Shown: positions 1 to 64,000 of the stretch, one piece after another
Layout: the number at the start of each line of letters is the position of its first letter
Position numbering within the stretch: position 1 is the stretch's first letter
Assembly (NCBI RefSeq): GCF_900343145.1
Contig: NZ_LT996886.1
Span: forward strand, 1,302,001-1,366,000
From: Tessaracoccus timonensis
Lineage (GTDB): Bacteria; Actinomycetota; Actinomycetes; Propionibacteriales; Propionibacteriaceae
Length of the DNA: 64,000 nt
Direction: 5' to 3'
The notes under the pieces: generated by a model
What the model was told of the DNA's origin: nothing
Database searches by the model: none
The model's input: only the letters and a program-made list of their open reading frames with translations
Made by a program: the position numbers and the translations under genes

Positions 1-1577
1 AGGCGCAGCATCTTCTGTTTCTGGGTTTTGAGTGCGAGATCGGTGAGCGACTCGAGCATGTGCTGCGGAATGTCGGTGAGCACCATGTCGCTCGACGCGC
101 CCGCGATAGCCTCGAAACGCGTGAGGAGCGTCGTGGGGTTGGCCTGGTCGGTGATGGCCTTGATGAGGCACGACTGGCGCTCCATGCGTGAGTAGTCGCT
201 GGTGCTCCAACGGCTGCGGGCGTACCAGAGGCCCTGGTCTCCATTCAGGTGCTGGTTCGCGCCCACCTCGAGCCAATCCTTCGCGCGCCGGTTCTCGGAG
301 TTACCGCCCATCGGAAGGCGCTCGTTGATGTTGACTGTGACGCCGCCCATGGCGTCGATGAGATTGCGCAACCCATCGATATTGAGCAGTAGGAAGTAGT
401 GCACGGGCAGGCCGGTGATGCCCTCCACGCCTTGCTTCAGAGCCTCAGCCCCGCGGTACGTCTGGCCCTCGAACAGGTGGGGGTAGTCGCGGTCGGTGCG
501 CTCCCAGATGGCGTTGAAGTGCCACTCCGAGGGGTCGCCCTCGCCGCGGAACCCGTCGGGGAATTCTTCCGCCATCTCGCTGCCTTCGGGGAAGGGCGTG
601 TACTGCAGATTGCGGGGGATTTGGATGAGCGTCGTGGCGCCCGTGGTGGTGTCGACGCTGGCGAGCATGACCGTGTCGGTGCGGAATCCGAAGCTTTCCT
701 TCACACCGCTCGCGATGCGACGTTCGTCCAGGTCGGAGCCGATCAGCATGATGTTCAGACGCTTGAGGTCGCCAAACGGATTGTCCCCGCTGCCGTCCAG
801 CGTCGGCTTGGAGCTCGACACCACGTCGTTATCTGAGCCGAACGTTTTGTTCAGGGTGCTCGCCAGCACCTGCGAATAGGCGGCGCCCACGGCCACCGGT
901 GTTGCTACCGCGAGCGACAACACCCCGACGAGGAACGCTCCGGCGAGGCGCTTACCCTGGCTGAGCGCTTTCGAGCGCGTCGCAACATGCGTCATCACGA
1001 TGAGCGCCACCCACAGCAGGCCCGCGCAGATCAGGAGTGCGGTGAAGATGTGCAGCACGCCTCTGCTCGACGCCAGGCCGACAGCAGCCGACGCAGCCGC
1101 CGAGATGAAACTCTCGCCTGGATCGGGCTTCACGCGGGATGCGAAGAACATGACGCCGCCGATCGTCGCGCCCACAAAACCGAGAGCGACGAGGCCGCCC
1201 AACCAGCGGTTCGCCTTCTGGCGGCTGCCCACCAGGCCAAGGCCGGGGATCAGCGTCGAAAGGACGGTGAACAGTACCGTTCGGCGGAAGCGAGGCTGTG
1301 AGCTGGATGCTGTGGTGTCCTCGACGTCGGCCTGTTCGGGTGCGAGATCGTCATCCTCGTGCAGGAAGTCATCGAGGGAGGTTCGTTGCGATGCGGCCGA
1401 CTGCGTAGCGTGAGGTGCATCGTCGGCACGCCAGAGCGTTTCGCGGGCATGCGGGCCCGCCTCGGTGGGGTCGTCCTCGGTGAGCAGACGTTGTGGACGC
1501 GCCTCTCGGAAGAGTCCCGAGAGGTCAGCGTCGCTCTCAACTCCGCGTCGTGGCGCGGGAGAAGTGGGCTCGTCCAT
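1..1577 (-). CDS. LCP (LytR-CpsA-Psr) family cell-wall glycopolymer transferase, C-terminus cut by window edge
   Basis: Read on the minus strand from an ATG at 1577, preceded by a purine-rich GAGGAAAC; about 525 residues are visible and the frame runs off the window start. The first ~100 residues are acidic and cytoplasmic. Three or four hydrophobic segments follow (roughly residues 105-265, including an LIPGLGLVG stretch). The LCP domain then shows RLNIMLIGSDLDERR, an IQIPRNLQ arginine motif, YFLLLNIDGLRNLIDAMGG and YARSRWSTSDYSRMERQ. Family knowledge: LCP enzymes transfer undecaprenyl-phosphate-linked glycopolymers to peptidoglycan on the outer membrane face. The multi-spanning N-terminus is longer than the usual single-helix form. 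Family assignment is firm; the glycopolymer is unknown. Confidence 0.88.
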   Translation of the reverse strand, partial: MDEPTSPAPRRGVESDADLSGLFREARPQRLLTEDDPTEAGPHARETLWRADDAPHATQSAASQRTSLDDFLHEDDDLAPEQADVEDTTASSSQPRFRRTVLFTVLSTLIPGLGLVGSRQKANRWLGGLVALGFVGATIGGVMFFASRVKPDPGESFISAAASAAVGLASSRGVLHIFTALLICAGLLWVALIVMTHVATRSKALSQGKRLAGAFLVGVLSLAVATPVAVGAAYSQVLASTLNKTFGSDNDVVSSSKPTLDGSGDNPFGDLKRLNIMLIGSDLDERRIASGVKESFGFRTDTVMLASVDTTTGATTLIQIPRNLQYTPFPEGSEMAEEFPDGFRGEGDPSEWHFNAIWERTDRDYPHLFEGQTYRGAEALKQGVEGITGLPVHYFLLLNIDGLRNLIDAMGGVTVNINERLPMGGNSENRRAKDWLEVGANQHLNGDQGLWYARSRWSTSDYSRMERQSCLIKAITDQANPTTLLTRFEAIAGASSDMVLTDIPQHMLESLTDLALKTQKQKMLR

Positions 1578-1693
1578 CGTTTCCTCCTCGCGCCAGTGTA
1601 ACCGCGCAGAGGGAAAAAATGATGTCGGGGACGCTTCGAACAGTAGACAAGTTGCGCGCTCACCCCGGTTGGCCGGTACAGTTGGCCGTCGAT

Positions 1694-1787
1694 GGAGGTG
1701 TCGCCTAGTCCGGTCTATGGCGCCCGCCTGCTAAGCGGGTTGAGGGCTTCAACCCTCTCGCGGGTTCAAATCCCGCCACCTCCGCCA
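1694..1787 (+). tRNA. tRNA-Ser (GCT)
   Basis: The acceptor stem GGAGGTG pairs with CACCTCC, followed by G and an encoded CCA. The anticodon stem-loop carries GCT in a CTGCTAA loop. The long variable arm (GAGGGCTTCAACCCTCT) is typical of a serine type II tRNA, and the T arm has GGTTCAAATCC. A weak TTGCGC/TACAGT pair lies just upstream. Confidence 0.95.
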
Positions 1788-1792
1788 CCTCG

Positions 1793-1816
1793 CCCGGCGC
1801 GTTCCTGCGCCGGGCG
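1793..1816 (+). terminator. GC-rich hairpin after tRNA-Ser
   Basis: A 9-bp perfect stem GCCCGGCGC/GCGCCGGGC with a 6-nt loop starts six bases after the tRNA CCA. There is no T tract, so it may be a processing or termination signal rather than a classical intrinsic terminator. Confidence 0.45.
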
Positions 1817-1850
1817 CCTCCATATTGCGACGGTGCCCCGCTAGGGGATT

Positions 1851-1879
1851 TTGTTCTGAAGGCGAGGGGTGGGTATAGT
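1851..1879 (+). promoter_or_regulatory. Promoter of tRNA-Arg
   Basis: TTGTTC at 1851-1856 and TATAGT at 1874-1879 are separated by exactly 17 bp. The expected start point lies 7-8 bases before the tRNA 5' end. This is among the clearest sigma-70-type promoters in the window. Confidence 0.7.
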
Positions 1880-1893
1880 TCTTTTCTGCCCAA

Positions 1894-1969
1894 GCGCACG
1901 TGGCTCAATGGATAGAGCATCTGACTACGGATCAGAAGGTTGGGGGTTCGAGTCCTCCCGTGCGCGCCA
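1894..1969 (+). tRNA. tRNA-Arg (ACG)
   Basis: The acceptor stem GCGCACG pairs with CGTGCGC, followed by G and an encoded CCA. The D arm is TGGCTCAATGGATAGAGCA. The anticodon stem TCTGA/TCAGA encloses CTACGGA, giving ACG, whose A34 is the substrate of TadA, encoded at 5.3 kb. The T arm contains GGTTCGAGTCC. Confidence 0.96.
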
Positions 1970-1973
1970 GCTA

Positions 1974-2001
1974 GCCCCCGGTTCAACGCCGGGGGCATTT
2001 T
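1974..2001 (+). terminator. Intrinsic terminator of tRNA-Arg
   Basis: An 8-bp stem GCCCCCGG/CCGGGGGC with a 7-nt loop is followed by ATTTTC, starting five bases after the tRNA. It also argues against an upstream start for the next gene, which would read through the hairpin. Confidence 0.75.
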
Positions 2002-2032
2002 CATGCCCCAGCACGCTTGCCACAATGGTGCC

Positions 2033-2752
2033 ATGACTTCCATCTGGGCACATCGGGGCGCCAGCCAACGGGCGCCTGAAAACACCCTCCCTGCCTTCGA
2101 GATCGCCGTCGAACTCGGTGCCGACGGCGTCGAACTCGACGTGCAACGTACCGCCGACGGCGAACTCGTCGTCATCCACGACGAGACCGTCGACCGCACC
2201 ACCAACGGCACCGGCGCCGTCGTGCAGCTCACCTCCGACGAGATCCGCGCGCTGGATGCGTCGGCTGGCCTCTCGGGCTTTGGGGGCACCCGGGTGCCTA
2301 CCTTGCGGCAGGTGCTGGAGCTGCTGCGCGGCACGGGGCTGCAGGTGAACGTCGAGCTCAAAACGAGCATCGAGCGCTACCCGGGCATCGAGCGCGAGGC
2401 GCTGGCGCTCGTCGACGAACTTGGCATGCGGGAGCAGGTGGTGTGGTCGTCGTTCCGGCACGCGTCGGTGACGGGCCTCGTCGGGGACGTTGCGTCGGGG
2501 CAGTTGGCGCTGCTGATGTCCGACGTGCTCGTGCGCCCGTGGAGTTACGCGGCGGAATTGGGCGTCGGTGCGCTCCACCCCGGTCTGCACCTGCTGCAGG
2601 AACCCGGTTGGATTGCCCACGCCCACGAGGCCGGGCTGCAGGTGCGCACGTGGACCGTCGACGATCCCGAGCACCTGCAGATGGCGGCGCGGGTCGGCGT
2701 CGATGCGGTCATCACGAACGTTCCCGACGTTGCTCGCGCGCTGCTTGGCTGA
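2033..2752 (+). CDS. Glycerophosphodiester phosphodiesterase
   Basis: 239 residues. The GDPD fold is marked by the N-terminal HRGA (residues 6-9) and APENTLPAF, the metal-binding ELDV near residue 38 and IHDETVDRTTNGTG. Later come VELK and the C-terminal VDAVITNVPD. The enzyme hydrolyses deacylated phospholipid head-group diesters to glycerol-3-phosphate and an alcohol. No signal peptide is seen, so it is probably cytoplasmic. I placed the start at ATG 2033 because longer frames run through the tRNA terminator and tRNA-Arg itself. A CACAAT hexamer seven bases upstream and the lack of a clear ribosome site would fit a leaderless transcript. Confidence 0.9.
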   Translation: MTSIWAHRGASQRAPENTLPAFEIAVELGADGVELDVQRTADGELVVIHDETVDRTTNGTGAVVQLTSDEIRALDASAGLSGFGGTRVPTLRQVLELLRGTGLQVNVELKTSIERYPGIEREALALVDELGMREQVVWSSFRHASVTGLVGDVASGQLALLMSDVLVRPWSYAAELGVGALHPGLHLLQEPGWIAHAHEAGLQVRTWTVDDPEHLQMAARVGVDAVITNVPDVARALLG

Positions 2753-2759
2753 GAGGGCA

Positions 2760-2811
2760 AAGATAGATCAAGTTCGTGGCTGGTCTACCCACCACCAACT
2801 TGATCTATCTT
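2760..2811. repeat. Palindrome family A, copy 1
   Basis: 20-bp arms (2760-2779 and 2792-2811) with one mismatch enclose a 12-nt spacer. The same element occurs at 10760 and 20778; the spacer here is in the opposite orientation. Unlike the other two copies it sits between co-directional genes, 20 bp before the menB ATG, so it lies in the menB leader or just upstream of its promoter. Confidence 0.9.
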
Positions 2812-2831
2812 GCACTCGCTAGGCTCGCCCC

Positions 2832-3728
2832 ATGAGCAACCCCTTCAAACCCGAGCTGTGGGAGCCCGTCGAGGGTTTCGACTTCACCGACATCACCTAC
2901 CACCGCGCGAAGCACGTGCCGGCCGTTCGCATCGCGTTCGACCGCCCCGAGGTGCGCAACGCGTTCCGCCCGCACACCGTCGACGAGCTCTACCGCGCGC
3001 TCGACCACGCCCGCCAGGCATCCGACGTGGGCTGCGTGCTGCTGACCGGCAACGGCCCCAGCCCCAAGGACGGCGGCTGGGCGTTCTGCTCAGGCGGCGA
3101 CCAGCGCATCCGCGGCAAGGCCGGCTACCAGTACGCCGACGGTGACAGCGCGGCCGACATCGACGCGGCCAAGCTCGGCCGACTCCACATTCTCGAGGTG
3201 CAGCGCCTCATCCGCTTCATGCCCAAGGTGGTGATTGCCCTGGTCGGAGGCTGGGCGGCCGGTGGCGGTCATTCGCTGCACGTTGTCGCCGACCTCACCC
3301 TCGCCTCCGCCGAGCACGCCAAGTTTAAGCAGACTGACGCCGACGTCGGCTCCTTCGACGCCGGTTACGGGTCGGCCTACCTTGCACGCCAGGTGGGGCA
3401 GAAGTTCGCGCGCGAAATCTTTTTCCTCGGCGACACCTACACTGCCGGCGACGCCTACCGCATGGGGATGGTGAACAAGGTGGTGCCGCACGCCGACCTC
3501 GAAGACGAAGGGCTCGAGTGGGCCGCGAAGATCTGCGGCAAGTCGCCGACGGCGCAGCGCATGCTGAAGTTCGCGTTCAACGCTATCGACGATGGGTTGG
3601 TCGGTCAGCAGGTGTTCGCCGGCGAAACCACCAGGCTGGCGTACATGACCGACGAAGCCATCGAGGGCCGCGACGCGTTCCTCGAGAAGCGAGACCCCGA
3701 TTGGCGTCGGTTCCCGTATTACTACTAG
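2832..3728 (+). CDS. menB: 1,4-dihydroxy-2-naphthoyl-CoA synthase
   Basis: 298 residues of the crotonase fold. Visible features are IAFDRPEVRNAFRP near residue 35, the oxyanion-hole segment FCSGGDQRIRG near 85, a GGWAAGGGHSLHVVADLTLAS helix region near 138, DADVGSFDAGYG near 172, and the characteristic C-terminal FPYYY of MenB. It closes the second ring of the menaquinone naphthoquinone from o-succinylbenzoyl-CoA in the cytoplasm. No other men genes are nearby. It is convergent with upp, with palindromes E and B between them. A TAGGCT at 2820-2825 six bases before the ATG could be a -10 box for a leaderless message, since no ribosome site is evident. Confidence 0.95.
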   Translation: MSNPFKPELWEPVEGFDFTDITYHRAKHVPAVRIAFDRPEVRNAFRPHTVDELYRALDHARQASDVGCVLLTGNGPSPKDGGWAFCSGGDQRIRGKAGYQYADGDSAADIDAAKLGRLHILEVQRLIRFMPKVVIALVGGWAAGGGHSLHVVADLTLASAEHAKFKQTDADVGSFDAGYGSAYLARQVGQKFAREIFFLGDTYTAGDAYRMGMVNKVVPHADLEDEGLEWAAKICGKSPTAQRMLKFAFNAIDDGLVGQQVFAGETTRLAYMTDEAIEGRDAFLEKRDPDWRRFPYYY

Positions 3729-3736
3729 TCGGCGCT

Positions 3737-3838
3737 GTGTCTCGAGACGCGGCTTCGCCCCTACTCGACGGTCGGGGTTGAGCGGCTACCTCTTGCCGGT
3801 GATTGAGTAGCCGCCGGAGGCGGCGTATCGAAATCACC
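3737..3838. repeat. Palindrome family E, block 1 (two units)
   Basis: Two units of the short intergenic motif whose outer parts read GATTGAGTAG and GTATCGAAATC around a variable GC-rich hairpin. The unit at 3798-3838 is a full 41-bp palindrome with core GCCGCC..GGCGGC. The unit at 3737-3770 is a diverged CTCGAGACGC..CTACTCGAC form. Confidence 0.85.
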
Positions 3839-3845
3839 CACCACG

Positions 3846-3927
3846 AAACTTCAAAATCCGTACGCAGATTGACCAAACACCCCTAAATCAGGGCCTTCGT
3901 CTCATCTGCGTACGGATTTTGAAGTTT
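3846..3927. repeat. Palindrome family B, copy 1; probable menB/upp bidirectional terminator
   Basis: Perfect 24-bp arms at 3846-3869 and 3904-3927 surround a 34-nt centre containing CCCCTAAATCAGGGCC. The right arm runs into a T stretch (GAAGTTTTTC), so it can terminate menB from the left. It sits between convergent menB and upp. A second copy lies at 13522. Confidence 0.9.
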
Positions 3928-3980
3928 TTCTGTCGGCGCATCTCGATTTGGTCCGGATCTGCGCGACGACCAGCGCGGGT

Positions 3981-4622
3981 CTACTCAGCCAGGCCGTAGA
4001 GGCGGTCGCCGGCGTCGCCGAGGCCAGGGACGATGAAGCCGTGCTCGTTGAGCTTCTCGTCTACCGCCGAGACCACCAGCGTGCACGGCACGGCGAGGTC
4101 TTCCAGCAGCGTGGTGAGCTTCTCGATACCTTCCGGCGCGGCAAGCAGGCAGATGGCGGTGATGTCGTCGGCGCCACGGTCGACGAGGAACTGCACCGCC
4201 CCGCCGAGCGATCCGCCGGTGGCGAGCATCGGGTCGAGCACATAGCACTGCCTGCCGGACAGGTCCTCGGGCAGGCGCTCGGCGTATGTCGTCGGCTCGA
4301 GGGTCTCTTCGTCGCGGCTCATCCCCAGAAAACCCACCTCAGCGGAAGGCACCAGGCGGAGCATGCCGTCGAGCATCCCCAAGCCAGCGCGAAGAATTGG
4401 CACGACGAGCGGCGCCGGATCGTCGAGCTTCTTGCCGATCGTGGGCGACACGGGGGTCTGGATTTCATGGTCATGGACACGCACACCGCGCGTGCCTTCG
4501 TAGGCCAGCAGCGTGACGAGTTCGTCGACGAGCCGACGGAACACTGGCTGGGGTGTATTGCGGTCACGCAGGAGCGTGAGCTTGTGATCGATCAGGGGGT
4601 GCGAGACAACACGTACTTCCAC
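3981..4622 (-). CDS. upp: Uracil phosphoribosyltransferase
   Basis: 213 residues from GTG 4622 ([16 protein letters not shown]), which aligns with the usual family N-terminus and has GGGAAA eight bases upstream. An in-frame ATG at 4640 and a longer frame to 4712 exist but add atypical residues. PRTase signatures are [13 protein letters not shown] near residue 75, the PRPP loop [10 protein letters not shown] near 130, and the C-terminal [16 protein letters not shown] that binds uracil. It converts uracil and PRPP to UMP in pyrimidine salvage. It is divergent from the tRNA-deaminase operon at 4733. Confidence 0.95.
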
Positions 4623-4732
4623 AAGGCCAGTTTCCCACATCCCCGCTCTGGCCGCGCGCTTGCCCAGCCGGTAGTCTGTCGATTGCGGATGCGGCCGAAC
4701 CGCTTCCGTCACTGCTAGGGAAGGTGCGTGCC

Positions 4733-5314
4733 GTGGGCGTGTTCGATGCCGAGGATGCTGAGCCGTTCGATCTCGACGACGACGTAGACATCGACGAAGA
4801 TGATGACGACTTCGACGATGACGACCTCGAAGACGCGTCGGAAGACGACGTCGACTTGGTGGTTGCCGCGTACCGTGAAGACGGCGAGCCCATCGTCGTG
4901 CCCCTCGACTACGACCTCGCCAACGACCTCGACGAACTGATCCGCCAGCTCACCCGCCTGCCGGGTGACTCGGGCGCCGACGGTTTCGTCTCGGTGGGCG
5001 GCGACTTCTTCGTCATCGTCCGCGCGCGCGGACGCATGGTGGAGGTGCTGCTCTCCGACGCCACGGCCGCCAACGAGTGGCCGCTCGCGCGCGACGTGCT
5101 CGACTACCTTGGCGAAGACATCCCAGACGAGGATGACGACTCCTACCCGGTCGGTGACCTGGAGATGTTCGCGGCTAGCGGTCTGCGCAGCTTCGAACTC
5201 GAGGCCCTCGCCACCGACTACGACTCCGACTCCTACGAATGCCTCGAACGCATCGCCGAGAAGCTGAAGATCGCCGACGAGTTCCACGCCGCCGCGGCTG
5301 AGTTCGACGACTGA
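4733..5314 (+). CDS. tRNA adenosine deaminase-associated protein
   Basis: About 193 residues, strongly acidic near the N-terminus (a run of Asp/Glu at roughly residues 12-45). A compact domain follows with [59 protein letters not shown] and a C-terminal helical part. It ends one base before tadA, so the two are translationally linked. This pairing matches the actinobacterial family named for its position next to tadA; its biochemical role is not established. GTG 4733 was preferred to GTG 4724 because AGGGAAG then lies at ribosome-site distance. Confidence 0.8.
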
Positions 5315-5315
5315 C

Positions 5316-5789
5316 GTGGGTTCCCGCTGGCATGACGCCATGCGGCTGGCCCTCGACGAGGCCCGCTCGGCCGCCGCTCACGGGGACGTGCCGGTGGGGG
5401 CTATTGTGCTCGATCCCGAAGGCGCCGTCGTTGCGAGCGCAGGCAACGAACGCGAGCTGCATCAGGACCCAACGGCGCACGCCGAAATGGTCGCGCTGCG
5501 CCGCGCCTCGGAGGCACTGGGCGAGTGGCGACTCGAGGGCTGCACCATCGTCGTGACCTTGGAACCCTGCACGATGTGCGCGGGCGCGATCGTCGGATCA
5601 CGCCTTGCCAGGCTCGTGTTCGGAGCGTTCGACGAGAAGGCCGGCGCCGTCGCGAGCCTCTTCGACGTCGTGCGCGACCCCCGCCTGAACCACGCCGTTG
5701 AAGTCACGAGCGGTGTGATGCGCGACGAGTGCGCGGCCGAGCTGCTCGCCTTCTTCGGGGAACGCCGCGAGGGCGCGCCCCGGCCGTGA
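5316..5789 (+). CDS. tadA: tRNA-specific adenosine-34 deaminase
   Basis: 157 residues, GTG start directly after the preceding stop. The cytidine-deaminase-like zinc site is complete: HAEMVAL near residue 52 (His ligand and catalytic Glu) and PCTMCAGAI near 83 (two Cys ligands). The enzyme converts A34 of tRNA-Arg(ACG) to inosine; that tRNA is encoded 3.4 kb upstream. Length and motifs are typical. Confidence 0.93.
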   Translation: MGSRWHDAMRLALDEARSAAAHGDVPVGAIVLDPEGAVVASAGNERELHQDPTAHAEMVALRRASEALGEWRLEGCTIVVTLEPCTMCAGAIVGSRLARLVFGAFDEKAGAVASLFDVVRDPRLNHAVEVTSGVMRDECAAELLAFFGERREGAPRP

Positions 5790-5849
5790 GCCCGAACGCC
5801 GAAGCGGTGTCCAGGCCCCGAACCGGCGACGCGCCCTCGCGGAGGATAG

Positions 5850-7286
5850 TTACCGCGGCATCGCGTAGTACTGGGTTTCGAGGTACTCGTCGATGCCCTC
5901 GAACGAGCCCTCGCGCCCAAGCCCCGACTGCTTCACGCCGCCGAACGGCGCCGCCGCGTCGGAGGCGAGGCCGGTGTTGAGCCCGACGATGCCGTATTCC
6001 AGGCGCTCCCCGACGCGCAGCACCTCGCCGTCGTCGCCAAACACGTACGACATCAGGCCGAAGTCGGTGTCGTTCGCGCGGGCGACGACGTCGTCGACGT
6101 CGGTGAAGGTCTGCACTGCCACGACGGGCCCGAAAATCTCCTCGTGGGCGATCCGCATGTCGCTCGTGATGCCGGTGAGGATGGTGGGCTCGAGGAAGCT
6201 GCCGGGCCGGTCGACCGCGTGGCCGCCGCGCACGAGCGTGGCGCCCTTGGCGACGGCGTCTTCGATGAGCGCGACGATGTCGTCCACCGCCTGCTGGTGG
6301 ATCAGCGGGCCGAGCTTGGTGCCCTCGTCGAGCCCCGGCCCGACGGGCCAGTTGTCGAACTCTGAACCCAGCTTGGCAAGGAACTCGTCGGCCACCGACT
6401 CATGCAGGTAGAAGCGGTTCGCCGCCGTGCACGCCTCGCCATTGTTGCGCATCTTCGCCACCAGCGAGCCCTGCACTGCCTTGTCGACGTCCGCGCCCTC
6501 CAGCACGATGAACGGCGCGTTGCCGCCCAGCTCCATCGAGCACTTCAGCACGCCGTCGGCGGCCTCCCGGAGCAGGGTTTGCCCGACGGCGGTCGATCCG
6601 GTGAACGTGAGCTTGCGCAGGCGGCGGTCGTGGATGATCGCGTTCGATGTGTCCTTCGAGTTGGACGAGACGAACACGTTGACCACACCGTCGGGCAGCC
6701 CGGCTTCCTTCAGCACCTCCATGAGCAGCAACGTCGTGAGTGGCGTCGCCGACGCGGGCTTCACGACGACGGTGCAGCCCGCCGCGAGCGCTGGGCCGAT
6801 CTTGCGCGTGCCCATCGCCAGCGGGAAATTCCACGGCGTGATCGCGAACACCGGGCCGACGGGTTTGCGCGCCGTCATGATGCGTTGCCCGCTCGCCGGA
6901 GCCATGCCGAACCGCCCGTGGATGCGCACGGCCTCCTCGGAGAACCAGCGGAAAAACTCCGCGCCGTAGGTGACCTCGCCGTAGGCCTCCGCGAGTGGCT
7001 TGCCCATCTCGAGGGTCATCAGCCGCGCGAAGTCATCCTTGCGTTCGTGGATGAGCTCAAACGCCCGACGGAGCACCTCGCCGCGCTCGCGGGGCGACGT
7101 GGCCGCCCACGACTCCGCCGCGTCGCACGCCGCGTCGAGGGCCGACACCGCGACGGCGACGTCACCGTCGGCAACCTTCGCGATCACCTCCCCAGTGGCG
7201 GGGTTGGTGACGTCCATGGTGGGCTCACCCACCCACTGGCCGCCGATGTAGTGCTGCTTGGGAAGCTTCTCGAGAAACTCGTCCAT
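5850..7286 (-). CDS. gabD: NAD(P)-dependent succinate-semialdehyde dehydrogenase
   Basis: 478 residues of the aldehyde dehydrogenase superfamily. Visible are TPWNFPLAM near residue 150, the cofactor-binding FTGSTAVGQ near 225, the general-base MELGGNAPF near 250, the nucleophile segment NNGEACTAANRF near 280, and the C-terminal PFGGVKQSGLGREG. The motifs fit the GabD subfamily, which oxidises succinate semialdehyde to succinate; another aldehyde substrate is possible. A truncated alcohol dehydrogenase ends one base upstream, so this gene was probably the second in an alcohol/aldehyde dehydrogenase pair. Confidence 0.85.
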   Translation of the reverse strand: MDEFLEKLPKQHYIGGQWVGEPTMDVTNPATGEVIAKVADGDVAVAVSALDAACDAAESWAATSPRERGEVLRRAFELIHERKDDFARLMTLEMGKPLAEAYGEVTYGAEFFRWFSEEAVRIHGRFGMAPASGQRIMTARKPVGPVFAITPWNFPLAMGTRKIGPALAAGCTVVVKPASATPLTTLLLMEVLKEAGLPDGVVNVFVSSNSKDTSNAIIHDRRLRKLTFTGSTAVGQTLLREAADGVLKCSMELGGNAPFIVLEGADVDKAVQGSLVAKMRNNGEACTAANRFYLHESVADEFLAKLGSEFDNWPVGPGLDEGTKLGPLIHQQAVDDIVALIEDAVAKGATLVRGGHAVDRPGSFLEPTILTGITSDMRIAHEEIFGPVVAVQTFTDVDDVVARANDTDFGLMSYVFGDDGEVLRVGERLEYGIVGLNTGLASDAAAPFGGVKQSGLGREGSFEGIDEYLETQYYAMPR

Positions 7287-7287
7287 G

Positions 7288-7520
7288 TCACTCCTCGTCC
7301 ATCAGGATTACTTGACGCACGGCCCGCCCTTGCGCGAGCTCGTCCATCGCTTCGTTGATCTGGTCGAGCCGGATCCGGTGGGAAATGAGCTTCTCAACCG
7401 GCAACTTGCCCGACCTCCACATCTCAGCGTAGGTCGGGATATCCCTCGACGGAACAGCGGACCCCAGATAGGAGCCGACCACGGTGTGCGCCCCTTGGAT
7501 TCGCGTCAAGGGAAACGTAA
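7288..7520 (-). pseudogene. 3' remnant of a zinc-dependent alcohol dehydrogenase
   Basis: The frame before gabD encodes about 70 residues that match the C-terminal end of zinc alcohol dehydrogenases: VVGSYLGSAVPSRDIP, then MWRSGKLPVEKLISHRIRLDQINEAMDELAQGRAVRQVIL. Upstream of about 7515 the homology stops and tRNA-Ser(CGA) begins at 7538 on the other strand. The catalytic and Rossmann parts are missing. The remnant keeps one-base spacing to gabD, so it looks like a deletion or recombination whose end point is the tRNA gene. Confidence 0.7.
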
Positions 7521-7537
7521 ACGCTAAGCTAACCAAC

Positions 7538-7625
7538 GGTGACGTGTCTGAGCGGCCGAAAGAGCTCGCCTCGAAAGCGAGTGTGGGGCAACCCACCGAG
7601 GGTTCAAATCCCTCCGTCACCGCCA
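7538..7625 (+). tRNA. tRNA-Ser (CGA)
   Basis: The acceptor stem GGTGACG pairs with CGTCACC, then G and encoded CCA. The anticodon stem CTCGC/GCGAG encloses CTCGAAA, giving CGA. The long variable arm GTGGGGCAACCCAC identifies a serine tRNA, and the T arm reads GGTTCAAATCC. Confidence 0.95.
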
Positions 7626-7628
7626 GCG

Positions 7629-7659
7629 CTCCCCGGGTCTGACGGCTCGGGGAGTTTTT
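7629..7659 (+). terminator. Intrinsic terminator of tRNA-Ser(CGA)
   Basis: The stem CTCCCCG (7629-7635) and CGGGGAG (7648-7654) with a 12-nt loop is followed directly by TTTTT. It starts four bases after the CCA. Confidence 0.85.
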
Positions 7660-7667
7660 CTGCTCCC

Positions 7668-8109
7668 GGTGGTTGAGTAGCGAGCGCAGCTCGCGTATCG
7701 AAACCACACTGCTGATGATTTCGACACGCCGCTTTCAGCGGCGGCTCAATCATCAGGTCTGGGGGTTCGCCTCCCGCTGGTTGAGCAGCGAGCGAAGACG
7801 CGTATCGAAACCGGCCTTCTACCACCGCTCACCTAACCCGATATCCACATTCGTTTGCCAAAACGGGCCAAAACGGCCTCCACAGCAAACAGATGTGGAT
7901 ATCGGGTTAGCTTCACCTAGTAACGCATCTCGATACGGCGACTGCGTCGCCTACTCGATGATCGGGTGTGGGGGAGAGTCGCCTACTCGATGGTCGGGAG
8001 CGGGGCGCCGTCGCCACTCCCGGTGGTTGAGTAGCGAGCGCAGCTCGCGTATCGAAACCACGCTGCGGATGATTTCGACACGCCGCTTTCAGCGGCGGCT
8101 CAATCATCG
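7668..8109. repeat. Palindrome family E, block 2 (about six units around a family C copy)
   Basis: A 440-bp stretch with no gene. Family E units lie at about 7668-7708, 7714-7757, 7776-7812, 7923-7966, 8022-8061 and 8066-8109. The pair 7668/7714 is repeated almost exactly as 8022/8066: a GTTGAGTAG...GTATCGAAAC unit followed by a TGATTTCGACA...GGCTCAATCATC unit. This indicates block-wise duplication. A family C palindrome separates the two pairs. Confidence 0.85.
7833..7910. repeat. Palindrome family C, copy 1
   Basis: Arms of 26 bp starting CTAACCCGATATCCACAT, with two mismatches near the inner end, flank a 26-nt centre containing AAACGG repeats. The second copy is at 13338. Confidence 0.9.
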
Positions 8110-8134
8110 GCAGTGGCCGAGCCACCCAGCCCGC

Positions 8135-8686
8135 TCAGGCAGTCGGCGACGGGGAAGGCGCCGGCGAGCTCTGGGAAGGCGACGGCGACGGCGACACGAA
8201 CTCGCACACCACGCCGCCCTCGGTCTCGATCTGCTGCAGCGGGTTCTTCGACATGCCCTCGTAGACAGTGCCGACGAGCACGTCGACGCTGCCGTCGACC
8301 CGGTCGTCGTACTCGATCGTCGCATTCGTGAACGCCGACTGCACAAGCTTCAGCATCGCCTCGTCGTCGGCACTGCCGCGCACTACGGTCGTTTTCACGC
8401 GGTCGTCGGTGTTACCGGCGCGCAGCATGTTATAGCCCTGATTCTTTAAAGCCTCGCTCACCTTGCCTGCCAGCCCGGACGTGAACCCGCCGTTCAGCAC
8501 GCGCACCGACACCATATCGGGCGTGATGACGGCGGCCTTTTTCGTCACGCACGGAGTGGGCGACGGCGACGGCAACGGAGCGGTGAGGCTCTTCCAGCCC
8601 CAGCTGGCTCCCAAAATGAGGAATCCGAGCAGCGCAAGCAGCAGCACCGGGGTGGCGATCAGCCGGAACACGCGCACGGCATCCAT
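8135..8686 (-). CDS. LytR C-terminal (LytR_C) domain membrane protein
   Basis: 183 residues. One N-terminal transmembrane helix (FRLIATPVLLLALLGFLILGA, about residues 7-27) is followed by a Pro/Ser linker. The extracytoplasmic LytR_C domain, residues ~55-150, begins VSVRVLNGGFTSGLAGKVSEALKNQGY and contains VVRGSADDEAMLKLVQ. The tail is Ser/Pro-rich. In actinobacteria such proteins accompany LCP-type cell-wall functions; the exact role is unknown. The next gene on the same strand starts about 320 bp upstream, so cotranscription is likely. Confidence 0.82.
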   Translation of the reverse strand: MDAVRVFRLIATPVLLLALLGFLILGASWGWKSLTAPLPSPSPTPCVTKKAAVITPDMVSVRVLNGGFTSGLAGKVSEALKNQGYNMLRAGNTDDRVKTTVVRGSADDEAMLKLVQSAFTNATIEYDDRVDGSVDVLVGTVYEGMSKNPLQQIETEGGVVCEFVSPSPSPSQSSPAPSPSPTA

Positions 8687-8713
8687 CCTTCCTGGGTCGG
8701 GCGTCCACCCAAT

Positions 8714-9007
8714 TTACTGCAACTCGAGAATTCGTGCGTGCACCGTGCCACGCTGCTGGAGCGCGGCACGCAGCGCCCGATGGAGCCCGTCTTCGAGATA
8801 CAGCTCACCGTTCCAGCTCACCACGTGGGCAAACAAGTCGCCGTAGAAGGTGGAGTCCTCTGCCAGCAAGGTGGCGAGATCGAGGGTTCTTTTGGTGGTG
8901 ATCAGCTCGTCGAGTCGCACCTGCTGCGGGGCGATCTGGCTCCAATCACGAGGCGCATACCCATGCTCAGGGTAGGGGCGTCCCTCGCCGATTTCCTTGA
9001 AGATCAC
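8714..9007 (-). CDS. Small conserved actinobacterial protein, VapB-antitoxin-like annotation family
   Basis: 97 residues: MIFKEIGEGRPYPEHG, RDWSQIAPQQVRLDELITTKRTLDL, then SWNGELYLEDGLHRALRAALQQ. The LDELITTK...HVV..GELYLEDGLHRALRAA pattern recalls a conserved small family in actinobacteria that automatic annotation often names VapB-type antitoxin. No toxin gene adjoins it here: the neighbours are the LytR_C gene and a divergent HerA-like ATPase. A role as a toxin-antitoxin component is therefore doubtful. Confidence 0.6.
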   Translation of the reverse strand: MIFKEIGEGRPYPEHGYAPRDWSQIAPQQVRLDELITTKRTLDLATLLAEDSTFYGDLFAHVVSWNGELYLEDGLHRALRAALQQRGTVHARILELQ

Positions 9008-9103
9008 GGCCTCAGTCTACTGCGTCGCCCTCTCGAGCCTGGAACGCCGCGCGCCCGCGCGTCGACAATCCTTCACTCGGCCGCCCATGAATCAGTACAG
9101 TGC

Positions 9104-10750
9104 ATGTCCGTGAGTGAACAACAGATCATCGACGGCTACACCTTCAACGTCCCCTCGGCCACGCTGGGCGCCCTCATGCACGACGGGGAACCCGTCAAGG
9201 AAGCGCGCATCGGTATTCCGCTGGGCATGTTCAACCGGCACGGGCTCGTCGCCGGAGCCACCGGCACCGGCAAAACCAAGACACTGCAGGTCATGGCGGA
9301 AGCCCTCAGCAACGCAGGCGTACCGGTGTTTGCCGCCGACGTGAAGGGCGACCTCTCCGGCCTCGCCACCCCCGGCGAGGGGAGCGACAAGCTGCTGGCA
9401 CGCGTCGCCCCGCTTGGCCAAGACTGGGAAGCCGCGACGTTCCCCGTCGAACTCTTCGCCCTCGGCGGCGAGGGCAACGGAGTGCCCCTGCGGGCGACAG
9501 TGACCGACTTCGGTCCGGTGCTGCTGTCGAAGGTGCTGGATTTGAACCCGACGCAGGAATCGTCGCTCGGGCTCGTGTTTATGCATGCTGACAAGGCAGG
9601 ACTCCCACTGCTGGATCTCAAAGACCTCATCGAACTGTTGCGCTACCTCACTGCCACCGATGAGGGCAAGGACGAGCTCAAGGCCATCGGAGGCATCTCG
9701 ACGGCGACCGCCGGCGTCATCCTGCGCTCGCTCATCACCCTCAATGAGCAAGGCGGCGACGTGTTCTTCGGTGAGCCCGAGTTCGACTCGTCGGAGCTGC
9801 TGCGCACCGCCAGCGACGGCCGAGGCGTGATCTCGCTGCTCGAACTGCCGCAGCTGGCGTCGCGCCCGGCGCTGTTTTCCACCTTCCTGATGTGGCTCCT
9901 CGCCGACCTCTTCGAGCACCTCCCGGAGGTTGGCGACGTCGACAAACCGAAGCTCGTGTTCTTCTTCGACGAGGCCCACCTGCTGTTCCGTGGGGCGTCG
10001 AAGGCATTCCTGGAGTCCATCACGCAGACCGTCCGGCTCATCCGCTCGAAGGGCGTGGGTGTGTTCTTCGTCACGCAGACCCCGAAGGATATTCCCGACG
10101 ATGTGCTCGCCCAGTTGGGTTCGCGCGTGCAGCACCAGCTGCGTGCCCACACGCCGAACGACGCGAAGGCGCTGAAGGCTTCCGTCGCCACCTATCCGCA
10201 CTCTGACTACGACCTTGAGCGCCTGCTGCAGGAGCTCGGCATTGGCGAGGCCATCGTCACGGTGATGAACGACAAGGGCGCACCCACCCCCGTCGCGTGG
10301 ACGAAAATGTGGGCGCCGACCGCGTCGATGGATCCGACCCCGGAGGCTGAACAGCAGCGCATCGTGCGCGAATCGCTGCTGTTTTCCCGCTACGGGGAGC
10401 CCGTCGACAGGGAATCGGCGTACGAGATGCTGACCAAGCGCATGGAAGACAGTGCAGCAGAGGCCGAAGCCGCGGCCCAGGCGGAGGAAGAGGCGGCGAA
10501 GGCCGAGGCGGCCGCCGCGGAGCAGGCGAAGATCGAGGCTGAGCAGCGCAAGGCGTTTGAGCGCGCGCAGAAGGAATATGAGCGCCAGCGGCGAGCCGAA
10601 GAGAAGCGCCTCGAGCAGCAGCGGGCGCGTGAGGAGCGCGAGGCGGAGCGTCGTCGTCGCGAACGCGAGCGCCGGACGGAACGCGTCGTGCGGTCAGTCG
10701 GTAAAGACCTGGTTCGCGGCATCTTCGGCATCTTGAAGAAGCGCCGCTGA
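9104..10750 (+). CDS. HerA-type ATPase with helicase-like DUF853 architecture
   Basis: About 548 residues from ATG 9104; GTG 9110 is an alternative, with TACAGT at 9096-9101 as a possible -10 box. Walker A is GATGTGKTKT near residue 49. The Walker B region is LVFFFDEAHLLF near 284, followed by a conserved VRLIRSKGVGVFFVTQTPKDIPDDVLAQLGSR-type segment (arginine finger and sensor part). Residues ~440-530 form a long Ala/Glu/Arg coiled coil, then a basic tail. The family belongs to the HerA/FtsK clade of DNA-pumping ATPases, but its cellular role is uncharacterised. It is convergent with pfkA, with palindrome A copy 2 between them. Confidence 0.85.
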   Translation: MSVSEQQIIDGYTFNVPSATLGALMHDGEPVKEARIGIPLGMFNRHGLVAGATGTGKTKTLQVMAEALSNAGVPVFAADVKGDLSGLATPGEGSDKLLARVAPLGQDWEAATFPVELFALGGEGNGVPLRATVTDFGPVLLSKVLDLNPTQESSLGLVFMHADKAGLPLLDLKDLIELLRYLTATDEGKDELKAIGGISTATAGVILRSLITLNEQGGDVFFGEPEFDSSELLRTASDGRGVISLLELPQLASRPALFSTFLMWLLADLFEHLPEVGDVDKPKLVFFFDEAHLLFRGASKAFLESITQTVRLIRSKGVGVFFVTQTPKDIPDDVLAQLGSRVQHQLRAHTPNDAKALKASVATYPHSDYDLERLLQELGIGEAIVTVMNDKGAPTPVAWTKMWAPTASMDPTPEAEQQRIVRESLLFSRYGEPVDRESAYEMLTKRMEDSAAEAEAAAQAEEEAAKAEAAAAEQAKIEAEQRKAFERAQKEYERQRRAEEKRLEQQRAREEREAERRRRERERRTERVVRSVGKDLVRGIFGILKKRR

Positions 10751-10759
10751 CGAAGAGCA

Positions 10760-10811
10760 AAGATAGATCAAGTTCGTGGTGGGTAGACGAGCCACGAACT
10801 TGATCTATCTC
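10760..10811. repeat. Palindrome family A, copy 2
   Basis: Perfect arms (10760-10779 and 10792-10810) enclose the spacer TGGGTAGACGAG. It lies exactly in the gap between the convergent HerA-like ATPase and pfkA, where it could act as a bidirectional terminator. Confidence 0.9.
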
Positions 10812-10818
10812 GACGGGT

Positions 10819-11940
10819 TTACTCGCCCAGCTCGGTACCGACCGAGCGTGCGGTGGTGATCCACGGGTGGTCGAGCGGCACCAGCGCGAGGTTGCCGGCG
10901 ACGTCCTCCAGCGGGACAGCCGCCGCGCCTTCGCCCTTCGACGCCACCATGATGCCGGTCTCGCCGGCCTCGATGAGGTCGGCAGCTGCCGCACCAATCA
11001 CCGAACCCAGCAGCCGATCCGCCGCGACGGGGATCCCGCCGCGCTGCACATACCCCAGCACGGTCACCCGCGACTCCAACCCCGTGCGAGCCTCAATTTC
11101 GCGGGCCAGACGGAACGGGTGCTCGCGGTGCGAATCTTCGATACGCCGACGGTGCTCCTTCGCCACCGCCTTGGCCTCGGGTGTCGGGGCTGACTTCACC
11201 AACGACTCCGCCGCCTCCAGCTCGGCGGTGGCTTCCGCGTCGCGGGCGCCCTCCGCCACGGCGACCACAGAGAAGTTCGTGCCCTTGCGCTTGCGTTCCT
11301 CGATTTTCTCGACGATGGCGTCCAGCTGGTAGGGGATCTCCGGCAGCAGAATCACGTCGGCGCCGCCCGCGATGCCCGCGCCGAGCGTGAGCCATCCGGC
11401 CTTGTGGCCCATGATTTCCGCGATGATGACACGGTGGTGGGAGTGCGCCGTCGAGTGCAGTCGATCGATCGCCTCCGTCGCAATCTCGAGCGCGGTGGCG
11501 AACCCGAAGGTGTTGTCGGTGTGGGCGATGTCCTTGTCAATCGTCTTCGGCAGATGCACGACGGGGATGCCGGCCTCATGCAGACGCAGCGCGTTCTTCG
11601 CGGTGCCGCCGCCACCCAGCAGCGCGAGGCAGTCGAGCTTGTTGCGCTCCACCACGTCGGCGATGTCGGGGATCACGTCGCGCGGTTCGCCGTCGACCAT
11701 CATCTTGTGCACTTTGTCGCGGCTGGTGCCGAGGATGGTGCCGCCGAGCGTCAGGATCCCGGAGAGCGAGTCGCGGTTGAGCTCGGTCCAGGTGTCTTCC
11801 GCCAGCCCGCGGATGCCACCGCGAAAGCCGATGAGTTCCATGCCGTACCGTCCGGTTGCGGCCTTGCCGAGGCCCCGGATCGCCGCGTTCAACCCTGGCG
11901 CGTCTCCGCCTGCCGTCAAGATTCCGATGCGCTTGGCCAT
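10819..11940 (-). CDS. 6-phosphofructokinase
   Basis: 373 residues. The N-terminus MAKRIGILTAGGDAPGLNAAIRG is the family glycine-rich loop. The catalytic TIDKD segment is in PKTIDKDIAHTDNTFG near residue 133, and MGHKAGWL and LGYVQRGGIPVAADR are present. The usual GGDGS is LGGGGT here and the catalytic loop begins PK rather than PG. A lysine at this place is associated with pyrophosphate-using enzymes, so the phosphoryl donor (ATP or PPi) cannot be assigned with confidence. RBS AGGAGGGCACCAC precedes the ATG. It is divergent from the flavodoxin gene. Confidence 0.9.
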   Translation of the reverse strand: MAKRIGILTAGGDAPGLNAAIRGLGKAATGRYGMELIGFRGGIRGLAEDTWTELNRDSLSGILTLGGTILGTSRDKVHKMMVDGEPRDVIPDIADVVERNKLDCLALLGGGGTAKNALRLHEAGIPVVHLPKTIDKDIAHTDNTFGFATALEIATEAIDRLHSTAHSHHRVIIAEIMGHKAGWLTLGAGIAGGADVILLPEIPYQLDAIVEKIEERKRKGTNFSVVAVAEGARDAEATAELEAAESLVKSAPTPEAKAVAKEHRRRIEDSHREHPFRLAREIEARTGLESRVTVLGYVQRGGIPVAADRLLGSVIGAAAADLIEAGETGIMVASKGEGAAAVPLEDVAGNLALVPLDHPWITTARSVGTELGE

Positions 11941-12034
11941 GTGGTGCCCTCCTGTAGGTGTTCCCGACGATACCGTTCACCCTCCCACTTGGGGCAACGT
12001 GGGGCTACTCCCGCCCAGATAATAGGGTGAAGCC

Positions 12035-12541
12035 ATGAGTCGGATTCTCGTCGTGTACAGCACCCGCGCAGGGACGACGGCCCACGTCGCCACCATCCTC
12101 TCGAAAGGGCTACGGGCACACGGCCACGAGGTCACCGTCGCATCCGCATCTACCGACCCGGCGCCCGACGGATTCGACTACTTCGTGGTGGGCAGCAGCA
12201 TCATCGCCAACTCCTGGAACGCCGAGGCCATCGCGTGGTTGCAGCAGCATCGAGCGGCGATTGACGGGCGCACGGCGCTGTTCAACGTCTGCCTCACCGC
12301 TGCCAGCCCAGAGCACAGAGAGGAAGCGTTGGCGCTCAACACCAAGGCGGCGGGCATCGTCGAGCCGCTGGCGATGGAAACCTTTGCCGGCCGGTACGAA
12401 CCCCAGAAGGTGTCCTGGTGGCGGCGCCTGCTGATGCGCGCCATCCAGCAGCCCCCGCAGGACCACCTCGATCCCGCCGCGATCACGCGCTGGACCGCAG
12501 TGCTGTCCGACCGCTTCACCGACACTTCCGAGGAGCCTTAA
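12035..12541 (+). CDS. Flavodoxin-domain protein
   Basis: 168 residues. The FMN phosphate loop is VVYSTRAGTTAHVA at residues 6-19, followed by FDYFVVGSSI near 51, FNVCLTA near 85 and a C-terminal segment rich in Trp and Arg. The layout is that of flavodoxin-like menaquinone-dependent protoporphyrinogen oxidase relatives (HemG-like), although no haem genes are adjacent. It ends two bases before the phosphatase ATG and is probably cotranscribed with it. GATAAT at 12018-12023 may be its -10 box. Confidence 0.75.
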   Translation: MSRILVVYSTRAGTTAHVATILSKGLRAHGHEVTVASASTDPAPDGFDYFVVGSSIIANSWNAEAIAWLQQHRAAIDGRTALFNVCLTAASPEHREEALALNTKAAGIVEPLAMETFAGRYEPQKVSWWRRLLMRAIQQPPQDHLDPAAITRWTAVLSDRFTDTSEEP

Positions 12542-12543
12542 CC

Positions 12544-12999
12544 ATGCATGTCATGTTCGTTTGTCACGGCAATATCTGCCGCTCTCCGATGGGGGAGCGC
12601 GTCGCGCGCCGACTCGCCGATGATCGCGGCCTGGATGTGCGCGTCACGTCGACGGGCACCAGCGCTGAAGAATTTGGTAACCCCATGGATTCCCGCGCTC
12701 GCAAGGTGCTTAGCGCCAATGGCTACGACGGCGATGGCCACGTCGCGCGCCAACTCACCCGACAGGATGTGGATGAGGTGGATGTGTTCGTTGCGGCCGA
12801 GCGTCGGCACGCGCAGCGCATTATCGCGTTGGGTGCTGACCCAGCCAGGGTGCACCTGGTCTCCGACTTCGACCCGGAAGGCCAACCGGGCGACCCGCTC
12901 CCTGATCCCTGGTACGGCGGCGCAGAGGACTTCGAAGAGACCCTCGCTGTGCTGGAGCGCGCGGTTCCCGCGCTGCTTGACTCGCTGGTCGTCGAGTAG
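12544..12999 (+). CDS. Low-molecular-weight protein-tyrosine phosphatase
   Basis: 151 residues. The P-loop CHGNICRSPMGE (C-x5-R-S) is at residues 7-18 and the general-acid loop DPWYGG near 119, both diagnostic of LMW-PTPs. In actinobacteria these act on phosphotyrosine of cytoplasmic or secreted targets; no cognate tyrosine kinase is in the window. Start ATG 12544 follows GGAGCCTTAACC, overlapping the end of the flavodoxin gene, which suggests translational coupling. Confidence 0.9.
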   Translation: MHVMFVCHGNICRSPMGERVARRLADDRGLDVRVTSTGTSAEEFGNPMDSRARKVLSANGYDGDGHVARQLTRQDVDEVDVFVAAERRHAQRIIALGADPARVHLVSDFDPEGQPGDPLPDPWYGGAEDFEETLAVLERAVPALLDSLVVE

Positions 13000-13010
13000 G
13001 TATGGCGCCC

Positions 13011-13290
13011 CGCCTGGTGATTGAGTAGCGGCTGCACACCATGCCCGATGGTTGAGTAGCCGCCGTAGGCGGCGTATCGAAACCTGCCACTGTGCGTCTC
13101 GATGCGGGCCTTCGGCCCTACTCGACGAACGGGGCAGTGCGCCGACACAGGTGATTGAGTAGCGGCTGCGCGACACCCGGTGATTGAGTGGCGGCTGCGC
13201 GAGACCCGGTGATTGAGTGGCGGCTGCGCCCCCTTTCGGTGATTGAGTAGCGCCCGTAGGGCGCGTATCGAAATCACCCCCGCAATAGCT
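13011..13290. repeat. Palindrome family E, block 3 (about seven units)
   Basis: Full palindromic units at about 13046-13085 and 13238-13278, a diverged unit at 13095-13130, and four half units GGTGATTGAGT(A/G)GCGGCTGCG near 13016, 13150, 13180 and 13208. The last three are tandem at about 28-30 bp spacing. No coding frame with recognisable content is present between 13000 and 13813. Confidence 0.8.
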
Positions 13291-13337
13291 TCGGGAACCG
13301 AGCTCCGCTCGCTCCTCAACTACCGGAGCTCAAGGGC

Positions 13338-13422
13338 AAGCTAACCCGATATCCACACGCGTTTGCTGATATCGGGGTTGTTGGGCTGTTTCGAGAAACG
13401 CGTGTGGATATCGGGTTAGCTT
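13338..13422. repeat. Palindrome family C, copy 2
   Basis: Perfect 27-bp arms, 13338-13364 and 13396-13422, start AAGCTAACCCGATATCC. The 31-nt centre contains GATATCGGGGTT, a partial echo of the arm sequence. Related to the copy at 7833. Confidence 0.92.
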
Positions 13423-13521
13423 CGGTGGGAGACCCCGGTTTCGATTCGGCCCTGTGGGTCGGATCAGCCATCGACAAGAGCTCCCCCCTCCCGGGCGGCG
13501 TATCGAGGAGCCCCAGCAGAA

Positions 13522-13603
13522 AAACTTCATAATCCGTACGCAGTTTGACCGAACACCCCTAAATCAGGGCCTTCATCTCATCTGCGTACGGATTTTGAAG
13601 TTT
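13522..13603. repeat. Palindrome family B, copy 2
   Basis: 24-bp arms with two mismatches (13522-13545 and 13580-13603) surround a centre almost identical to that of the copy at 3846, including CCCCTAAATCAGGGCCTTC. It lies in the repeat-rich spacer before the aldo/keto reductase gene. Confidence 0.9.
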
Positions 13604-13614
13604 GGGGGTGGGTG

Positions 13615-13740
13615 GCTTCGGCGGGCTTCGATACGCGAGCTGCGCTCGCTACTCAACCGTCGGGCGTCGTGGGGTTTCGATATGCCGCCTACGGCGGCTA
13701 CTCAACCACCGTGTGCCCGTCTGCGGTTCAATCATCAGGG
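13615..13740. repeat. Palindrome family E, block 4
   Basis: Two full units in reverse orientation, about 13627-13667 (TTCGATACGC..GCTACTCAACC) and 13675-13712 (TTTCGATATGCC..GGCTACTCAACC), then a TTCAATCATC fragment at 13726-13736. Confidence 0.85.
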
Positions 13741-13813
13741 CGCGGGGAGAATCGTGCTCGAGCATTTGCCGGAATCGTGCCAAGCCTGCGCGAAGACCAG
13801 GCAGGATGGACCC

Positions 13814-14857
13814 ATGGTCTATCCCGTGTACACCCCCGCAACTGATCGCTACGACGGCCGCATGCCTTACCGCAAGTGCGGCGCTTCGGGGCTCCGGCTG
13901 CCCGCTATCTCACTAGGGCTTTGGCAGAATTTCGGCGATGACAAGCCGATGGGCACTCAGCGCGCGATTCTTCGTCGGGCATTCGACGAAGGCATCACCC
14001 ACTTTGACCTGGCCAACAACTACGGGCCTCCGTACGGTCAAGCGGAGGTCAACTTCGGCACGATCTTCCGCCAGGATTTCGCATCGCTTCGCGACGAACT
14101 CATCATCTCCAGCAAGGCCGGCTACGACATGTGGCCCGGGCCGTATGGCCAGGGTGGTGGGTCGCGGAAGTACCTGTTGGCGTCGCTCGACCAGTCACTG
14201 CAGCGCATGGGGCTGGACTACGTCGACATCTTCTACTCGCACCACTTCGACCCCGAAACCCCTCTCGAAGAGACCATGATGGCCCTCGACCAGGCGGTGC
14301 GCTCGGGGCGGGCGCTGTACGTCGGTATCTCCAGCTACTCCGCAGGCAAGACGCGCGAAGCCGCACAGATCGCGCGCGAGCTCGGCACGCCGCTGCTCAT
14401 CCACCAGCCCAGCTACTCGATGCTGAATCGGTGGGTCGAAGGCGGCCTGCTCGACGCCACGAGCGAGCAGGGGATGGGCGTGATCGCGTTCAGCCCGCTC
14501 GCGCAGGGGCTCCTCACTGATCGGTACCTCGACGGGTCTATCCCCGAGGGCTCGCGCATGGGCCGAGGCGGGTCGCTGACGAAGGATCACTTGGGCGACG
14601 AGAACCTCGCCCGCCTGCGTGGGCTGAACGACATTGCCGCTTCGCGTGGACAATCGCTCGCGCAAATGGCGATTGCGTGGGTGCTCCGCGACGAGCGCGT
14701 CACGTCAGCGCTGCTCGGGGCGTCCAGCGTCGAGCAATTGGAGATGAATCTCGCTGCGCTCGCGAATCTCGAATTCACCGACGACGAACTCCGCGCCATC
14801 GACGAGTACGCCCAGGACGGCGACATCAACCTCTGGGAGCACTGGTCGTCGTTCTGA
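13814..14857 (+). CDS. Aldo/keto reductase, L-glyceraldehyde-3-phosphate reductase type
   Basis: 347 residues. AKR features are FDLANNYGPPYGQAE near residue 60 (catalytic Tyr), SSKAGYDMWPGPYG near 98 (catalytic Lys), a YSHHFDPETPLEETM segment, and the C-terminal cofactor region LLGASSVEQLEMNL. The GPYGQGGGSRKYL and SLTKDHL elements match the YghZ/Gpr subfamily, which reduces L-glyceraldehyde 3-phosphate and methylglyoxal with NADPH. Start ATG 13814 follows AGGATGGA; the longer open frame upstream reads through palindromes. Confidence 0.88.
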   Translation: MVYPVYTPATDRYDGRMPYRKCGASGLRLPAISLGLWQNFGDDKPMGTQRAILRRAFDEGITHFDLANNYGPPYGQAEVNFGTIFRQDFASLRDELIISSKAGYDMWPGPYGQGGGSRKYLLASLDQSLQRMGLDYVDIFYSHHFDPETPLEETMMALDQAVRSGRALYVGISSYSAGKTREAAQIARELGTPLLIHQPSYSMLNRWVEGGLLDATSEQGMGVIAFSPLAQGLLTDRYLDGSIPEGSRMGRGGSLTKDHLGDENLARLRGLNDIAASRGQSLAQMAIAWVLRDERVTSALLGASSVEQLEMNLAALANLEFTDDELRAIDEYAQDGDINLWEHWSSF

Positions 14858-14867
14858 GTTGAGCGGG

Positions 14868-15019
14868 TGTGGTTTCGATACCTCCGCTTCGCGGGCTACT
14901 CAACCACCGGGTAGTCAGGCGCGTTCCCTGACCGTCGAGTAGGCCCGGAGGGCTGTATCGAGACGCGAGGGGTGGGTGTGGTTTCGATACGCCGCCTTCG
15001 GCGGCTACTCAACCACCGG
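14868..15019. repeat. Palindrome family E, block 5
   Basis: Three units between the convergent aldo/keto reductase and PBP genes: about 14871-14910, 14930-14965 (diverged, CGTCGAGTAGG..TATCGAGACG) and 14979-15018. They fill the whole spacer and may form transcription-stopping hairpins. Confidence 0.85.
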
Positions 15020-15027
15020 GGTGCGCC

Positions 15028-16932
15028 TCAGGAGAGCACCTTCTGCACCAGCGGCCCGGCCGCGGAGCCGCCCGAGCTGCCCTCCTCGACGAACGCCGCG
15101 ACGGCGTACTTGTCGTTGTAGGCGATCATCCAGGCGTGCGTCTTCAGCGCACCGCGCTTGCCGAACTCGGCGGTGCCCGACTTCGCGCCCGTCGCCACGC
15201 CCTTCAGCGCGGTGCCGGTGCCGTAGTCGACGGTGGCGGTCATCATCTTCTGCAGCTCCGCAGCCTCCGCCCCGGTGAGAGGTTTCGCCGTCGACTTCGC
15301 CTGATGCCCTTCGACGAGCCAAGGAATCACCGTCTCACCCTTCGCCACCGACGCGGCCACCGCGGCCATGCCGAGCGGCGACATCGTCACCTGCCCCTGC
15401 CCGATCATCGACGCGGCCCGGTCGAGATCGGCCTTGGGGTCGACGGTGCCGAAGTACGAGCGGAACCCCGCGTCGTAGTCCACCCCCACACCGAGCGAGG
15501 CAGCGGCGTCGTGCAGCTCGGCGTTCGTCACCTTGCTCGACGCCTTCGTGAACGCGGTGTTGCACGAGTGGGCCACGGCGTCGGCCAAGGTGATCTTGCC
15601 CGTGTGTGAATAGCCCGAATAGTTGTGGAAGACGTGGCTGCCCATGGAATGCGTCGCCGGACATTCGACGGTGGATCCTGCCGTGCTGCCCTTGCGCACC
15701 AGCGCGAGGGCTGAGGCGATCTTGAACGTGGAGCCGGGTGCGTACTTACCGAAGGTGGCGTACGGGAAGTCGCCCGCGTCCTTCGAATTCGCGGCCGCCG
15801 CGATGCCGCCGGTGGCCACGTCGATGACGACGATCGACGCCACCCCGGATTGGCTACTCAGCGCATCCTCGGCCTTCTGCTGCATGTCTCGATCGAGCGA
15901 GAGCTTGATGGGCGCGCCGACCGACTGCTCCTGGCTGAACACCACGATTGGGTCGAGCTTCTCCGTCGCATCCTTGCGCTGCACGAACTCGACGCGCACC
16001 CCGGGCACCCCGCCGAGTTGCTCGTTGTACCGCGACTGCAGGCCGCTGAGCCCAACCACGTCGTTCCGCGAGAGTTTCCCGTCGGACTTCTCAATCATCT
16101 CCGCAGTGGGCTTCCCGACGGTACCGAGCAGGCTGGCTGCGAACCCGCCGGTGGGGCCCTGCGTCGACTTGATCTCGCGCACGTACAGCCCCGGCACGTC
16201 GTTCACCTCGGCGGGGATGTCCTGCTGCCTCAGCGTCGCAGCCACCACGAACTGCTTCTCACCGCCGGCCATCAGTTTCTTCTCGTACGCGGCCGCGTCG
16301 ATACGTAGGATGCGCGCGAGATGACGGGCGGCCTCCTGCCATATGCCCTTGTCAGCGCTCGATTTGTCGATGCCGACCTCAAACAGCGAGATCTCCTCGG
16401 CGAGTGCCACGCCATCCTTGTCGTTGATGGGCGCGCGCGCTGGACGAGTGACGACGCGGCGCATGCGGTTGCTGGAGGTGAGCCGCGAGTGAATGATCGA
16501 CGGCGACCACTCCAGTCGCCACTGGTCGCTCACCCACTTCATGGTGGCCTCGGAACTGTACGTCCAGGGATGGACACCGACGTCGAGGCTGAACTGCAGC
16601 GGGATGACCGCCGCGCGCTCGTCGGCCTTGTAACCGACCTTGCCCACCTTCACCTTCGGCTTGATGCCGTCCATACCGGCAAAGATCGTCTCGAGCTCAT
16701 CTTGTGCGCTTTGCCCGTTCGACTGCATCGGCACCTTCGAGATGTCCAGCGCCTCGAGCGCCTTCGCGAGCGCCGCCGCCGCATCGTCGGCGGAGGGCAC
16801 GCCTTGCGGCGGTGCAGCTTGCGCCCCCGAGGGCAGCGGGGCCGACGGCGTCTCGTTGCCTCCTGGCTCGCTCGAGCATCCGGCGAGCAGCAATAGCGCG
16901 ACGAGCCCCGTCGCTGTCCAACGTCGAATCAC
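15028..16932 (-). CDS. Class B penicillin-binding protein with MecA-type N-terminal domain (lipoprotein)
   Basis: 634 residues from GTG 16932 with GGGAGG five bases upstream; the longer frame to 16977 adds a non-signal extension. A lipoprotein signal ends LLLLAGC. Residues ~45-165 resemble the NTF2-like MecA_N domain, followed by a dimerisation part. The transpeptidase domain has APGSTFK (Ser near residue 399), SCN (near 453) and KSGTAEFG (near 583), where the usual KTG is KSG. It cross-links peptidoglycan on the outer membrane face. Convergent with the aldo/keto reductase gene. Confidence 0.9.
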   Translation of the reverse strand: MIRRWTATGLVALLLLAGCSSEPGGNETPSAPLPSGAQAAPPQGVPSADDAAAALAKALEALDISKVPMQSNGQSAQDELETIFAGMDGIKPKVKVGKVGYKADERAAVIPLQFSLDVGVHPWTYSSEATMKWVSDQWRLEWSPSIIHSRLTSSNRMRRVVTRPARAPINDKDGVALAEEISLFEVGIDKSSADKGIWQEAARHLARILRIDAAAYEKKLMAGGEKQFVVAATLRQQDIPAEVNDVPGLYVREIKSTQGPTGGFAASLLGTVGKPTAEMIEKSDGKLSRNDVVGLSGLQSRYNEQLGGVPGVRVEFVQRKDATEKLDPIVVFSQEQSVGAPIKLSLDRDMQQKAEDALSSQSGVASIVVIDVATGGIAAAANSKDAGDFPYATFGKYAPGSTFKIASALALVRKGSTAGSTVECPATHSMGSHVFHNYSGYSHTGKITLADAVAHSCNTAFTKASSKVTNAELHDAAASLGVGVDYDAGFRSYFGTVDPKADLDRAASMIGQGQVTMSPLGMAAVAASVAKGETVIPWLVEGHQAKSTAKPLTGAEAAELQKMMTATVDYGTGTALKGVATGAKSGTAEFGKRGALKTHAWMIAYNDKYAVAAFVEEGSSGGSAAGPLVQKVLS

Positions 16933-17062
16933 GGTGACCTCCCGCACCCAGAATATGTCAGCTATCCGGTCACTCACTGGGGTGAGCTACCCTGGAAGGG
17001 TGCACCCAGGGCCGACGCCCTGCTGAACCCGTGTCGCGACATCAAGAGGAAGTCACTCCACT

Positions 17063-18247
17063 TTGACCGAGATTACTCCCGCCATCTGGGCCATCACCCT
17101 CGTCGTCATCGGCGGCCTGCTGGTCTTTGATTTCGTCTTCCACGTTCGTAAAGCGCATATCCCGACGTTGAAGGAGGCGGCCATCTGGTCGGCCATTTAC
17201 GTCGGCATCGCAATTATCTTCGGCTTCGTCCTGATGTATGGGCTTGACCACCAAACCGGAATCGAGTACTTCAACGGCTACATCCTGGAAAAAGCGCTGA
17301 GCGTTGACAACCTTTTTGTGTTCCTGGTCATCATCGGCAGCTTCAAAGTGCCACGTGAAGATCAGCAGAAGGTGCTGCTATTCGGCATCGTGTTCGCTCT
17401 CATTACCCGAAGCCTATTCATCTTCGCAGGTAAGGCTCTCATTGATGCCTTCCAGTGGATGTTCTACATCTTCGGCGCGTTCTTGCTCTGGACTGCCATC
17501 CACATGCTGATGCCGGAGAAGGAAGACAGCGACGAGGCGAACAACTTCATCATCCGAACGGTGAAGAAATTCGTCCACACTTCTGACCAGTACGACGGTG
17601 ACAAGCTGTTCACCTACGTTGACGGCAAGCGCGTGCTCACCCCGATGCTGCTCGTGATGCTCGCCATCGGCGGCACCGATATCCTCTTCGCGTTCGACTC
17701 CATTCCAGCCATTTACGGCGTCACTCAAAATGTGTACCTGGTGTTCACCGCAACGGCATTTTCGCTCATGGGTCTACGCCAGCTGTACTTCCTCATCGAT
17801 GGATTCTTGGATCGCCTCGTCTACCTGAAGTTTGGTCTCACCGCCATTCTCGCCTTCATCGGCGTGAAGCTCATCATCCACGCGATGCACGAAAACGATG
17901 TGCCGTTCATCAACGATGGCGAACCCATCCACGTGATCCCCGAGATCGGCGCCTACACCTCGCTGTACGTCATCTTGATTATCTTGGTGCTCACCATCGT
18001 CGGCTCGCTGCTGACCCCGTCGGGCAAAGCACTCTCGACGGCCTCCGCGCTGCACCGCGAGGCGACGGCCTACGTGCAGTCGGTCGGGCAGTACTCGAAC
18101 GTCGAGCGCTACGAACAGTACGAGAAAATCCTTCGGCTTGAGCGGAAGCTGGCAGGCCTCCACAGCAAGCACGTCGACAAGCACGCCAAGGATGACCACG
18201 ACGAGGTCGTCGCCCAAGCGCACGCCCTGCGCGCGCAGGGAAGGTAG
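17063..18247 (+). CDS. TerC/Alx family integral membrane protein
   Basis: 394 residues with about eight hydrophobic segments. Typical TerC blocks are LEKALSVDNLFVFLVIIGSF near residue 75, LFAFDSIPAIYGVTQN near 211 and a central SLMGLRQLYFLIDG. The acidic residues in the membrane segments are those linked with metal-ion (Mn2+) handling in relatives. A hydrophilic C-terminal tail follows. The start is TTG 17063, with AAGAGGAAG about ten bases upstream; no in-frame ATG or GTG gives a complete first helix. The MFS gene starts five bases after the stop. Confidence 0.88.
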   Translation: MTEITPAIWAITLVVIGGLLVFDFVFHVRKAHIPTLKEAAIWSAIYVGIAIIFGFVLMYGLDHQTGIEYFNGYILEKALSVDNLFVFLVIIGSFKVPREDQQKVLLFGIVFALITRSLFIFAGKALIDAFQWMFYIFGAFLLWTAIHMLMPEKEDSDEANNFIIRTVKKFVHTSDQYDGDKLFTYVDGKRVLTPMLLVMLAIGGTDILFAFDSIPAIYGVTQNVYLVFTATAFSLMGLRQLYFLIDGFLDRLVYLKFGLTAILAFIGVKLIIHAMHENDVPFINDGEPIHVIPEIGAYTSLYVILIILVLTIVGSLLTPSGKALSTASALHREATAYVQSVGQYSNVERYEQYEKILRLERKLAGLHSKHVDKHAKDDHDEVVAQAHALRAQGR

Positions 18248-18252
18248 CGTCT

Positions 18253-19581
18253 ATGGAGTTGTGGCGCGCGCTGAAACGGCTGTGGGTGCGCGACGAGTTC
18301 CGTCGCCTGCTCGTGCTTCGCCTCACCGCCCAAACCGCCGACGGCACACTCCAGGTGGGCATGGCCAGCTACGTGCTGTTCTCGCCCCAGTCCCAGCCCG
18401 ACGCCGGCGCCATCGCGGCGGTGCTCGCCATCTCGCTGTTGCCATTCACACTGCTCGGGCCGTTCGTTTCTCCGCTGCTCGACCGTTGGTCGCGACGCGA
18501 CGTCGCGTTGTGGTCGAACGTCATCCGGGCAGTGTTGACGCTCATCATCGCAGGCATCGTCTTTGTGAACTGGACGAGCGGAGCTGGCACCACGACGCTG
18601 ATGGTGCTGTTGCTCGTCGCGCTCAGCCTCAACCGATTCATGCTCGCCGGACTGTCTGCCGGTATGCACCACACCGTCTCCCCGCGTGAATACCTGTCGG
18701 CCTCGTCGATCATCCCGATGGTGGGGCCGCTCGGGGTAGTCGTCGGTGGCGCGGTCGGCCTCGGCATCCGGCTTGTGCTCGGACGATTCGTCCCCACCCA
18801 CGTCGCCGACGCGGTGATCTTCGTCGTCGCAGCGGCCGTGTTTGTGTGGTCAGCGCTGGCGGCGACGACGTTCTCGCGCGGCGCGCTCGGCCCCGACGAC
18901 CAGGAGGAGCTGCCGTCGATGCGCCACGTGCTGCGCGGGCTCGGCGCCGCGAGCGCGCACCTGTGGCAGCGCAAGTCCGCGCTGCTCGGGCTCGTCGATA
19001 TGGCGGTGACGCGCTTCCTCTTCGGATTGGTGTCCGTCGCGCTCATCTTGGTGGCCCGCAACCGGTGGCATCCCGTCACCGAGCCCGATGCCGCGCTCGT
19101 CGACCTCGGAGTCTGGGGCGCGATGACCGGCGCCGGCTTCCTGCTCGCCGCAGTCGTCGTGCCCTCCTCGGTGAGCCGTGTCGGGCTCCGCACCACCCTC
19201 GTCGCGCTGCTCTCTCTCGGCGCGGCGTCCACCCTGGTCGTGACGTTTTCAGATGGCCGATGGGTGCTGTTCGGCATGAGCTTCGTCGTCGGGTTGGTGA
19301 CGCAGGCGGTGAAGGTATGCGTCGACGGACTCGTGCACGCCCACATCGACGAGACGTACAAAGGCCGCGTGTTCACGTTCTACGACATGGGCTTCAACGG
19401 TGCCTACGTGCTCGCCGCAGTGGTGGCCATGTTTGCGCTCCCCGCCGACGGCGTCTCATCGCCGGCGTTTGCCGCCATGACGGCGCTCTTCGTCGTACTC
19501 GCGGCGCTGACGGCCTGGGGCGCGGCGAGGATCACCGTCGCAGAGTTCGAGCGCGGTTCGGAAGATCTCGCCCGGACGTAA
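18253..19581 (+). CDS. MFS transporter
   Basis: 442 residues with 11-12 predicted membrane helices. The first hydrophobic stretch is VLRLTAQTADGTLQVGMASYVLF, and the loop LLDRWSRRDVALWSN near residue 78 corresponds to the MFS loop 2-3 motif. Paired six-helix halves are separated by a cytoplasmic loop near residue 215 (DDQEELPSMRHVL). The substrate is not predictable. The tight spacing to terC suggests an operon that ends with the small DLW-39-like gene. Confidence 0.82.
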   Translation: MELWRALKRLWVRDEFRRLLVLRLTAQTADGTLQVGMASYVLFSPQSQPDAGAIAAVLAISLLPFTLLGPFVSPLLDRWSRRDVALWSNVIRAVLTLIIAGIVFVNWTSGAGTTTLMVLLLVALSLNRFMLAGLSAGMHHTVSPREYLSASSIIPMVGPLGVVVGGAVGLGIRLVLGRFVPTHVADAVIFVVAAAVFVWSALAATTFSRGALGPDDQEELPSMRHVLRGLGAASAHLWQRKSALLGLVDMAVTRFLFGLVSVALILVARNRWHPVTEPDAALVDLGVWGAMTGAGFLLAAVVVPSSVSRVGLRTTLVALLSLGAASTLVVTFSDGRWVLFGMSFVVGLVTQAVKVCVDGLVHAHIDETYKGRVFTFYDMGFNGAYVLAAVVAMFALPADGVSSPAFAAMTALFVVLAALTAWGAARITVAEFERGSEDLART

Positions 19582-19601
19582 CTGGCGGGTAGGCTGGGGC
19601 C

Positions 19602-19721
19602 ATGAAGCGCAAGCTGCTGTTGTTCCTCGCCATGATCACTGTTGTGTTGACCATCTTCGGCGCCATCGACAAAGTGGAAGCCAAGCGGCGGCGCGAGCTG
19701 TGGGCGGAAGCCACCGACTAA
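19602..19721 (+). CDS. DLW-39-like small protein
   Basis: 39 residues: MKRKLLLFLAMITVVLTIFG, then IDKVEAKRRRELWAEATD. A short hydrophobic N-terminal helix is followed by a basic segment and the terminal (D/E)LWAEATD that defines the actinobacterial DLW-39 family. AGGCTGGGGCC precedes the ATG. The gene lies 20 bp after the MFS gene and before the convergent galE. Function unknown; probably membrane-anchored. Confidence 0.7.
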   Translation: MKRKLLLFLAMITVVLTIFGAIDKVEAKRRRELWAEATD

Positions 19722-19744
19722 GCCCGCACCTCCGCGGCTGAGGG

Positions 19745-20734
19745 TCAGTACCCGAGCATCTTCTTGCGCTCGGGCAGCCAAGCGATGGCGTCGCGTACCG
19801 CGTCGGTTTCAGAGAGCTTGGCCTCCCAGCCGAGCACATCCTTGGCCTTCTGCGAGACGGTGTAGACGCCCGCGACGTCGCCGGGGCGCGGCGGGCCGAA
19901 CGTGACCTGCAGTGGGTCGCCCGAGATCTCCTCGAAGCTCGCGGCGAGTTCCTTCACCGTGACGCCGTTGCCGGTGCCGATGTTGAACACCTGGTACGGC
20001 TCGCTGGCGGTGGCCTCGTCGAAGTGCTCCAGCGCGGCGACGTGCGCCTGGGCGAGGTCCCAGACGTGGATGTAATCGCGGATGCCGGAGCCGTCGCGGG
20101 TGGGCCAATCCACGCCGGTGACGGTGAACGTCTCATGCTTCTGCCACGCCTCGAGCAGCTTTGCGAGCACGTGGGTGGGGTGCTCGAGCTGCTGGCCGGA
20201 GCGGAGCTTCGGGTCGGTGCCGATGGGATTGAAATACCTGAGCGAGAGTACGCGCATGTCGGACGCCTTCGTGAAGTCCTCCAAAATGAGTTCGACGAGG
20301 TACTTCGTCTTCGCGTATGGCGAGTTGGGGCTCAGCGGCGACTGCTCCGTCACGACGAAGTTCTCGTCGGGTGCGTAGATCGACGCAGACGACGAGAACA
20401 GGAATCGCTTGTTCCCGTTGCGTTCGAGCGCTTCAAGCAGCTTCACCGTCTTGCCGACATTGTTGTCGTAGTAGCCGAGCGGATCGGCCACCGATTCTGG
20501 GACGACGATCTTCGCTGCGCAGTGCACCACCGCGTCGATGTGGTGCTCCGAGAAAATCTGGTCGACGAGAGCGCCGTCGGCGATGTCTCCCTCGTACAGC
20601 GGTCGGTCTTGGATGAACTCGCGCTTGCCGGTGGAGAAATCGTCGAGGATAACCACGTCGTGACCTGCGTCTTCGCAGGCGGAGGCCACAGTGGAGCCGA
20701 TGTATCCGGCGCCGCCAGTGATGAGAATCTTCAT
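19745..20734 (-). CDS. galE: UDP-glucose 4-epimerase
   Basis: 329 residues of the extended SDR family. Visible are the NAD loop GGAGYIGS at residues 7-14, DDFSTGKREF near 33, SSSASIYAP near 118, the catalytic YAKTKYLVE near 142, and RYFNPIGTDP and RDYIHVWDLAQAHV. It interconverts UDP-glucose and UDP-galactose for galactose use and cell-wall polysaccharides. ATG 20734 was chosen because the 15-residue extension to 20779 reaches into palindrome A copy 3. Confidence 0.92.
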   Translation of the reverse strand: MKILITGGAGYIGSTVASACEDAGHDVVILDDFSTGKREFIQDRPLYEGDIADGALVDQIFSEHHIDAVVHCAAKIVVPESVADPLGYYDNNVGKTVKLLEALERNGNKRFLFSSSASIYAPDENFVVTEQSPLSPNSPYAKTKYLVELILEDFTKASDMRVLSLRYFNPIGTDPKLRSGQQLEHPTHVLAKLLEAWQKHETFTVTGVDWPTRDGSGIRDYIHVWDLAQAHVAALEHFDEATASEPYQVFNIGTGNGVTVKELAASFEEISGDPLQVTFGPPRPGDVAGVYTVSQKAKDVLGWEAKLSETDAVRDAIAWLPERKKMLGY

Positions 20735-20777
20735 GGTGTTGAGCCTACATGGCCGACATCTGCGGCGATCGGCGGCC

Positions 20778-20829
20778 AAGATAGATCAAGTTCGTGGTGG
20801 GTAGACGAGCCACGAACTTGATCTATCTT
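20778..20829. repeat. Palindrome family A, copy 3
   Basis: Perfect 20-bp arms with spacer TGGGTAGACGAG, identical in orientation to the copy at 10760. It lies 44 bp upstream of galE, and its last base is the third base of the PIN-toxin stop codon, so it forms the immediate 3' end of the toxin message. Confidence 0.9.
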
Positions 20830-21263
20830 TACCGATCGGTGGGCTCGTGGCTGAGGTTGCGTCGAACGGGCCGCAGATCGAGCCCCTCGATGTGAGCGAA
20901 GTCGTCGGGGTTCGCAGTGTGAAGAGGAATTTGCTGCGAGATGGCAACCGCGGCGATCAGCGCGTCGTAGCCACGTGCTGCTGGCTTGCGGCCCGAGGCG
21001 CGCAGCGATGCAGCCACCATGCCGAAGGAGCGCGCAGCAGCGGCGTCGAAGGGGAGGGGCTCGAAGGTCGCCTCCGCCAGTTGCAGCACCTGCTGCCGGT
21101 GCGCCCGCTCTGTTGGGTCAGCGGCTACGAGCGGACCGACGGACAACTGGGCGAGCGTGATGGCGCTGATCAGCGGGACTTCCGGGAGATCGTCGGGTTC
21201 GACGTGAGCGAGGTCGATCACCAGATTCGTGTCGAGTAGCCCTGCTCCTTGGGGGACGGTCAC
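20829..21263 (-). CDS. PIN-domain (VapC-type) toxin
   Basis: 144 residues. The PIN nuclease acid cluster is visible as LLDTNLVIDL (first Asp near residue 10), the central ISAITLAQLSVGP (Glu replaced by Gln-containing ITLAQL), GYDALIAAVA (Asp near 99) and HTANPDDF near 115. VapC toxins cleave specific RNAs with Mg2+. GTG 21263 overlaps the antitoxin stop by four bases (GTGA), so the two are translationally coupled. The substitution at the second acidic position may lower activity. Confidence 0.82.
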   Translation of the reverse strand: MTVPQGAGLLDTNLVIDLAHVEPDDLPEVPLISAITLAQLSVGPLVAADPTERAHRQQVLQLAEATFEPLPFDAAAARSFGMVAASLRASGRKPAARGYDALIAAVAISQQIPLHTANPDDFAHIEGLDLRPVRRNLSHEPTDR

Positions 21264-21493
21264 AGCGACCAGTCCAGCATGTCGTCGACATCTCGCTGGA
21301 ACTGCTCGGCATCAATCGTCGGCAGGGCTGCCCAACGATGTAGCAACCGCTCTCGACGCAGCGGCGTCTTGCGCAGTGGAATGACCTGCGCCACAGGCTC
21401 ACCGTCTTTGGTGACCACGACGCTCTCGCCCTGCTGTACGCGTTTCAGCAGGGCGGCGCTGTTGTTGCGCAGCTCGCGAACCGGAACACTCAT
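21260..21493 (-). CDS. Phd/YefM-family antitoxin
   Basis: 77 residues. The N-terminal MSVPVRELRNNSAALLKRVQQGESVVVTKDGEPVAQVIPL is the standard Phd/YefM DNA-binding fold, and the C-terminal ~30 residues are the toxin-binding tail (FQRDVDDMLDWSL). It should neutralise the downstream PIN toxin and repress the pair at the palindrome just upstream of its ATG. Confidence 0.88.
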   Translation of the reverse strand: MSVPVRELRNNSAALLKRVQQGESVVVTKDGEPVAQVIPLRKTPLRRERLLHRWAALPTIDAEQFQRDVDDMLDWSL

Positions 21494-21502
21494 GCACGGA
21501 GT

Positions 21503-21518
21503 GTATCATCCGTGATAC
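21503..21518 (-). promoter_or_regulatory. Operator palindrome of the toxin-antitoxin pair
   Basis: GTATCATCCGTGATAC: 6-bp arms GTATCA/TGATAC with a 4-bp centre, ten bases upstream of the antitoxin ATG. Its position at the expected start of transcription fits autoregulation by the Phd-type antitoxin. Confidence 0.6.
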
Positions 21519-21528
21519 GCGTCGATTG

Positions 21529-22152
21529 TTACCAGCCGCGGGCCTCCCACTCGTCGACGTGCGGCGCTTCGGCACCGATGGTGGTGGACTCCCCGTGCCC
21601 AGGATGCACGACGGTGTCCGCGGGCAGCGTGAACAACCGCTCGCGCAACGACGACATGACCTGCTGAAAGTCGGAGTAATCCCAGCGGGTGGCGCCCGGC
21701 CCGCCCGGGAAGAGCGTGTCACCGCTCAACACGGCGCTGAGCTCGTCGATCCGCAGCGACGTTGAGCCCGGCGTGTGTCCGGGTGTGTGCATGGCCTGGA
21801 TGGTTGCACCCGCGACGGTGAACGTCGCCCCATCTTCGAGGGGCTGGAATCCCTCTGGGCTGCCCGTGGCGTCTTCCCACAGGAAGCGGTCGGCCTCGTG
21901 CAGGTAGACGGGCGCGGGGATGCGGGAAACAAACGCAGGGGTGGCGCGTACGTGGTCCCAGTGGCCGTGGGTGAGTAGCACGGCGAGCACCTTGCGCCCG
22001 TTGACGGCGATGGAGACGGCGTCGGGGTCATGGGCCGGGTCCACCACGATCACCTCGTGGCTATCACCGACGAGCCACACGTTGTTCTCGTGTTCGGGCG
22101 GCCCGGCGGGGTCGAAGTTACCGGCTGTGACAAGCCGTTCGATCTGTGTCAT
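21529..22152 (-). CDS. MBL-fold metallo-hydrolase
   Basis: 207 residues. The metal ligand motif THGHWDH is near residue 62, with HTPGHTPGS near 126, SGDTLFPGG near 145 and HPGHGE near 186, i.e. the complete glyoxalase-II-like set. Substrate unknown; small relatives include hydroxyacylglutathione- or mycothiol-linked hydrolases. ATG 22152 has AGGAGGTACCC upstream. The end lies 36 bp from the antitoxin operator region. Confidence 0.87.
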   Translation of the reverse strand: MTQIERLVTAGNFDPAGPPEHENNVWLVGDSHEVIVVDPAHDPDAVSIAVNGRKVLAVLLTHGHWDHVRATPAFVSRIPAPVYLHEADRFLWEDATGSPEGFQPLEDGATFTVAGATIQAMHTPGHTPGSTSLRIDELSAVLSGDTLFPGGPGATRWDYSDFQQVMSSLRERLFTLPADTVVHPGHGESTTIGAEAPHVDEWEARGW

Positions 22153-22274
22153 GGGTACCTCCTGGTGGCCACTGTAGGCGCACCAGAGGTGCATTCGACG
22201 GCGCTTCTGGCGGTTTCTGCATCAGCGGCCCAATCGGAGACACGCCGAAAGGCTGCGATGAACCCCTCCGCTGC

Positions 22275-22280
22275 AATACT
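22275..22280 (+). promoter_or_regulatory. Proposed -10 box giving a leaderless A1 message
   Basis: AATACT seven bases before GTG 22288. The same hexamer at the same distance precedes the paralogous gene at 25520, within a shared CCCCTCCGCTG-AATACTG block. If that block were coding it would use the rare Ile codon ATA in both copies, which is unlikely in this genome. No ribosome site precedes the GTG. Confidence 0.5.
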
Positions 22281-22287
22281 GCAGAGC

Positions 22288-23061
22288 GTGTCCACCGACT
22301 ACTTCGACGACGACTACGACCCGCTCGCACCCATGGTCGACGCTGCCCCCGCAGACGTCGACGAGCCGGCGCGCGTCGACGATGCGTCCGAGCGCTCAAG
22401 TTCGCAGCATCCCACCGGCGTCGAGATGATCGTCGACGATGCGCTGGATGAGGAAGGCGACGGCGGAATCGGGGGCGGCAACGGTATCGTTCGGATATGG
22501 GTGGAAGACGATGGGCGGATGTCGAAGGTGCGGGTGAGCCCCGTCTGGTTTCAGCGGCTCGGCCCTGGTCAAACCCTGGAGCAGGCATTCCACGAGGCGT
22601 TTGCCAAGGCCCGCATGCGCGTCGCGGAGCGAGGCACCGTCGAATCGACGTCGTTCGATGATGCTGACTTCGGCGAGATCCCGCCACTCACGCCGGAGAA
22701 CATCTCGCTCTACGTGCGAATGATGAACGACCACCGCAAACGCTGGCTCGCGTTGGTGGAGGAGTCCGTCAAGGAGCCCCCGGCGCCAGTGCCCACCTTT
22801 CGCGGGAAGTCGGCCGGTGTCGTCGTGACGCTCACGAATGCGGGATTCCCGAGCCGGGTGGAGTTCAACCAGAAGTGGCTCGACGACGCGCAGGTCGGGT
22901 CGATCTGCATCAACGTCAGCGCGGCAGCAACCAAGGCGTACGAGCAGTTTGAGCGGTACGTCCCCGAAACGAATGAACGTGACGAGGCAATGCGGACGAT
23001 GGAGGCGGAGCAGGAGTACATGATGGCCGGCTTCTACCGTATGTTCGACCCCAGAAGGTGA
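22288..23061 (+). CDS. A1: protein with two YbaB-like segments, first gene of triad 1
   Basis: 257 residues from GTG 22288; an ATG at 22258 would add ten. The N-terminus is acidic and disordered (VSTDYFDDDYDPLAP...). Two segments resemble the YbaB/EbfC fold (strand-turn-strand then W/F-containing helix): IVRIWVEDDGRMSKVRVSP-WF near residue 66 and SAGVVVTLTNAGFPSRVEF-KWL near 175. It ends EYMMAGFYRMFDPRR. A2 at 25520 is a paralog sharing VRVSP-WF--L-PGQTL-QAF-EAF, LDDAQVGSIC-type and MAGF-R----PRR blocks. YbaB-type proteins often accompany type-VII substrate genes in actinobacteria; here the assignment is by pattern only. The B1 gene starts three bases after the stop. Confidence 0.65.
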   Translation: MSTDYFDDDYDPLAPMVDAAPADVDEPARVDDASERSSSQHPTGVEMIVDDALDEEGDGGIGGGNGIVRIWVEDDGRMSKVRVSPVWFQRLGPGQTLEQAFHEAFAKARMRVAERGTVESTSFDDADFGEIPPLTPENISLYVRMMNDHRKRWLALVEESVKEPPAPVPTFRGKSAGVVVTLTNAGFPSRVEFNQKWLDDAQVGSICINVSAAATKAYEQFERYVPETNERDEAMRTMEAEQEYMMAGFYRMFDPRR

Positions 23062-23064
23062 GCG

Positions 23065-24426
23065 ATGACTGAACCGACAGACCAGGATAAAGAACTGCAG
23101 CAGCGGGCCACCGAGTCCGAGTTTTCGGGTATCTCTGCCGACTCGGACGATCTGCTCGACGATGGCGAGCTGCGCGAAGGACTCATTAACCCCAACGCGT
23201 CCGGTGGCAAGGGGAAGAATTCCGGGCCAGGCATGATGCCACCCATGATGATGGGTGGCGCCGGCGCAGGTTCTGGTGCCGGCGCGGGTGCCCAGAACGC
23301 CATGGGCGCCAATGCCATGGCTGCGGGCCAAGTGAACGCGGCGAACATGAACGCCATGGGTGCGCAGGGCGCGATGCGTAGTGCGGGTGGTGCACCCGGC
23401 GGACTCGGCACTGCTGGTACTGGCATGGGTCCGGGCGGCGGCACCCCCGGAGTGCTAGCGGCTGGCAGCGAGTCTCCGCTGGGTGACATCCCGTCGGACT
23501 GGAAGCCAGGCGACCCGATTCTCCCCGGCGATCCCCGCCACCCCGGCGGCGACCTCGGGGCGATCTTCCCCGGCGATCCCCGCTACGGCGACCTTGTCCC
23601 TGGTTGGTCCGAAGGCGCCTACGGTGATCCGTCGGATCCCAGCAGCTGGAACATCCCGACCGGCTACAACCCGAATGACCCGAGCACCTGGGGCGGTGTC
23701 GATAACGGTGTCGGTGGCGTGCTCCCCAGCGATGGTGGGCGGCACGGTTGGAGCTATGGCGATCCGATCATGCCCGGCGACCCACGCCACCCAGGCGGCA
23801 CCAGCCCGCTCTACCCCGGCGACCCGGGCTACGACCGGGCCGCATTGGGCGGTGTTCTCAGCCCCGACGGTTGGTCCGGCGGCAACCCGCCGCACGGAAC
23901 CAATATCCCGACCGCACCTGGAACTAGGCCAGGCGACGCCCGCGACAGTGTTGGCGGCGGACAAGGGCCCGCCGGCGGCATCAGCAACCCTGGCGTCGGT
24001 TCCGCTGGCGGCGGGAATATCCCAGGCGCCGGGCAGCCTAACCTCCCCACATCTACCCCTCCCTCGGGCACAGGATCTGGTGGAACTTCAGGAGGCGGCG
24101 GTGGAACGGGCTCCGGACCGCAGAGCGGCGCGCATACCAGCTACAGCGTCGATCAGGCTCAGCTGCGCGAATGGGCCAAAAAGTGGCAGGAAGCATCCGA
24201 CAAAACAGCCGCGTTGCAGAGCAAGATGCAACTGCCGCAAGATTTCGGATTCATCGCATCCGCGCTGCCAGCAACACACACACTGGGTGGTTCCGTCATC
24301 GACTGGTCAACCGGCGCGAGCAAGGAATTCAACCAGATCGGTGAAAGCCTCATAGCGGCTGCGGATAGGTACGAAGAACAAGAGGGCTTCGGCGTTCGTC
24401 AATCGAACCAGGTAAGGGGTCAGTGA
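23065..24426 (+). CDS. B1: Gly/Pro-rich protein with type-VII-target-like C-terminus
   Basis: 453 residues. Residues 1-45 (ELQQRATESEFSGI--DSDDLLDDGELREGLINPNA) are conserved in paralog B2. A PGMMPPMMMGG stretch at ~53-65 leads into a long Gly/Ala/Pro region. Residues ~150-260 carry imperfect PGDPRHPGG / PGDPRYGD repeats. The last ~95 residues (YSVDQAQLREWAKKW....AADRYEEQEG) are helical and look like EspC-type (DUF2580) secretion targets. There is no signal peptide. It overlaps the next gene by four bases (GTGA). The function is not known; a secreted or surface protein with a flexible body is inferred. Confidence 0.65.
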   Translation: MTEPTDQDKELQQRATESEFSGISADSDDLLDDGELREGLINPNASGGKGKNSGPGMMPPMMMGGAGAGSGAGAGAQNAMGANAMAAGQVNAANMNAMGAQGAMRSAGGAPGGLGTAGTGMGPGGGTPGVLAAGSESPLGDIPSDWKPGDPILPGDPRHPGGDLGAIFPGDPRYGDLVPGWSEGAYGDPSDPSSWNIPTGYNPNDPSTWGGVDNGVGGVLPSDGGRHGWSYGDPIMPGDPRHPGGTSPLYPGDPGYDRAALGGVLSPDGWSGGNPPHGTNIPTAPGTRPGDARDSVGGGQGPAGGISNPGVGSAGGGNIPGAGQPNLPTSTPPSGTGSGGTSGGGGGTGSGPQSGAHTSYSVDQAQLREWAKKWQEASDKTAALQSKMQLPQDFGFIASALPATHTLGGSVIDWSTGASKEFNQIGESLIAAADRYEEQEGFGVRQSNQVRGQ

Positions 24427-25397
24427 GCATGGTGGCAGCAGTCGGAACGGCAGTCGGAGCACGCAGGTTTCCTCCCTTGACACAAATGATGGCGAGCGCG
24501 AGCGCGACGTACGCCGACGATGCTTTCCTCGGCGAGCCGACGTCGTCGGAGCAAGACCAGGATTACAAGAATCTCCCCTCGAATGCGGAAGCGCTGCGCA
24601 CGAGCCTCGACACCGCAGTGCGGATGGATGAGCAGCAAGTCACCTCATTCTGGGAAGAGGTGAAGGAAGCATTCCAGCATGGAGTGAACTATTTCTCAGA
24701 TCGCGAGGCATTCAAGCAGCGTTGTCAAGCCATTGTTGACGACGCACACGAGCAGCTGAGAAAGGTGGAAGGTAGTGTCGCTCAGCTCAAGAAGTTTCTC
24801 GGCATCCCCGAGAGGCTGACCGGAGAGTTCCACGAGTGGAGTGCTCACGCACACGAATTGAAGGCCATCATCGACCCAATCCCCGACTACGGCCAGATTC
24901 CGAATTGGCACGGGCCGGCCAGCAACGAATACCTCACCATGACAGAGGTGCAGGTGCAGGCGTGTAATGAGCTGTTCCCGCGTGCGAAGAACATGGCTGA
25001 GACGCTCCACATCGCGGAGAGCTTGAACTACGGCGTGTTGTCGGGCGCGAACTCGAACATCCAGACCGCGCTGGGGCACATGCAGCAATGCGTTGTCGTT
25101 CCTGAGGGCCGGTTCTACGTGAACACGGCACGCTGCGGAGCGGTGCTCTCTCAGTTGGCAGGCTTGTTGGATGAGATTCTCAAGCTGGCTGACGCCCCGT
25201 CGGGTCAGCTGAAAGCACGATTGCAGGATGTCGAATCGTCGGCAAGCGTGCTGCGCTCTGGGTGGCCGAGTGGCTCCTCGCAGCAAGGACAGGAGGGTGT
25301 GCCGTCGCCGGAGATCGACGTGACGGCACCGCGGGTTCCTGCCAGGTCCAATCCTGATCCGACCACCGGTCCCGGAAGCCAAGGTACTGAGCGCTGA
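24423..25397 (+). CDS. C1: helical WxG-motif protein, third gene of triad 1
   Basis: 324 residues from GTG 24423; ATG 24429 is an alternative. It is predicted almost all helical. Near residue 160 it has NWHGPASNEYLTMTEVQVQACNELFP, a W-x-G turn followed by the A--Y pattern of WXG100-like helical hairpins. A further block reads S--VLRSGWPSGSSQQG near 285, followed by a disordered Pro-rich tail. C2 at 27023 shares W-GPA---Y--M--VQV-A--E and VLS-QWPSG. There are no membrane helices and no signal peptide. A type-VII-like substrate or chaperone is inferred, not shown. Confidence 0.62.
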   Translation: MSMVAAVGTAVGARRFPPLTQMMASASATYADDAFLGEPTSSEQDQDYKNLPSNAEALRTSLDTAVRMDEQQVTSFWEEVKEAFQHGVNYFSDREAFKQRCQAIVDDAHEQLRKVEGSVAQLKKFLGIPERLTGEFHEWSAHAHELKAIIDPIPDYGQIPNWHGPASNEYLTMTEVQVQACNELFPRAKNMAETLHIAESLNYGVLSGANSNIQTALGHMQQCVVVPEGRFYVNTARCGAVLSQLAGLLDEILKLADAPSGQLKARLQDVESSASVLRSGWPSGSSQQGQEGVPSPEIDVTAPRVPARSNPDPTTGPGSQGTER

Positions 25398-25408
25398 CCT
25401 TCACACTC

Positions 25409-25442
25409 ACGGTGGGGCTGCCCGACAGGGTGGCCCCACCGT
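25409..25442 (+). terminator. Hairpin between the two triads
   Basis: 10-bp perfect arms ACGGTGGGGC/GCCCCACCGT with a 14-nt loop, followed by TCGTGTTCTC. It lies 12 bases after the C1 stop. Without a clear T run it is a probable terminator, and it suggests that the two triads are separate transcripts. Confidence 0.55.
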
Positions 25443-25506
25443 CGTGTTCTCGCTGAACATGCCCAGATGGGTGCTCGTAACCCGTCGAAGTGATCCCCTC
25501 CGCTGG

Positions 25507-25512
25507 AATACT
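25507..25512 (+). promoter_or_regulatory. Proposed -10 box giving a leaderless A2 message
   Basis: AATACT seven bases before GTG 25520, in the same relative place as the box at 22275 and inside the same conserved block. The -35 region is not well conserved between the two copies. Confidence 0.5.
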
Positions 25513-25519
25513 GAACGGC

Positions 25520-26200
25520 GTGTCCGACGATCTGTTTGACGACGAGTACGACCCGCTCGCCCCACCACCTGGCGGGGAGTCTGACCTGCCGTTGGAAGAG
25601 GAGCTTGGCACCGGCGGTTTCGCGGGCGGCGGCGTCGTCAAACTGTGGTTCGAGCAGGGGCGGTTGAAGACGGTTCGCGTTTCCCCAACCTGGTTCGACA
25701 AGTTGGAGCCCGGGCAAACGCTGGCACAGGCCTTCGAAGAGGCGTTCTTGCTGTCGTCGGCTGCGATCGTCGAGGAAGAAGACGCGGCGCTCGACACGTC
25801 GGAGCTCATGCTCAACCTTCCTCCGCTGAGCGCTGCCGCCGTCGACGCATACGCCGCCATGCTGCATGACCACTCTGCAGCGTGGCAACGCGCCATCGAC
25901 GAGGCTGATCACCTCCCACCGAACCCGTCCGAGGCGACAGGGGAGCACACCGGGGCAGTGGTGATGCTGAACCGGGCAGGGCATCCGGCACGAGTGATGT
26001 TCGATGAGGAGTGGCTCGACGAGGCGCAGGTCGGCTCGATCTGCAGCGCCGTGTACGGGGCCACGATGAAGGCCTACCAGGCGTTCGTCCCCACCACAGA
26101 CCACAAACAGCGAGAACTCGACCGCTTCCGCCTCGAACACGAGGTGCTGATGGCGGGATTCCGACGGCTACTCATCCCACGACGTGAGGAGCAAGCATGA
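25520..26200 (+). CDS. A2: paralog of A1 with two YbaB-like segments
   Basis: 226 residues from GTG 25520; GTG 25490 would add ten. It is shorter than A1 because the acidic linker is reduced (VSDDLFDDEYDPLAPPPGGES). The first YbaB-like segment is VVKLWFEQGRLKTVRVSPTWFDKLEPGQTL near residue 35, given here in two parts (VVKLWFEQGRLKTVRVSP and TWFDKLEPGQTL). The second is GAVVMLNRAGHPARVMF-EEWLDEAQVGSIC near 140. It ends VLMAGFRRLLIPRREEQA. The last four bases overlap the B2 start (ATGA). The role is unknown; it pairs with B2 and C2 as A1 does with B1 and C1. Confidence 0.65.
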   Translation: MSDDLFDDEYDPLAPPPGGESDLPLEEELGTGGFAGGGVVKLWFEQGRLKTVRVSPTWFDKLEPGQTLAQAFEEAFLLSSAAIVEEEDAALDTSELMLNLPPLSAAAVDAYAAMLHDHSAAWQRAIDEADHLPPNPSEATGEHTGAVVMLNRAGHPARVMFDEEWLDEAQVGSICSAVYGATMKAYQAFVPTTDHKQRELDRFRLEHEVLMAGFRRLLIPRREEQA

Positions 26201-27021
26201 GCGAACTGAATGAAATCTGGAGGGAGCTCGCCCGGCGCGCATCCGAGTCGAAGTTCAGCGGCGTCGCAGCAGAAAGCGACGACCTGCTCGGCTCTGCGGA
26301 GCTGCGCGAGGGCTTGCTGAGCCCGAACGCGGCAGGCGGGCCGAACGCGATGGGCGGCGGCCCCGGCATGATGCCTCCGATGATGATGGGCGGCATGGGT
26401 GGCAGCGGCGGCGGAAACGGCTCTCGTGGAGGCGGTGGCCTTGGCGGGTCGACGGGATCCGCTCCGGCTGGCGGTGCGCCGTCGAACTACGCGCCCCGGC
26501 AAGCGGGAACGCTCACGTCGGCGAAGGAGATCAAGCCCGAGAACGCCGGCGACGCGATGCCCGGCGGGGGCGCGCCCGGTGGCGGGATGCCGGCTGGCGG
26601 GCCCATGGCCGCAGGCGACGACACCATGCCTGAGGGCGGGGGTGGCGTCGATGATGAGGCGGCTGAGCAGGCTGAGCCCGAGTCGTCGTTCGTGCCCCAT
26701 GCCCCCACGGGGGAGGGCGACGAGGTCAACCGCGACGGGTTCACCGTCGAGCATGGAACGATGTCGGAGGTGGCTGAGTTGTGGTCGCAGATGTCGGACG
26801 CCTACGGGCACGCGTCGTCGCGAATGCCTGCACCTGTGAGCCTCGGGTTTGCGGAGAAGGCCAAGGTATCCACCGACGGTCTCGCGTCAGCCGCTGAGCG
26901 GTGGGGGCACGAGGCGGCGCAGGAGTTCCTCACCATCAGCCACTCGATGGTGAGCTCGGTGCGCGCCTACGAGGAGTCCGAAGACGTGGCCGTTACCGCG
27001 GTCGGCAAGCAGGAAGGCTGA
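26197..27021 (+). CDS. B2: paralog of B1, shorter Gly-rich protein
   Basis: 274 residues. The N-terminal ELARRASESKFSGVAAESDD / LLGSAELREGLLSPNAAGG block and PGMMPPMMMGGMGG mirror B1. The middle is Gly/Ala/Pro-rich but lacks the PGDPRHPGG repeats. The C-terminal ~85 residues (VEHGTMSEVAELWSQMSDAY ... VSSVRAYEESEDVAV) form a helical target-like domain. It starts inside the A2 stop and is followed after one base by C2. The PMMMGG-type stretch recalls Gly/Met-rich linkers of actinobacterial type-VII-associated proteins. Confidence 0.63.
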   Translation: MSELNEIWRELARRASESKFSGVAAESDDLLGSAELREGLLSPNAAGGPNAMGGGPGMMPPMMMGGMGGSGGGNGSRGGGGLGGSTGSAPAGGAPSNYAPRQAGTLTSAKEIKPENAGDAMPGGGAPGGGMPAGGPMAAGDDTMPEGGGGVDDEAAEQAEPESSFVPHAPTGEGDEVNRDGFTVEHGTMSEVAELWSQMSDAYGHASSRMPAPVSLGFAEKAKVSTDGLASAAERWGHEAAQEFLTISHSMVSSVRAYEESEDVAVTAVGKQEG

Positions 27022-27022
27022 C

Positions 27023-28204
27023 ATGACTGCACTACAACTCTCCGGAGCCGTGGCGACGAAGACTGGCGTGGGGTGCCCGACGGCAGGGGTCGCTGACGCA
27101 GCCGAACAAGCGGACACCGAGACCATGCAGCAGGCCGTGGAGCAGTACGCCGATGGGCTTGAAGAGACGCTTGACGGCTACATGCAGCGGGTGAGCGTGG
27201 GAGATGCGTCGCTGCAGACGCGCGAGTATCGGCAGATGATGAACGTCGTCGAACAGCTCGAAGCGGCGCTTGAAGAAGCTGTGGCAGCCGATCACCGCGA
27301 CTTCGATGAGTTCTTTACGGTGCTGCAGGCATTGATGGGAGATATGCGCTCGTTCCTGCCCGAGCAGCGACTCTTCACGCAGCTCTCCGACGACATCGTG
27401 CAGAGCGCTCGAGCCGCGCTGGCCGAGGTGCGCCGTCGCATCGAGGACGACGTCACCATCCACATGGATGTGCCTGAGGAGGTGAAGGAGACGGCGCAGG
27501 TGTGGTCGGAGACCGCCGACGTGGTGGAGCAGGTAGCGCCCACACTGTCTAAGCTCACGCGTGTGAACGGGTGGAGCGGCCCCGCGGCCATGACCTACCG
27601 CCAGATGGCCGACGTGCAGGTGGCGGCAAACGAGGAGTTTCAGTATCTGCCGCGCGCCATGGCAGATGCGTACGACGTCATCAGCACGCTGAATCGGGCA
27701 GTGCTCATCGCCGTGCACGATGCGCTGCGCACCACGCTGCAGCAGGCCACCTCCACACAGCCGGGCTTCCCTGGGCAGCTGTTTCGTCGGGTGCAGCAAT
27801 TCGAGCGCGCCATTGAACGCTGCAACACTGAGTTGCTGACCGAGGCGCTCGATATCTCCGCTGAAGGCACCGACCACGTCGCCGGATTCGTCGACGACAT
27901 CCGCTCCGCCACTGCTGTGCTTAGCGACCAGTGGCCCTCGGGGACGAGCAAGTCCGGCCTGCAACCTGGTGATACGGCGAGGCAGCTCGTCGGTTGGCTC
28001 TCCTCCGACGTGGCTCCCGTCGCCCGCCGCGCCGAGACGCAGGACGGCGAAGCCTCCGAACCTGGCGCTGGCGAGGCTGACGACCAGGGTGAGGCGCGGA
28101 CGGGCCAAGCGCAACAGGGCCCTAGTACAGATCGTCGCGAGATGCGTACTGACGTGCCTCGCCGCGGAATGTTCAACACCACCGAGCATCGCGTTCGCTT
28201 CTGA
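27023..28204 (+). CDS. C2: paralog of C1, helical WxG-motif protein
   Basis: 393 residues, predominantly helical. Long amphipathic helices at ~28-150 precede GWSGPAAMTYRQMADVQVAANEEF near residue 186, the W-x-G-P-A---Y motif shared with C1. VLSDQWPSGTSKSG is near 306, followed by a disordered acidic/Gln-rich tail ending TTEHRVRF. There is no signal peptide or membrane segment. It is the last gene of triad 2; palindrome D copy 1 begins 28 bp after its stop and may terminate the transcript. Confidence 0.62.
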   Translation: MTALQLSGAVATKTGVGCPTAGVADAAEQADTETMQQAVEQYADGLEETLDGYMQRVSVGDASLQTREYRQMMNVVEQLEAALEEAVAADHRDFDEFFTVLQALMGDMRSFLPEQRLFTQLSDDIVQSARAALAEVRRRIEDDVTIHMDVPEEVKETAQVWSETADVVEQVAPTLSKLTRVNGWSGPAAMTYRQMADVQVAANEEFQYLPRAMADAYDVISTLNRAVLIAVHDALRTTLQQATSTQPGFPGQLFRRVQQFERAIERCNTELLTEALDISAEGTDHVAGFVDDIRSATAVLSDQWPSGTSKSGLQPGDTARQLVGWLSSDVAPVARRAETQDGEASEPGAGEADDQGEARTGQAQQGPSTDRREMRTDVPRRGMFNTTEHRVRF

Positions 28205-28231
28205 TTTCACTTGCGCCGGTCTACGCGGTGC

Positions 28232-28313
28232 AAACTGCAAAACTCGCCACTAGTCGCGTCGCTTCTCGCTCAATCACGCATGAGGCGTGCGACTGTTGGC
28301 GAGTTTTGCAGTT
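28232..28313. repeat. Palindrome family D, copy 1
   Basis: Arms start AACTGCAAAACTCGCCA (left) and its complement (right), with a ~30-nt centre containing CTCGCTCAATCACGCATGAGG. A two-base difference interrupts the left arm. Followed by CTTCTTCGGGAGC, which is also found after copy 2. It lies between triad 2 and the GntP gene. Confidence 0.92.
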
Positions 28314-28329
28314 CTTCTTCGGGAGCAGG

Positions 28330-29676
28330 TCAGGAGACCAACGCGAAGGTTCCCCAGGTCAGCAAGAACCCGGTCAGTCCGAAGACTGTGGACAGTACTG
28401 TCCAGGTTTTCAACCCATCCTTCACGCTGAGCCCCATATATTTCGTGACGATCCAGAACCCGGAGTCGTTGATGTGCGACAGACCGAGACCACCGAAACA
28501 GATGGCGAGCGTGACCAGGGTCATTTGCAGGTTGGAGTATCCGGCATCTGCGATGGGCTGAGCCAGGAGCCCGGCAGCGGTCAGGATTGCGACCGTGGCT
28601 GAGCCTTGCGACGCACGCAGAGCCAGGGAGATGAGGAACCCAGCCAGAATGATGGGCATGTTGATGCTGATGAGTACGTCGGAGAACGCCTTGCCGATGC
28701 CCGAAGTCACCAGCACATTGGCAAACACTCCACCAGCGCCGGTGACAAAGACGATCACCGCGACGTCCGGCAAAGCCGAATCGAGAACACTTCCGCGCTT
28801 CTCAAGCGACCAACCTTGCTGATGCCCCACGACGAGATACGCCACGAGCACAGCAGTGAGCAGCGCTAGGGGCGAGGCTCCCACCATGGAAACGAGCCGA
28901 TGGGCGAAGGTGTCCTTCTCGAGCGTCATCGAGCCGACCGTTCCCACCATGATCTGGATGATGGGCAACAAAATCAAAGCCACCACTACGCCAGCACTGA
29001 GTGGCGTTCGTCCTGTGTCGTCAGTACGAATCGAAGCGGTTGCTGGAGATTCCAGAAGGGTGACTTTCTCGGGGTCCACTCGTTTCGAGGTGAAGTAGCC
29101 GACGACGACCGTCACCGCCGTGATGGGAAGGCCAATCAGCAGCAGGAGACCAGGGTCTGCACCCGTGATGCCAGCAGCTGCCACGGGGCCAGGGTGTGGA
29201 GGCAATGCGACGTGCACGGTGAGCATCGCACCGGCGACGGGCAGGCCGATACGCACCGGGTTGATCTTCGCCATGCGGGCGAAACCAAACACAATAGGTG
29301 CGAGGATAATGAATCCAACGTCGAAGAAGACGGGGATTCCCAAAACGAAAGCGGCGGCAGTCACGGCAGCCACAACACGTTTCGGCCCTAGCACCGCGGA
29401 GAAGCGCTGGGCCAAGGCGTCGGCGCCGCCAGCAGCTTCAATGAGGCGCCCCAACATCGCGCCCAATCCGACGACGATCATCACCGACGACAGAGTCTTA
29501 CCCATGCCGTCCGTCATCGTCGGGATGACGTCGGCGATGGGGATGCCCGCCGCGATGGCCGTACCGAACGATACGAGCAGCATCGCGACGAATGCCGACA
29601 TCCTGACCCGAATTACGAGGAGCAGCAGTAGCGCAATGGCGCCGATTGCGATGCCGAGTAGAGCAGGAGCAGACAT
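28330..29676 (-). CDS. GntP-family gluconate/sugar-acid:H+ symporter
   Basis: 448 residues with about 12 membrane segments. Typical GntP features include IPVFFDVGFIILAPIVFGFA near residue 113, LPPHPGPVAAA near 158, VFVTGAGGVFANVLVTSGIG near 310 and the C-terminal GGLGLSHINDSGFWIVTKYMGL. It is the last gene of a minus-strand operon after the dehydrogenase and the DUF1537 kinase. Those partners point to a four-carbon sugar acid such as threonate or erythronate rather than gluconate as cargo. Confidence 0.9.
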   Translation of the reverse strand: MSAPALLGIAIGAIALLLLLVIRVRMSAFVAMLLVSFGTAIAAGIPIADVIPTMTDGMGKTLSSVMIVVGLGAMLGRLIEAAGGADALAQRFSAVLGPKRVVAAVTAAAFVLGIPVFFDVGFIILAPIVFGFARMAKINPVRIGLPVAGAMLTVHVALPPHPGPVAAAGITGADPGLLLLIGLPITAVTVVVGYFTSKRVDPEKVTLLESPATASIRTDDTGRTPLSAGVVVALILLPIIQIMVGTVGSMTLEKDTFAHRLVSMVGASPLALLTAVLVAYLVVGHQQGWSLEKRGSVLDSALPDVAVIVFVTGAGGVFANVLVTSGIGKAFSDVLISINMPIILAGFLISLALRASQGSATVAILTAAGLLAQPIADAGYSNLQMTLVTLAICFGGLGLSHINDSGFWIVTKYMGLSVKDGLKTWTVLSTVFGLTGFLLTWGTFALVS

Positions 29677-29677
29677 G

Positions 29678-30559
29678 TCAGTCTCGCTGAGGCTTCACAA
29701 CGTTAATCACGCTGGAGTCATCATCTGCCCCACGGCCCTGGGCGAAGGCCTGCAGGTAGAGCTGCTCGGCCGCCGCAGCGACGGGAACCGGCATACCGAC
29801 GGCTTTGGCTGCCGAGGTGACGATGCCCATGTCCTTTACGAAGATGTCGACGCGTGACTTCACCTCGGCAGTCTCACCGTTGTACGCCTGAATAGCGCGC
29901 GGACCACGATCACCGAGCATGAAGGATGCGGCCGCGCCAGACATGAGCGCTTCGAGCGCCTTGTCTTGATCAAGGCCGAGCTGGCCCGCGAGCGCCAACG
30001 CCTCACCAGCAGCGGCAATGTGCACGCCACACAGAAGCTGGTTGACCGTTTTCATGCACTGACCCTTGCCGGGCGCCTCGCCCACCCAAACGAGGTTGGA
30101 TGCCATGGCTTCCAGCACGGGCAGGCAGCGTTCGTACACATCGGGGGTGGCTCCCACAGTCACGAGTAGTTCTCCCTTGCCAGCCCGTAGTGGACCGCCT
30201 GAGACCGGCGCATCGGCGAGGCCGATACCGTCGCGGTCTAGTCGATCAGCGACATCTTCTACAGCCGCGATACCTACGGTGGAGGTGAGGATGATTGATG
30301 CACCCGGCTTCAGCACAGCGCAGATACCGTCGGCGCCGTAGAGCAGATCCTCGAGTTGGGCTTGGTTGCGCACCGCGACGAGCACGACGTCGGCGCCGTC
30401 AGCAGCTTCGCGTGCAGAGGGGCGACAATCGATGTGGGCCTGCTGTGCCAGCGCTACGCGCGCCTCAGCCACGTCGAATGCGGTGACGGAGAACGATTGC
30501 GATAGCCAGGTGGCCATGGGGAGTCCCATGGCTCCGAGTCCGAGAACAGCGATGTTCAT
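29678..30559 (-). CDS. ltnD: 3-hydroxyisobutyrate-dehydrogenase-family oxidoreductase, L-threonate dehydrogenase type
   Basis: 293 residues. The Rossmann loop is VLGLGAMGLPMA at residues 4-15, the substrate-binding ADAPVSGGPLRAGKGELLVTVG near 114, and the catalytic lysine region GKGQCMKTVNQLLCGVH near 166. Its place beside a DUF1537 kinase matches LtnD of threonate catabolism, which oxidises L-threonate to 2-keto-L-threonate. The symbol is by family and context; another C4 acid is possible. The gene ends one base before the GntP ATG. Confidence 0.8.
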   Translation of the reverse strand: MNIAVLGLGAMGLPMATWLSQSFSVTAFDVAEARVALAQQAHIDCRPSAREAADGADVVLVAVRNQAQLEDLLYGADGICAVLKPGASIILTSTVGIAAVEDVADRLDRDGIGLADAPVSGGPLRAGKGELLVTVGATPDVYERCLPVLEAMASNLVWVGEAPGKGQCMKTVNQLLCGVHIAAAGEALALAGQLGLDQDKALEALMSGAAASFMLGDRGPRAIQAYNGETAEVKSRVDIFVKDMGIVTSAAKAVGMPVPVAAAAEQLYLQAFAQGRGADDDSSVINVVKPQRD

Positions 30560-30582
30560 GGTTGGTTCCTTTCGGGTGTTGC

Positions 30583-32016
30583 TTATGCTTCAGAAAGTTT
30601 GTCGACGACGTCCGCGAGTGACTCAACACCGCCCACGTTGCCGGCGAAGACGACATAGGGAATTCCTGCGGCTGGCCCGTCTTGGCCGGACCACAGCGAG
30701 ACGATGCCCGGCAGCATGGGGCCGACCACCTGTGCGCGTCGGAATCCCAGCCCGTGAGTGGCGACATCTGATGATGTGATGCCACCCTTGGCGATCACGA
30801 ACCGTGGCGCGAGTTCAGCAAGGATGCGTTGCACCACTTCGACGACCGCGGCTGATACTCGCCGGGAGATATCGAGGGATTGGTCGCCGTCTATGCCCGT
30901 CACGAGAGTTCGCGACGTGCGCACCACGACATTCTCTTGCTGCAATTGGTTGACAGCATCGGACGCTAACGATGCGACGTGGACGTCTCGTTGGTCCGGG
31001 TCGATGACCTTCCGCACGTCGAGTTCCAGCTCCACGGGATGATTGCGCTCACGCAGGTGGTCTAGCTGACGTGTGGTGAGGTCGACGTGGCTGCCCACCA
31101 CGATGAGCCCACCGGGTGCCACCTCCCGCTCGCCACGTGATGCGCGTACTTCGTCGAGGGTGACTGGGGAGGGGACTGCCTGCCCGATGCGACCACGAAC
31201 AAACGGTGGGCCGACGCGGTACACGAAGCAAGATCCAGCGCTCTCAGCCTCGATGAGCGCGAGCGCCAGCAGTCGCAGGTCGGTCTCTTCCACGATGTCG
31301 ACGACGATCGGCTGCCTATCCTCGGCCTTGCGCAGGATCGCCACGACATCCTTGTGGTTGGTGCGGAGCGTTGTCAGGTCCACTAGGAGCACATCATCTG
31401 AGGCGACCTGTCCGCCTGTCTTCTCTTGCACCCAGTCAGGGAGGGAAGAAGCGGAATAGGAGAACGTGGCATCTTGTGCGAACTGAGTTTCTCCGACCGG
31501 AAGGTACCCCTCTTCGGGCGACCCTGCATAGTGGACGCCATCGATGGTGATACGCCCAGCGTCTCCGAACGCAGGGACGATGACGATGCCGTCCACGCGT
31601 CTGCCTGCGTGTTCCAACTCATCGGAGATGGTGGCGGGTTCGAGGGGGAAGTGCCCGCGCAGAGTGGAGTCTGAGCGCGAAATGAACGCGATGGGAATAT
31701 CGTCGCCAGCAGCCTGAGTGGCGGCAGCCACCACATCCCTGTTGACGCGTTCGGCATCTGACGGGCTGAGCGAGCGAGAGTTGGTCATCACGTAGACGGC
31801 AGGTTTCCCTGTGGCGAACGCCCACCGAAAATCTTCCACCTCCCAATGCGTGAGCACAGGCAAGCCGGCTACTGACTGGGTGCCTGTGGGGTCGTCGTCG
31901 AGCACGACGTAGACGGTGGTGTCATCTGCCTGTAAGCGGGCATGCATGACGTCGTTCGCGGAAATATTTGCCGGACCGGGTTTCCCGGCCACGAGCTCGG
32001 CAAGGCTCAAAGCCAT
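30583..32016 (-). CDS. Four-carbon acid sugar kinase (DUF1537 family)
   Basis: 477 residues. The N-terminal domain has VVLDDDPTGTQSVAGLPVLT near residue 38, TNSRSLSP near 77 and ISRSDSTLRGHFPLE near 112. The C-terminal nucleotide-binding half has RFVIAKGGITSSDVATHGLG near 400 and VFAGNVGG near 462. The family (OtnK/DtnK type) phosphorylates 3-oxo-tetronates made by partner dehydrogenases. ATG 32016 is preceded by AAAGGAG. It is the first gene of the operon kinase-ltnD-gntP. The aldolase (OtnC) and isomerase (OtnI) that usually complete the route are not in this cluster. Confidence 0.87.
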   Translation of the reverse strand: MALSLAELVAGKPGPANISANDVMHARLQADDTTVYVVLDDDPTGTQSVAGLPVLTHWEVEDFRWAFATGKPAVYVMTNSRSLSPSDAERVNRDVVAAATQAAGDDIPIAFISRSDSTLRGHFPLEPATISDELEHAGRRVDGIVIVPAFGDAGRITIDGVHYAGSPEEGYLPVGETQFAQDATFSYSASSLPDWVQEKTGGQVASDDVLLVDLTTLRTNHKDVVAILRKAEDRQPIVVDIVEETDLRLLALALIEAESAGSCFVYRVGPPFVRGRIGQAVPSPVTLDEVRASRGEREVAPGGLIVVGSHVDLTTRQLDHLRERNHPVELELDVRKVIDPDQRDVHVASLASDAVNQLQQENVVVRTSRTLVTGIDGDQSLDISRRVSAAVVEVVQRILAELAPRFVIAKGGITSSDVATHGLGFRRAQVVGPMLPGIVSLWSGQDGPAAGIPYVVFAGNVGGVESLADVVDKLSEA

Positions 32017-32030
32017 AATCACTCCTTTGT

Positions 32031-32049
32031 GGTCAGACCTCAGAGGTCT
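32031..32049 (-). promoter_or_regulatory. Overlapping operator palindromes before the kinase operon
   Basis: GGTCAGACC (32031-32039) and AGACCTCAGAGGTCT (32035-32049) are two perfect inverted repeats sharing five bases. They lie at and just after the predicted transcription start. The GGTC-N-GACC form resembles FadR-subfamily GntR sites, and a GntR gene of that type lies just upstream. Confidence 0.6.
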
Positions 32050-32057
32050 TGAGAATG

Positions 32058-32086
32058 ACGATAGCTGTTTACGCTCTTCTGCGCAA
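32058..32086 (-). promoter_or_regulatory. Promoter of the sugar-acid operon
   Basis: On the minus strand TTGCGC (32086-32081) and TATCGT (32063-32058) are spaced by 17 bp. The predicted start is near 32051, immediately before the operator, and the kinase ATG is 35 bases further on. Confidence 0.6.
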
Positions 32087-32135
32087 GAGGTTCCTAAGAA
32101 ATCGAAGGTCGTGCTGCGCCTAGAGACTGTGTCGA

Positions 32136-32837
32136 TCAGTCCTGATCTGCGAAGCGAGCCAGGTCCTCGGCCGTTTGAGTCATATGGGCTCGCATTGCCT
32201 CCTTGGCGCGGGTGGCATCACCGTCGGAAATGGCTGTCAGGATGGCTCGGTGGTGTGTTCGAGCGCGCTCGCGCACGTCGCTTTGTTCCGACGTGATACG
32301 CCGAGACCGACGAGCGGCATGATCGAGTGCTGACATCACCGGTGCGAGTAGGGGATTTCCAGAAGCGACGAGGATCTGGCGGTGGAAATCAAGGTCTCTC
32401 TGTACGATGGTGTCGATGTCGCCTGCCCGCGCTGCGTCGTCGTATTCATCAAGGCAGCGCGCCAATCGATCGAGATCATCATCACTGCGCTGGCCTGCCG
32501 CCAGTCCAGCGGCGCCAACTTCGATCATCCTACGCAGCTGAGTGAGTTGCTCGCCGAGCTGGCGTGGTGGGGTAGTGCGGGCAAGGACCTCGATGATGGT
32601 TGGCAGATCCGACCACGATGCCATTTCAGCTACGTAGGTGCCCCTACCGTGCACGACACGCAGCACTCCTCGCTCCCCGAGCGCGCGGACCGCCTCTCGC
32701 ATCGTGGGTCGAGACACTCTGAGGATCGCTGCCAATTCTGTTTCAGGAGGGAGCGCGCTTCCCGGCGCCCAGGTGCCGTCGACAATTCGGTCGAGGATAG
32801 CGTCCACGGCTTCGTCGGCTAACCGTGCTCTGGCCAT
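32136..32837 (-). CDS. FadR-subfamily GntR transcriptional regulator
   Basis: 233 residues from ATG 32837, preceded by GGGAGGTGCAC. The longer frame to 32915 reads into palindrome D copy 2. The winged helix has GSALPPETELAAILRVSRPTMREAVRALGERG near residue 26, in the parts GSALPPETELAAILRVSR and PTMREAVRALGERG, then VVHGRGTYV. The C-terminal FCD helical effector domain has DLDFHRQILVASGN near 140 and HHRAILTAISDGDA near 190 (metal-binding histidines). It lies upstream of and parallel to the kinase operon and most likely represses it until the sugar acid is present. Confidence 0.88.
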   Translation of the reverse strand: MARARLADEAVDAILDRIVDGTWAPGSALPPETELAAILRVSRPTMREAVRALGERGVLRVVHGRGTYVAEMASWSDLPTIIEVLARTTPPRQLGEQLTQLRRMIEVGAAGLAAGQRSDDDLDRLARCLDEYDDAARAGDIDTIVQRDLDFHRQILVASGNPLLAPVMSALDHAARRSRRITSEQSDVRERARTHHRAILTAISDGDATRAKEAMRAHMTQTAEDLARFADQD

Positions 32838-32888
32838 GTGCACCTCCCAGTTCGGTAGCTGATTGTAGGGCAGAGTCAGACGCAATCG

Positions 32889-32969
32889 AACTGCAAAACT
32901 CGCCAACAGTCGCACGCCTCATGCGTGATTGAGCGAGAAGCGACGCGACTGTTGGCGAGTTTTGCAGTT
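32889..32969. repeat. Palindrome family D, copy 2 (centre inverted)
   Basis: Perfect 25-bp arms (32889-32913 and 32945-32969). The centre reads ACGCCTCATGCGTGATTGAG, the reverse complement of the centres of copies 1, 3 and 4. Right flank CTTCTCCGGGAGC matches the right flank of copy 1. It lies between the GntR gene and the convergent-facing end of murJ. Confidence 0.92.
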
Positions 32970-33000
32970 CTTCTCCGGGAGCCCTGCGACGCCGAGCGCG

Positions 33001-36000
33001 TCAGCGCGGCTGGTGCACGGCAATCTCAGCAATCTCGCCCTGGAAGTCGCCGTCTACCGGCGGCAGCTCCGTGAGGTAGACGAGCACGTAGCGCGTGGTG
33101 AGCTTGGAGTCCGGTGTGATGGTGCCCTTGCCGGGTGCCATCGCCTTGTTCTCGGCGACGACGTTCCAGTCCTTCACCGTCTTCATCGACGCCTGCTCAC
33201 CCTTCGGTGCCCGCAGCTCCACCTTGGTGGGGCCAGCGCCGACGAAGGTGATGTCCACGCCACCCACCTCGTGCGCCTCACCGAGGTCGAGCACCAGGCC
33301 GACGCCCGGCTTCAGCCCGCCCATCGTCGGGCGGTTGAGGTAGCGCATCGTCGTCCACGTGGTGGAGGCGTCGCCATCGACGACGTTGCCCACCTTGTCG
33401 GGGAACTCCTCATCGTTGCCGTTGTCGCCGCTCGGGTCGAAGTCTTTCACCGCCGCGACGGTAATCGCTCCACCTGCGCTCGTGGCGCTGGTGGCGCTCG
33501 GGCTCGCTGACGCAGACGCGCTGCCCGTGGCCGTCGGAGTGGCCACCGGCTGGTTGCTGCCGCGCAGCGCCGCGACGGCCAGCCACACCAACAGCGCGAG
33601 CCCCACCAGCATGGCCACCAGCATGAGGGCCGCGCGCCGCTTCGTGAGCACGACGGGGGCGCGCTCCGCGCTGGCCTCCGACGGCGCCTCGTCACGCTGG
33701 GCGAGAGGCGCCGCGGGCACACCAGACTGGCTGGGCTCACTCTGGACGGGCCGGATGACGTCAGTGGATTCTGCCCGCGAGACCTCGTCGCTCGGTACGG
33801 CGGCGGAGGCGCCCACCACCGGCGGCGTCACTCGCGCCCGGCTGGAGAGCCCCATCTTGGCCTCCAGCTGTTGGCTCGCATCCTGGTTGGGCAGCGCCTC
33901 CGCGAGGGCATCCATGGTGCCGATCCGACCATCGAACACGCCTTGCCACACCTCGCACAGCGGGTACCCGTCGGCACGGTCGTCGGTTGATGGCGACCAA
34001 CGGTTCGTCTGCGTTGCGCGCAGCACCTCTGCGAGCGCCATCACGTCGGCGGCCTCCCGCTGGCTCCACGGCCGTTCCTGGTCGACGCCTTCGAGTACGG
34101 AGGCCGTGCCAAACCCGACGATCCGCACCGCCCCGCTTTGCGTGATGAGGATGTGGTCGGGGTCAATGCGTTCGTGGAACAGTCCTTGCACATGCAAGGT
34201 GCCGAGCGCATCGGCCACCTCGCGCGCGATGTGCGCGCCTTCCTTCGGCGACATCGGCTCCGCGTTGAGCAGCGAGCTGAGCGTGTTGCCCTCCGCGTAC
34301 TCGCAGATGGCATACACGCCGACGCGCGTCTCGTCCTCACTGCGGGCCACGTCGAGCACGCGCAGGAACCGCGAATCGGTTGCGACGGCGCCTCGTCGCG
34401 CGGCGTTGAGGAGGGCCTCAGCGCCGGGGTTGTCTTTGGCCATCACGTGCGCGATGACGTCGCGGTCGAGCACCTGGTCGTGGGCGATCCACGTCTCCGA
34501 CCGCCTGCGCTGCACCTGGCACTCCAGCAGCGCGTACCGCATCCCCAGCACATCGCCGGTGCGCCCAATCGGGTTGACTGCCAGCCGCGGCTCCGTGTCC
34601 GACGTGCCCCCTGCCGGCTCGTCGGTGGCTCGCTCCGCAGTATCAAGAGGGGACACGTCGCCGGTATTCGCGGACTGGGCCGCGCGCATCTGCCTGCTCG
34701 GAGCAGACTCCACGCGTTCGGAGGCCACATGGCCGAACGCCGCAGCGTCCTCATCCTCTGCGGCGCGCGCAGGCTGCGTGAGTTGCAGGTTCGTCAGCGT
34801 CATCTCGGCGAGGCCCTGATCATCGACGGCCAACTCCGCCGCCGCCGTGGTGGCTGCCGCGCGGGCGGGCACGGCGGGAGCAGTCTCGGGCTTCTCGGCG
34901 GCACCCCCACCGCGCCGGCGCTGCAGCAGCTGCGTGAGCCTGCGCAGCTCGCGAATCTTGAGGGCTTTACCGATGAGCACCGTCGCGGCGAGCACCAGCA
35001 CAGCCCCGAAGACGAGGGCGACGAGGTCGGCCCAAACCGGCACCGTGGCAGCGCCTGGGCTGGCGCCTGGTGCCGCCATCCGCCCGCGGAACCAGCGTTG
35101 GAAGCACCAAGCCAGCACCGCGCCGGGCGCGGCACCCAAGAGCAGGCGGACGATGTGCATCAGCAGCGCGCCGCCGTCGAGGTCAGGCAGCTTGCCGACG
35201 AGCACCCGCCACGAGACGAACACGCCAAAGAAATATGCGATCGAGTAGCTGAGCGCCAGCATCGGGGCGACGCGGGCCGGGCTCGCGGCGAGCCACACCA
35301 GCAACACGGCGCCCAGCGCGTTCACCGTCGCGATGGTGATCTGCAACAGGAACGGGGTTCGGGTGTCTTCGAGCGCGTAGTAGGTGCGCAGGCAGAGGAA
35401 CTGCACGGTGAAGGGGATGAGCCCGATGGCGAACATCACCAGCGTTTGCCCAACCCAGGCCGCATCCGCCGCACCCTGGCCGTGGCCGAACAGGATGTTG
35501 CCCACCGGTTCCGACATCGACAAGAACATCGCGGTTGCGGGCACGAGGAAGATGAGCGCCAGGCGGGCGGTTTTCGTCATCTCGGCAGCGACGCCGGCGC
35601 GGTCACCGTCGGCGGCCAATCGCGACGCGTTCGACAGCATCGCGGTGGCGAGCGACGTGGTCACCAGCGAGTGCGGCAGGATCCACAGCAGGTGCGCGTT
35701 CGAGTACACGTTCACGCCGGCACCCGCACCGCCGGCCGTCGCCGTCGTGGCGAGCCGGTTCACGACGATGAGCGCCAGCTGGTTGACCGCGACGAAGCCC
35801 AGCGTCCATTTCGTGAGCGAGAAGGTGTGGCGAAGGCCGGTGCCCTTGAGATCGAAGCGGGGGCGCAGTTTGAAGCCGACCCGCTTGAGGAAAGGCAGCA
35901 GCACGAGGGTCTGCGTCACGATGCCGAGTGTGGCCCCGATGCCGAGCACCAGAATCTGCGGAGTGGTGAACGCGGCGGACTTGTCGCCGTCGTTGCCCCA

Positions 36001-36573
36001 TACGAAGAAGTACGTGCTCAACACGCCGATGGAGATGATGTTGTTCGCGATCGGCGCCCACATCATGGGGCCGAACTTGTCGCGCGCATTGAGGATCTGC
36101 GACAGCAAGAAGAAGGCGCCGTAGAAGAAGATCTGTGGCAGCGTGAGATAGGTGAGCGCCACCATCGACGCGTACTGCTCGGCTAGCTCTGGCCGGCGCC
36201 ACGCTGAGTCGGAGTACAGCATCGTCACCAGCGGAGCGCACAGGATCGCCACGACGGAAACGGCGCCGACGATCAGCATGAACGCCGTCATGATGCGGTT
36301 CGTGAACGCTTCGCCGCCATCCTCGTCGTGCTTCATCGCGCGTACGATTTGGGGCACGAGCACGGTGTTGAGCGCACCGCCCGCGAATAGAATGTAGAGG
36401 GCGTTGGGCACCATCGTCGCGATCGACAAGATGTCCGCCTGGCGGGTGCCGTTACCGAGGATGAACGCAATCAGCACCACCCGGAGCATCCCGAGCGCAC
36501 GCGAAATCAGCGTGCCTGAGGCCATCACGGCGCTCGCCGAAAGCAGCTTCTTGGTACTACTGACCTGACTCAC
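33001..36573 (-). CDS. murJ: Lipid II flippase MurJ fused to a pseudokinase and C-terminal extracellular domain
   Basis: 1190 residues from GTG 36573 with AAGGAG four bases upstream; it overlaps the DUF6049 gene by 17 bases. Residues ~10-545 are the MviN/MurJ membrane domain with about 14 helices (ASGTLISRALGMLRVVLIAF at the start). Residues ~680-930 are kinase-like, but the catalytic loop is HERIDPDHI and DFG is GFG, so it should be inactive. One helix follows near 985 (LMLVAMLVGLALLVWLAVAA), then a Ser/Ala/Thr linker and a galactose-binding-like sandwich domain outside. This matches the architecture of mycobacterial MviN, whose pseudokinase is regulated by a Ser/Thr kinase. It flips lipid II for peptidoglycan synthesis. 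Confidence 0.93.
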   Translation of the reverse strand: MSQVSSTKKLLSASAVMASGTLISRALGMLRVVLIAFILGNGTRQADILSIATMVPNALYILFAGGALNTVLVPQIVRAMKHDEDGGEAFTNRIMTAFMLIVGAVSVVAILCAPLVTMLYSDSAWRRPELAEQYASMVALTYLTLPQIFFYGAFFLLSQILNARDKFGPMMWAPIANNIISIGVLSTYFFVWGNDGDKSAAFTTPQILVLGIGATLGIVTQTLVLLPFLKRVGFKLRPRFDLKGTGLRHTFSLTKWTLGFVAVNQLALIVVNRLATTATAGGAGAGVNVYSNAHLLWILPHSLVTTSLATAMLSNASRLAADGDRAGVAAEMTKTARLALIFLVPATAMFLSMSEPVGNILFGHGQGAADAAWVGQTLVMFAIGLIPFTVQFLCLRTYYALEDTRTPFLLQITIATVNALGAVLLVWLAASPARVAPMLALSYSIAYFFGVFVSWRVLVGKLPDLDGGALLMHIVRLLLGAAPGAVLAWCFQRWFRGRMAAPGASPGAATVPVWADLVALVFGAVLVLAATVLIGKALKIRELRRLTQLLQRRRGGGAAEKPETAPAVPARAAATTAAAELAVDDQGLAEMTLTNLQLTQPARAAEDEDAAAFGHVASERVESAPSRQMRAAQSANTGDVSPLDTAERATDEPAGGTSDTEPRLAVNPIGRTGDVLGMRYALLECQVQRRRSETWIAHDQVLDRDVIAHVMAKDNPGAEALLNAARRGAVATDSRFLRVLDVARSEDETRVGVYAICEYAEGNTLSSLLNAEPMSPKEGAHIAREVADALGTLHVQGLFHERIDPDHILITQSGAVRIVGFGTASVLEGVDQERPWSQREAADVMALAEVLRATQTNRWSPSTDDRADGYPLCEVWQGVFDGRIGTMDALAEALPNQDASQQLEAKMGLSSRARVTPPVVGASAAVPSDEVSRAESTDVIRPVQSEPSQSGVPAAPLAQRDEAPSEASAERAPVVLTKRRAALMLVAMLVGLALLVWLAVAALRGSNQPVATPTATGSASASASPSATSATSAGGAITVAAVKDFDPSGDNGNDEEFPDKVGNVVDGDASTTWTTMRYLNRPTMGGLKPGVGLVLDLGEAHEVGGVDITFVGAGPTKVELRAPKGEQASMKTVKDWNVVAENKAMAPGKGTITPDSKLTTRYVLVYLTELPPVDGDFQGEIAEIAVHQPR

Positions 36574-38254
36574 TGGACTCCTTGGAACGTTCCCGCTGCA
36601 CCGAGCGAATGCGCCACACGGTGCCAGCCAACACCACTGCACCGGAGATGATGATGATGATCCAGCCGACGCGCCCGAACTCGGTGCTCGTGATTTCGAT
36701 GTCCGTCGTCGAGGAGACGGGCGTGCCGTCGATGGTCACGAGCTGCGCGTGCACGGTGGTGATGCCATTCGATGCCGCCGCTGGCTTTACCCGCAGCGTT
36801 TGCGATTCGCCCCGGCCGACGCGGATCACGTCGGTATCCGGCACGGTGATGCGCTGCGGGTTGTCGGAGCGGAAGGTGACGCGCACCCACACCGGCACCC
36901 TCGTCGGGTTGGAGATGGTGACCGGGAACTCGCTCGTACGCTCACCCATGACAAACGACGGCGACGCGCTCAGCGCGAGGCTGTTCGGGTTGAAGCCTAC
37001 TTCGGGCACCGTCCCCAGGTACGCCAGTGCATCGTCCTCGGTGCTGAACGCCAGGCTGTATGCGGCCAGGAACGCCAGGCGCACGTCGGCGGGCTGCTCG
37101 CCGTCCGGGCCGGAGGTGAGCGCGTTGCGCACGTCGGCGCGAGTCTCAGCGACGTGCAACTCGCGGTCCACCCGCTCCCACGCCCCGCCCGTGGGCGGCA
37201 GCGTGCCCTGCGCCTGCGGCGCGGGGAGATCGTCGAGCACGACCGGGCTGGCGTCGGATGCGACGTGGAAGTATCGCACCTGGTGGTCGTGGACGCCGTA
37301 GGTGATGACGTGGTCAAAGCCATCCGGCGCGAGCTGCACGTCGGGGGTCAGCACCGCCGACGGCGCCTCCTTCAGCGGTTCCGGTGCGAGCTCGGCAGAC
37401 CAGCCCGCCACCTCGCCGCGCAGCTTGTTCGGCATGCGTGCAAGGTTCGGATTGCCGGGGGGAAGCAGCCACAGCCGCCCCTCGGCGAGCAGCTCGTCGA
37501 TGCGCTCTACGAACGCCAAGGCCTTCTCACTGGGCTGCGTGTTGCGCGTCGCCATGAGCTGTGCGGCGGTGTAGACGGCGGGGTCAAGCGCTGTGGTGGC
37601 TCCCTCGGTGAACGATGCTGTCAACGCCTCGGAGAGGTACCCTTCGATCGCATTCTCCAGTTCAGGTGTCACGGTGTTCGAACCTGGACGGATGCCCGGC
37701 GGAGCGGCGATGACGTTGAGGTTGAGCACCTCGAATGGTTTCGACGAGTGGGGGAGGAGGATGCGCGTGCGCCCCACCGTTTCGCGGGTGCCTTCGGCAG
37801 ACGTCGAGGCTTGGATGTGCACGCCGATGAGGCTCACGAGATCGCCCTCCGTTGCACTCAGCGACGCAGCCGGCACGGTGACCTTGAACGTCGTTCGTGC
37901 TCCAGGGGCGAGAGGCTTCTCCCGCACGAGGGGCTGGCCCGGAACGTGGCGCACGCCTATCGGGGCGTTCGGGTCGGCGGCGATGGCGGCGTTGATGAGA
38001 TCGAAGGAAGTGAGCGCACCGTCGTAGTGCCACAGCTGCGCGTCCATCCAAAACAGCGGCTGGCTACTGATGTTCGTGACAGTACCCTCCACCGTGACCT
38101 GCTGGCTCGACGCCGAGGGGTCGATGCGCTCCGGAGTTACCGACGTCACCGCGACCTGCACGGTGGGTGCGTCGTCAGCGCGTGCCGGGCTGATCCCGAC
38201 GAGCGCCAGGGCCAGCACCAACAGAACGCAGAGCGTGGATTGGGTGCGGGTCAC
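36557..38254 (-). CDS. DUF6049-family exported membrane protein
   Basis: 565 residues from GTG 38254. The signal peptide is LCVLLVLALALVGISPARADD. Long extracellular beta-rich regions contain VTPERIDPSASSQQVTVEG near residue 35, a middle domain with NTQPSEKALAFVERIDELLAEGRLWLLPPGNP (in the parts NTQPSEKALAFVERIDELL and RLWLLPPGNP), and a C-terminal immunoglobulin-like part. A single C-terminal helix follows (VGWIIIIISGAVVLAGTVWRI). It has the same position as the conserved protein upstream of mviN in mycobacteria. Function unknown. TACGAT six bases before the GTG could be a -10 box for a leaderless transcript. Confidence 0.8.
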   Translation of the reverse strand: MTRTQSTLCVLLVLALALVGISPARADDAPTVQVAVTSVTPERIDPSASSQQVTVEGTVTNISSQPLFWMDAQLWHYDGALTSFDLINAAIAADPNAPIGVRHVPGQPLVREKPLAPGARTTFKVTVPAASLSATEGDLVSLIGVHIQASTSAEGTRETVGRTRILLPHSSKPFEVLNLNVIAAPPGIRPGSNTVTPELENAIEGYLSEALTASFTEGATTALDPAVYTAAQLMATRNTQPSEKALAFVERIDELLAEGRLWLLPPGNPNLARMPNKLRGEVAGWSAELAPEPLKEAPSAVLTPDVQLAPDGFDHVITYGVHDHQVRYFHVASDASPVVLDDLPAPQAQGTLPPTGGAWERVDRELHVAETRADVRNALTSGPDGEQPADVRLAFLAAYSLAFSTEDDALAYLGTVPEVGFNPNSLALSASPSFVMGERTSEFPVTISNPTRVPVWVRVTFRSDNPQRITVPDTDVIRVGRGESQTLRVKPAAASNGITTVHAQLVTIDGTPVSSTTDIEITSTEFGRVGWIIIIISGAVVLAGTVWRIRSVQRERSKESSESGQ

Positions 38255-38370
38255 CGTTCCATCGTAGACGCGTAGCGGTGAAGGATGCGCTCGCACCACC
38301 GCTCGCGGCGAACTCCTTCGCCCCCGAGGCATGGAATGATGAGTGTGGCCGCGTGAGGAGAAGGAGGGGC

Positions 38371-39807
38371 ATGACGACGTCGAATCAGCACTCGATCGTG
38401 CCCGGCTACGTCCTCGGGCCAGTCATCGGCAAGGGCGGATTCGCGACGGTGTACCGCGCCCGCCAAGAATCCCTCGACCGAGAAGTGGCCATCAAGATCG
38501 ACCAGAGGGTGGTTGATGACTCCCGCAACGCCCGACGGTTCTTCCGCGAGGCCACCGCGGCGTCGCTCATCTCGTCGCATCCACACGTGGTGAGCCTCAT
38601 CGACGCGGGCACCACCGAGGACAACCGGCCCTACCTCGTCATGGAGCTTTGCGACGGCGGTTCCGTCGCGAAACTCGTGAAGAAGCATGGCCCGTTGCGC
38701 CCGGCGGACGTGAATGAGCTTGCTATCGCGATTACCGAGGCGCTCGCCGCCGCCCATGAACACGGCATCCTGCACCGCGACCTCAAGCCCGCCAACATCA
38801 TGATCGACTCCTACGGCACCCCCCGCCTGGGTGATTTCGGCCTGGCCGCGCTGCCCAATCCGGGCGATGAGCTGTCTGTCACCCTCGAGGCGCTCACCCC
38901 CGCCTACGCCTCGCCGGAGACGTTCGAGCGCGCCGTACCGAGCAAAGCTGCGGACATCTGGAGTCTCGGCGCCACCTTCTACACCGTCTTGACCGGGCGC
39001 GCCCCGCGCCGCAATCCCGACGGCAGCGCGATGACCGTCGCGGAGATCATCCAGCATCTCGACTCTCCGCTGCCTGCACCCACGCACATCCCGTATGCCC
39101 AGCCGCTGATGCAAGCCATCTGGCACGCCACCAGCCACGATCCCGCCTCGCGCCCGACCGCGGCCGAACTGCGCGCCCAGCTCGTTGCCCTGCGCGGCCG
39201 ACTAGGCCCGGGGCGCGATGTGCAGATGCACACCGACATCACCCAGATCGCGCCCGAGCTGCGCACCGACGTCAACTCGACGGCACACATGAGCACGGTG
39301 CCTGCCGAGCCGACGCCGCGGCGCAACCCGTGGGTGTGGCCGATCGTCGCGGCCTCGCTCGTCGCGGTGCTCGTGGTGCTCGCGGGCATCGGACTTGCGA
39401 CGAACTGGATCAGGATCGGCGGCGAGGAGACGCCCGGCACACAAGGCAAGCCGCCTGCGGAGATCACCTGGGTGGCGCCCGCCGTCGGGGCGTGTTTCGG
39501 TGAGCTGCACGAGGTTGACGGCGGCGTCGTCGCGGAGGAACGGCGTTGTGAAGAGCAGCATCACTGGCAGACCTTCGCCACTGGGAAGCTCTCCGACGAC
39601 GCCCAATCGCCCGCACCGGAGAAAGTGCGGGAGAGCGCCGAATTTAAGAAAGCGTGCACGACGGACGCCCTCGACGAGTTCACCGAGGTGCCGCTCGAGC
39701 GCCTCAAGATCGACGTGCTCCCACCCAGCCCGGAGAAGTTCGAGGCCGGCGAGCGGCGGTTCAGCTGTATCGCCACCTCCGGGCCGCGCATCGGGTCGCT
39801 GGAGTAA
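38371..39807 (+). CDS. Membrane Ser/Thr protein kinase with extracellular cysteine-rich domain
   Basis: 478 residues from ATG 38371, after GAGAAGGAGGGGC. The kinase domain is complete: GKGGFATVYRA near residue 20, VAIKI with Lys near 42, HRDLKPANIM near 135, LGDFGLA near 151 and ASPE near 180. A single membrane helix follows at ~323-348 (IVAASLVAVLVVLAGIGLA). The outer ~125 residues hold four cysteines (GACFGELHEVD, RRCEEQHHW, KKACTTD, RRFSCIA) and resemble septum-formation-type domains; no PASTA repeats are present. It is divergent from the DUF6049-murJ operon, so the MurJ pseudokinase is a plausible substrate or partner. Confidence 0.9.
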   Translation: MTTSNQHSIVPGYVLGPVIGKGGFATVYRARQESLDREVAIKIDQRVVDDSRNARRFFREATAASLISSHPHVVSLIDAGTTEDNRPYLVMELCDGGSVAKLVKKHGPLRPADVNELAIAITEALAAAHEHGILHRDLKPANIMIDSYGTPRLGDFGLAALPNPGDELSVTLEALTPAYASPETFERAVPSKAADIWSLGATFYTVLTGRAPRRNPDGSAMTVAEIIQHLDSPLPAPTHIPYAQPLMQAIWHATSHDPASRPTAAELRAQLVALRGRLGPGRDVQMHTDITQIAPELRTDVNSTAHMSTVPAEPTPRRNPWVWPIVAASLVAVLVVLAGIGLATNWIRIGGEETPGTQGKPPAEITWVAPAVGACFGELHEVDGGVVAEERRCEEQHHWQTFATGKLSDDAQSPAPEKVRESAEFKKACTTDALDEFTEVPLERLKIDVLPPSPEKFEAGERRFSCIATSGPRIGSLE

Positions 39808-39835
39808 CAGCCTACGGGTGGGGCGGGCGCTAAGA

Positions 39836-39949
39836 AACTGCAAAACTCGCCAACAGTGGCGTCGCTCCTCGCTCAATTACGCATGAGGCGTGCCGCTGTT
39901 GGCGAGTTTTGCAGTTGAAGGCTCAGTGCTGCGCGGCCCACCAGTCGAG
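39836..39949. repeat. Left direct repeat of the genomic island (palindrome D copy 3 plus duplicated cca 3' end)
   Basis: 39836-39916 is palindrome D with a single T/C difference between arms. 39920-39949 repeats the last bases of cca: on the minus strand it still reads LDWWAAQH and stop, compared with LDWWAEQH and stop at the end of the intact cca at 55441. The whole 114-bp segment recurs at 55354-55467 in the same orientation with about six differences. Sequence to either side of the pair is unrelated. Confidence 0.9.
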
Positions 39950-40062
39950 ATTAAGCGGCGGAGTTCTTTCGCAGCGTCTGTGGATGGCTGGTGGTGAAGG
40001 TGTTCTGGGCCGACGGGTCCATAGCCAAGCCAACCACAGGATTGTGAGCGAATGGCTTTGCG
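39950..40062. other. Short unassigned segment inside the island's left end
   Basis: Between the duplicated cca end and the ROK stop there is no recognisable gene. No intact cca sequence continues past 39949. Confidence 0.5.
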
Positions 40063-41271
40063 TTACTTCTCCGGCATCCACCCTGCTGGGTTTGCGATGA
40101 TCCGTTCTAACGCGATGTAGGCGGCTCCGAGGGCTGGGGCTGCGTGGTCGGGCTTGGTGGCGATGACTTTGGGGTCGACGTAGGGCCGCATCAGGAGACG
40201 ACGATCGAGTGCGGTCATGATGTGTGGGATGTAGTGTTCTCCGAATTGGCCGAGGTCGCCTCCGAGGATGATTGTTGTGACATCGAGTAGGTTGGCGGCG
40301 TTTGCCAGTGCTAGCCCCAATGCGGCGCCTGCTTCGTCGAGTGCGGCGGTTGCGGTGGGTTCATTGGCTTCGAGCCTGTGGATGAGCTCGGGCATGTCGG
40401 CGGCGCCTGCTCGGCGTAGTAGAGCTTGGGAGCCCGCATATTGTTCCAGGCAGCCAGTTGCTCCGCAGCGGCATTGGGGGCCGTCGGGATCGATACAAGT
40501 GTGACCTATTTCGCCTGCCCATCCTCGAGGGCCATGCACGGGCATCCCTGCTCGAACCAGGGCGGCACCGATGCCGACTTCCCCTGATAAGTAGAGGAAG
40601 CTTGTATGCTCGGAGTGGCGCCCAGGTGCTTCTCGGGCTGCCAATACTGCAGCGCAATCTGCTTCGTTCATGATTCCGTGGGTCGCATTTTGCATGCGTG
40701 CCGGTGCGTTGGTGAGCAGCAGTGGGAATAGTTCCACATCGTGCCAGTCGAGGTTGGGTGCGTGCAGAAGAACGTTGCGACGAACATCGACGAGCCCCGG
40801 CACCGCAACCTGTACCCCGGTGAGCTCTGCCTTCTCTGGCATTTCCTCGAGTGCTTCGGCAGATAGCTCTGCAAGCATGCTCAGGACGTGCTTGGGCGAC
40901 GAGTTCACATAGTCTCCGTCTACGTCGAGCTGTGCGATGACGTTGCCGGTGAGGTCAACGAGCCGCACGGCCAAGTGGGAAACGTTCACTTCCAAGCCGA
41001 GGGAGAAGAATTTGCCTGCGCCGGGGGAGAGGGGGACTGCTGGGCGTCCACGCCTGTTCGACATGATCGGCTCGGACTCCTGCAGAATGCCAGCGCTGAC
41101 GAGGTCGTCGATCAGTCTGGATGCGGTGGATCTGGTCATGCCTGTTGCCTTGGCTACATCGACGCGCGCCACGGGTTCATGTGAGGCAAAGACATGAGTT
41201 GCGGCTAGTGCGAGGTTCCGTGACCGGAGGCTGTTTTGAGTGGCGACAGCGGGCGTGGGCGTCGGTGACAT
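40063..41271 (-). CDS. ROK-family xylose repressor
   Basis: 402 residues. The N-terminal winged helix has [24 protein letters not shown] near residue 38 (parts [14 protein letters not shown] and [10 protein letters not shown]), then RRGRP. The ROK sugar-binding domain has [17 protein letters not shown] near 148, [13 protein letters not shown] near 225 and the zinc motif [13 protein letters not shown] near 265. It is divergent from xylA-xylB across a 72-bp gap holding an inverted repeat, the standard XylR arrangement. It should repress xylAB and itself when xylose is absent. T is frequent at third codon positions compared with backbone genes. Confidence 0.88.
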
Positions 41272-41274
41272 GGC

Positions 41275-41303
41275 TTGACTCTATCGAACAAGCCAGATAA
41301 GTT
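41275..41303 (+). promoter_or_regulatory. xylA promoter
   Basis: TTGACT (41275-41280) and TAAGTT (41298-41303) with 17-bp spacing. The -10 box forms the left arm of the operator at 41298-41318. Confidence 0.6.
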
Positions 41304-41318
41304 TCATCTAGCAACTAA
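41298..41318. promoter_or_regulatory. Putative XylR operator
   Basis: The inverted repeat TAAGTT-N9-AACTAA has one mismatch. This AGTT...AACT form is like ROK/XylR operators in other Gram-positive bacteria. Its overlap with the -10 box fits repression by promoter occlusion. Confidence 0.55.
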
Positions 41319-41343
41319 AGCCTCGAAGCGGAGCGTTACAGTA

Positions 41344-42507
41344 ATGGCAGATTTCAAGTTCTCGTTCGGTTTGTGGACTGTTGGTTGGCTGGGTACTGAT
41401 CCGTTTGGCACGGATAGTCGTGATGCTTTTGAGCCGTGGGAGTATGCGGACAAACTGGCGGAGTTGGGTGCGTGGGGGATTACGTTCCACGACAACGATG
41501 TGTATCCGTTCGATGCTGATGAGGCGACTGCGAAGCAGTGTGTTGCCAAGTTGAAGGATGCAGCGGATAAGGCTGGGTTGACTATTGAGATGGTGACCAC
41601 CAACACCTTTACGCATCCGATGTTTAAAGATGGTGGCCTGACGTCGAATGATCGTTCTGTGCGGCGTTTTGGGTTGAAGAAGATCTTGCACGCGGTGGAT
41701 ATCGCGGCCGAGGTTGGTGCCAGCACGTTTGTGATGTGGGGCGGCCGCGAGGGCGCCGAGTATGACAGCTCGAAGGATTTCCACGCGGCACATGCAAGGT
41801 ATGCGGAAGGGCTGGATACTGTTGCTGGCTATATCAAGGAGCAGGGTTACGATCTGCGCATTGGGCTTGAGCCGAAGCCGAATGAGCCTCGCGGCGATAT
41901 CCTTCTTCCGACGATTGGTCACGCGCTTGGTCTTATTGCCACGCTGGAGCACGGGGATATCGTCGGTTTGAACCCTGAGGTTGGGCATGAGCAGATGGCG
42001 AATCTGAACTACACGCAGGGTCTTGCGCTTGCGTTGTATGCAGACAAGCTGTTCCATATCGACCTTAACGGCCAGCGCGGTTTGAAGTATGACCAGGATC
42101 TCGTGTTCGGGCACGGTGACTTGATGAACGCGTTCTTTACTGTCAATCTGCTGGTGAACGGGTTCCCCGCCACGCCAAATGGTCCGCGTTATGAGGGCCC
42201 TATTCATTTTGATTACAAGCCGAGCCGTACTGAGGGTGTGCAGGGCGTTTGGGATTCTGCGAAGGCGAATATGGAGACCTTTACGATGCTGGCGGAGCGC
42301 GCCCAGGCGTTCCGTGCTGATGCTGCCGTGCAGCAGTTGATGACCGAAGCATCCATATTCGAGTTGGCTGAGCCCACGCTGGCGCCGGGGGAGACCGTCG
42401 CTGATTTGCGTGCGGCAGAGATGCCGGACCCTGAGGAAAAGCGCCACCGCGAGTACCGCTTCGTCGAGCTTCAGCAGGCTGCTCTGCGGCACCTGCTGGG
42501 TGGCTGA
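41344..42507 (+). CDS. xylA: Xylose isomerase
   Basis: 387 residues from ATG 41344 with CGGAGC upstream. Active-site residues are visible: FHDNDVYPF near residue 53 (catalytic His), TTNTFTHP near 87, [11 protein letters not shown] near 136 (Trp), [12 protein letters not shown] near 180 (metal Glu and Lys), NPEVGHEQM near 215, and [16 protein letters not shown] near 242 (metal Asp/His cluster). Length matches the short actinobacterial class I enzymes. It interconverts xylose and xylulose. xylB follows after 11 bases. Confidence 0.96.
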
Positions 42508-42518
42508 GGCTGAGTGAC

Positions 42519-43913
42519 ATGGCACTGGTTGCGGGTGTCGATAGCTCGACGCAGTCTTGCAAGGTGCTGATCGTGGACGCGGACTCCGGCGATATCGTTC
42601 GCCAGGGGTCCGCACCCCACGTTTCGGGCACTGAAGTGCATCCCGATGTGTGGTGGTCTGCGTTTCAGCAGGCTTCCGCTGAGGCTGGAGGTATCGACGA
42701 CGTCGACGCCATCAGCGTGGGCGGTCAGCAGCACGGCATGGTCGTGCTCGATGCGGAAGGTGAAGTCATTCGTCCGGCACTGCTGTGGAATGACACCCGC
42801 TCGGCCGGCGCGGCGGCAGACCTGCGTGCCGAGTTTGACTGCTGGGCGGAAGTGACGGGCAGCCTCCCGTTGGCGTCGTTTACGAACTCCAAGCTGCGTT
42901 GGCTGGCAGACCATGAGCCCGAGCATGCCCAACGCGTTGCCGCGGTGGCACTGCCGCATGACTGGCTTTCTTGGAAGATTCGTGGCACTGGGGCGCTTGC
43001 CGATTTGTTCACGGATCGTTCAGATGCGTCGGGAACGGGGTATTACGATTCGTACCTCAACGAATACCGCCGTGACTTGCTCGAGTTGGCACTGCGACGC
43101 TCCACCGACGACGTGGTCCTGCCGCGTGTGCTGGCTGCGACGGAGTCTGTTGAAGGGCCGGGGTTTCTGATAGGGCCTGGTGCTGGTGATAACGCGGGTG
43201 CTGCACTCGGGCTGGGACTGCATCCGGGGGAGACGAGCATCTCGCTGGGTACCTCTGGTGTTGTTGCGGCCGTCGCTGACACTCCCATCGTCGACGAAAC
43301 CGGCGATGTGAATGTATTCGCTGACGCCACAGGACGGTGGCTTCCGCTCACAGCGACGTTGAACGCAGCGCGTGTGCTGGATGCAGCATGCAAGATGCTG
43401 GATGTGTCGCACGATGTGCTGTCACGCCTGGCGTTGGGCAGTGAGCCGGGGACTGCGGGGTTGGTGCTGATCCCTTGGTTTGAAGGGGAACGTACACCGA
43501 ACCTTCCCGACGCGAAAGCTTCGCTGCTCGGTGCGACGCTGTCGAACTTTACTCGAGCAAACCTCGCCCGAGCAGCGGTAGAAGGCATGTTGTGCCTCAT
43601 GGGCACAGGGCTCGCAGGAATCGAGCGGCTCGGTGTGGATATCACTCGCGTGAAACTTATCGGTGGCGCAGCCAGATCCGAAGCCGTCCGACAGATAGCT
43701 CCTGCCGTATTCGGGGTTCCAGTCGACGTCCCCTCATCGGGCGAATACGTTGCGCTCGGGGCTGCTCGACAGGCTGCTTCGTGCCTCACGGGCGAGCTCG
43801 TGGAGTGGGAGCCCCGGGGGATGGAGACCTTGGAGTCCGAACCTCAGCCATGGATCCTCGAGCGCTACCGCGAGCTTAGCCAACAGATAGCCAACGGGAT
43901 GAGCTGGAACTGA
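42519..43913 (+). CDS. xylB: Xylulokinase
   Basis: 464 residues of the FGGY family. It has [15 protein letters not shown] at residues 6-20 (phosphate loop), [11 protein letters not shown] near 68, WNDTRS near 91, [10 protein letters not shown] near 148, [13 protein letters not shown] near 165, the catalytic-base region [11 protein letters not shown] near 223, SLGTSGVV near 242 and GGAARSEA near 385. It phosphorylates xylulose for the pentose-phosphate pathway. With xylA and the ROK gene it forms a complete xylose module except for a dedicated transporter; the neighbouring ABC system could supply it. Confidence 0.94.
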
Positions 43914-44019
43914 AGTCTCCCTGCGTGGATGACGAGGTCCCGATAACTCGGGGCAACCGTGGAGATGGTTGGTTGGATGTTGAGAGGTGCTGCCACAGAA
44001 TATGGCGTAGACGAGATTG

Positions 44020-44240
44020 CAGCGGCGCGGCCCTTGAATCAACGCACCCCGCCCTCGTACAGCGAGATGATCATGTCCTCGAGCACATCGAGTCGACGCT
44101 GCCCATTCGGGCCAGCTCGGGCAAGAATCCGCACTCACCGTGAGATCAAGCTCTACTCCATGGATGCGGCCGTCAGCTGGTCCAGCAGCTCGTCATCAAT
44201 GAGCTCACGACGCAGCACACGCGCAGCCGGCCCAGCTTAC
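44020..44240 (-). pseudogene. Decayed IS256-type transposase fragment
   Basis: Read on the minus strand, two short frames recall the N-terminal part of the transposase remnant at 54.5 kb. RELIDDELLDQL (about 44210-44170) corresponds to RELFDDQLL there. RRLDVLEDMIISLYEGGVR (about 44098-44042) corresponds to GGLEDQIISLYAGGM there. Stops and frame changes lie between them. No terminal repeats were recognised. Confidence 0.45.
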
Positions 44241-44704
44241 GTCCCTCGGTGCTTTAGTCTTAATCAAGCGTCCTTCCCAAGGTGACCACTCACACAAACC
44301 ATCTGAGCCCCTCGGATTGGTGGCGCCCGTGCGGTTTCTCCACGATCTGGTCCGACGTCGACCCCGACTTAGTATTCACTTGGCGAGGGGACGAGCTCAT
44401 GATCACGAAAGCTACGACGCGAGTAGGTGTCGCAACATCTACATCAAAGCACAGTGTCAAGCGGCAACACCGTCACAGCTGTCCTACATAGTTCTCACCT
44501 GTGAAACGTAGGTTCCGGGATTACAGCGAGGACGCATCCCGTGGGTTTGTACAGAGGAGGCCCACGGATTCGGCGATGGCGAACATAATTAGCGTAACGA
44601 GCTCGTCAAGGGATCTCGGCTTGGCCAAGCCTTCTCCCTCCACATCGCTGCCGCTGCAGCGATGTGGATGTGTATGGGCGAGAGCTGATTTAGTGCTTGA
44701 GGAG
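44241..44704. other. Non-coding or decayed stretch between xylB and the SorC gene
   Basis: Short open frames here show no recognisable protein pattern and no consistent codon bias. Together with the transposase fragment to the left this looks like a degraded joint between the xylose module and the ABC-transport module. Confidence 0.5.
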
Positions 44705-45700
44705 TTAGCCTCCGCTGGCGAGGGCGGACTTGGGTTGCAGATCGTCACGTTCCGCTCGGAGGATTTCTTCCAGCCTCATGGCTGTGGTCACTGTTGTGAC
44801 GAGAGTGTCGAGGACACCTGCACGCGCAGTAGCGACAATCGCGGTAGCTTTTCCCTCGCCGGCTGCCGCTGCAATCACGTGTCGCGTTTGTCGAAGCTGG
44901 TCGAGTGACACGGAGATACGACGCGCGGCGAACTCTTCCGCCACTTCGTTGCCGTGGGAATCGATGAAAATTCCTGCAAAGTCAGCGACGGCACCTGCCT
45001 CGTCAATCCGGCTTTTTTCGGTATCTGAAAAGTATTGCCCTAGTTGGGTGATCCCATTAGCCCAAGAGCCAATGGACAGAATTGCTATATCGAGCCTGTC
45101 GTACCACGAAAACACACCATCGACGTCGGGTTCATGCCTCATGCCCTCTGCTGTAGCTGCGGAAGAGACAAACAGCGGGGAGAGGAGCGCATGAGAACGA
45201 ACCTGGAAGTCTGGGTTGAGAGTGGTCATGAGGCGTAGTGGTGAGTGAGTCGGGTCAGTACCAACGAGTCCAGTGAGCTGCACGACATCCACTTCAGGGA
45301 GATACTCGATGGCCGACCCGAGACCCGCCAAGGTCCGTCCCCATGAGAGGCCAATGACGGAGCCTTCCTTCACATCTCTGACTAATAACTCGGCAGTCTT
45401 GGCCGCCAGTGCGTCGCGATCCTCCTGAATCTGGCCAGAATCAGCGACTAGCACGACAGATTCGATCGCGAGTTCATCTTCCAGAAACTCTTTGAGTGAC
45501 GATTGGACGTCGAACGGATCGGCGATGACAAACTTGATAATTCCCAAGTCGCGGGCATCTGAAAGAAGCTGCGCAACCTTGAAGCGGCTAAGGCCCATAT
45601 CGGCGGCAATCTTCACCTTGCTCCGACCGTCAAAGTAGAAGGCTTTAGCAACGGCGATCATGGTAGATATTTCGCGGGTGGAATGTCTAGTCACGTGCAT
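44705..45700 (-). CDS. SorC-family sugar-binding transcriptional regulator
   Basis: 331 residues. The N-terminal helix-turn-helix has IAADMGLSRFKVAQLLSDARDLGII near residue 32 (parts IAADMGLSRFKVAQL and LSDARDLGII). The large C-terminal sugar-phosphate-binding domain has GLSWGRTLAGLGSAIEYLP near 118, VVQLTGLVG near 139, LSIGSWANG near 209 and VAAAAGEGKATAIVATAR-type sequence near 285. Such regulators sense phosphorylated sugars. It is divergent from the ABC operon and the palindrome at its promoter is the likely binding site. Confidence 0.85.
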   Translation of the reverse strand: MHVTRHSTREISTMIAVAKAFYFDGRSKVKIAADMGLSRFKVAQLLSDARDLGIIKFVIADPFDVQSSLKEFLEDELAIESVVLVADSGQIQEDRDALAAKTAELLVRDVKEGSVIGLSWGRTLAGLGSAIEYLPEVDVVQLTGLVGTDPTHSPLRLMTTLNPDFQVRSHALLSPLFVSSAATAEGMRHEPDVDGVFSWYDRLDIAILSIGSWANGITQLGQYFSDTEKSRIDEAGAVADFAGIFIDSHGNEVAEEFAARRISVSLDQLRQTRHVIAAAAGEGKATAIVATARAGVLDTLVTTVTTAMRLEEILRAERDDLQPKSALASGG

Positions 45701-45766
45701 ATGTTAGTCCAAGGTCATTGAAGGTGGCGGGGCTTGAGCTGCATCATCCTGACCAAGGCCCCGGGG

Positions 45767-45795
45767 TTGACGTTCAGCGAGAGACGCCATAGTAT
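45767..45795 (+). promoter_or_regulatory. Promoter of the sugar ABC operon
   Basis: TTGACG (45767-45772) and TAGTAT (45790-45795) are separated by 17 bp. It is the best-scoring promoter by eye in the island, about 50 bases before the GTG of the permease gene. Confidence 0.7.
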
Positions 45796-45806
45796 CTCAT
45801 ATGAGA
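45795..45806. promoter_or_regulatory. Operator palindrome of the sugar ABC operon
   Basis: TCTCATATGAGA is a perfect 12-bp palindrome that starts in the last base of the -10 box and covers the expected start of transcription. The SorC-type gene is divergent from it. Confidence 0.55.
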
Positions 45807-45842
45807 CGCGATGAACGCCTCAAATGTGCAAAGGAGCAGAGC

Positions 45843-46859
45843 GTGAGCAAGAGGATACGACTTCCCCAGGAGCTGGGTGTCTTCGGTGTGGTGATCCTGG
45901 TCGCAGTCATCATGGGGGCGTTGTCGCCGGAGTTTCGAACCGCCAGTAACCTGAGTGTTCTGCTGCTCAACGGTGCAGTCGTCACATTTTTAGCGCTGGG
46001 TCAGACATGTGTCTTGCTCACAGGGGGAATCGACCTATCAGTGGGGTCTAACATCGCGTTGACCGGCATGATTGCTGCCCTCGCAATGTCCGCTGGCCTG
46101 CCTTGGTGGATGGCGGCACTGTTGGCGATCGTGACAGGCGTCGTCGTAGGTGTATTTAACGGCGTTGCAGTCCACTACGGTAAGATGCCTCCGTTCATCG
46201 TCACCTTCGCAACGTTTGGAATCTCAGCTTCCATTCCAAAGATTCTGACTAATGCGAAGTCGGTGACGGTTACCGATCCAATGTTCGCGTTCTTTGGTAG
46301 GGGCTCAATCTTTGGTGTCCCTATGCCGATTCTCATGGTACTTGCAGCCGGGATTTTCATCTGGCTCATTCTGTCGCGTACGGCGGCAGGAGTGCACATT
46401 TATGCCGTTGGCGGTAACAAAGAAACTGCCCGGTTGTCTGGGATCAATATCGCTCGAACCACCATACTTGTGTATGTAATCTCTGGTATTTGTGCCGCGT
46501 TTGGTGGAATCATTGTGACGTCGAGGTTGATGGTTGGATATCCGACAGCCGGATCTGGTACAGAACAGTTCTACTCCATTGCATCGGCCGTGGTTGGTGG
46601 CGTTTCACTCTTCGGAGGAGTAGGGACGGTCCTGGGGGCATTCCTCGGATCGCTCCTTATCGCCGAGGTTTCCAACGGTATGAATGTTATCGGCGTTGAT
46701 TCATACTGGCAGCCGCTGGTCATCGGCGTAATCATTCTGCTGGGCGTGTTGTTCGATTCGAATAAGCAATCGTTTAAGGCTCGCCGTCGGAAGACCGCAG
46801 CCGTATCAGGTCAGGCTGGAGCGGAATCTGTATCCCGTCAGAATTCAGATGCGTCATAA
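45843..46859 (+). CDS. Sugar ABC transporter permease (RbsC type)
   Basis: 338 residues from GTG 45843 with AAAGGAG upstream; the frame from ATG 45801 would start inside the operator. About ten hydrophobic segments are present. Family blocks are LTGGIDLSVGSNIALTGMIAA near residue 73 and AVGGNKETARLSGIN near 198, the loop that contacts the ATPase. The basic C-terminal tail is cytoplasmic. It is the first gene of a seven-gene operon, permease before binding protein before ATPase, an uncommon order. Codon use is visibly less GC-rich than that of the backbone. Confidence 0.9.
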   Translation: MSKRIRLPQELGVFGVVILVAVIMGALSPEFRTASNLSVLLLNGAVVTFLALGQTCVLLTGGIDLSVGSNIALTGMIAALAMSAGLPWWMAALLAIVTGVVVGVFNGVAVHYGKMPPFIVTFATFGISASIPKILTNAKSVTVTDPMFAFFGRGSIFGVPMPILMVLAAGIFIWLILSRTAAGVHIYAVGGNKETARLSGINIARTTILVYVISGICAAFGGIIVTSRLMVGYPTAGSGTEQFYSIASAVVGGVSLFGGVGTVLGAFLGSLLIAEVSNGMNVIGVDSYWQPLVIGVIILLGVLFDSNKQSFKARRRKTAAVSGQAGAESVSRQNSDAS

Positions 46860-46895
46860 AGCTAGAAGACTGCGCAGTATTATCAAGGAGGAAGT

Positions 46896-47903
46896 ATGCG
46901 TAAAATTCGACTCGTGGCAGGCTTGGCTGCTGTTGTATTAGGGGCGGCAGCATGTAGTGCTATTGATACGGGGACGGGTTCGTCCAACGCCGGCGACAAC
47001 GGAGGAGGCACTGAGACGAGCGCTATCCCGGAATCGTGTAAGTCACATGAGGCACTCCTCGCAGTCCTGCTCCCCAATCAGACGAATCCCTACTACGTTG
47101 CAATGAAGGAAGGCTTTGAAACTGCAGCGAAGGACAATGGGTTTAAGGCTGAAATTCAGATTGCGGAGGACGACGATGCGCAGCAACTGGCTCAAGCTGA
47201 GGCGCTGCTCCAGAAGAAGCCATGCGCTCTCGCGTTGAACCCTGTCAAGTCTGAGCCATCCGCCGCGATCGTTAAGTCTGCCAATGATGCAGGGGTTCCT
47301 GTGTTTACCGTGAACGTGATCGTAGACGAGGATGCGCTGAATGCCCAGCAAGGACGCATAGTGCAGTATCTCGGAGCTGACAATAAGGCTGGTGGTGTCC
47401 AGACCGCTGAGCAGGTTCTCAAGGACATGGGGGATGACGCCAAGATGGTCATTGGATTTGTCACGGAGCCTGATGAAGTCCCCGTGGTGATTCGCGATGA
47501 AGGATTCAAGGAGACGATTTCAAAGAATTCAAATGCCGAAGTTGTCGCGACTGTGGATGGCAATGTGAAGGCGACAGATTCACTTAATGTGACGACGGAA
47601 ATGCTCCAAGGGAATCCAAACCTCAACGTCATCTTCGCATCCACTGGGCCCGCGGCGCAGGGCGCCCTCGAAGCGGTGAAAGCATCAGGACGTGACGTGA
47701 AGGTATATGGGTTCTGTGCGCCGGAGCTTGAATTAACAAGTCAGTATCCCGGGTGTGTAGCTCAGGAGCCAGCCGACTATGGCAAGCGCGTGGTTGAACA
47801 GATCAGGAAGTACGTCGACGGCGAGAAGGTTGAGAATGAGATTCTGCGGCCACTCAAGCTGTATGTCGAAGGTGAGACGCCAGCGCCCGGTGAAGTTGGC
47901 TAA
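46896..47903 (+). CDS. Sugar ABC transporter substrate-binding lipoprotein (RbsB type)
   Basis: 335 residues. The lipoprotein signal is VAGLAAVVLGAAAC with a Gly/Ser/Thr linker. The periplasmic-binding fold (type 1) has LAVLLPNQTNPYYVAMKEGFE near residue 53, ALALNPVKSEPSAAIVKSAND near 108, YLGADNKAGG near 152 and FASTGPAAQGALEAVK near 246. The pattern puts it in the ribose/allose/AI-2-like group; the exact ligand is not evident. AAGGAGGAAGT precedes the ATG. Confidence 0.88.
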   Translation: MRKIRLVAGLAAVVLGAAACSAIDTGTGSSNAGDNGGGTETSAIPESCKSHEALLAVLLPNQTNPYYVAMKEGFETAAKDNGFKAEIQIAEDDDAQQLAQAEALLQKKPCALALNPVKSEPSAAIVKSANDAGVPVFTVNVIVDEDALNAQQGRIVQYLGADNKAGGVQTAEQVLKDMGDDAKMVIGFVTEPDEVPVVIRDEGFKETISKNSNAEVVATVDGNVKATDSLNVTTEMLQGNPNLNVIFASTGPAAQGALEAVKASGRDVKVYGFCAPELELTSQYPGCVAQEPADYGKRVVEQIRKYVDGEKVENEILRPLKLYVEGETPAPGEVG

Positions 47904-47933
47904 AGACGCGTAGAAGGTGGAGAGGGTATCCCC

Positions 47934-49436
47934 ATGGTTACTGGTGGACTCGTAGCAAAAAATATTACGAAGGGTTACTCAGGTGTCCCGGTACTCATGG
48001 GGGTATCCTTGTCCGTTGACCCCGGGGAAATTGTCGGTCTTGTCGGACATAACGGGGCAGGAAAATCAACCTTGCTGAAAGTTTTCTCTGGAGCGCATCA
48101 GCCGTCTGGCGGGACGCTGGAGATTGATGGGCAGGAAGTCTCGTTCTCCAGCCCGTCGGATGCTATCGCAGAGGGAGTGTCAACGGTTTACCAAGAGCTG
48201 TCGCTTTTACAGAATCTCACGGTTACACAGAATGTGTTCCTCGGTCGTGAAGAGTCAGGAGCCTTTGGACTTAATAAAAAGCAGATGAGCTTTGAGGCTA
48301 GGGAAATTACTCTGAATTTCGATCTTGATGTTGACGTTGACCGGACTGTGGGAAATTACTCGATGGCGACTCGGCAACTACTCGAAATAGCAATTGCCGC
48401 GAGCAGGAATACTAAGTACCTCTTGTTAGATGAGCCAACCACTTCTCTAGAAGGAGAGCAGGTTGATCATCTTCTGGAATACGTTAAGCGATTGGCGAAA
48501 GAAAAGAATATTGGAGTCCTGATCGTCAACCACAAACTAGACGAGCTATACGGAGTTGCCGACCGGATTGTTGCCCTCATGAACGGTCAGGTTGTTATCG
48601 ACGGACCGACCGAGAAAGTCGATCGCCGCGACGTGGTTGCGGCGATCGCGGGTGAGGGCTACCAGGAGTCGGAGGTGGGAGAAAAGGCGCGTGCACGTCA
48701 GCTCTCCAAACGGAAGAAGGTTATGGAGCTCCGAGGATTGACCTCTGCAGCCCTTGAAGACGTTTCCTTCGACATTCGAGCAGGTGAGATTCTCGGGATT
48801 TACGGTTTGTCGGGATCCGGCAGAACAGAAACGCTAAGAACTATCGCGGGGCTTGACCGCTACGATGGTGGGACAATGACGGTCGCAGGTGAGAGGTATG
48901 AACCTAAGACACCAAAGCACGCAAAACAGCGCGGGATCGCATTCGTGACGGAAGAACGGAAACACGACGGCATTGTGCCGGAGATGAATTCGTATCAGAA
49001 TGCCTCTCTTCCAGTCGTGCGTGATTATGCCAAGTTCGGGTTGTTGGATCTGCGACGGATGAAACAGGAATCCAAGAAAGTGTTGGAGTCTCTCCAGCTA
49101 CGCGGAGATCCGGCACAACCCATCGTTGCACTGTCTGGTGGTAATCAACAGAAGGTGCTCCTCGCACGGGCATTGATCCAAGAACCGAAGATCCTACTCC
49201 TTGATGAACCAACAAAAGGCGTCGATATCGGCGTCAAGAGTGAGATTTACGAGATCTTGCGAAAGCTAGCTGATGAAGAGGAGCTTGCAGTCGTCGTCGT
49301 TTCGTCAGAAGAAGAGGAGATCCTGGAGATATCTGACACAGTTTTGGTGCTTGCAAACGGTCAAGTTGTGCATGGCCCTGTTCCAGCTAATGAAGTTACC
49401 CAAAGAGATCTACGGGAGTGGTCATGGACAGAGTAA
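47934..49436 (+). CDS. Sugar ABC transporter ATP-binding protein with two nucleotide-binding domains (RbsA type)
   Basis: 500 residues. In the first half Walker A is GHNGAGKST near residue 38 and Walker B is LLLDEPTTSLE near 162. Its signature is degenerate (YSMATRQLLEIA). In the second half Walker A is altered to GLSGSGRTE near 295, as is usual in this family, with signature LSGGNQQKVLLARAL near 399 and Walker B LLLDEPTKGVD near 420. It powers the permease and binding protein encoded upstream. Its last bases overlap the SIS gene. Confidence 0.92.
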   Translation: MVTGGLVAKNITKGYSGVPVLMGVSLSVDPGEIVGLVGHNGAGKSTLLKVFSGAHQPSGGTLEIDGQEVSFSSPSDAIAEGVSTVYQELSLLQNLTVTQNVFLGREESGAFGLNKKQMSFEAREITLNFDLDVDVDRTVGNYSMATRQLLEIAIAASRNTKYLLLDEPTTSLEGEQVDHLLEYVKRLAKEKNIGVLIVNHKLDELYGVADRIVALMNGQVVIDGPTEKVDRRDVVAAIAGEGYQESEVGEKARARQLSKRKKVMELRGLTSAALEDVSFDIRAGEILGIYGLSGSGRTETLRTIAGLDRYDGGTMTVAGERYEPKTPKHAKQRGIAFVTEERKHDGIVPEMNSYQNASLPVVRDYAKFGLLDLRRMKQESKKVLESLQLRGDPAQPIVALSGGNQQKVLLARALIQEPKILLLDEPTKGVDIGVKSEIYEILRKLADEEELAVVVVSSEEEEILEISDTVLVLANGQVVHGPVPANEVTQRDLREWSWTE

Positions 49437-50062
49437 GTAGTAGTAAGAGCGAGACGGTAAACATGTTGGAGTATGCGCGTGCACAGGTCCAAAAAGAAGG
49501 GAACGCTGTCTTAGCCGTCGCCGATCAGCTTGACGAGTCATTCATAGAGGTCGTACAGAGAGTTCGGAGAGTTGTTGGAAAGCTGTTCGTCACAGGATCC
49601 GGGACGTCATCGGCTGTCGCTCGTCGGATGGCTCATCTCCTGAGCGTTAGCGGAACGCCAGCACTGTTCATCCATTCAATGGATGCGCTGCACGGAACGA
49701 TGGGCTCAGTTGAACCTAATGATCTTGTCATCGCTATTTCAAAGGGCGGCGAGTCCGATGAAGTGAACCAGTTCGTTCAGCTCGTACATGACAAAGGTAC
49801 GGAAATTATCGCGCTCACCGAGAACCCCAGCGGAACGCTCGCCAGTTTGGCAGATACCGTAGCGATTCTTCATAGCCCAGATGATGCGGATCCGGGAAAT
49901 CTGCTAGCGATGGGGTCAACGCTCATGGCGGCGGCCTGGGGCGATGCATTGGCTAGAACGTTGATGTATGTTGGAGATTGGGACTTGCGAGACTCTGTGA
50001 AAATGCACCCAGCCGGAGCCGTAGGAAAGGCCGCAAGGTCCGGGGCGGCATCAGATGAGTAG
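49424..50062 (+). CDS. SIS-domain sugar-phosphate isomerase (KdsD/GutQ-like, without CBS domains)
   Basis: 212 residues from ATG 49424; GTG 49418 is possible, and both overlap the ATPase gene. SIS features are VTGSGTSSAVARRMAHLLSVSG near residue 50, VIAISKGGESDEV near 102 and LTENPSGTLASLAD near 127. The terminal HPAGAVGKAA matches the HPGGALGK of arabinose-5-phosphate isomerases, but the CBS pair is missing. It probably interconverts an aldose and ketose phosphate of the imported sugar. It overlaps the kinase gene by eight bases. Confidence 0.78.
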   Translation: MDRVSSSKSETVNMLEYARAQVQKEGNAVLAVADQLDESFIEVVQRVRRVVGKLFVTGSGTSSAVARRMAHLLSVSGTPALFIHSMDALHGTMGSVEPNDLVIAISKGGESDEVNQFVQLVHDKGTEIIALTENPSGTLASLADTVAILHSPDDADPGNLLAMGSTLMAAAWGDALARTLMYVGDWDLRDSVKMHPAGAVGKAARSGAASDE

Positions 50063-51530
50063 CGAGTCAACCGTTCTAGGTGTCGATCTCTCTACGCAAT
50101 CCTGCACTGTTGAGGTACGTAAAGTTGATGACTTTGCTCGATTAGCCACTGCATCGGTCCGACTTTCGCGTGCGGTGCCACCGGTTTCCGAGCAACAACC
50201 AGAGGAATGGTGGCATGCCCTGCAAGCTGCAATGGAGATGCTACGAGAACAAGGGATTTGCACCGGGAATATCGAAGCGGTCTCCGTAGCGGCACAGTGC
50301 CACGGGTTGGTGGCTCTTGATAAGAAGGACAAGGTTATCCGCCCGGCAAAGCTATGGAACGACACAACCGGATCACGCGCAATGAATGCACTCGTTGCAC
50401 GATTCGGGAATGAATTCTGGGTTGAACGCACGCAGTCGGTGCCGAAAGCTGCCTTCACGATAGCGAAACTCGCTCATTTTGTGGAAGAAGAACCGGAAAC
50501 GATCGAGAAGATGGCATCGATTCTTCTTCCACATGATTACCTCACTTTTAGACTTACTGGTGAGAAAGTGACGGACAGGTCGGAAGCCTCAGGGACAGGA
50601 TATTTCGATAGTGTTACTAACACCTACCGAACTGATGTGCTGGAGGCCTGTTTTGGTAGTGAAATCCCCTGGGCGGATTTGCTTCCGAGAGTGTTGGCTC
50701 CTGACGCGATCGCGGGGTGGGTGACCAAAGAAGCAGCTCGGGACCTTGGCTTGCGAGTGGGAATTCCAGTGGGGACGGGTGGCGGGGATCAGCACATTGC
50801 CGCGGCTGGCCTAGGAATGTTGCCTGGTGATGTCTGTTTCAGCCTGGGGACGAGCGGTGTTGTGTTCACTGTGTCAGACTCTCCGATTTTTGACACAACT
50901 GGAATGGTCGACGGAGTGGCGTCGGCTACCGGAGGGTGGATGCCTGTCGTATGCACGCTCAACTGCACTCAGGTAACCGATAAGTTTGCTGAGTTAATGG
51001 GGGTTGATGTCGCAGCACTGGGTGAAGAAGCTCTGGCCGCAGATCCTGCAGGACCAAGGCCAGCTGTTGCCGCCTATCTCGGGGGTGAGCGTTCCCCGGA
51101 TTTGCCGAATTCGCAAGGACTCATAGCCGGGATTACTAACACGACTACCCGATCCCAGCTAGCGCTTGCAGCATTCGAAGGCGTGTTGTTCGGACTGTTA
51201 AGGGGTCTGGAGTGCATTTCTGCGCAGCAGATTCCGCTGAATGGACGTGTAATCGCTATTGGTGGAGGGGCTCGATCGCTGGCCTATCGGCAGCTTCTTG
51301 CTGACCATTTGAATAGGCCGGTCATTGAAGTCGACTCACTTGAAGCCACAGCACGTGGCGCGTCGCTCCAAGCCCTAGCGGTGCTTCTCGGTGACAGGCT
51401 TGCGAGAATTGGGGAACGTTTTCCACCCATGCTCGTCTCCATCACAGACCCGAGACCTCACGTAGACCGGACAGCACGTAGTAGATACGCAGTAACAGCG
51501 ACGCATGCTGCAGCGTTTGAATTGGAGTAG
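50055..51530 (+). CDS. FGGY-family carbohydrate kinase
   Basis: 491 residues. It has VLGVDLSTQSCTVEV at residues 7-21, AAQCHGLVALD near 76, WNDTTGS near 97, LPHDYLTFRLTGEKVTDRSEASGTGYFD near 156 (parts LPHDYLTFRLTGEK and VTDRSEASGTGYFD), GTGGGDQHIAAAGLG near 240, SLGTSGVVF near 262 and GGGARSLAY near 400. The gene is clearly related to xylB at 42.5 kb but diverged, so it may act on another ketose. It should phosphorylate the imported sugar before the isomerase, epimerase and aldolase steps encoded around it. Confidence 0.88.
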   Translation: MSSESTVLGVDLSTQSCTVEVRKVDDFARLATASVRLSRAVPPVSEQQPEEWWHALQAAMEMLREQGICTGNIEAVSVAAQCHGLVALDKKDKVIRPAKLWNDTTGSRAMNALVARFGNEFWVERTQSVPKAAFTIAKLAHFVEEEPETIEKMASILLPHDYLTFRLTGEKVTDRSEASGTGYFDSVTNTYRTDVLEACFGSEIPWADLLPRVLAPDAIAGWVTKEAARDLGLRVGIPVGTGGGDQHIAAAGLGMLPGDVCFSLGTSGVVFTVSDSPIFDTTGMVDGVASATGGWMPVVCTLNCTQVTDKFAELMGVDVAALGEEALAADPAGPRPAVAAYLGGERSPDLPNSQGLIAGITNTTTRSQLALAAFEGVLFGLLRGLECISAQQIPLNGRVIAIGGGARSLAYRQLLADHLNRPVIEVDSLEATARGASLQALAVLLGDRLARIGERFPPMLVSITDPRPHVDRTARSRYAVTATHAAAFELE

Positions 51531-51540
51531 GGGGTCTGAA

Positions 51541-52194
51541 GTGGTCGGGGACCCTTGTGGCATTCGAATTTGGCCGTCACTCTATGCGGCAGGAGTGGAA
51601 CATGCCGAGAAATTTGTATCGCTTCTCTCGGACGATCCACAAGGAGTATCCGGGATACACGTCGACATCATGGATGGTGTCGCGGTCCCCCTTCATTCGT
51701 GGAGTATTAACGATCTAAGACTGATCCTTGACGGATGTCCGCTCCCGCTTGAAGTGCATCTTATGGTCGATGACATTGAAGCTGCTGTCAGTAGTTTGAT
51801 GGACTTTAATATTTCAAGATTATTCCTCCATCTTGATGACGACGGTGTTTCTCCCGATCTTTTGACGTATGTTCGCCACCATGAGATTGAGGCCGGAGTG
51901 GCCATGCCGATCGATCTAGAAGTCAGCAGACACCGTGACCTCTTGAGACATTCTGATGCGATTTTGGTGATGACGAGTGCAGCAGGAACTCCCAATGCGG
52001 CGGCCATCGGCGACCCATTCGCTCGTGTGCGCGAGGTCATACGGGAAGTTGATGAGGTAGGAATCAAACCTCGCATTGAAGTCGACGGTGGCGTAACCTT
52101 TGCGCACCTTCCCGCGTATGCGGAACTACAGGTGGCAGATGCGGTCATAGGGCGAGACTTTATTCGGAATCTCATACAAACTGGAAGATGGTGA
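51541..52194 (+). CDS. Ribulose-phosphate 3-epimerase-family protein (RPE/AlsE-like)
   Basis: 217 residues from GTG 51541 with TAGGGGG upstream. The TIM-barrel epimerase signatures are IWPSLYAAG near residue 8, GIHVDIMDGVAVP near 39 (metal His and Asp), LEVHLMVDDIEAA near 70 and the C-terminal RIEVDGGVTFAHLP near 179 (metal Asp). The sequence is divergent from housekeeping Rpe and closer in spirit to allulose-6-phosphate epimerases. It would epimerise C3 of the ketose phosphate made by the kinase. Confidence 0.8.
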   Translation: MVGDPCGIRIWPSLYAAGVEHAEKFVSLLSDDPQGVSGIHVDIMDGVAVPLHSWSINDLRLILDGCPLPLEVHLMVDDIEAAVSSLMDFNISRLFLHLDDDGVSPDLLTYVRHHEIEAGVAMPIDLEVSRHRDLLRHSDAILVMTSAAGTPNAAAIGDPFARVREVIREVDEVGIKPRIEVDGGVTFAHLPAYAELQVADAVIGRDFIRNLIQTGRW

Positions 52195-52200
52195 TACGGC

Positions 52201-52848
52201 ATGCTGATGCTCGACTCTGTTGACATGGTAAGAATAGGAAATCTCCTAGAGACCTCTTTATTTCAGGGAATCACTAGCAATCCCACGATTCTTGCGCGTG
52301 CAGGATTGAGTCAAGACTCGATTCCAGATCTCTATGCACGTGCTGAAGAACTGGGTGCATCGCTCATTGCGTTTCAATCGATTGGTGAAAACGAAAGGGA
52401 GTTGCGAGTTAGTGCAGAACAGATCGCTCAACTAGGGCCACGCGTGATTGTCAAGCTTCCGGCCCTTCGGGAAGCATACTCAATAGCACGAAACTTGGTT
52501 GATAACGGTGTCCGAGTTCTGCTAACTGCGGTCTACCACCCGACCCAGGCATTACTCGCCGGTGACATGAGTGTGTGGGGGATCGCGCCCTATGCAGGAC
52601 GCCTCTATGACTTTGGGGCTGACGCAGTTGAAACGATTGGAACAATGGTCGATATCCTTCAGGGAAGTACGGTCCGAGTCTTGGCAGCCTCGTTGCGTAA
52701 CCCTGAGCTGATTGCTCAGCTGAGCGCGCGTGGGGTGTCCGACTTCACCGTATCACCGTCAGTTGCCGATAGCCTGGTTGATAACTCTCTCACTATCCAG
52801 GCCGTGAATGACTTCATGTCTGATGCCAAGAAGCCAATCGATGTATAG
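52201..52848 (+). CDS. Transaldolase / fructose-6-phosphate-aldolase-like protein
   Basis: 215 residues, the short TalC/FSA class. Visible are LFQGITSNPTILARAG near residue 21, VIVKLPALREA near 82 (Schiff-base Lys), TAVYHPTQALLAGD near 107, IAPYAGRLYDFGAD near 127 and VLAASLRN near 157. The family cleaves ketose phosphates or transfers dihydroxyacetone units. As the last gene of the operon it supplies the C-C bond-breaking step. The ATG is seven bases from the epimerase stop. Confidence 0.82.
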   Translation: MLMLDSVDMVRIGNLLETSLFQGITSNPTILARAGLSQDSIPDLYARAEELGASLIAFQSIGENERELRVSAEQIAQLGPRVIVKLPALREAYSIARNLVDNGVRVLLTAVYHPTQALLAGDMSVWGIAPYAGRLYDFGADAVETIGTMVDILQGSTVRVLAASLRNPELIAQLSARGVSDFTVSPSVADSLVDNSLTIQAVNDFMSDAKKPIDV

Positions 52849-53315
52849 GAATGCTCGTAACTCGAATCGAAAATGGGACTTCTGATTAGTTCGCGATAGA
52901 ATCCCGACTAGTCATCGGGTCATTACGCTGTAGCTGGCTAGGAAAGGATCCTGGGTCGCTAACCTGCACGACTCAAATGCGCCGAACCCAACTGTTTCAT
53001 AATCGAACGCCGGCCATGCCGCTTCTCCACGATCCAGACAGCCGGCGCCTTCGAGGCGGTCTTCACCTACTGGAGAAACGGACTCATGCCGCGTTTCTAC
53101 GATGGCATTAGTGCCACACCCTCCACTAACCAAAACTCATCCTGACAACACCATTAACCCCCTCAGCGGCCTCGAGACTGCCCAAGCGGCCCAAGTCGGG
53201 CGCCATCAATACTTCGAGATGGTGGCTGTATAGCGTTGATGACGAGTCAGTTGTCCGCTGAGCCGTGCAGGTCGAGGGGCGATGGACACCGGATGTTGTA
53301 GGGGAGAGCGAATCG
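52849..53315. other. Gene-free stretch with decayed sequence
   Basis: No frame here has recognisable protein content or a ribosome site. A short piece near 52975-53060 (RLKCAEPNC on the plus strand) has the look of a zinc-ribbon transposase end, but it is too short to assign. Confidence 0.4.
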
Positions 53316-54275
53316 TTAGGTGTGTGTATTGCGGGTGACAAGGTCGCCTAGCACTCCAGCTACGAATGTGTCCCCTAGTCCGATCGTGGTTGGGGTACGT
53401 GGCTCGAGAGCACGTGCCGGCACAACTACTGCGTCAGGTTCGATTGCGTTGAACGCACGAGCGAATTCGACTGCTTCGCTTTGGTGCGGAGCCGCCTGCA
53501 CGTTTGTTAGTGCAGATTCCGTAATTGAGTCGCCGAACATGTAGCGAGCGCCTGCAAGATCGTTTCCGGCAGCAAGTGAAGGTCGTAGTATTTGCGCCCG
53601 CTGTCCGTGGGCCAAAGCGAAGTGGCGAGTATGCAGCACCAATGTGGGGGCTAGTACGTGAGGCATTACGTCCTCGATGGCTTGACGGACCGAATGAGGA
53701 TCAAGCAGATCAATTTCGCGGTCTATGTAGTTCTGGAGCTCGTCTTCATTCATGCTGTGGATGTCCGCGACGTCTTTAAACCCTGAGTGAAATGCTTCGA
53801 GGACACTGTGAAGATGGTAACCGGCGTCTTCGAGGAACACGATTGGGCGAGGGTTGCACTCTGAGAGCGCCTCGGTGACTTGCCGAGTGCGATTGAGCGT
53901 GAGCGTCGGGTCGAGCATCGCGTTGAAGCCGGAGACTAGAACGACGTTTGCTTTCCGGAAGAGTTCAGGCAACTGCGGGGAGGGTTCGAGGAGCTCATTC
54001 GGGCGATCGTTGACGAGGATTATCCTGTTGGGTGACTTCGAACGGATACTCCCATCTTCGAGATCTACTTTGGCTCCTGCTGGATACTGAATGATGAGGT
54101 GGGGCTCCCACGTGTCTTTGGTCGCTGTCGTGATGATCTGGACTTGGGGTGGCAGTAGCTCACGGAATACCCGATTGTCACTGACCAGGTGGACTGTGTT
54201 GGGAATCCCTGCTTGGGCGAGTGCTAATGCCGCTCTTACGCCTGTGCCTCCGAGTGTTGGGGCGCTGCTGAAGTG
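53316..54275 (-). pseudogene. 5'-truncated ADP-dependent phosphofructokinase/glucokinase-family gene
   Basis: The minus frame gives about 315 family-like residues. It starts at TLGGTGVRAALALAQAGIP, then HLIIQYPAGAKVD, NRIILVNDRPN, VVLVSGFNAMLDP, FLEDAGYHLHS, DIHSMNEDELQNYI (the family's SMNEDEL signature), LVLHTRHFALA, and the catalytic IGLGDTFVAGV near the C-terminus. In relatives about 90 residues precede LGGT; here the frame instead enters unrelated DNA next to an IS256 remnant. The open frame continues upstream (GTG 54338 and beyond), so a hybrid product is possible, but the N-terminal substrate-binding part is absent. Confidence 0.6.
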
Positions 54276-54427
54276 ATCAAGGTAACTATTGACTATGCCG
54301 AGAACTACGCGGCCTATGTGGCGATGAAGATCGGGCACGTGTTGCGTCGTGACGGCTGGGCCACCCGGGCGAGCCTGGGCGCCGAGGCACTGTCCCCTGG
54401 AAATCCTCGAACGTGTGCTCTTGCAGG

Positions 54428-55340
54428 AGGGTGTCAAATGGTTTGTGTAAGAGGTCAAGCTGATCTGAAGGAGATTGACTATGGCCATGACCGAGAACGA
54501 TGACAAGCCAGTCAGCCCGGCGCGTGAGTTGTTCGATGACCAGTTGCTGGCCTCGACTAGTGAGCGGGGGATCTCGTTGACCGGAGAGGGCGGGTTCTTG
54601 CCCGAGTTGATCAAGTCCGTGCTGGAGCGCGGGATGAACGCGGAGCTGACCTCCTCTCCTGGGCTATGAGAAGAACGACCCTGCTGGTAGGGGGTCGGGC
54701 AACTCACGTAACGGCACCACACCGAAGACCGTCGCCACCGAGGTCGGGCCTATCGAGTTGGATCGGCCCCGGGACCGTAACGGGTCGTTTGTGTCGAGGT
54801 TGGTCCCCGAATGGGCGACGGCGTGTGGGTGGGCTTGAGGACCAGATCATCAGCTTGTATGCCGGCGGGATGACCATCCGTGAGATCCAGCACCATCTCG
54901 CCGCGACGTTGGGAACCGACTTGTCACACGAGACCATCTCGAATGTGACCGAGGCCGTGATGGAGGAAGTCACCGCCTGGCAGAACAGGCCGTTGGAGGC
55001 GTTCTACCCAGTGATCTACCTCGACGCGCTGGTGGTCAAGGTCCGTGACCAAAACCGGGTCGTCAACCGGCACGCTCCATATCGCGGTTGGTGTCGACCT
55101 CGACGGCATCAAACATGTGCACGGGGATCTGGGTCCAAGCCTCCGAAGGCGCGAAGTTCTGGGCAGCGGTATGCGCCCAGCTCGCCAACCGCGGCGTCCA
55201 GGACGTGTTGATCGTGTGCTGCGACGGGCTCACCGGCTTCTTAGAAGCGATCGAGGCGACCTGGCCTGGCGCGCTGGTGCAGACCTGCGTGATGCATCTG
55301 ACACCCTCTGAAGTATGCTTCGCTACCTCGCCTGCGTCGG
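54428..55340 (+). mobile_element. Decayed IS256-family insertion sequence
   Basis: The left end near 54428 has GGGTGTCAAATGGTTTGTGT, like IS256-family terminal repeats. The transposase reading then moves through several frames: RELFDDQLL and LIKSVLERGMNAEL (54481-54660), GYEKNDPAGRGSGNSRNGTT and VGPIELDRPRDRNGSF (54664-54800), LEDQIISLYAGGMTIREIQ and YLDALVVKVRD (54835-55050), then IWVQASEGAKFWAAVCAQLANRG and VLIVCCDGLTGFLEAIEATWP (55123-55270). The catalytic C-terminal part and right end are missing, and the right island repeat begins at 55354. At least three frameshifts make it inactive. Confidence 0.8.
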
Positions 55341-55353
55341 GCAGACGCAGAAA

Positions 55354-55467
55354 AACTGCAAAACTCGCCAACAGTGGCGTCGCTCCTCGCTCAATTGCGC
55401 ATGAGGCGTGCGACTGTTGGCGAGTTTTGCAGTTCAACGCTCAGTGCTGCTCGGCCCACCAGTCGAG
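55354..55467. repeat. Right direct repeat of the genomic island (palindrome D copy 4 plus cca 3' end)
   Basis: 55354-55434 is palindrome D. 55435-55467 continues into the last codons of the intact cca gene. It is the partner of 39836-39949, same orientation, with about six differences over 114 bp. Confidence 0.9.
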
Positions 55468-56877
55468 GAGGAGCTTCGTGGCGGCGTCCTCGTCGAGGGG
55501 GCCGTGCTCGATGCGGTGGTCGAGCAGGAACTTGTACGCTTGGCCGACCTCCCTGCCCGGCCCGACGCCCAAGATCTCCATGATCTGGTTCCCGTCGAGG
55601 TGGGGGCGCAGCGCGTCGAGCTCCTCCTGCGCGGCGAGCTCGTCGATGCGCCATTCGAGCTCCTCGTAGGCGCGGCGCAGCCTCGTGGCCTTGGCCCTGT
55701 TACGGGTCGTGCAGTCGGCGCGCGTGAGGATGTGCAGGTGCTCGAGCTCATCGCCGGCATCGCGCACGTAGCGTCGCACGGCCGCGTCCGTCCACGCCCC
55801 CTCGGCGTAACCGTGGAAGCGCAGGTGCAGCTCGATCAGCTTGCACACCGACTGCGTCACCGCGCTCGGATAGTTCAGCGCCCGCAGGCGCTTCCTTGCC
55901 ATCTTCGCCCCGACGACGTCGTGGTGATGGAAGGTCACCTTGGGGCCCTCGAAGCGTCTGGTGGCGGGCTTGCCGATGTCGTGCAGCAGCGCGGCGAGAC
56001 GATTCACCAGGTCCGGCTCGTGCCCGCGCGCCTTCTCCAGCGCGATTGCCTGATCCACGACGGTGAGCGAGTGCTCGTAGACGTCCTTGTGGCGGTGGTG
56101 TTCGTCGCGCTCGAGGCGCAGCGCGGGCAGCTCCGGGAGGAAGTGCTCCGCGAGCCCCGTCTCGACGAGCAGGTTCAGCCCGGCGCGGGGGCTGTCGGTC
56201 ATGAGCAGGCCGTTGAGCTCCTGCTGAATGCGCTCGACCGACACAATTTGAATGCGGTCCGCCATGCCCTTCATCGCTGCGACGACGTCGGTGGCGACGC
56301 GGAACCCGAGGCGCGACGCGAACCGTGCCGCCCGCATCATGCGCAGCGGGTCATCAGAGAAGGAGATCTCGGGCTCAGTGGGCGTGCGGAGGATGCCGGC
56401 AGCAAGGTCTTGCAGGCCGCCGTACGGGTCGACGAACTTGCGGGTGGCGATGTCGATCGCCATCGCGTTCACGGTGAAGTCGCGACGGATGAGGTCACCG
56501 TCGATGGAGTCACCGAAGGCGACGATGGGTTTGCGCGTGTGCCCCTCGTAGGCGTCGGCACGAAACGTGGTGACCTCGATCTGCCACTCGCTGCCTTCCG
56601 CCTTGGCCAGGGCGCCGATAGTGCCGAAGTCTTTCCCGACGTCCCACGTTGTCGGCGTGAAGCGCTTCAACAGTGCGTGGGTGTCGTCGGGGCGGGCGGA
56701 GGTGGTGAAATCGAGGTCGTGGCCGAGATGCCCCATCAAGGCGTCGCGTACTGAGCCGCCGACGAGGTAGAGCTCGTGGCCGGCATCGCGAAACAGGCTG
56801 CCCAGCTCGTCGATGACGGGCGCGATGCGCAGAAGGTGCTGCATCGCGTTGGTTTGGGCTTGCGAGAGTGATGGCAC
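55441..56877 (-). CDS. cca: CCA-adding tRNA nucleotidyltransferase
   Basis: 478 residues from GTG 56877. The nucleotidyltransferase head has LVGGSVRDALMG near residue 38 and DLDFTTSARP near 54 (catalytic Asp pair), then DGDLIRRDFTVNAMA near 126, DDPLRMMRAARFA near 174 and RIQQELNGLL near 217. An HD domain follows with HLLHDIGKP-type sequence (LAALLHDIGKP near 293). It adds or repairs 3' CCA on tRNAs. TAGCAT eight bases before the GTG suggests a leaderless message. Its 3' end is the duplicated island border. Confidence 0.94.
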   Translation of the reverse strand: MPSLSQAQTNAMQHLLRIAPVIDELGSLFRDAGHELYLVGGSVRDALMGHLGHDLDFTTSARPDDTHALLKRFTPTTWDVGKDFGTIGALAKAEGSEWQIEVTTFRADAYEGHTRKPIVAFGDSIDGDLIRRDFTVNAMAIDIATRKFVDPYGGLQDLAAGILRTPTEPEISFSDDPLRMMRAARFASRLGFRVATDVVAAMKGMADRIQIVSVERIQQELNGLLMTDSPRAGLNLLVETGLAEHFLPELPALRLERDEHHRHKDVYEHSLTVVDQAIALEKARGHEPDLVNRLAALLHDIGKPATRRFEGPKVTFHHHDVVGAKMARKRLRALNYPSAVTQSVCKLIELHLRFHGYAEGAWTDAAVRRYVRDAGDELEHLHILTRADCTTRNRAKATRLRRAYEELEWRIDELAAQEELDALRPHLDGNQIMEILGVGPGREVGQAYKFLLDHRIEHGPLDEDAATKLLLDWWAEQH

Positions 56878-56928
56878 GAGATTCGATGCTACCTGAATTG
56901 CCCTAGAGAGCGCGTTGAACGCTCAATC

Positions 56929-58026
56929 ATGATTATATTGGAGTCGTGCGTATTAAGCAGGGCTTGTCTGCGATGGTCGCGGTGGGGACAAGTCATCGCG
57001 GGGATTTCCGTCGTGACGATGCAAGGTCCTGCCCCTGTTGAGGCCGTGCCCAACGTGAGCGTGACTCCAGAACTGCTCAACGTGGTGGGGCCCAGCGACC
57101 CCCCGCCGGTTGAGGATATTCCCGCCACGACGAGCGTGCCGACGTCGAGTGGCCCTATCTTCCCGGTGCACAAGTACGAAGAAGACTGGTACCTGCCGCG
57201 CCCCCAGCGAGGCAAGCCGGCCAGCCCCGACAGGCTCGGATACGTTAACACCCAGGGCAACGGCGTCCTCGCAACGCCGGTGAATGGGCGACGCACGTCG
57301 CCGTTCGGTATGCGTATGCACCCGGTGCTGCACATTTACAAATTGCACACTGGTCTCGACTTCGCCGCCCCCTGTGGCACGCCCATCGGCGCCGCAGCCG
57401 ACGGCGTCGTGTCGTTCGTCGGCTGGGCTGGCGGCAACGGCTACATGGTGGGCATCCGCCACGGTCAGATCAACGGCTACGACGTCGTCACCAACTACGC
57501 CCACTTGTCGTCGGCAGGCGTGCGAGTCGGAGACCATGTGAAACGGCACCAGGGTATTGGCCGCGTTGGCAATACGGGCTATTCGACTGGTTGTCACCTC
57601 CACTTCGAGGTGAAGGCGAACGGACAATTCACCGACCCCGCGTCGTGGCTGTCGAAGGACGGGGTCGTGGTGTTCGCCCAGGACATGCCCGACTATGCCG
57701 CGCCCTCGCCGAGCCCGCCCCCATCTCCCTCACCTTCGCCGTCGGTATCCCCCTCACCGGACGCGTCTCCGTCGCTCTCGCCGAGTGTGCCGACGTCGCC
57801 CTCGGCTGCTCCGAGCACATCGGGAAGCCCGACGACGACCCCCACCGGCCCGCAGCCGTCGGATCCGAAGCCTTCCGACGAGCCGTCGCCTGAGCCGAGC
57901 GCGTCGGCGAGCCCATCGCCGTCACCATCTCCCTCGAAGCCGAAGGAATCACCGTCGGGGAGCGAGAAGCCGACGGAACCTGCGCCCACCGAGAACGAGG
58001 AGCCGGCGTCCACGCCGACGAAGTAA
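56929..58026 (+). CDS. M23 (LytM-type) peptidase with Ser/Pro-rich tail
   Basis: 365 residues as opened; TTG 56938 is an alternative start. The N-terminus contains a hydrophobic export segment (WGQVIAGISVVTMQGPAPVEA). The peptidase domain has TSPFGMRMHPVL near residue 125 (Zn His), KLHTGLDFAAPCGTPI near 139 (Zn His/Asp) and STGCHLHFEV near 219 (Zn and catalytic His), so all metal ligands are present. Residues ~257-365 are a disordered Ser/Pro/Thr repeat tail. It is expected to cleave peptidoglycan cross-bridges outside the cell. Divergent from cca across a short gap containing GAGCG-N7-CGCTC. Confidence 0.87.
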   Translation: MIILESCVLSRACLRWSRWGQVIAGISVVTMQGPAPVEAVPNVSVTPELLNVVGPSDPPPVEDIPATTSVPTSSGPIFPVHKYEEDWYLPRPQRGKPASPDRLGYVNTQGNGVLATPVNGRRTSPFGMRMHPVLHIYKLHTGLDFAAPCGTPIGAAADGVVSFVGWAGGNGYMVGIRHGQINGYDVVTNYAHLSSAGVRVGDHVKRHQGIGRVGNTGYSTGCHLHFEVKANGQFTDPASWLSKDGVVVFAQDMPDYAAPSPSPPPSPSPSPSVSPSPDASPSLSPSVPTSPSAAPSTSGSPTTTPTGPQPSDPKPSDEPSPEPSASASPSPSPSPSKPKESPSGSEKPTEPAPTENEEPASTPTK

Positions 58027-58046
58027 CCGGCCCCGCCGAGGGGGGG

Positions 58047-58631
58047 TTACGCGATGGGCTCGGTGAGTGCCACCAGCAAACTCCCCAGGAAATCTGAGTC
58101 GACGTCATTGTCCATGCCGGGTTCGAAAAACACCGCTGACAAGGCGCGCACCACCCGATCGGTGGGCATGCTGAAGCGCCGCCCGACGTGCGCCACGGCC
58201 TTGGTGAGGAACGCCGCTATCACGGGGTGAGTCTGTGCTTCGTGTTCATGCAGCCGTTGGCCGAGTTCGTCGGAGCGGGTCGCGCGGAGGTGGATTTCGA
58301 GCATGGTGCGCCGGAAATCCGCGGTGGGGCCGAGGGCCTGAAAAAACGCGGGGATCGCCACGTTCACCGCCCAATCGATGTCCGCGTCGGGCGGGGGCTG
58401 GAAGATCGCGTCCAGCTCGTGAAGGGTGTGCTCGGCGTAGCTTTCGAGGATCGCGATGCACAGGTCGTCTTTCGTCTGAAAGTTGGAGTAGAACGCGCCT
58501 CGGCTGAAATCTGCCCGCTCGCACAGCTGCTCGACGCTCGTCGCGTCGATGCCGCGCTCCGCGAACTCGTGGATCGCTGCCTCAATCAGACGGGCTCGCG
58601 TGGCCTCGCGTCTGGGCGTCGTCTCTGTCAT
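58047..58631 (-). CDS. TetR-family transcriptional regulator
   Basis: 194 residues from ATG 58631 with GAGGAAGCC upstream. The N-terminal helix-turn-helix is RARLIEAAIHEFAERGIDATSVEQLCERADFSRGAFYSNFQTKDDL, in the order RARLIEAAIHEFAERG, IDATSVEQLCERADFS and RGAFYSNFQTKDDL. The ligand-binding domain is typical in size. It is divergent from the MMPL transporter, with palindromes between, and probably represses it and itself in response to a lipophilic compound. Confidence 0.88.
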   Translation of the reverse strand: MTETTPRREATRARLIEAAIHEFAERGIDATSVEQLCERADFSRGAFYSNFQTKDDLCIAILESYAEHTLHELDAIFQPPPDADIDWAVNVAIPAFFQALGPTADFRRTMLEIHLRATRSDELGQRLHEHEAQTHPVIAAFLTKAVAHVGRRFSMPTDRVVRALSAVFFEPGMDNDVDSDFLGSLLVALTEPIA

Positions 58632-58659
58632 GGCTTCCTCCGACACACAACGTAGCCCA

Positions 58660-58706
58660 TTGGATACACGAGTGTATGCTGGGGCTCGATTCAGTACTGT
58701 ATCCAA
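58660..58706. promoter_or_regulatory. Operator region between tetR and the MMPL gene
   Basis: Inner palindrome ATACAC-GA-GTGTAT (58664-58677) is nested with an outer inverted repeat TTGGATAC (58660-58667) and GTATCCAA (58699-58706). Both are in the 80-bp divergent gap, the expected place for a TetR operator. Confidence 0.6.
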
Positions 58707-58712
58707 GTTGGG

Positions 58713-61400
58713 GTGAAGATGTCGGCTGCGCTCTACGCACTGGGCCGTTGGTGCTACAACCACGGCGTTCGCGTGCTGCTGTTGTGGTTGCTCGTCGCGC
58801 TCGTGATGGGCGGGGTAGGGCTCAGCGTGCGCAGCCAGTTCGACGACGGTTTCGACATTCCCGGCTCGCCGTCGCAGGAGGCGCTCGACCGCCTCCACAT
58901 GACGTTCCCGACGGGAGCGGCCCTCTCCGCCACGGCGGTTATCGTCGTGCCTGAGGGGGAGCACGTCGGTGAGCTCAAGGACGAGATCGAGCCGCTGCTC
59001 AAGGAATTCGAGAAGCTAGAACTCGTCGATTCGGTGCAGTCGCCCTGGTTCAAGTATTCGAAGGGGCAGATTTCCGACGATGACCGCGCGGCGCTGGCGA
59101 CCCTCTCGCTGAGCGTCACGGAGGTGCCCACGCTCGACACCCTCAACCCGATCGTGGAAACAGCCCACCACATTGAGCAGCAGCTCCCCGACGGCACGAG
59201 GATCACCATGGGCGGGCCCGCGTTCCAGATGGAGCTTCCCGAGATTTCCATCACTGAGGTGCTGGGCGTCGTGCTCTCGTTCATTGTGTTGTGGATCATG
59301 CTCGGCTCGGTGATCACCGCGATCATCCCCATCTTCACCGCGCTGCTCGGCGTCGGCATCGCCATGTTCGTGATGTTCGGCGCGACGAGCGTCATCAGCG
59401 TCAACTCCGTGACGCCCATGCTGGCCATCATGCTGGGTGTCGCGGTGGGCATCGACTATGCGCTGTTCATCTTCTCCAGACACCGTGACCAACTCCGCGA
59501 CGGCATGGACGCCGAGGAATCGATGGCCCGGGCCATCGGCACGGCCGGCACCGCCGTCGTGTTCGCTGGCGTCACGAACGCCATCGCACTCACCGGGCTC
59601 GCGGTCGCCGGGCTGCCGTTCATCACGGTGATGGGCATCTTTGCGTCGATCGCAGTGGCCTTCGCTGTGCTCATCGCGCTCACCCTCCTGCCCGCGTTCG
59701 GGGGCTTCCTGGGGGAGCGGATGCGGCCGAAGAAGGCCGCTCGCGCGCGCGACGAATCTGAGCGGCCGCCAGCCCAGCGGCGCGGCATCTTCCACTGGTG
59801 GGTGGGCGTGAGCACGTCGCATCCCATCGCCACCATCGTGGCGGTGGTGACGCTGCTTGGCGCGTGTTCGCTGCCGGCGATGAACCTGACGCTGTCGCTG
59901 CCGAACGCCGGCCAGAGCCCCGAAACCAGGCAGGCGCGCGTCGCCTACGACGCCATCACCGAGCACTTCGGCCCCGGCTACAACGCGCCGCTGGTGGTCA
60001 CCGTCGGCATCATCGGTTCGACGGACCCGCTCGGCTTGCTCGACGAGCTCTCCGACGAGATCGAGGATGTGGAGGGCATCGACCAGATCGCGCTGGCCGT
60101 GCCGAACCAGAACGCGGACACCGGCATGATTCAGCTCTACCCGACGACCGCCAGCGACGATCCCGAGACCGTGCATACCGTCGAACGGCTGCGCGAGCTC
60201 ACGGATTCGTGGCAGGACAAGCGCAACCTCGACGCGAACGTCACCGGCTTTACCGCAGTGCAGCTCGACGTGACGACGAAGCTCGGCAACGCCGTCGGGC
60301 CGTTCGTCACGATGGTGGTGGGGCTCACGCTGGTGTTGTTGTGTGCGGTGTTCCGGTCAGTGTGGGTGCCGCTGAAAACCGCTGCGGGGTTCCTGCTGAG
60401 CGTGGGCGCGTCGTTTGGGCTGACGCAGCTGGTGTTCAACGAGGGCTGGTTCAAGGCGCTCATCAACCTCGAGAAACCGGCGGCGGTCATCTCGTTCCTG
60501 CCGATCTTGCTGATTGGCATCTTGTTCGGGCTCGCGATGGACTACGAGATCTTCATCGCCTCGCGCATCCGCGAGGAGTACATCCACGGCAAGCGGCCCA
60601 TCGATGCGATTCGCGACGGGTTCGTGGCCTCTGGGCGGGTGGTCACCGCTGCGGCGCTGGTGATGTTCGCGGTGTTCGCGTTCTTCGTGCCGGCCGGCAT
60701 GATGGCCATCAAACAGATTGCGTTCGCGCTCGCCGTCGGCGTGCTCATCGATGCGTTCCTGGTGCGCATGACGCTCGTGCCCGCGGTGCTCGCCCTGCTG
60801 GGTGAGCACGCGTGGTGGATGCCGAAGTGGCTCGACAGGCTGCTGCCCGAGTTCGATATGGAGGGCGAAGTGCTCACCAAACAGCTCGAACTCGCCGACT
60901 GGCCGGGCACCGACGCGCTCGTGCACGCCGAAGACATCGAGGTGGAAGGCCTTGTCGCCCCGCTGTCGATGCAGGTGCGACCCGGCGAAGTGATGGGCAT
61001 CACTGGCGCCGTGGGGCCGCGCGCCGCAGCTGCGCTGGCGCTGACCGGGCGGCTCGAGGTGGCGTCGGGCAGGGGGCGCGTCGTGGGCCGGCTGCTGCCC
61101 GAAGCGGCGGGTGCGATTCGTCGTCGGACGGGGTACGTCGACCTCGCGCACGAGCAAGACGTCGCGGCGTGCCTCGACGGGCTGCGCATCCACGACGGGT
61201 GCGTGTGGTTCGTCGACGGTGTGGACGCCGTCGGCAAGCCCGACGATCAACTCGCACTCCAGCGCCTAGCCGAGCGGGCGCGCAGCAACCGAAACTTTGC
61301 CGTCGTCTGCCTCGCGGGCAGCGTGGCGGCACTCACCGCAGTGACACCCGACGACGTGGTGCGCGTCGTCGAACCCACGCACGAGGGGAGCATGGCATGA
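58713..61400 (+). CDS. MMPL-family RND transporter with fused degenerate ABC-ATPase-like C-terminus
   Basis: 895 residues from GTG 58713 (ATG 58719 also possible). Two RND halves each begin with a helix, an extracytoplasmic loop and a five-helix bundle. Motifs are GVAVGIDYALFIFSRHRDQL near residue 245 and GILFGLAMDYEIFIASRIREEY near 605, the second with the Asp-Tyr pair of proton relay. After the last helix, residues ~725-890 look like an ABC ATPase (LVAPLSMQVRPGEVMGITGAVGPRAAAALALTG, in the parts LVAPLSMQVRPGEVMG and ITGAVGPRAAAALALTG). The Walker A lysine is lost and WFVDGVDAV stands at the Walker B place. It overlaps the YhgE gene by four bases. Lipid or drug export is likely. Confidence 0.85.
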   Translation: MKMSAALYALGRWCYNHGVRVLLLWLLVALVMGGVGLSVRSQFDDGFDIPGSPSQEALDRLHMTFPTGAALSATAVIVVPEGEHVGELKDEIEPLLKEFEKLELVDSVQSPWFKYSKGQISDDDRAALATLSLSVTEVPTLDTLNPIVETAHHIEQQLPDGTRITMGGPAFQMELPEISITEVLGVVLSFIVLWIMLGSVITAIIPIFTALLGVGIAMFVMFGATSVISVNSVTPMLAIMLGVAVGIDYALFIFSRHRDQLRDGMDAEESMARAIGTAGTAVVFAGVTNAIALTGLAVAGLPFITVMGIFASIAVAFAVLIALTLLPAFGGFLGERMRPKKAARARDESERPPAQRRGIFHWWVGVSTSHPIATIVAVVTLLGACSLPAMNLTLSLPNAGQSPETRQARVAYDAITEHFGPGYNAPLVVTVGIIGSTDPLGLLDELSDEIEDVEGIDQIALAVPNQNADTGMIQLYPTTASDDPETVHTVERLRELTDSWQDKRNLDANVTGFTAVQLDVTTKLGNAVGPFVTMVVGLTLVLLCAVFRSVWVPLKTAAGFLLSVGASFGLTQLVFNEGWFKALINLEKPAAVISFLPILLIGILFGLAMDYEIFIASRIREEYIHGKRPIDAIRDGFVASGRVVTAAALVMFAVFAFFVPAGMMAIKQIAFALAVGVLIDAFLVRMTLVPAVLALLGEHAWWMPKWLDRLLPEFDMEGEVLTKQLELADWPGTDALVHAEDIEVEGLVAPLSMQVRPGEVMGITGAVGPRAAAALALTGRLEVASGRGRVVGRLLPEAAGAIRRRTGYVDLAHEQDVAACLDGLRIHDGCVWFVDGVDAVGKPDDQLALQRLAERARSNRNFAVVCLAGSVAALTAVTPDDVVRVVEPTHEGSMA

Positions 61401-63940
61401 GGCCAGAGGGAATCAAGAAGGGTCGGAAAACATCCTGGGCGGCGTTGGTGGCGTTATTTCTGGTGCCGCTGCTCGTCGTCGGGAGCCTCATCGGGCTGAG
61501 CGGGAAGGGCGACGAGCGGAAGGTCACCGCTGGCATCGTCAACCTCGACGAGGGCACCAAGGTAGACGGCAAGACCGTGCCCATGGGGCGCCAGCTGAGC
61601 GCCGAGATCATGGAGCGCGAGGGCGAGAACATCAACTGGATTCTCGCCGACGAACAGAGCGCGGCTGACGGGCTGAAGTCGGGCGAGTACGCCGCCGTCG
61701 TGACCATCGCGCCCGACTTCTCGAAGCGCGTCATGTCGTTCGCCAAGAACGACCCCGACGCGGCGCAGAAGGCGCGCATTCGGGTGACCACGTCGCGCAA
61801 CGCCCCGGCCTGGGACGCCAACCTGGCGCAGGAGATCACGCGCATCGCCACGCAGTCGCTGAATAAGATGCTCACCACGCAGTACCTCGACGGGGTCTAC
61901 GTCGGGTTCAACGAAGTCGGCGGGCAGTTCGGGCAGATCGTCGACGGCGCCTCGCAGCTGAAGTCTGGCTCGTCGCAGCTCTCCCATGGGGTGAGCCAGG
62001 CAGCTGACGGTACGGAGGAGCTGGTTGACGGCATGCGCAAGCTCGACGAGAACGGTGAGCCGCTGCGTGCGGGCGGGCAGCAGATCGCCGACGGCGTCGA
62101 GCAGATGTCGGGGAAGATGCCGCAGCTCGTGGGCGGCGTCGAGCAGCTCGCCAGCGGTGCCAACCAGCTTCTGCCGGGTGTGCAGCAGTACACCGACGGC
62201 ACCGCCCGGCTTGTCGGCGGCATCGGGCAGCTCTCCGGAGGGCTCGACCAGGTGGTAACAGGCCTCGAGTCAGCCGACATGGATTTCTCGCAGTTGCAGC
62301 AGCTCGTCGACGGGGCCGACAAGCTCGCGGCGGGCGCTGGCAAGCTCGCCGACGGGATCGACGAGGCCGTCACGCCGCTCGAGCAACTCGATGGACTCGT
62401 TACCGACGAGATGGTGCAGCAGGCGAAGCAGCTCAAGCAGCAGGTGTCCGGGCTGGGTGAGCGCGTCGTCGAACTCGACCGGCAGTTGCAGGGCTACGCC
62501 AGCGGTGCCGTCGCTCCGCCGCAGGAGATTACGCAGGCAGCCGAGACACTCAAGGCGCAGTTCCGGTGCACCGACGCTGACCCGGCCGTCTGCGAGGAGC
62601 GCCGCGCCGCCTATGAAGCTGGCGTTGATGCGGCCATGGAGGGCGGTTTCCAGCACGGCGCCCAGCGGGCGACGCAGTTCCTGCACTCCACTGAGGCCGA
62701 GAGCGGCAAGACGTATCTTGAGCTGGCGCAGCTCGCGGCAACGCGAGGCGAGGACGGGCTGGGGAAGCTCGTCGACGGTCTGGGCCAGGCGCAGAAAATC
62801 GGACCTGGCCTGCAGCAGCTGAAGGACGGCTCACGGCAGCTCGCCGACGGCAACCGCGAGCTCGCGAAGGGTATCCACCAGATGGCCGACGTGATGCCGC
62901 GCGAGATCAAGCAGCAGATGGGCGAGCTCAAGACCGGGCTCGGCAAGCTGCGCGACGGCGCCAAAACCATGGAACGTGAGGCGCAGCCGCTGGTGACCAA
63001 CGGTAAGCAACTGGGTGCCGGCGCGACGCAGCTCAACACTGGGATTCAGCGCCTCGCCTCCGAAATTGGTGCGTTGCCGGGCGGCGTCGAGAAGCTCAGC
63101 AGCGGCCTCCTGCAGTACGTCGACGGCGTGTGGCAGTACACCGACGGGGTGTCCCAGGCCGCTGCGGGAACCGGGGAGCTTGCTGAGGGTATCGTCGAAC
63201 TCGACGACGGGGCCGCCAAGCTCGACGAGGGCGTCGGCACGTTCGCGGACAAGCTCGCCGCCGGCAAGAGCGAGATTCCGAGCTACAGCGAGTCTGATCG
63301 CAAGGCGCTCGGCGACGCCGTGTCGAGCCCCATCGACATTGACCAGTCGTTGATGGCACGCGGGGGAGTGCCGCTGTCGGCGCTGATCCTCGTCGCAGGG
63401 CTGTGGCTGGCTGCGTTGGCAGCGTTCATCGTCGTGCGACCGGTGCCGAGTGACGTCGTCACGTCGCGTGCCCCGAGTGCGCTGTTGTGGCTGCGCACGG
63501 TTGGGCTACCGACGGCGCTCCTCGCCGCCGTCGGGCTGGTGCTGGGCGTCGTGGGTGGCCTGTGGTGGTCGATGTCGCTCGGGCGCACGGCGGGTTTGAT
63601 GGCGTTGCTCGCGGGGCTGGGCGTCGTGTTCGCATTCATGCAGCACGCGCTGGCAGGGTGGCTCGGGCACGTCGGGCGCGGTATTGCGCTGGTCCTGCTC
63701 GCGGTGACGACCGCGCTTGGGCTGAGCTCGAGCGTGCCCGATTGGCTTGACCCGGTGGCCGCGGTGTCCCCGCTGCACGGCGGCATGCTGCTGGTGCGTT
63801 CCTGGCTGGCGGGAGCTTCGGTGACCACAGCGGTGTTCGCGACGGGGCTCGTCGCCCTGGTGCTCGCGGGGGTCTCGCTGCTCGCCATCGCGCTGCGACG
63901 CCGCCTCACCCCAGCGCAGTTCAAACTGCGCTACGCCTAG
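61397..63940 (+). CDS. YhgE/Pip-family membrane protein
   Basis: 847 residues from ATG 61397, inside the MMPL stop. One N-terminal helix at ~14-33 (ALVALFLVPLLVVGSLIGL) is followed by a Pip-type extracellular domain (VNLDEGTKVDGKTVPMGRQL and YAAVVTIAPDFSK). Very long stretches of seven-residue-type repeats with L--G--QL--G spacing run from ~180 to 640. Five or six C-terminal helices follow at ~660-840. The family resembles ABC-2 type permeases and phage-infection proteins. Coupling to the MMPL gene with its ATPase-like tail suggests a joint envelope export unit. Confidence 0.85.
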   Translation: MRPEGIKKGRKTSWAALVALFLVPLLVVGSLIGLSGKGDERKVTAGIVNLDEGTKVDGKTVPMGRQLSAEIMEREGENINWILADEQSAADGLKSGEYAAVVTIAPDFSKRVMSFAKNDPDAAQKARIRVTTSRNAPAWDANLAQEITRIATQSLNKMLTTQYLDGVYVGFNEVGGQFGQIVDGASQLKSGSSQLSHGVSQAADGTEELVDGMRKLDENGEPLRAGGQQIADGVEQMSGKMPQLVGGVEQLASGANQLLPGVQQYTDGTARLVGGIGQLSGGLDQVVTGLESADMDFSQLQQLVDGADKLAAGAGKLADGIDEAVTPLEQLDGLVTDEMVQQAKQLKQQVSGLGERVVELDRQLQGYASGAVAPPQEITQAAETLKAQFRCTDADPAVCEERRAAYEAGVDAAMEGGFQHGAQRATQFLHSTEAESGKTYLELAQLAATRGEDGLGKLVDGLGQAQKIGPGLQQLKDGSRQLADGNRELAKGIHQMADVMPREIKQQMGELKTGLGKLRDGAKTMEREAQPLVTNGKQLGAGATQLNTGIQRLASEIGALPGGVEKLSSGLLQYVDGVWQYTDGVSQAAAGTGELAEGIVELDDGAAKLDEGVGTFADKLAAGKSEIPSYSESDRKALGDAVSSPIDIDQSLMARGGVPLSALILVAGLWLAALAAFIVVRPVPSDVVTSRAPSALLWLRTVGLPTALLAAVGLVLGVVGGLWWSMSLGRTAGLMALLAGLGVVFAFMQHALAGWLGHVGRGIALVLLAVTTALGLSSSVPDWLDPVAAVSPLHGGMLLVRSWLAGASVTTAVFATGLVALVLAGVSLLAIALRRRLTPAQFKLRYA

Positions 63941-64000
63941 CTGTATGAGGTCATGACGTTGTCTACACGTTCGTGGACTCGGCTGGCCGGTGGCTGGTCT
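63941..64000. other. Window end, no feature seen
   Basis: The last 60 bases after the YhgE stop show no hairpin or start codon context that can be assigned. Confidence 0.4.

Follow-up and report, generated by a model that had tools for sequence, protein, structure and literature searches.

Two paralogous gene triads in Tessaracoccus timonensis

In the window, by which we mean the whole stretch of 64,000 nucleotides of Tessaracoccus timonensis DNA analyzed here, we observed two tightly packed gene triads with the same order, A-B-C, on the forward strand. The upstream triad comprises A1 (22288-23061), B1 (23065-24426) and C1 (24423-25397), and the downstream one A2 (25520-26200), B2 (26197-27021) and C2 (27023-28204). 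As the original prediction from the sequence had it, the genes overlap or nearly touch, with gaps of 3 nt between A1 and B1 and 1 nt between B2 and C2 and overlaps of 4 nt at the B1/C1 and A2/B2 junctions; the conserved blocks that it quoted for A, B and C are likewise present in the translations. GTG starts were chosen for both A1 and A2 because of a conserved upstream element, which is promoter-like, is kept before many A genes, and reads TGCAATACT-N7-GTG upstream of A1 (22272..22290, forward strand) and TGGAATACT-N7-GTG upstream of A2 (25504..25522, forward strand). The exact pattern occurs at three sites in this genome, all at A genes (one match with the reversed control), and 27 times in 35 related genomes, eight of these at an A gene (six matches with the reversed control); a sigma-70 scan returned no promoters. 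With A2 starting at 25520, the distance between C1 and A2 is 122 nt, and this interval holds an 8-bp perfect inverted repeat without a T run (25411..25440, forward strand), which was read directly from the sequence and is absent from the list of predicted terminators.

The two triads are paralogous far above chance: the local alignment scores are 425 for A1/A2, 265 for B1/B2 and 204 for C1/C2, against maxima of 55, 115 and 61, respectively, in 200 shuffles, and phmmer searches of a small ORF set recovered the A, B and C pairs with E-values of 4.5e-52, 4.6e-27 and 6.5e-19. A1 and A2 share 41% identity and are the second and fifth nearest relatives of each other. C1 and C2 are only 21% identical, whereas C2 is closer to the C protein of genome G008 (33%) and C1 to those of G027 and G016 (30-31%); neither B1 nor B2 is found among the five nearest relatives of the other. 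A recent tandem duplication of the window triads is therefore unlikely. Thus, the earlier description of a duplicated unit stands as regards paralogy but not as regards a recent pair, since this is an older family with five triads in this genome, three of them elsewhere on the same chromosome.

Sequence and structural affinities of the A, B and C proteins

No protein of the window scored above any curated Pfam cut-off, and the six triad proteins yielded nothing above cut-off in NCBIfam; their affinities show in sub-threshold matches, predicted structures and short motifs. A1 matches the Pfam YbaB profile (PF02575) with E = 0.001 (19.6-19.9 bits; curated cut-off 25.5), its second half matches the NCBIfam YbaB model with E = 0.013, and A2 shows no match to PF02575. 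The same profile is recovered at E <=0.1 in 18 of 25 relatives of A, the best at 2.9e-6. The predicted model of A2 contains two beta-beta-beta-alpha units, and a Foldseek search initiated with it found YbaB structures at ranks 3-6, 8 and 10 with probabilities of 0.96-0.99. The proposed YbaB-like character of A thus gains support from sub-threshold matches across the family, and the predicted fold may be of YbaB type, although the curated cut-off is missed; we infer that A consists of two YbaB-like halves and that A1 and A2 are putative chaperones.

B1 is a Gly/Pro-rich protein with the block PGMMPPMMMGG (23227-23259) and an EspC-like C-terminal region, and B2 is a shorter relative with the same block (26362-26394). 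Both carry the C-terminal YxxxD/E export motif of the EspC family, as YEEQE (24370-24384) in B1 and YEESE (26968-26982) in B2. Across 29 B rows, of which 28 were valid after setting aside G108a for faulty coordinates, the motif lies 15-21 residues before the end in 25, as opposed to 8% in shuffles, the exceptions being G016_a, G024 and G028_b. Neither B1 nor B2 matches Pfam EspC (PF10824, cut-off 23.5 bits), and a search of this genome with that profile at E <= 0.001 returned nothing; it is nevertheless recovered at E <=0.1 in nine of 28 B relatives (best 0.0032), and is C-terminal in all six B rows shown with a match. A profile search against the PDB gave a single match for B, the ESAT-6-like protein 3ogi_B (E = 0.48). 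The EspC-like nature ascribed to the end of B gains some support from the motif and from these relatives, but not at the PF10824 cut-off.

C1 (324 aa) and C2 (393 aa) are predicted helical proteins with disordered tails, and both carry the WxG motif of the EspA/EspE family, as WHG (24906-24914) and WSG (27572-27580). The motif, anticipated as a W-x-G hairpin, is present in 24 of 25 C rows, and in the predicted model of C1 (pLDDT 72) helices flank the WxG turn on both sides. C2 matches EspA_EspE (PF18879) over residues 160-215 with E = 0.023 (15.6 bits; cut-off 27), C1 does not match it, and 12 of 30 C relatives do so at E <=0.1 (best 1.9e-4). The match of C1 to WXG100 (PF06013; 12.1 bits, E = 0.25) is below the cut-off of 27.3, and the C proteins do not have the approximately 100-residue length of that family. 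PDB profile searches with C returned mostly coiled coils, the sole type VII chain being 4i0x_B (E = 0.0013), and no one family stood out in the fold search with C1; helical models match many unrelated proteins. A 603-aa frame in genome G015 (locus L086), considered as a fusion of the B and C partners, was rejected: its B end enters an arginine-rich stretch, and more of the B domain is encoded in a different frame (L086:7832-8056), on which grounds we take it for a frameshift.

The YbaB, EspC and EspA_EspE leads are weak singly, yet all three point to the EspA/EspC/EspD (EspE/EspF/EspH) set of mycobacteria.

Genomic association with type VII secretion systems

The triads had been described as lacking secretion machinery. 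This holds for the window but not for the chromosome, which 79 to 110 kb upstream encodes EccB, EccC, EccD, EccE, a subtilase and a pair of WXG100 proteins, all exceeding their Pfam cut-offs (EccC with 799 bits). We place the subtilase as the mycosin. The genome thereby supplies the machinery expected for type VIIa (ESX) substrates, in keeping with the suggestion of a secretion system located elsewhere; the search for a type VII ATPase, whose absence, combined with a strictly cytoplasmic B and C, had been named as evidence against such a reading, recovered EccC.

Among 36 genomes of the genus, as first searched, one EccC clade was present in 15 of the 16 genomes with triads and above cut-off in none of the remaining 20. 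G007, initially a negative, has its triad and EccC broken into frames and was moved to the positives after the association had been seen. In the EccC tree a branch with full support separates the sequences of 15 triad genomes from the others, whereas in the rpoB tree (31 rows including one outgroup, without G005, G007, G012, G013, G029 and G035) the triad label changes five times. G014 has no FtsK match, and so its missing triad and EccC may reflect an assembly gap, a weakness from which the G024/G032 pair is free. A, B and C also diverge jointly across 25 triads (r = 0.68-0.69), with 15, 1 and 5 of 5000 within-genome reassignments reaching the observed values. This test was confined to sets within the 27 loci, leaving out the lone C genes L044, L053 and L088, L089 (no adjoining A), L082 (a near-duplicate of L083), L086, the first set of L084 and, for both L050 and L051, the second set. 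A B-C pair of G010 sits between EccB and the WXG100 pair. A search with a nine-row subset of B yielded 36 candidate stretches and six loci, in one of which (L098) the triad is broken, with T. oleiagri and T. rhinocerotis among the triad-bearing hits; reach beyond the genus was judged from scoring seven candidates per genome.

In many relatives the triads are adjoined by D, a membrane-anchored two-cysteine protein, whose genes are often tandem copies next to C; triad T4 also has a D beside it. The D profile was built from 15 of 16 proteins, the one from L045 being left out as it matched no other.

Comparison with known type VII substrates

The closest parallel is with the EspE-EspF-EspH and EspA-EspC-EspD sets of mycobacterial ESX-1, which, according to PMC6107294, likewise combine a YbaB-like chaperone candidate (EspH for EspE/F and EspD for EspA/C) with a YxxxD/E partner and a WxG partner. 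The same text places espACD more than 260 kb from the machinery, indicating that substrate genes may be remote from it, as here, and describes EspH-like proteins as unique to ESX-1. In contrast to EspH, for which one YbaB-like region is predicted there (65-135), A has two YbaB-like halves; B is longer, with a Gly/Pro-rich arm and the PGMMPPMMMGG block; and five copies of the set occur in this genome, with family matches under cut-off. EspB of ESX-1 is alike in combining WxG and YxxxD/E in a four-helix arrangement, but, according to PMC6107294, has both on one chain, whereas here they are split over C and B. PE/PPE proteins employ the EspG chaperone according to the same source, while A resembles YbaB and EspG surfaced in no search here; nor does a fold match of C1 to PE/PPE structures stand out. 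Operons of helical type VII partners are also a feature of the LXG toxin systems, which include Lap proteins. These systems differ from the present loci, in which no toxin domain was found among the 30 C proteins scanned, the machinery is of type VIIa (EccB, EccE, mycosin) and the third protein is YbaB-like. In the accessible part of the open-access literature, with preprints and most subscription journals outside it, papers retrieved for type VII secretion in Propionibacteriaceae or for secretion systems of Tessaracoccus appeared to deal with other subjects, and the work on YbaB in conjunction with type VII secretion included studies of mycobacteria.

Functional predictions

Based on these observations, we propose, with good though not full confidence, that the triads serve an ESX-like (type VIIa) system as Esp-type substrate modules, each comprising a double-YbaB chaperone and a B-C export pair. 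A would be a cytosolic, acidic, dedicated chaperone made of two fused YbaB-like halves. B and C, whose motifs are evident, may form a helical heterodimer in which C provides the WxG turn and B the helical YxxxE end. By analogy with EspH/EspE/EspF and EspD/EspA/EspC, the chromosome's own EccC would recognize the YxxxE end of B and export the pair together with the Gly/Pro-rich arm of B and the disordered tail of C, while A would remain inside. Outside, the pair is probably held at the surface, perhaps as an accessory or envelope-conditioning factor, beside D in many relatives; the five triads could then be parallel cargo sets of a single machine. The converging leads and the association with one EccC clade support the originally suggested combination of chaperone or adaptor, secreted flexible protein and helical partner, with export argued by analogy; the other option raised then, that of an undescribed surface system of its own, can be dispensed with.

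An antibacterial role, with C itself toxic or delivering a toxin via type VII secretion, A and B serving in targeting and D providing immunity, appears improbable to us. Immunity genes can occur as tandem copies, as D often does beside C, and the C1 model weakly matches the TelA-LXG/LapA complex chain 8gmh_C in Foldseek (rank 28, E = 0.17). Against this, a Pfam scan of 30 C proteins found no toxin domain, and four long C-like frames inspected by eye offered no toxin tail: those of L166, L167 and L169 end in low-complexity sequence, either Pro-rich or acidic, and L173 owes its length to an upstream frame; moreover, no D adjoins the two window triads or this genome's own triad T3. We give similarly little credence to A being a YbaB-type DNA-binding regulator of its own operon rather than a chaperone, with B and C perhaps exported. 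YbaB is described as DNA-binding in the literature, and A is first in many triads; however, A is last in T3 and in the G016 and G031 loci, is acidic (pI 4.5 for A1, 4.4-4.5 for the A proteins) and diverges along with B and C, and PMC6107294 reports that loss of EspH in M. marinum left espE and espF transcripts unchanged and that EspH binds EspE. Least of all do we expect cytoplasmic or otherwise unrelated helical proteins, with the Esp and YbaB matches being low-complexity or coiled-coil coincidences: such a view gains from the sub-threshold family matches and the promiscuity of helical models, but the YxxxD/E and WxG motifs are position-specific, the triads go with one EccC clade even though they were gained or lost repeatedly, and the B-C pair of G010 lies within an ESX core locus.

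Implications of the substrate-module proposal

Beyond the substrate-module proposal itself, we tentatively raise a broader scenario, to which we lean less than to its contrary: the Esp-type module might be family-wide in Propionibacteriaceae instead of a mycobacterial invention, with a fused YbaB dimer as chaperone, an expansion to five cargo sets in this organism, a link to one EccC clade and, in many cases, a fourth partner, anchored in the membrane and bearing two cysteines, that would take up the exported pair or hold it on the cell surface. Such a module, in bacteria that lack a mycomembrane, would be related to the ESX-1 virulence substrates or have arisen in parallel with them. The extracellular role of Esp proteins has been studied mainly in pathogens. 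A multi-copy Esp-type relative tied to one EccC clade would make the handover of a YxxxE/WxG pair from chaperone to EccC testable, and the triads would allow testing how EccC types select their cargo.

Two tandem triads of putative type VII-like genes

The genome is a single contig of 2.759 Mb, of which the window covers bases 1,302,001-1,366,000. Here two three-gene sets, or triads, are coded on the plus strand, each comprising genes for an acidic protein with two YbaB-like halves (A), a Gly/Pro-rich protein with an EspC-like C-terminal region and a YxxxD/E motif (B), and a helical WxG protein (C). A1 (22288-23061), B1 (23065-24426) and C1 (24423-25397) form triad T1, and A2 (25520-26200), B2 (26197-27021) and C2 (27023-28204) form T2. 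The genes inside each triad touch or overlap, and 122 nt separate C1 from A2. Together with the shared gene order and these junctions, the similarity of A, B and C, each compared between T1 and T2 and lying far over shuffled controls, confirms the original prediction of two paralogous, tightly packed triads. The PGMMPPMMMGG block of B (23227-23259 in B1, 26362-26394 in B2) is strongly conserved, its PPMM being the same in all 28 rows. Nearby, at 20829-21493 on the minus strand, are two small overlapping genes, by eye a putative PIN-type toxin and Phd/YefM-type antitoxin, and at 28235-28311 a 15-bp inverted repeat, perhaps a two-way terminator, separates C2 from a convergent gene that resembles by eye a GntP-type permease.

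The DNA directly 5' of A is similar in many triads, with TGSMATACT followed by 7 nt and then GTG or ATG; this element (TGSMATACT-N7-RTG) is found at 22272-22290 before A1 and at 25504-25522 before A2. The exact element has three matches in this genome, all before A (in T1, T2 and a further triad, T4), against one for the reversed pattern, and 27 matches in the 35 other genomes of the genus, eight of them at an A gene, against six for the reversed pattern. Its spacing fits a leaderless promoter, and it probably represents a general extended -10 with leaderless start, over-represented at triads. Its presence before both A1 and A2 points to T1 and T2 being transcribed as separate units.

Further triads, their joint divergence and a fourth gene

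This genome holds five triads: T1, T2, T3 (gene order B-C-A; near 1.4998-1.5026 Mb), T4 (near 0.5308-0.5337 Mb) and the divergent T5 (near 2.6227-2.6258 Mb), which was first detected via its A. A, B and C occur together in 23 of the 27 tabulated C-bearing loci. The C alignment matches 32 of 293 genomes of the order (17 from the genus, 11 from other genera of the family and four from another family), with matches better than 1e-40 confined to the genus. Among nine loci from other genera (seven genomes; L171-L175 and L179-L182), A was recovered in eight and B in seven on the same stretch as C, some of these stretches ending at contig ends. Six related loci are on records of T. oleiagri, T. rhinocerotis, T. 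coleopterorum, Propionibacteriaceae bacterium P6A17 and Propionibacterium sp. (MAG).

The three components diverge jointly: across 25 triads the pairwise correlations between A, B and C distances are r 0.68, 0.69 and 0.68, and reassignment of partners within genomes gave a mean r of 0.42-0.47, with the observed value reached in 15, 1 and 5 of 5000 trials.

A recurrent gene, D, codes for a membrane-anchored protein whose N-terminus is lipoprotein-like or a single helix; it also has a linker rich in Pro and Ser and a domain in which two cysteines are nearly invariant. Its model, whose seeds were drawn from 10 of its 19 matching loci, matches in 19 of 27 loci; in 18 of these 19 D adjoins C, and tandem copies are frequent. 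D lies beside the T4 region (L038:8699-10767; genome about 528.7-530.8 kb) and in L040, L041, L043, L046-L053, L082, L083, L085, L087-L089 and L091; in the window the model found none beside T1 or T2. Above 80 bits, the model matches 12 of the 16 C-positive genomes and none of the 44 others searched; at E <= 0.001 weaker matches extend to 59 of 60 genomes, many of them via the N-terminus alone.

Type VII machinery on the same chromosome

The original prediction suggested that the triads, without machinery in the window, use a secretion system elsewhere or form a separate surface system. The first of these readings is supported, with corrections: machinery is missing from the window alone, being present on the same chromosome, and the genome has five triads. 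The triads are associated with one clade of the type VII ATPase EccC. EccC lies at 1,239,774 (TIGR03924, 799 bits, over cut-off; frame of 1354 aa), and a subtilase starts where it ends. EccB, EccE, EccD with a YukD domain, this subtilase and two WXG100 proteins exceed Pfam cut-offs. These genes are grouped in two places, about 1.2146-1.2207 Mb and 1.2398-1.245 Mb, and lie upstream of the first window triad by 79 to 110 kb; according to PMC6107294, espACD of M. tuberculosis is likewise distant from its own machine, by >260 kb.

Upstream of EccC (L035:11965-14628; genome about 1.237-1.240 Mb) are three genes without a match in the other EccC loci compared: a small A-like one (scoring 10.8 bits against the A model), one for a 404-aa protein and one that is lipoprotein-like; they are perhaps a distant triad adjoining the machine. 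Further candidate type VII cargo loci in this genome, L186:5019-8538 (about 1.805-1.809 Mb; two YbaB-like genes by eye), L187:3925-6673 and L189:5885-8879, code for small proteins with YxxxE-like ends adjoining WXG-type proteins.

Association with one EccC clade

A search with C2 was positive in 16 of 36 genomes of the genus and found no match in 24 other genomes of the order. All 16 have an A match (E 6.5e-60 or better); among the other 20, any A match was limited to G007 (fragments) and G017 (E 1.4e-5). EccC proteins over or near the family cut-off, 31 in all with one per fetched locus, were placed in a tree that excludes weaker EccC-like matches. In it a fully supported branch separates the EccC of 15 triad genomes from the rest, which comprise 14 from eight genomes of the genus scored as triad-negative and two from other families. 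As first searched, clade EccC is over cut-off in 15/16 triad genomes versus 0/20 others. G007 was negative in the C2 search, yet has a broken triad and EccC pieces with 79-85% identity to EccC of the window genome and 89-91% to that of G028 in the three longest, versus 26-67% to other clades; counting it as a triad genome gives 16/17 versus 0/19. The triad-bearing G035 has neither an EccC nor an FtsK match in an assembly that is 85% complete and in 560 contigs. In G010 a B-C pair is located between EccB and the WXG100 pair, and G002, where the EccC model matched at FtsK level only, retains partial C remnants. At L170:7209-9467 in G002, with no EccC over cut-off, two copies of one C-terminal stretch of C have a D gene between them.

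Shared ancestry accounts for part of this association. Mapping triad presence onto the rpoB tree requires five changes of state, at least four of them forced by supported branches, and the sister pairs G024/G032 and G031/G014 differ in state; hence plain descent is insufficient for the whole association. G014 has no FtsK match either, and its triad and EccC absence may be an assembly gap, a weakness from which G024/G032 is free.

Proposed mechanism

The Esp proteins offer parallels. EspH binds EspE and is required for EspE and EspF secretion, EspA/EspC are stabilised by EspD, and YxxxD/E is carried by EspC and EspF and WxG by EspA and EspE, as described in PMC6107294; EspL is described as a further YbaB-like ESX-1 protein (PMC6319747).

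For the triads, the observations cover the order of the genes, the sequence motifs, the joint divergence, the tie to one EccC clade and the machinery in this genome; beyond these, we propose that B and C would dimerise and that A may act as chaperone of the pair. The YxxxE of B would then be read by EccC, and the B-C pair would leave the cell.
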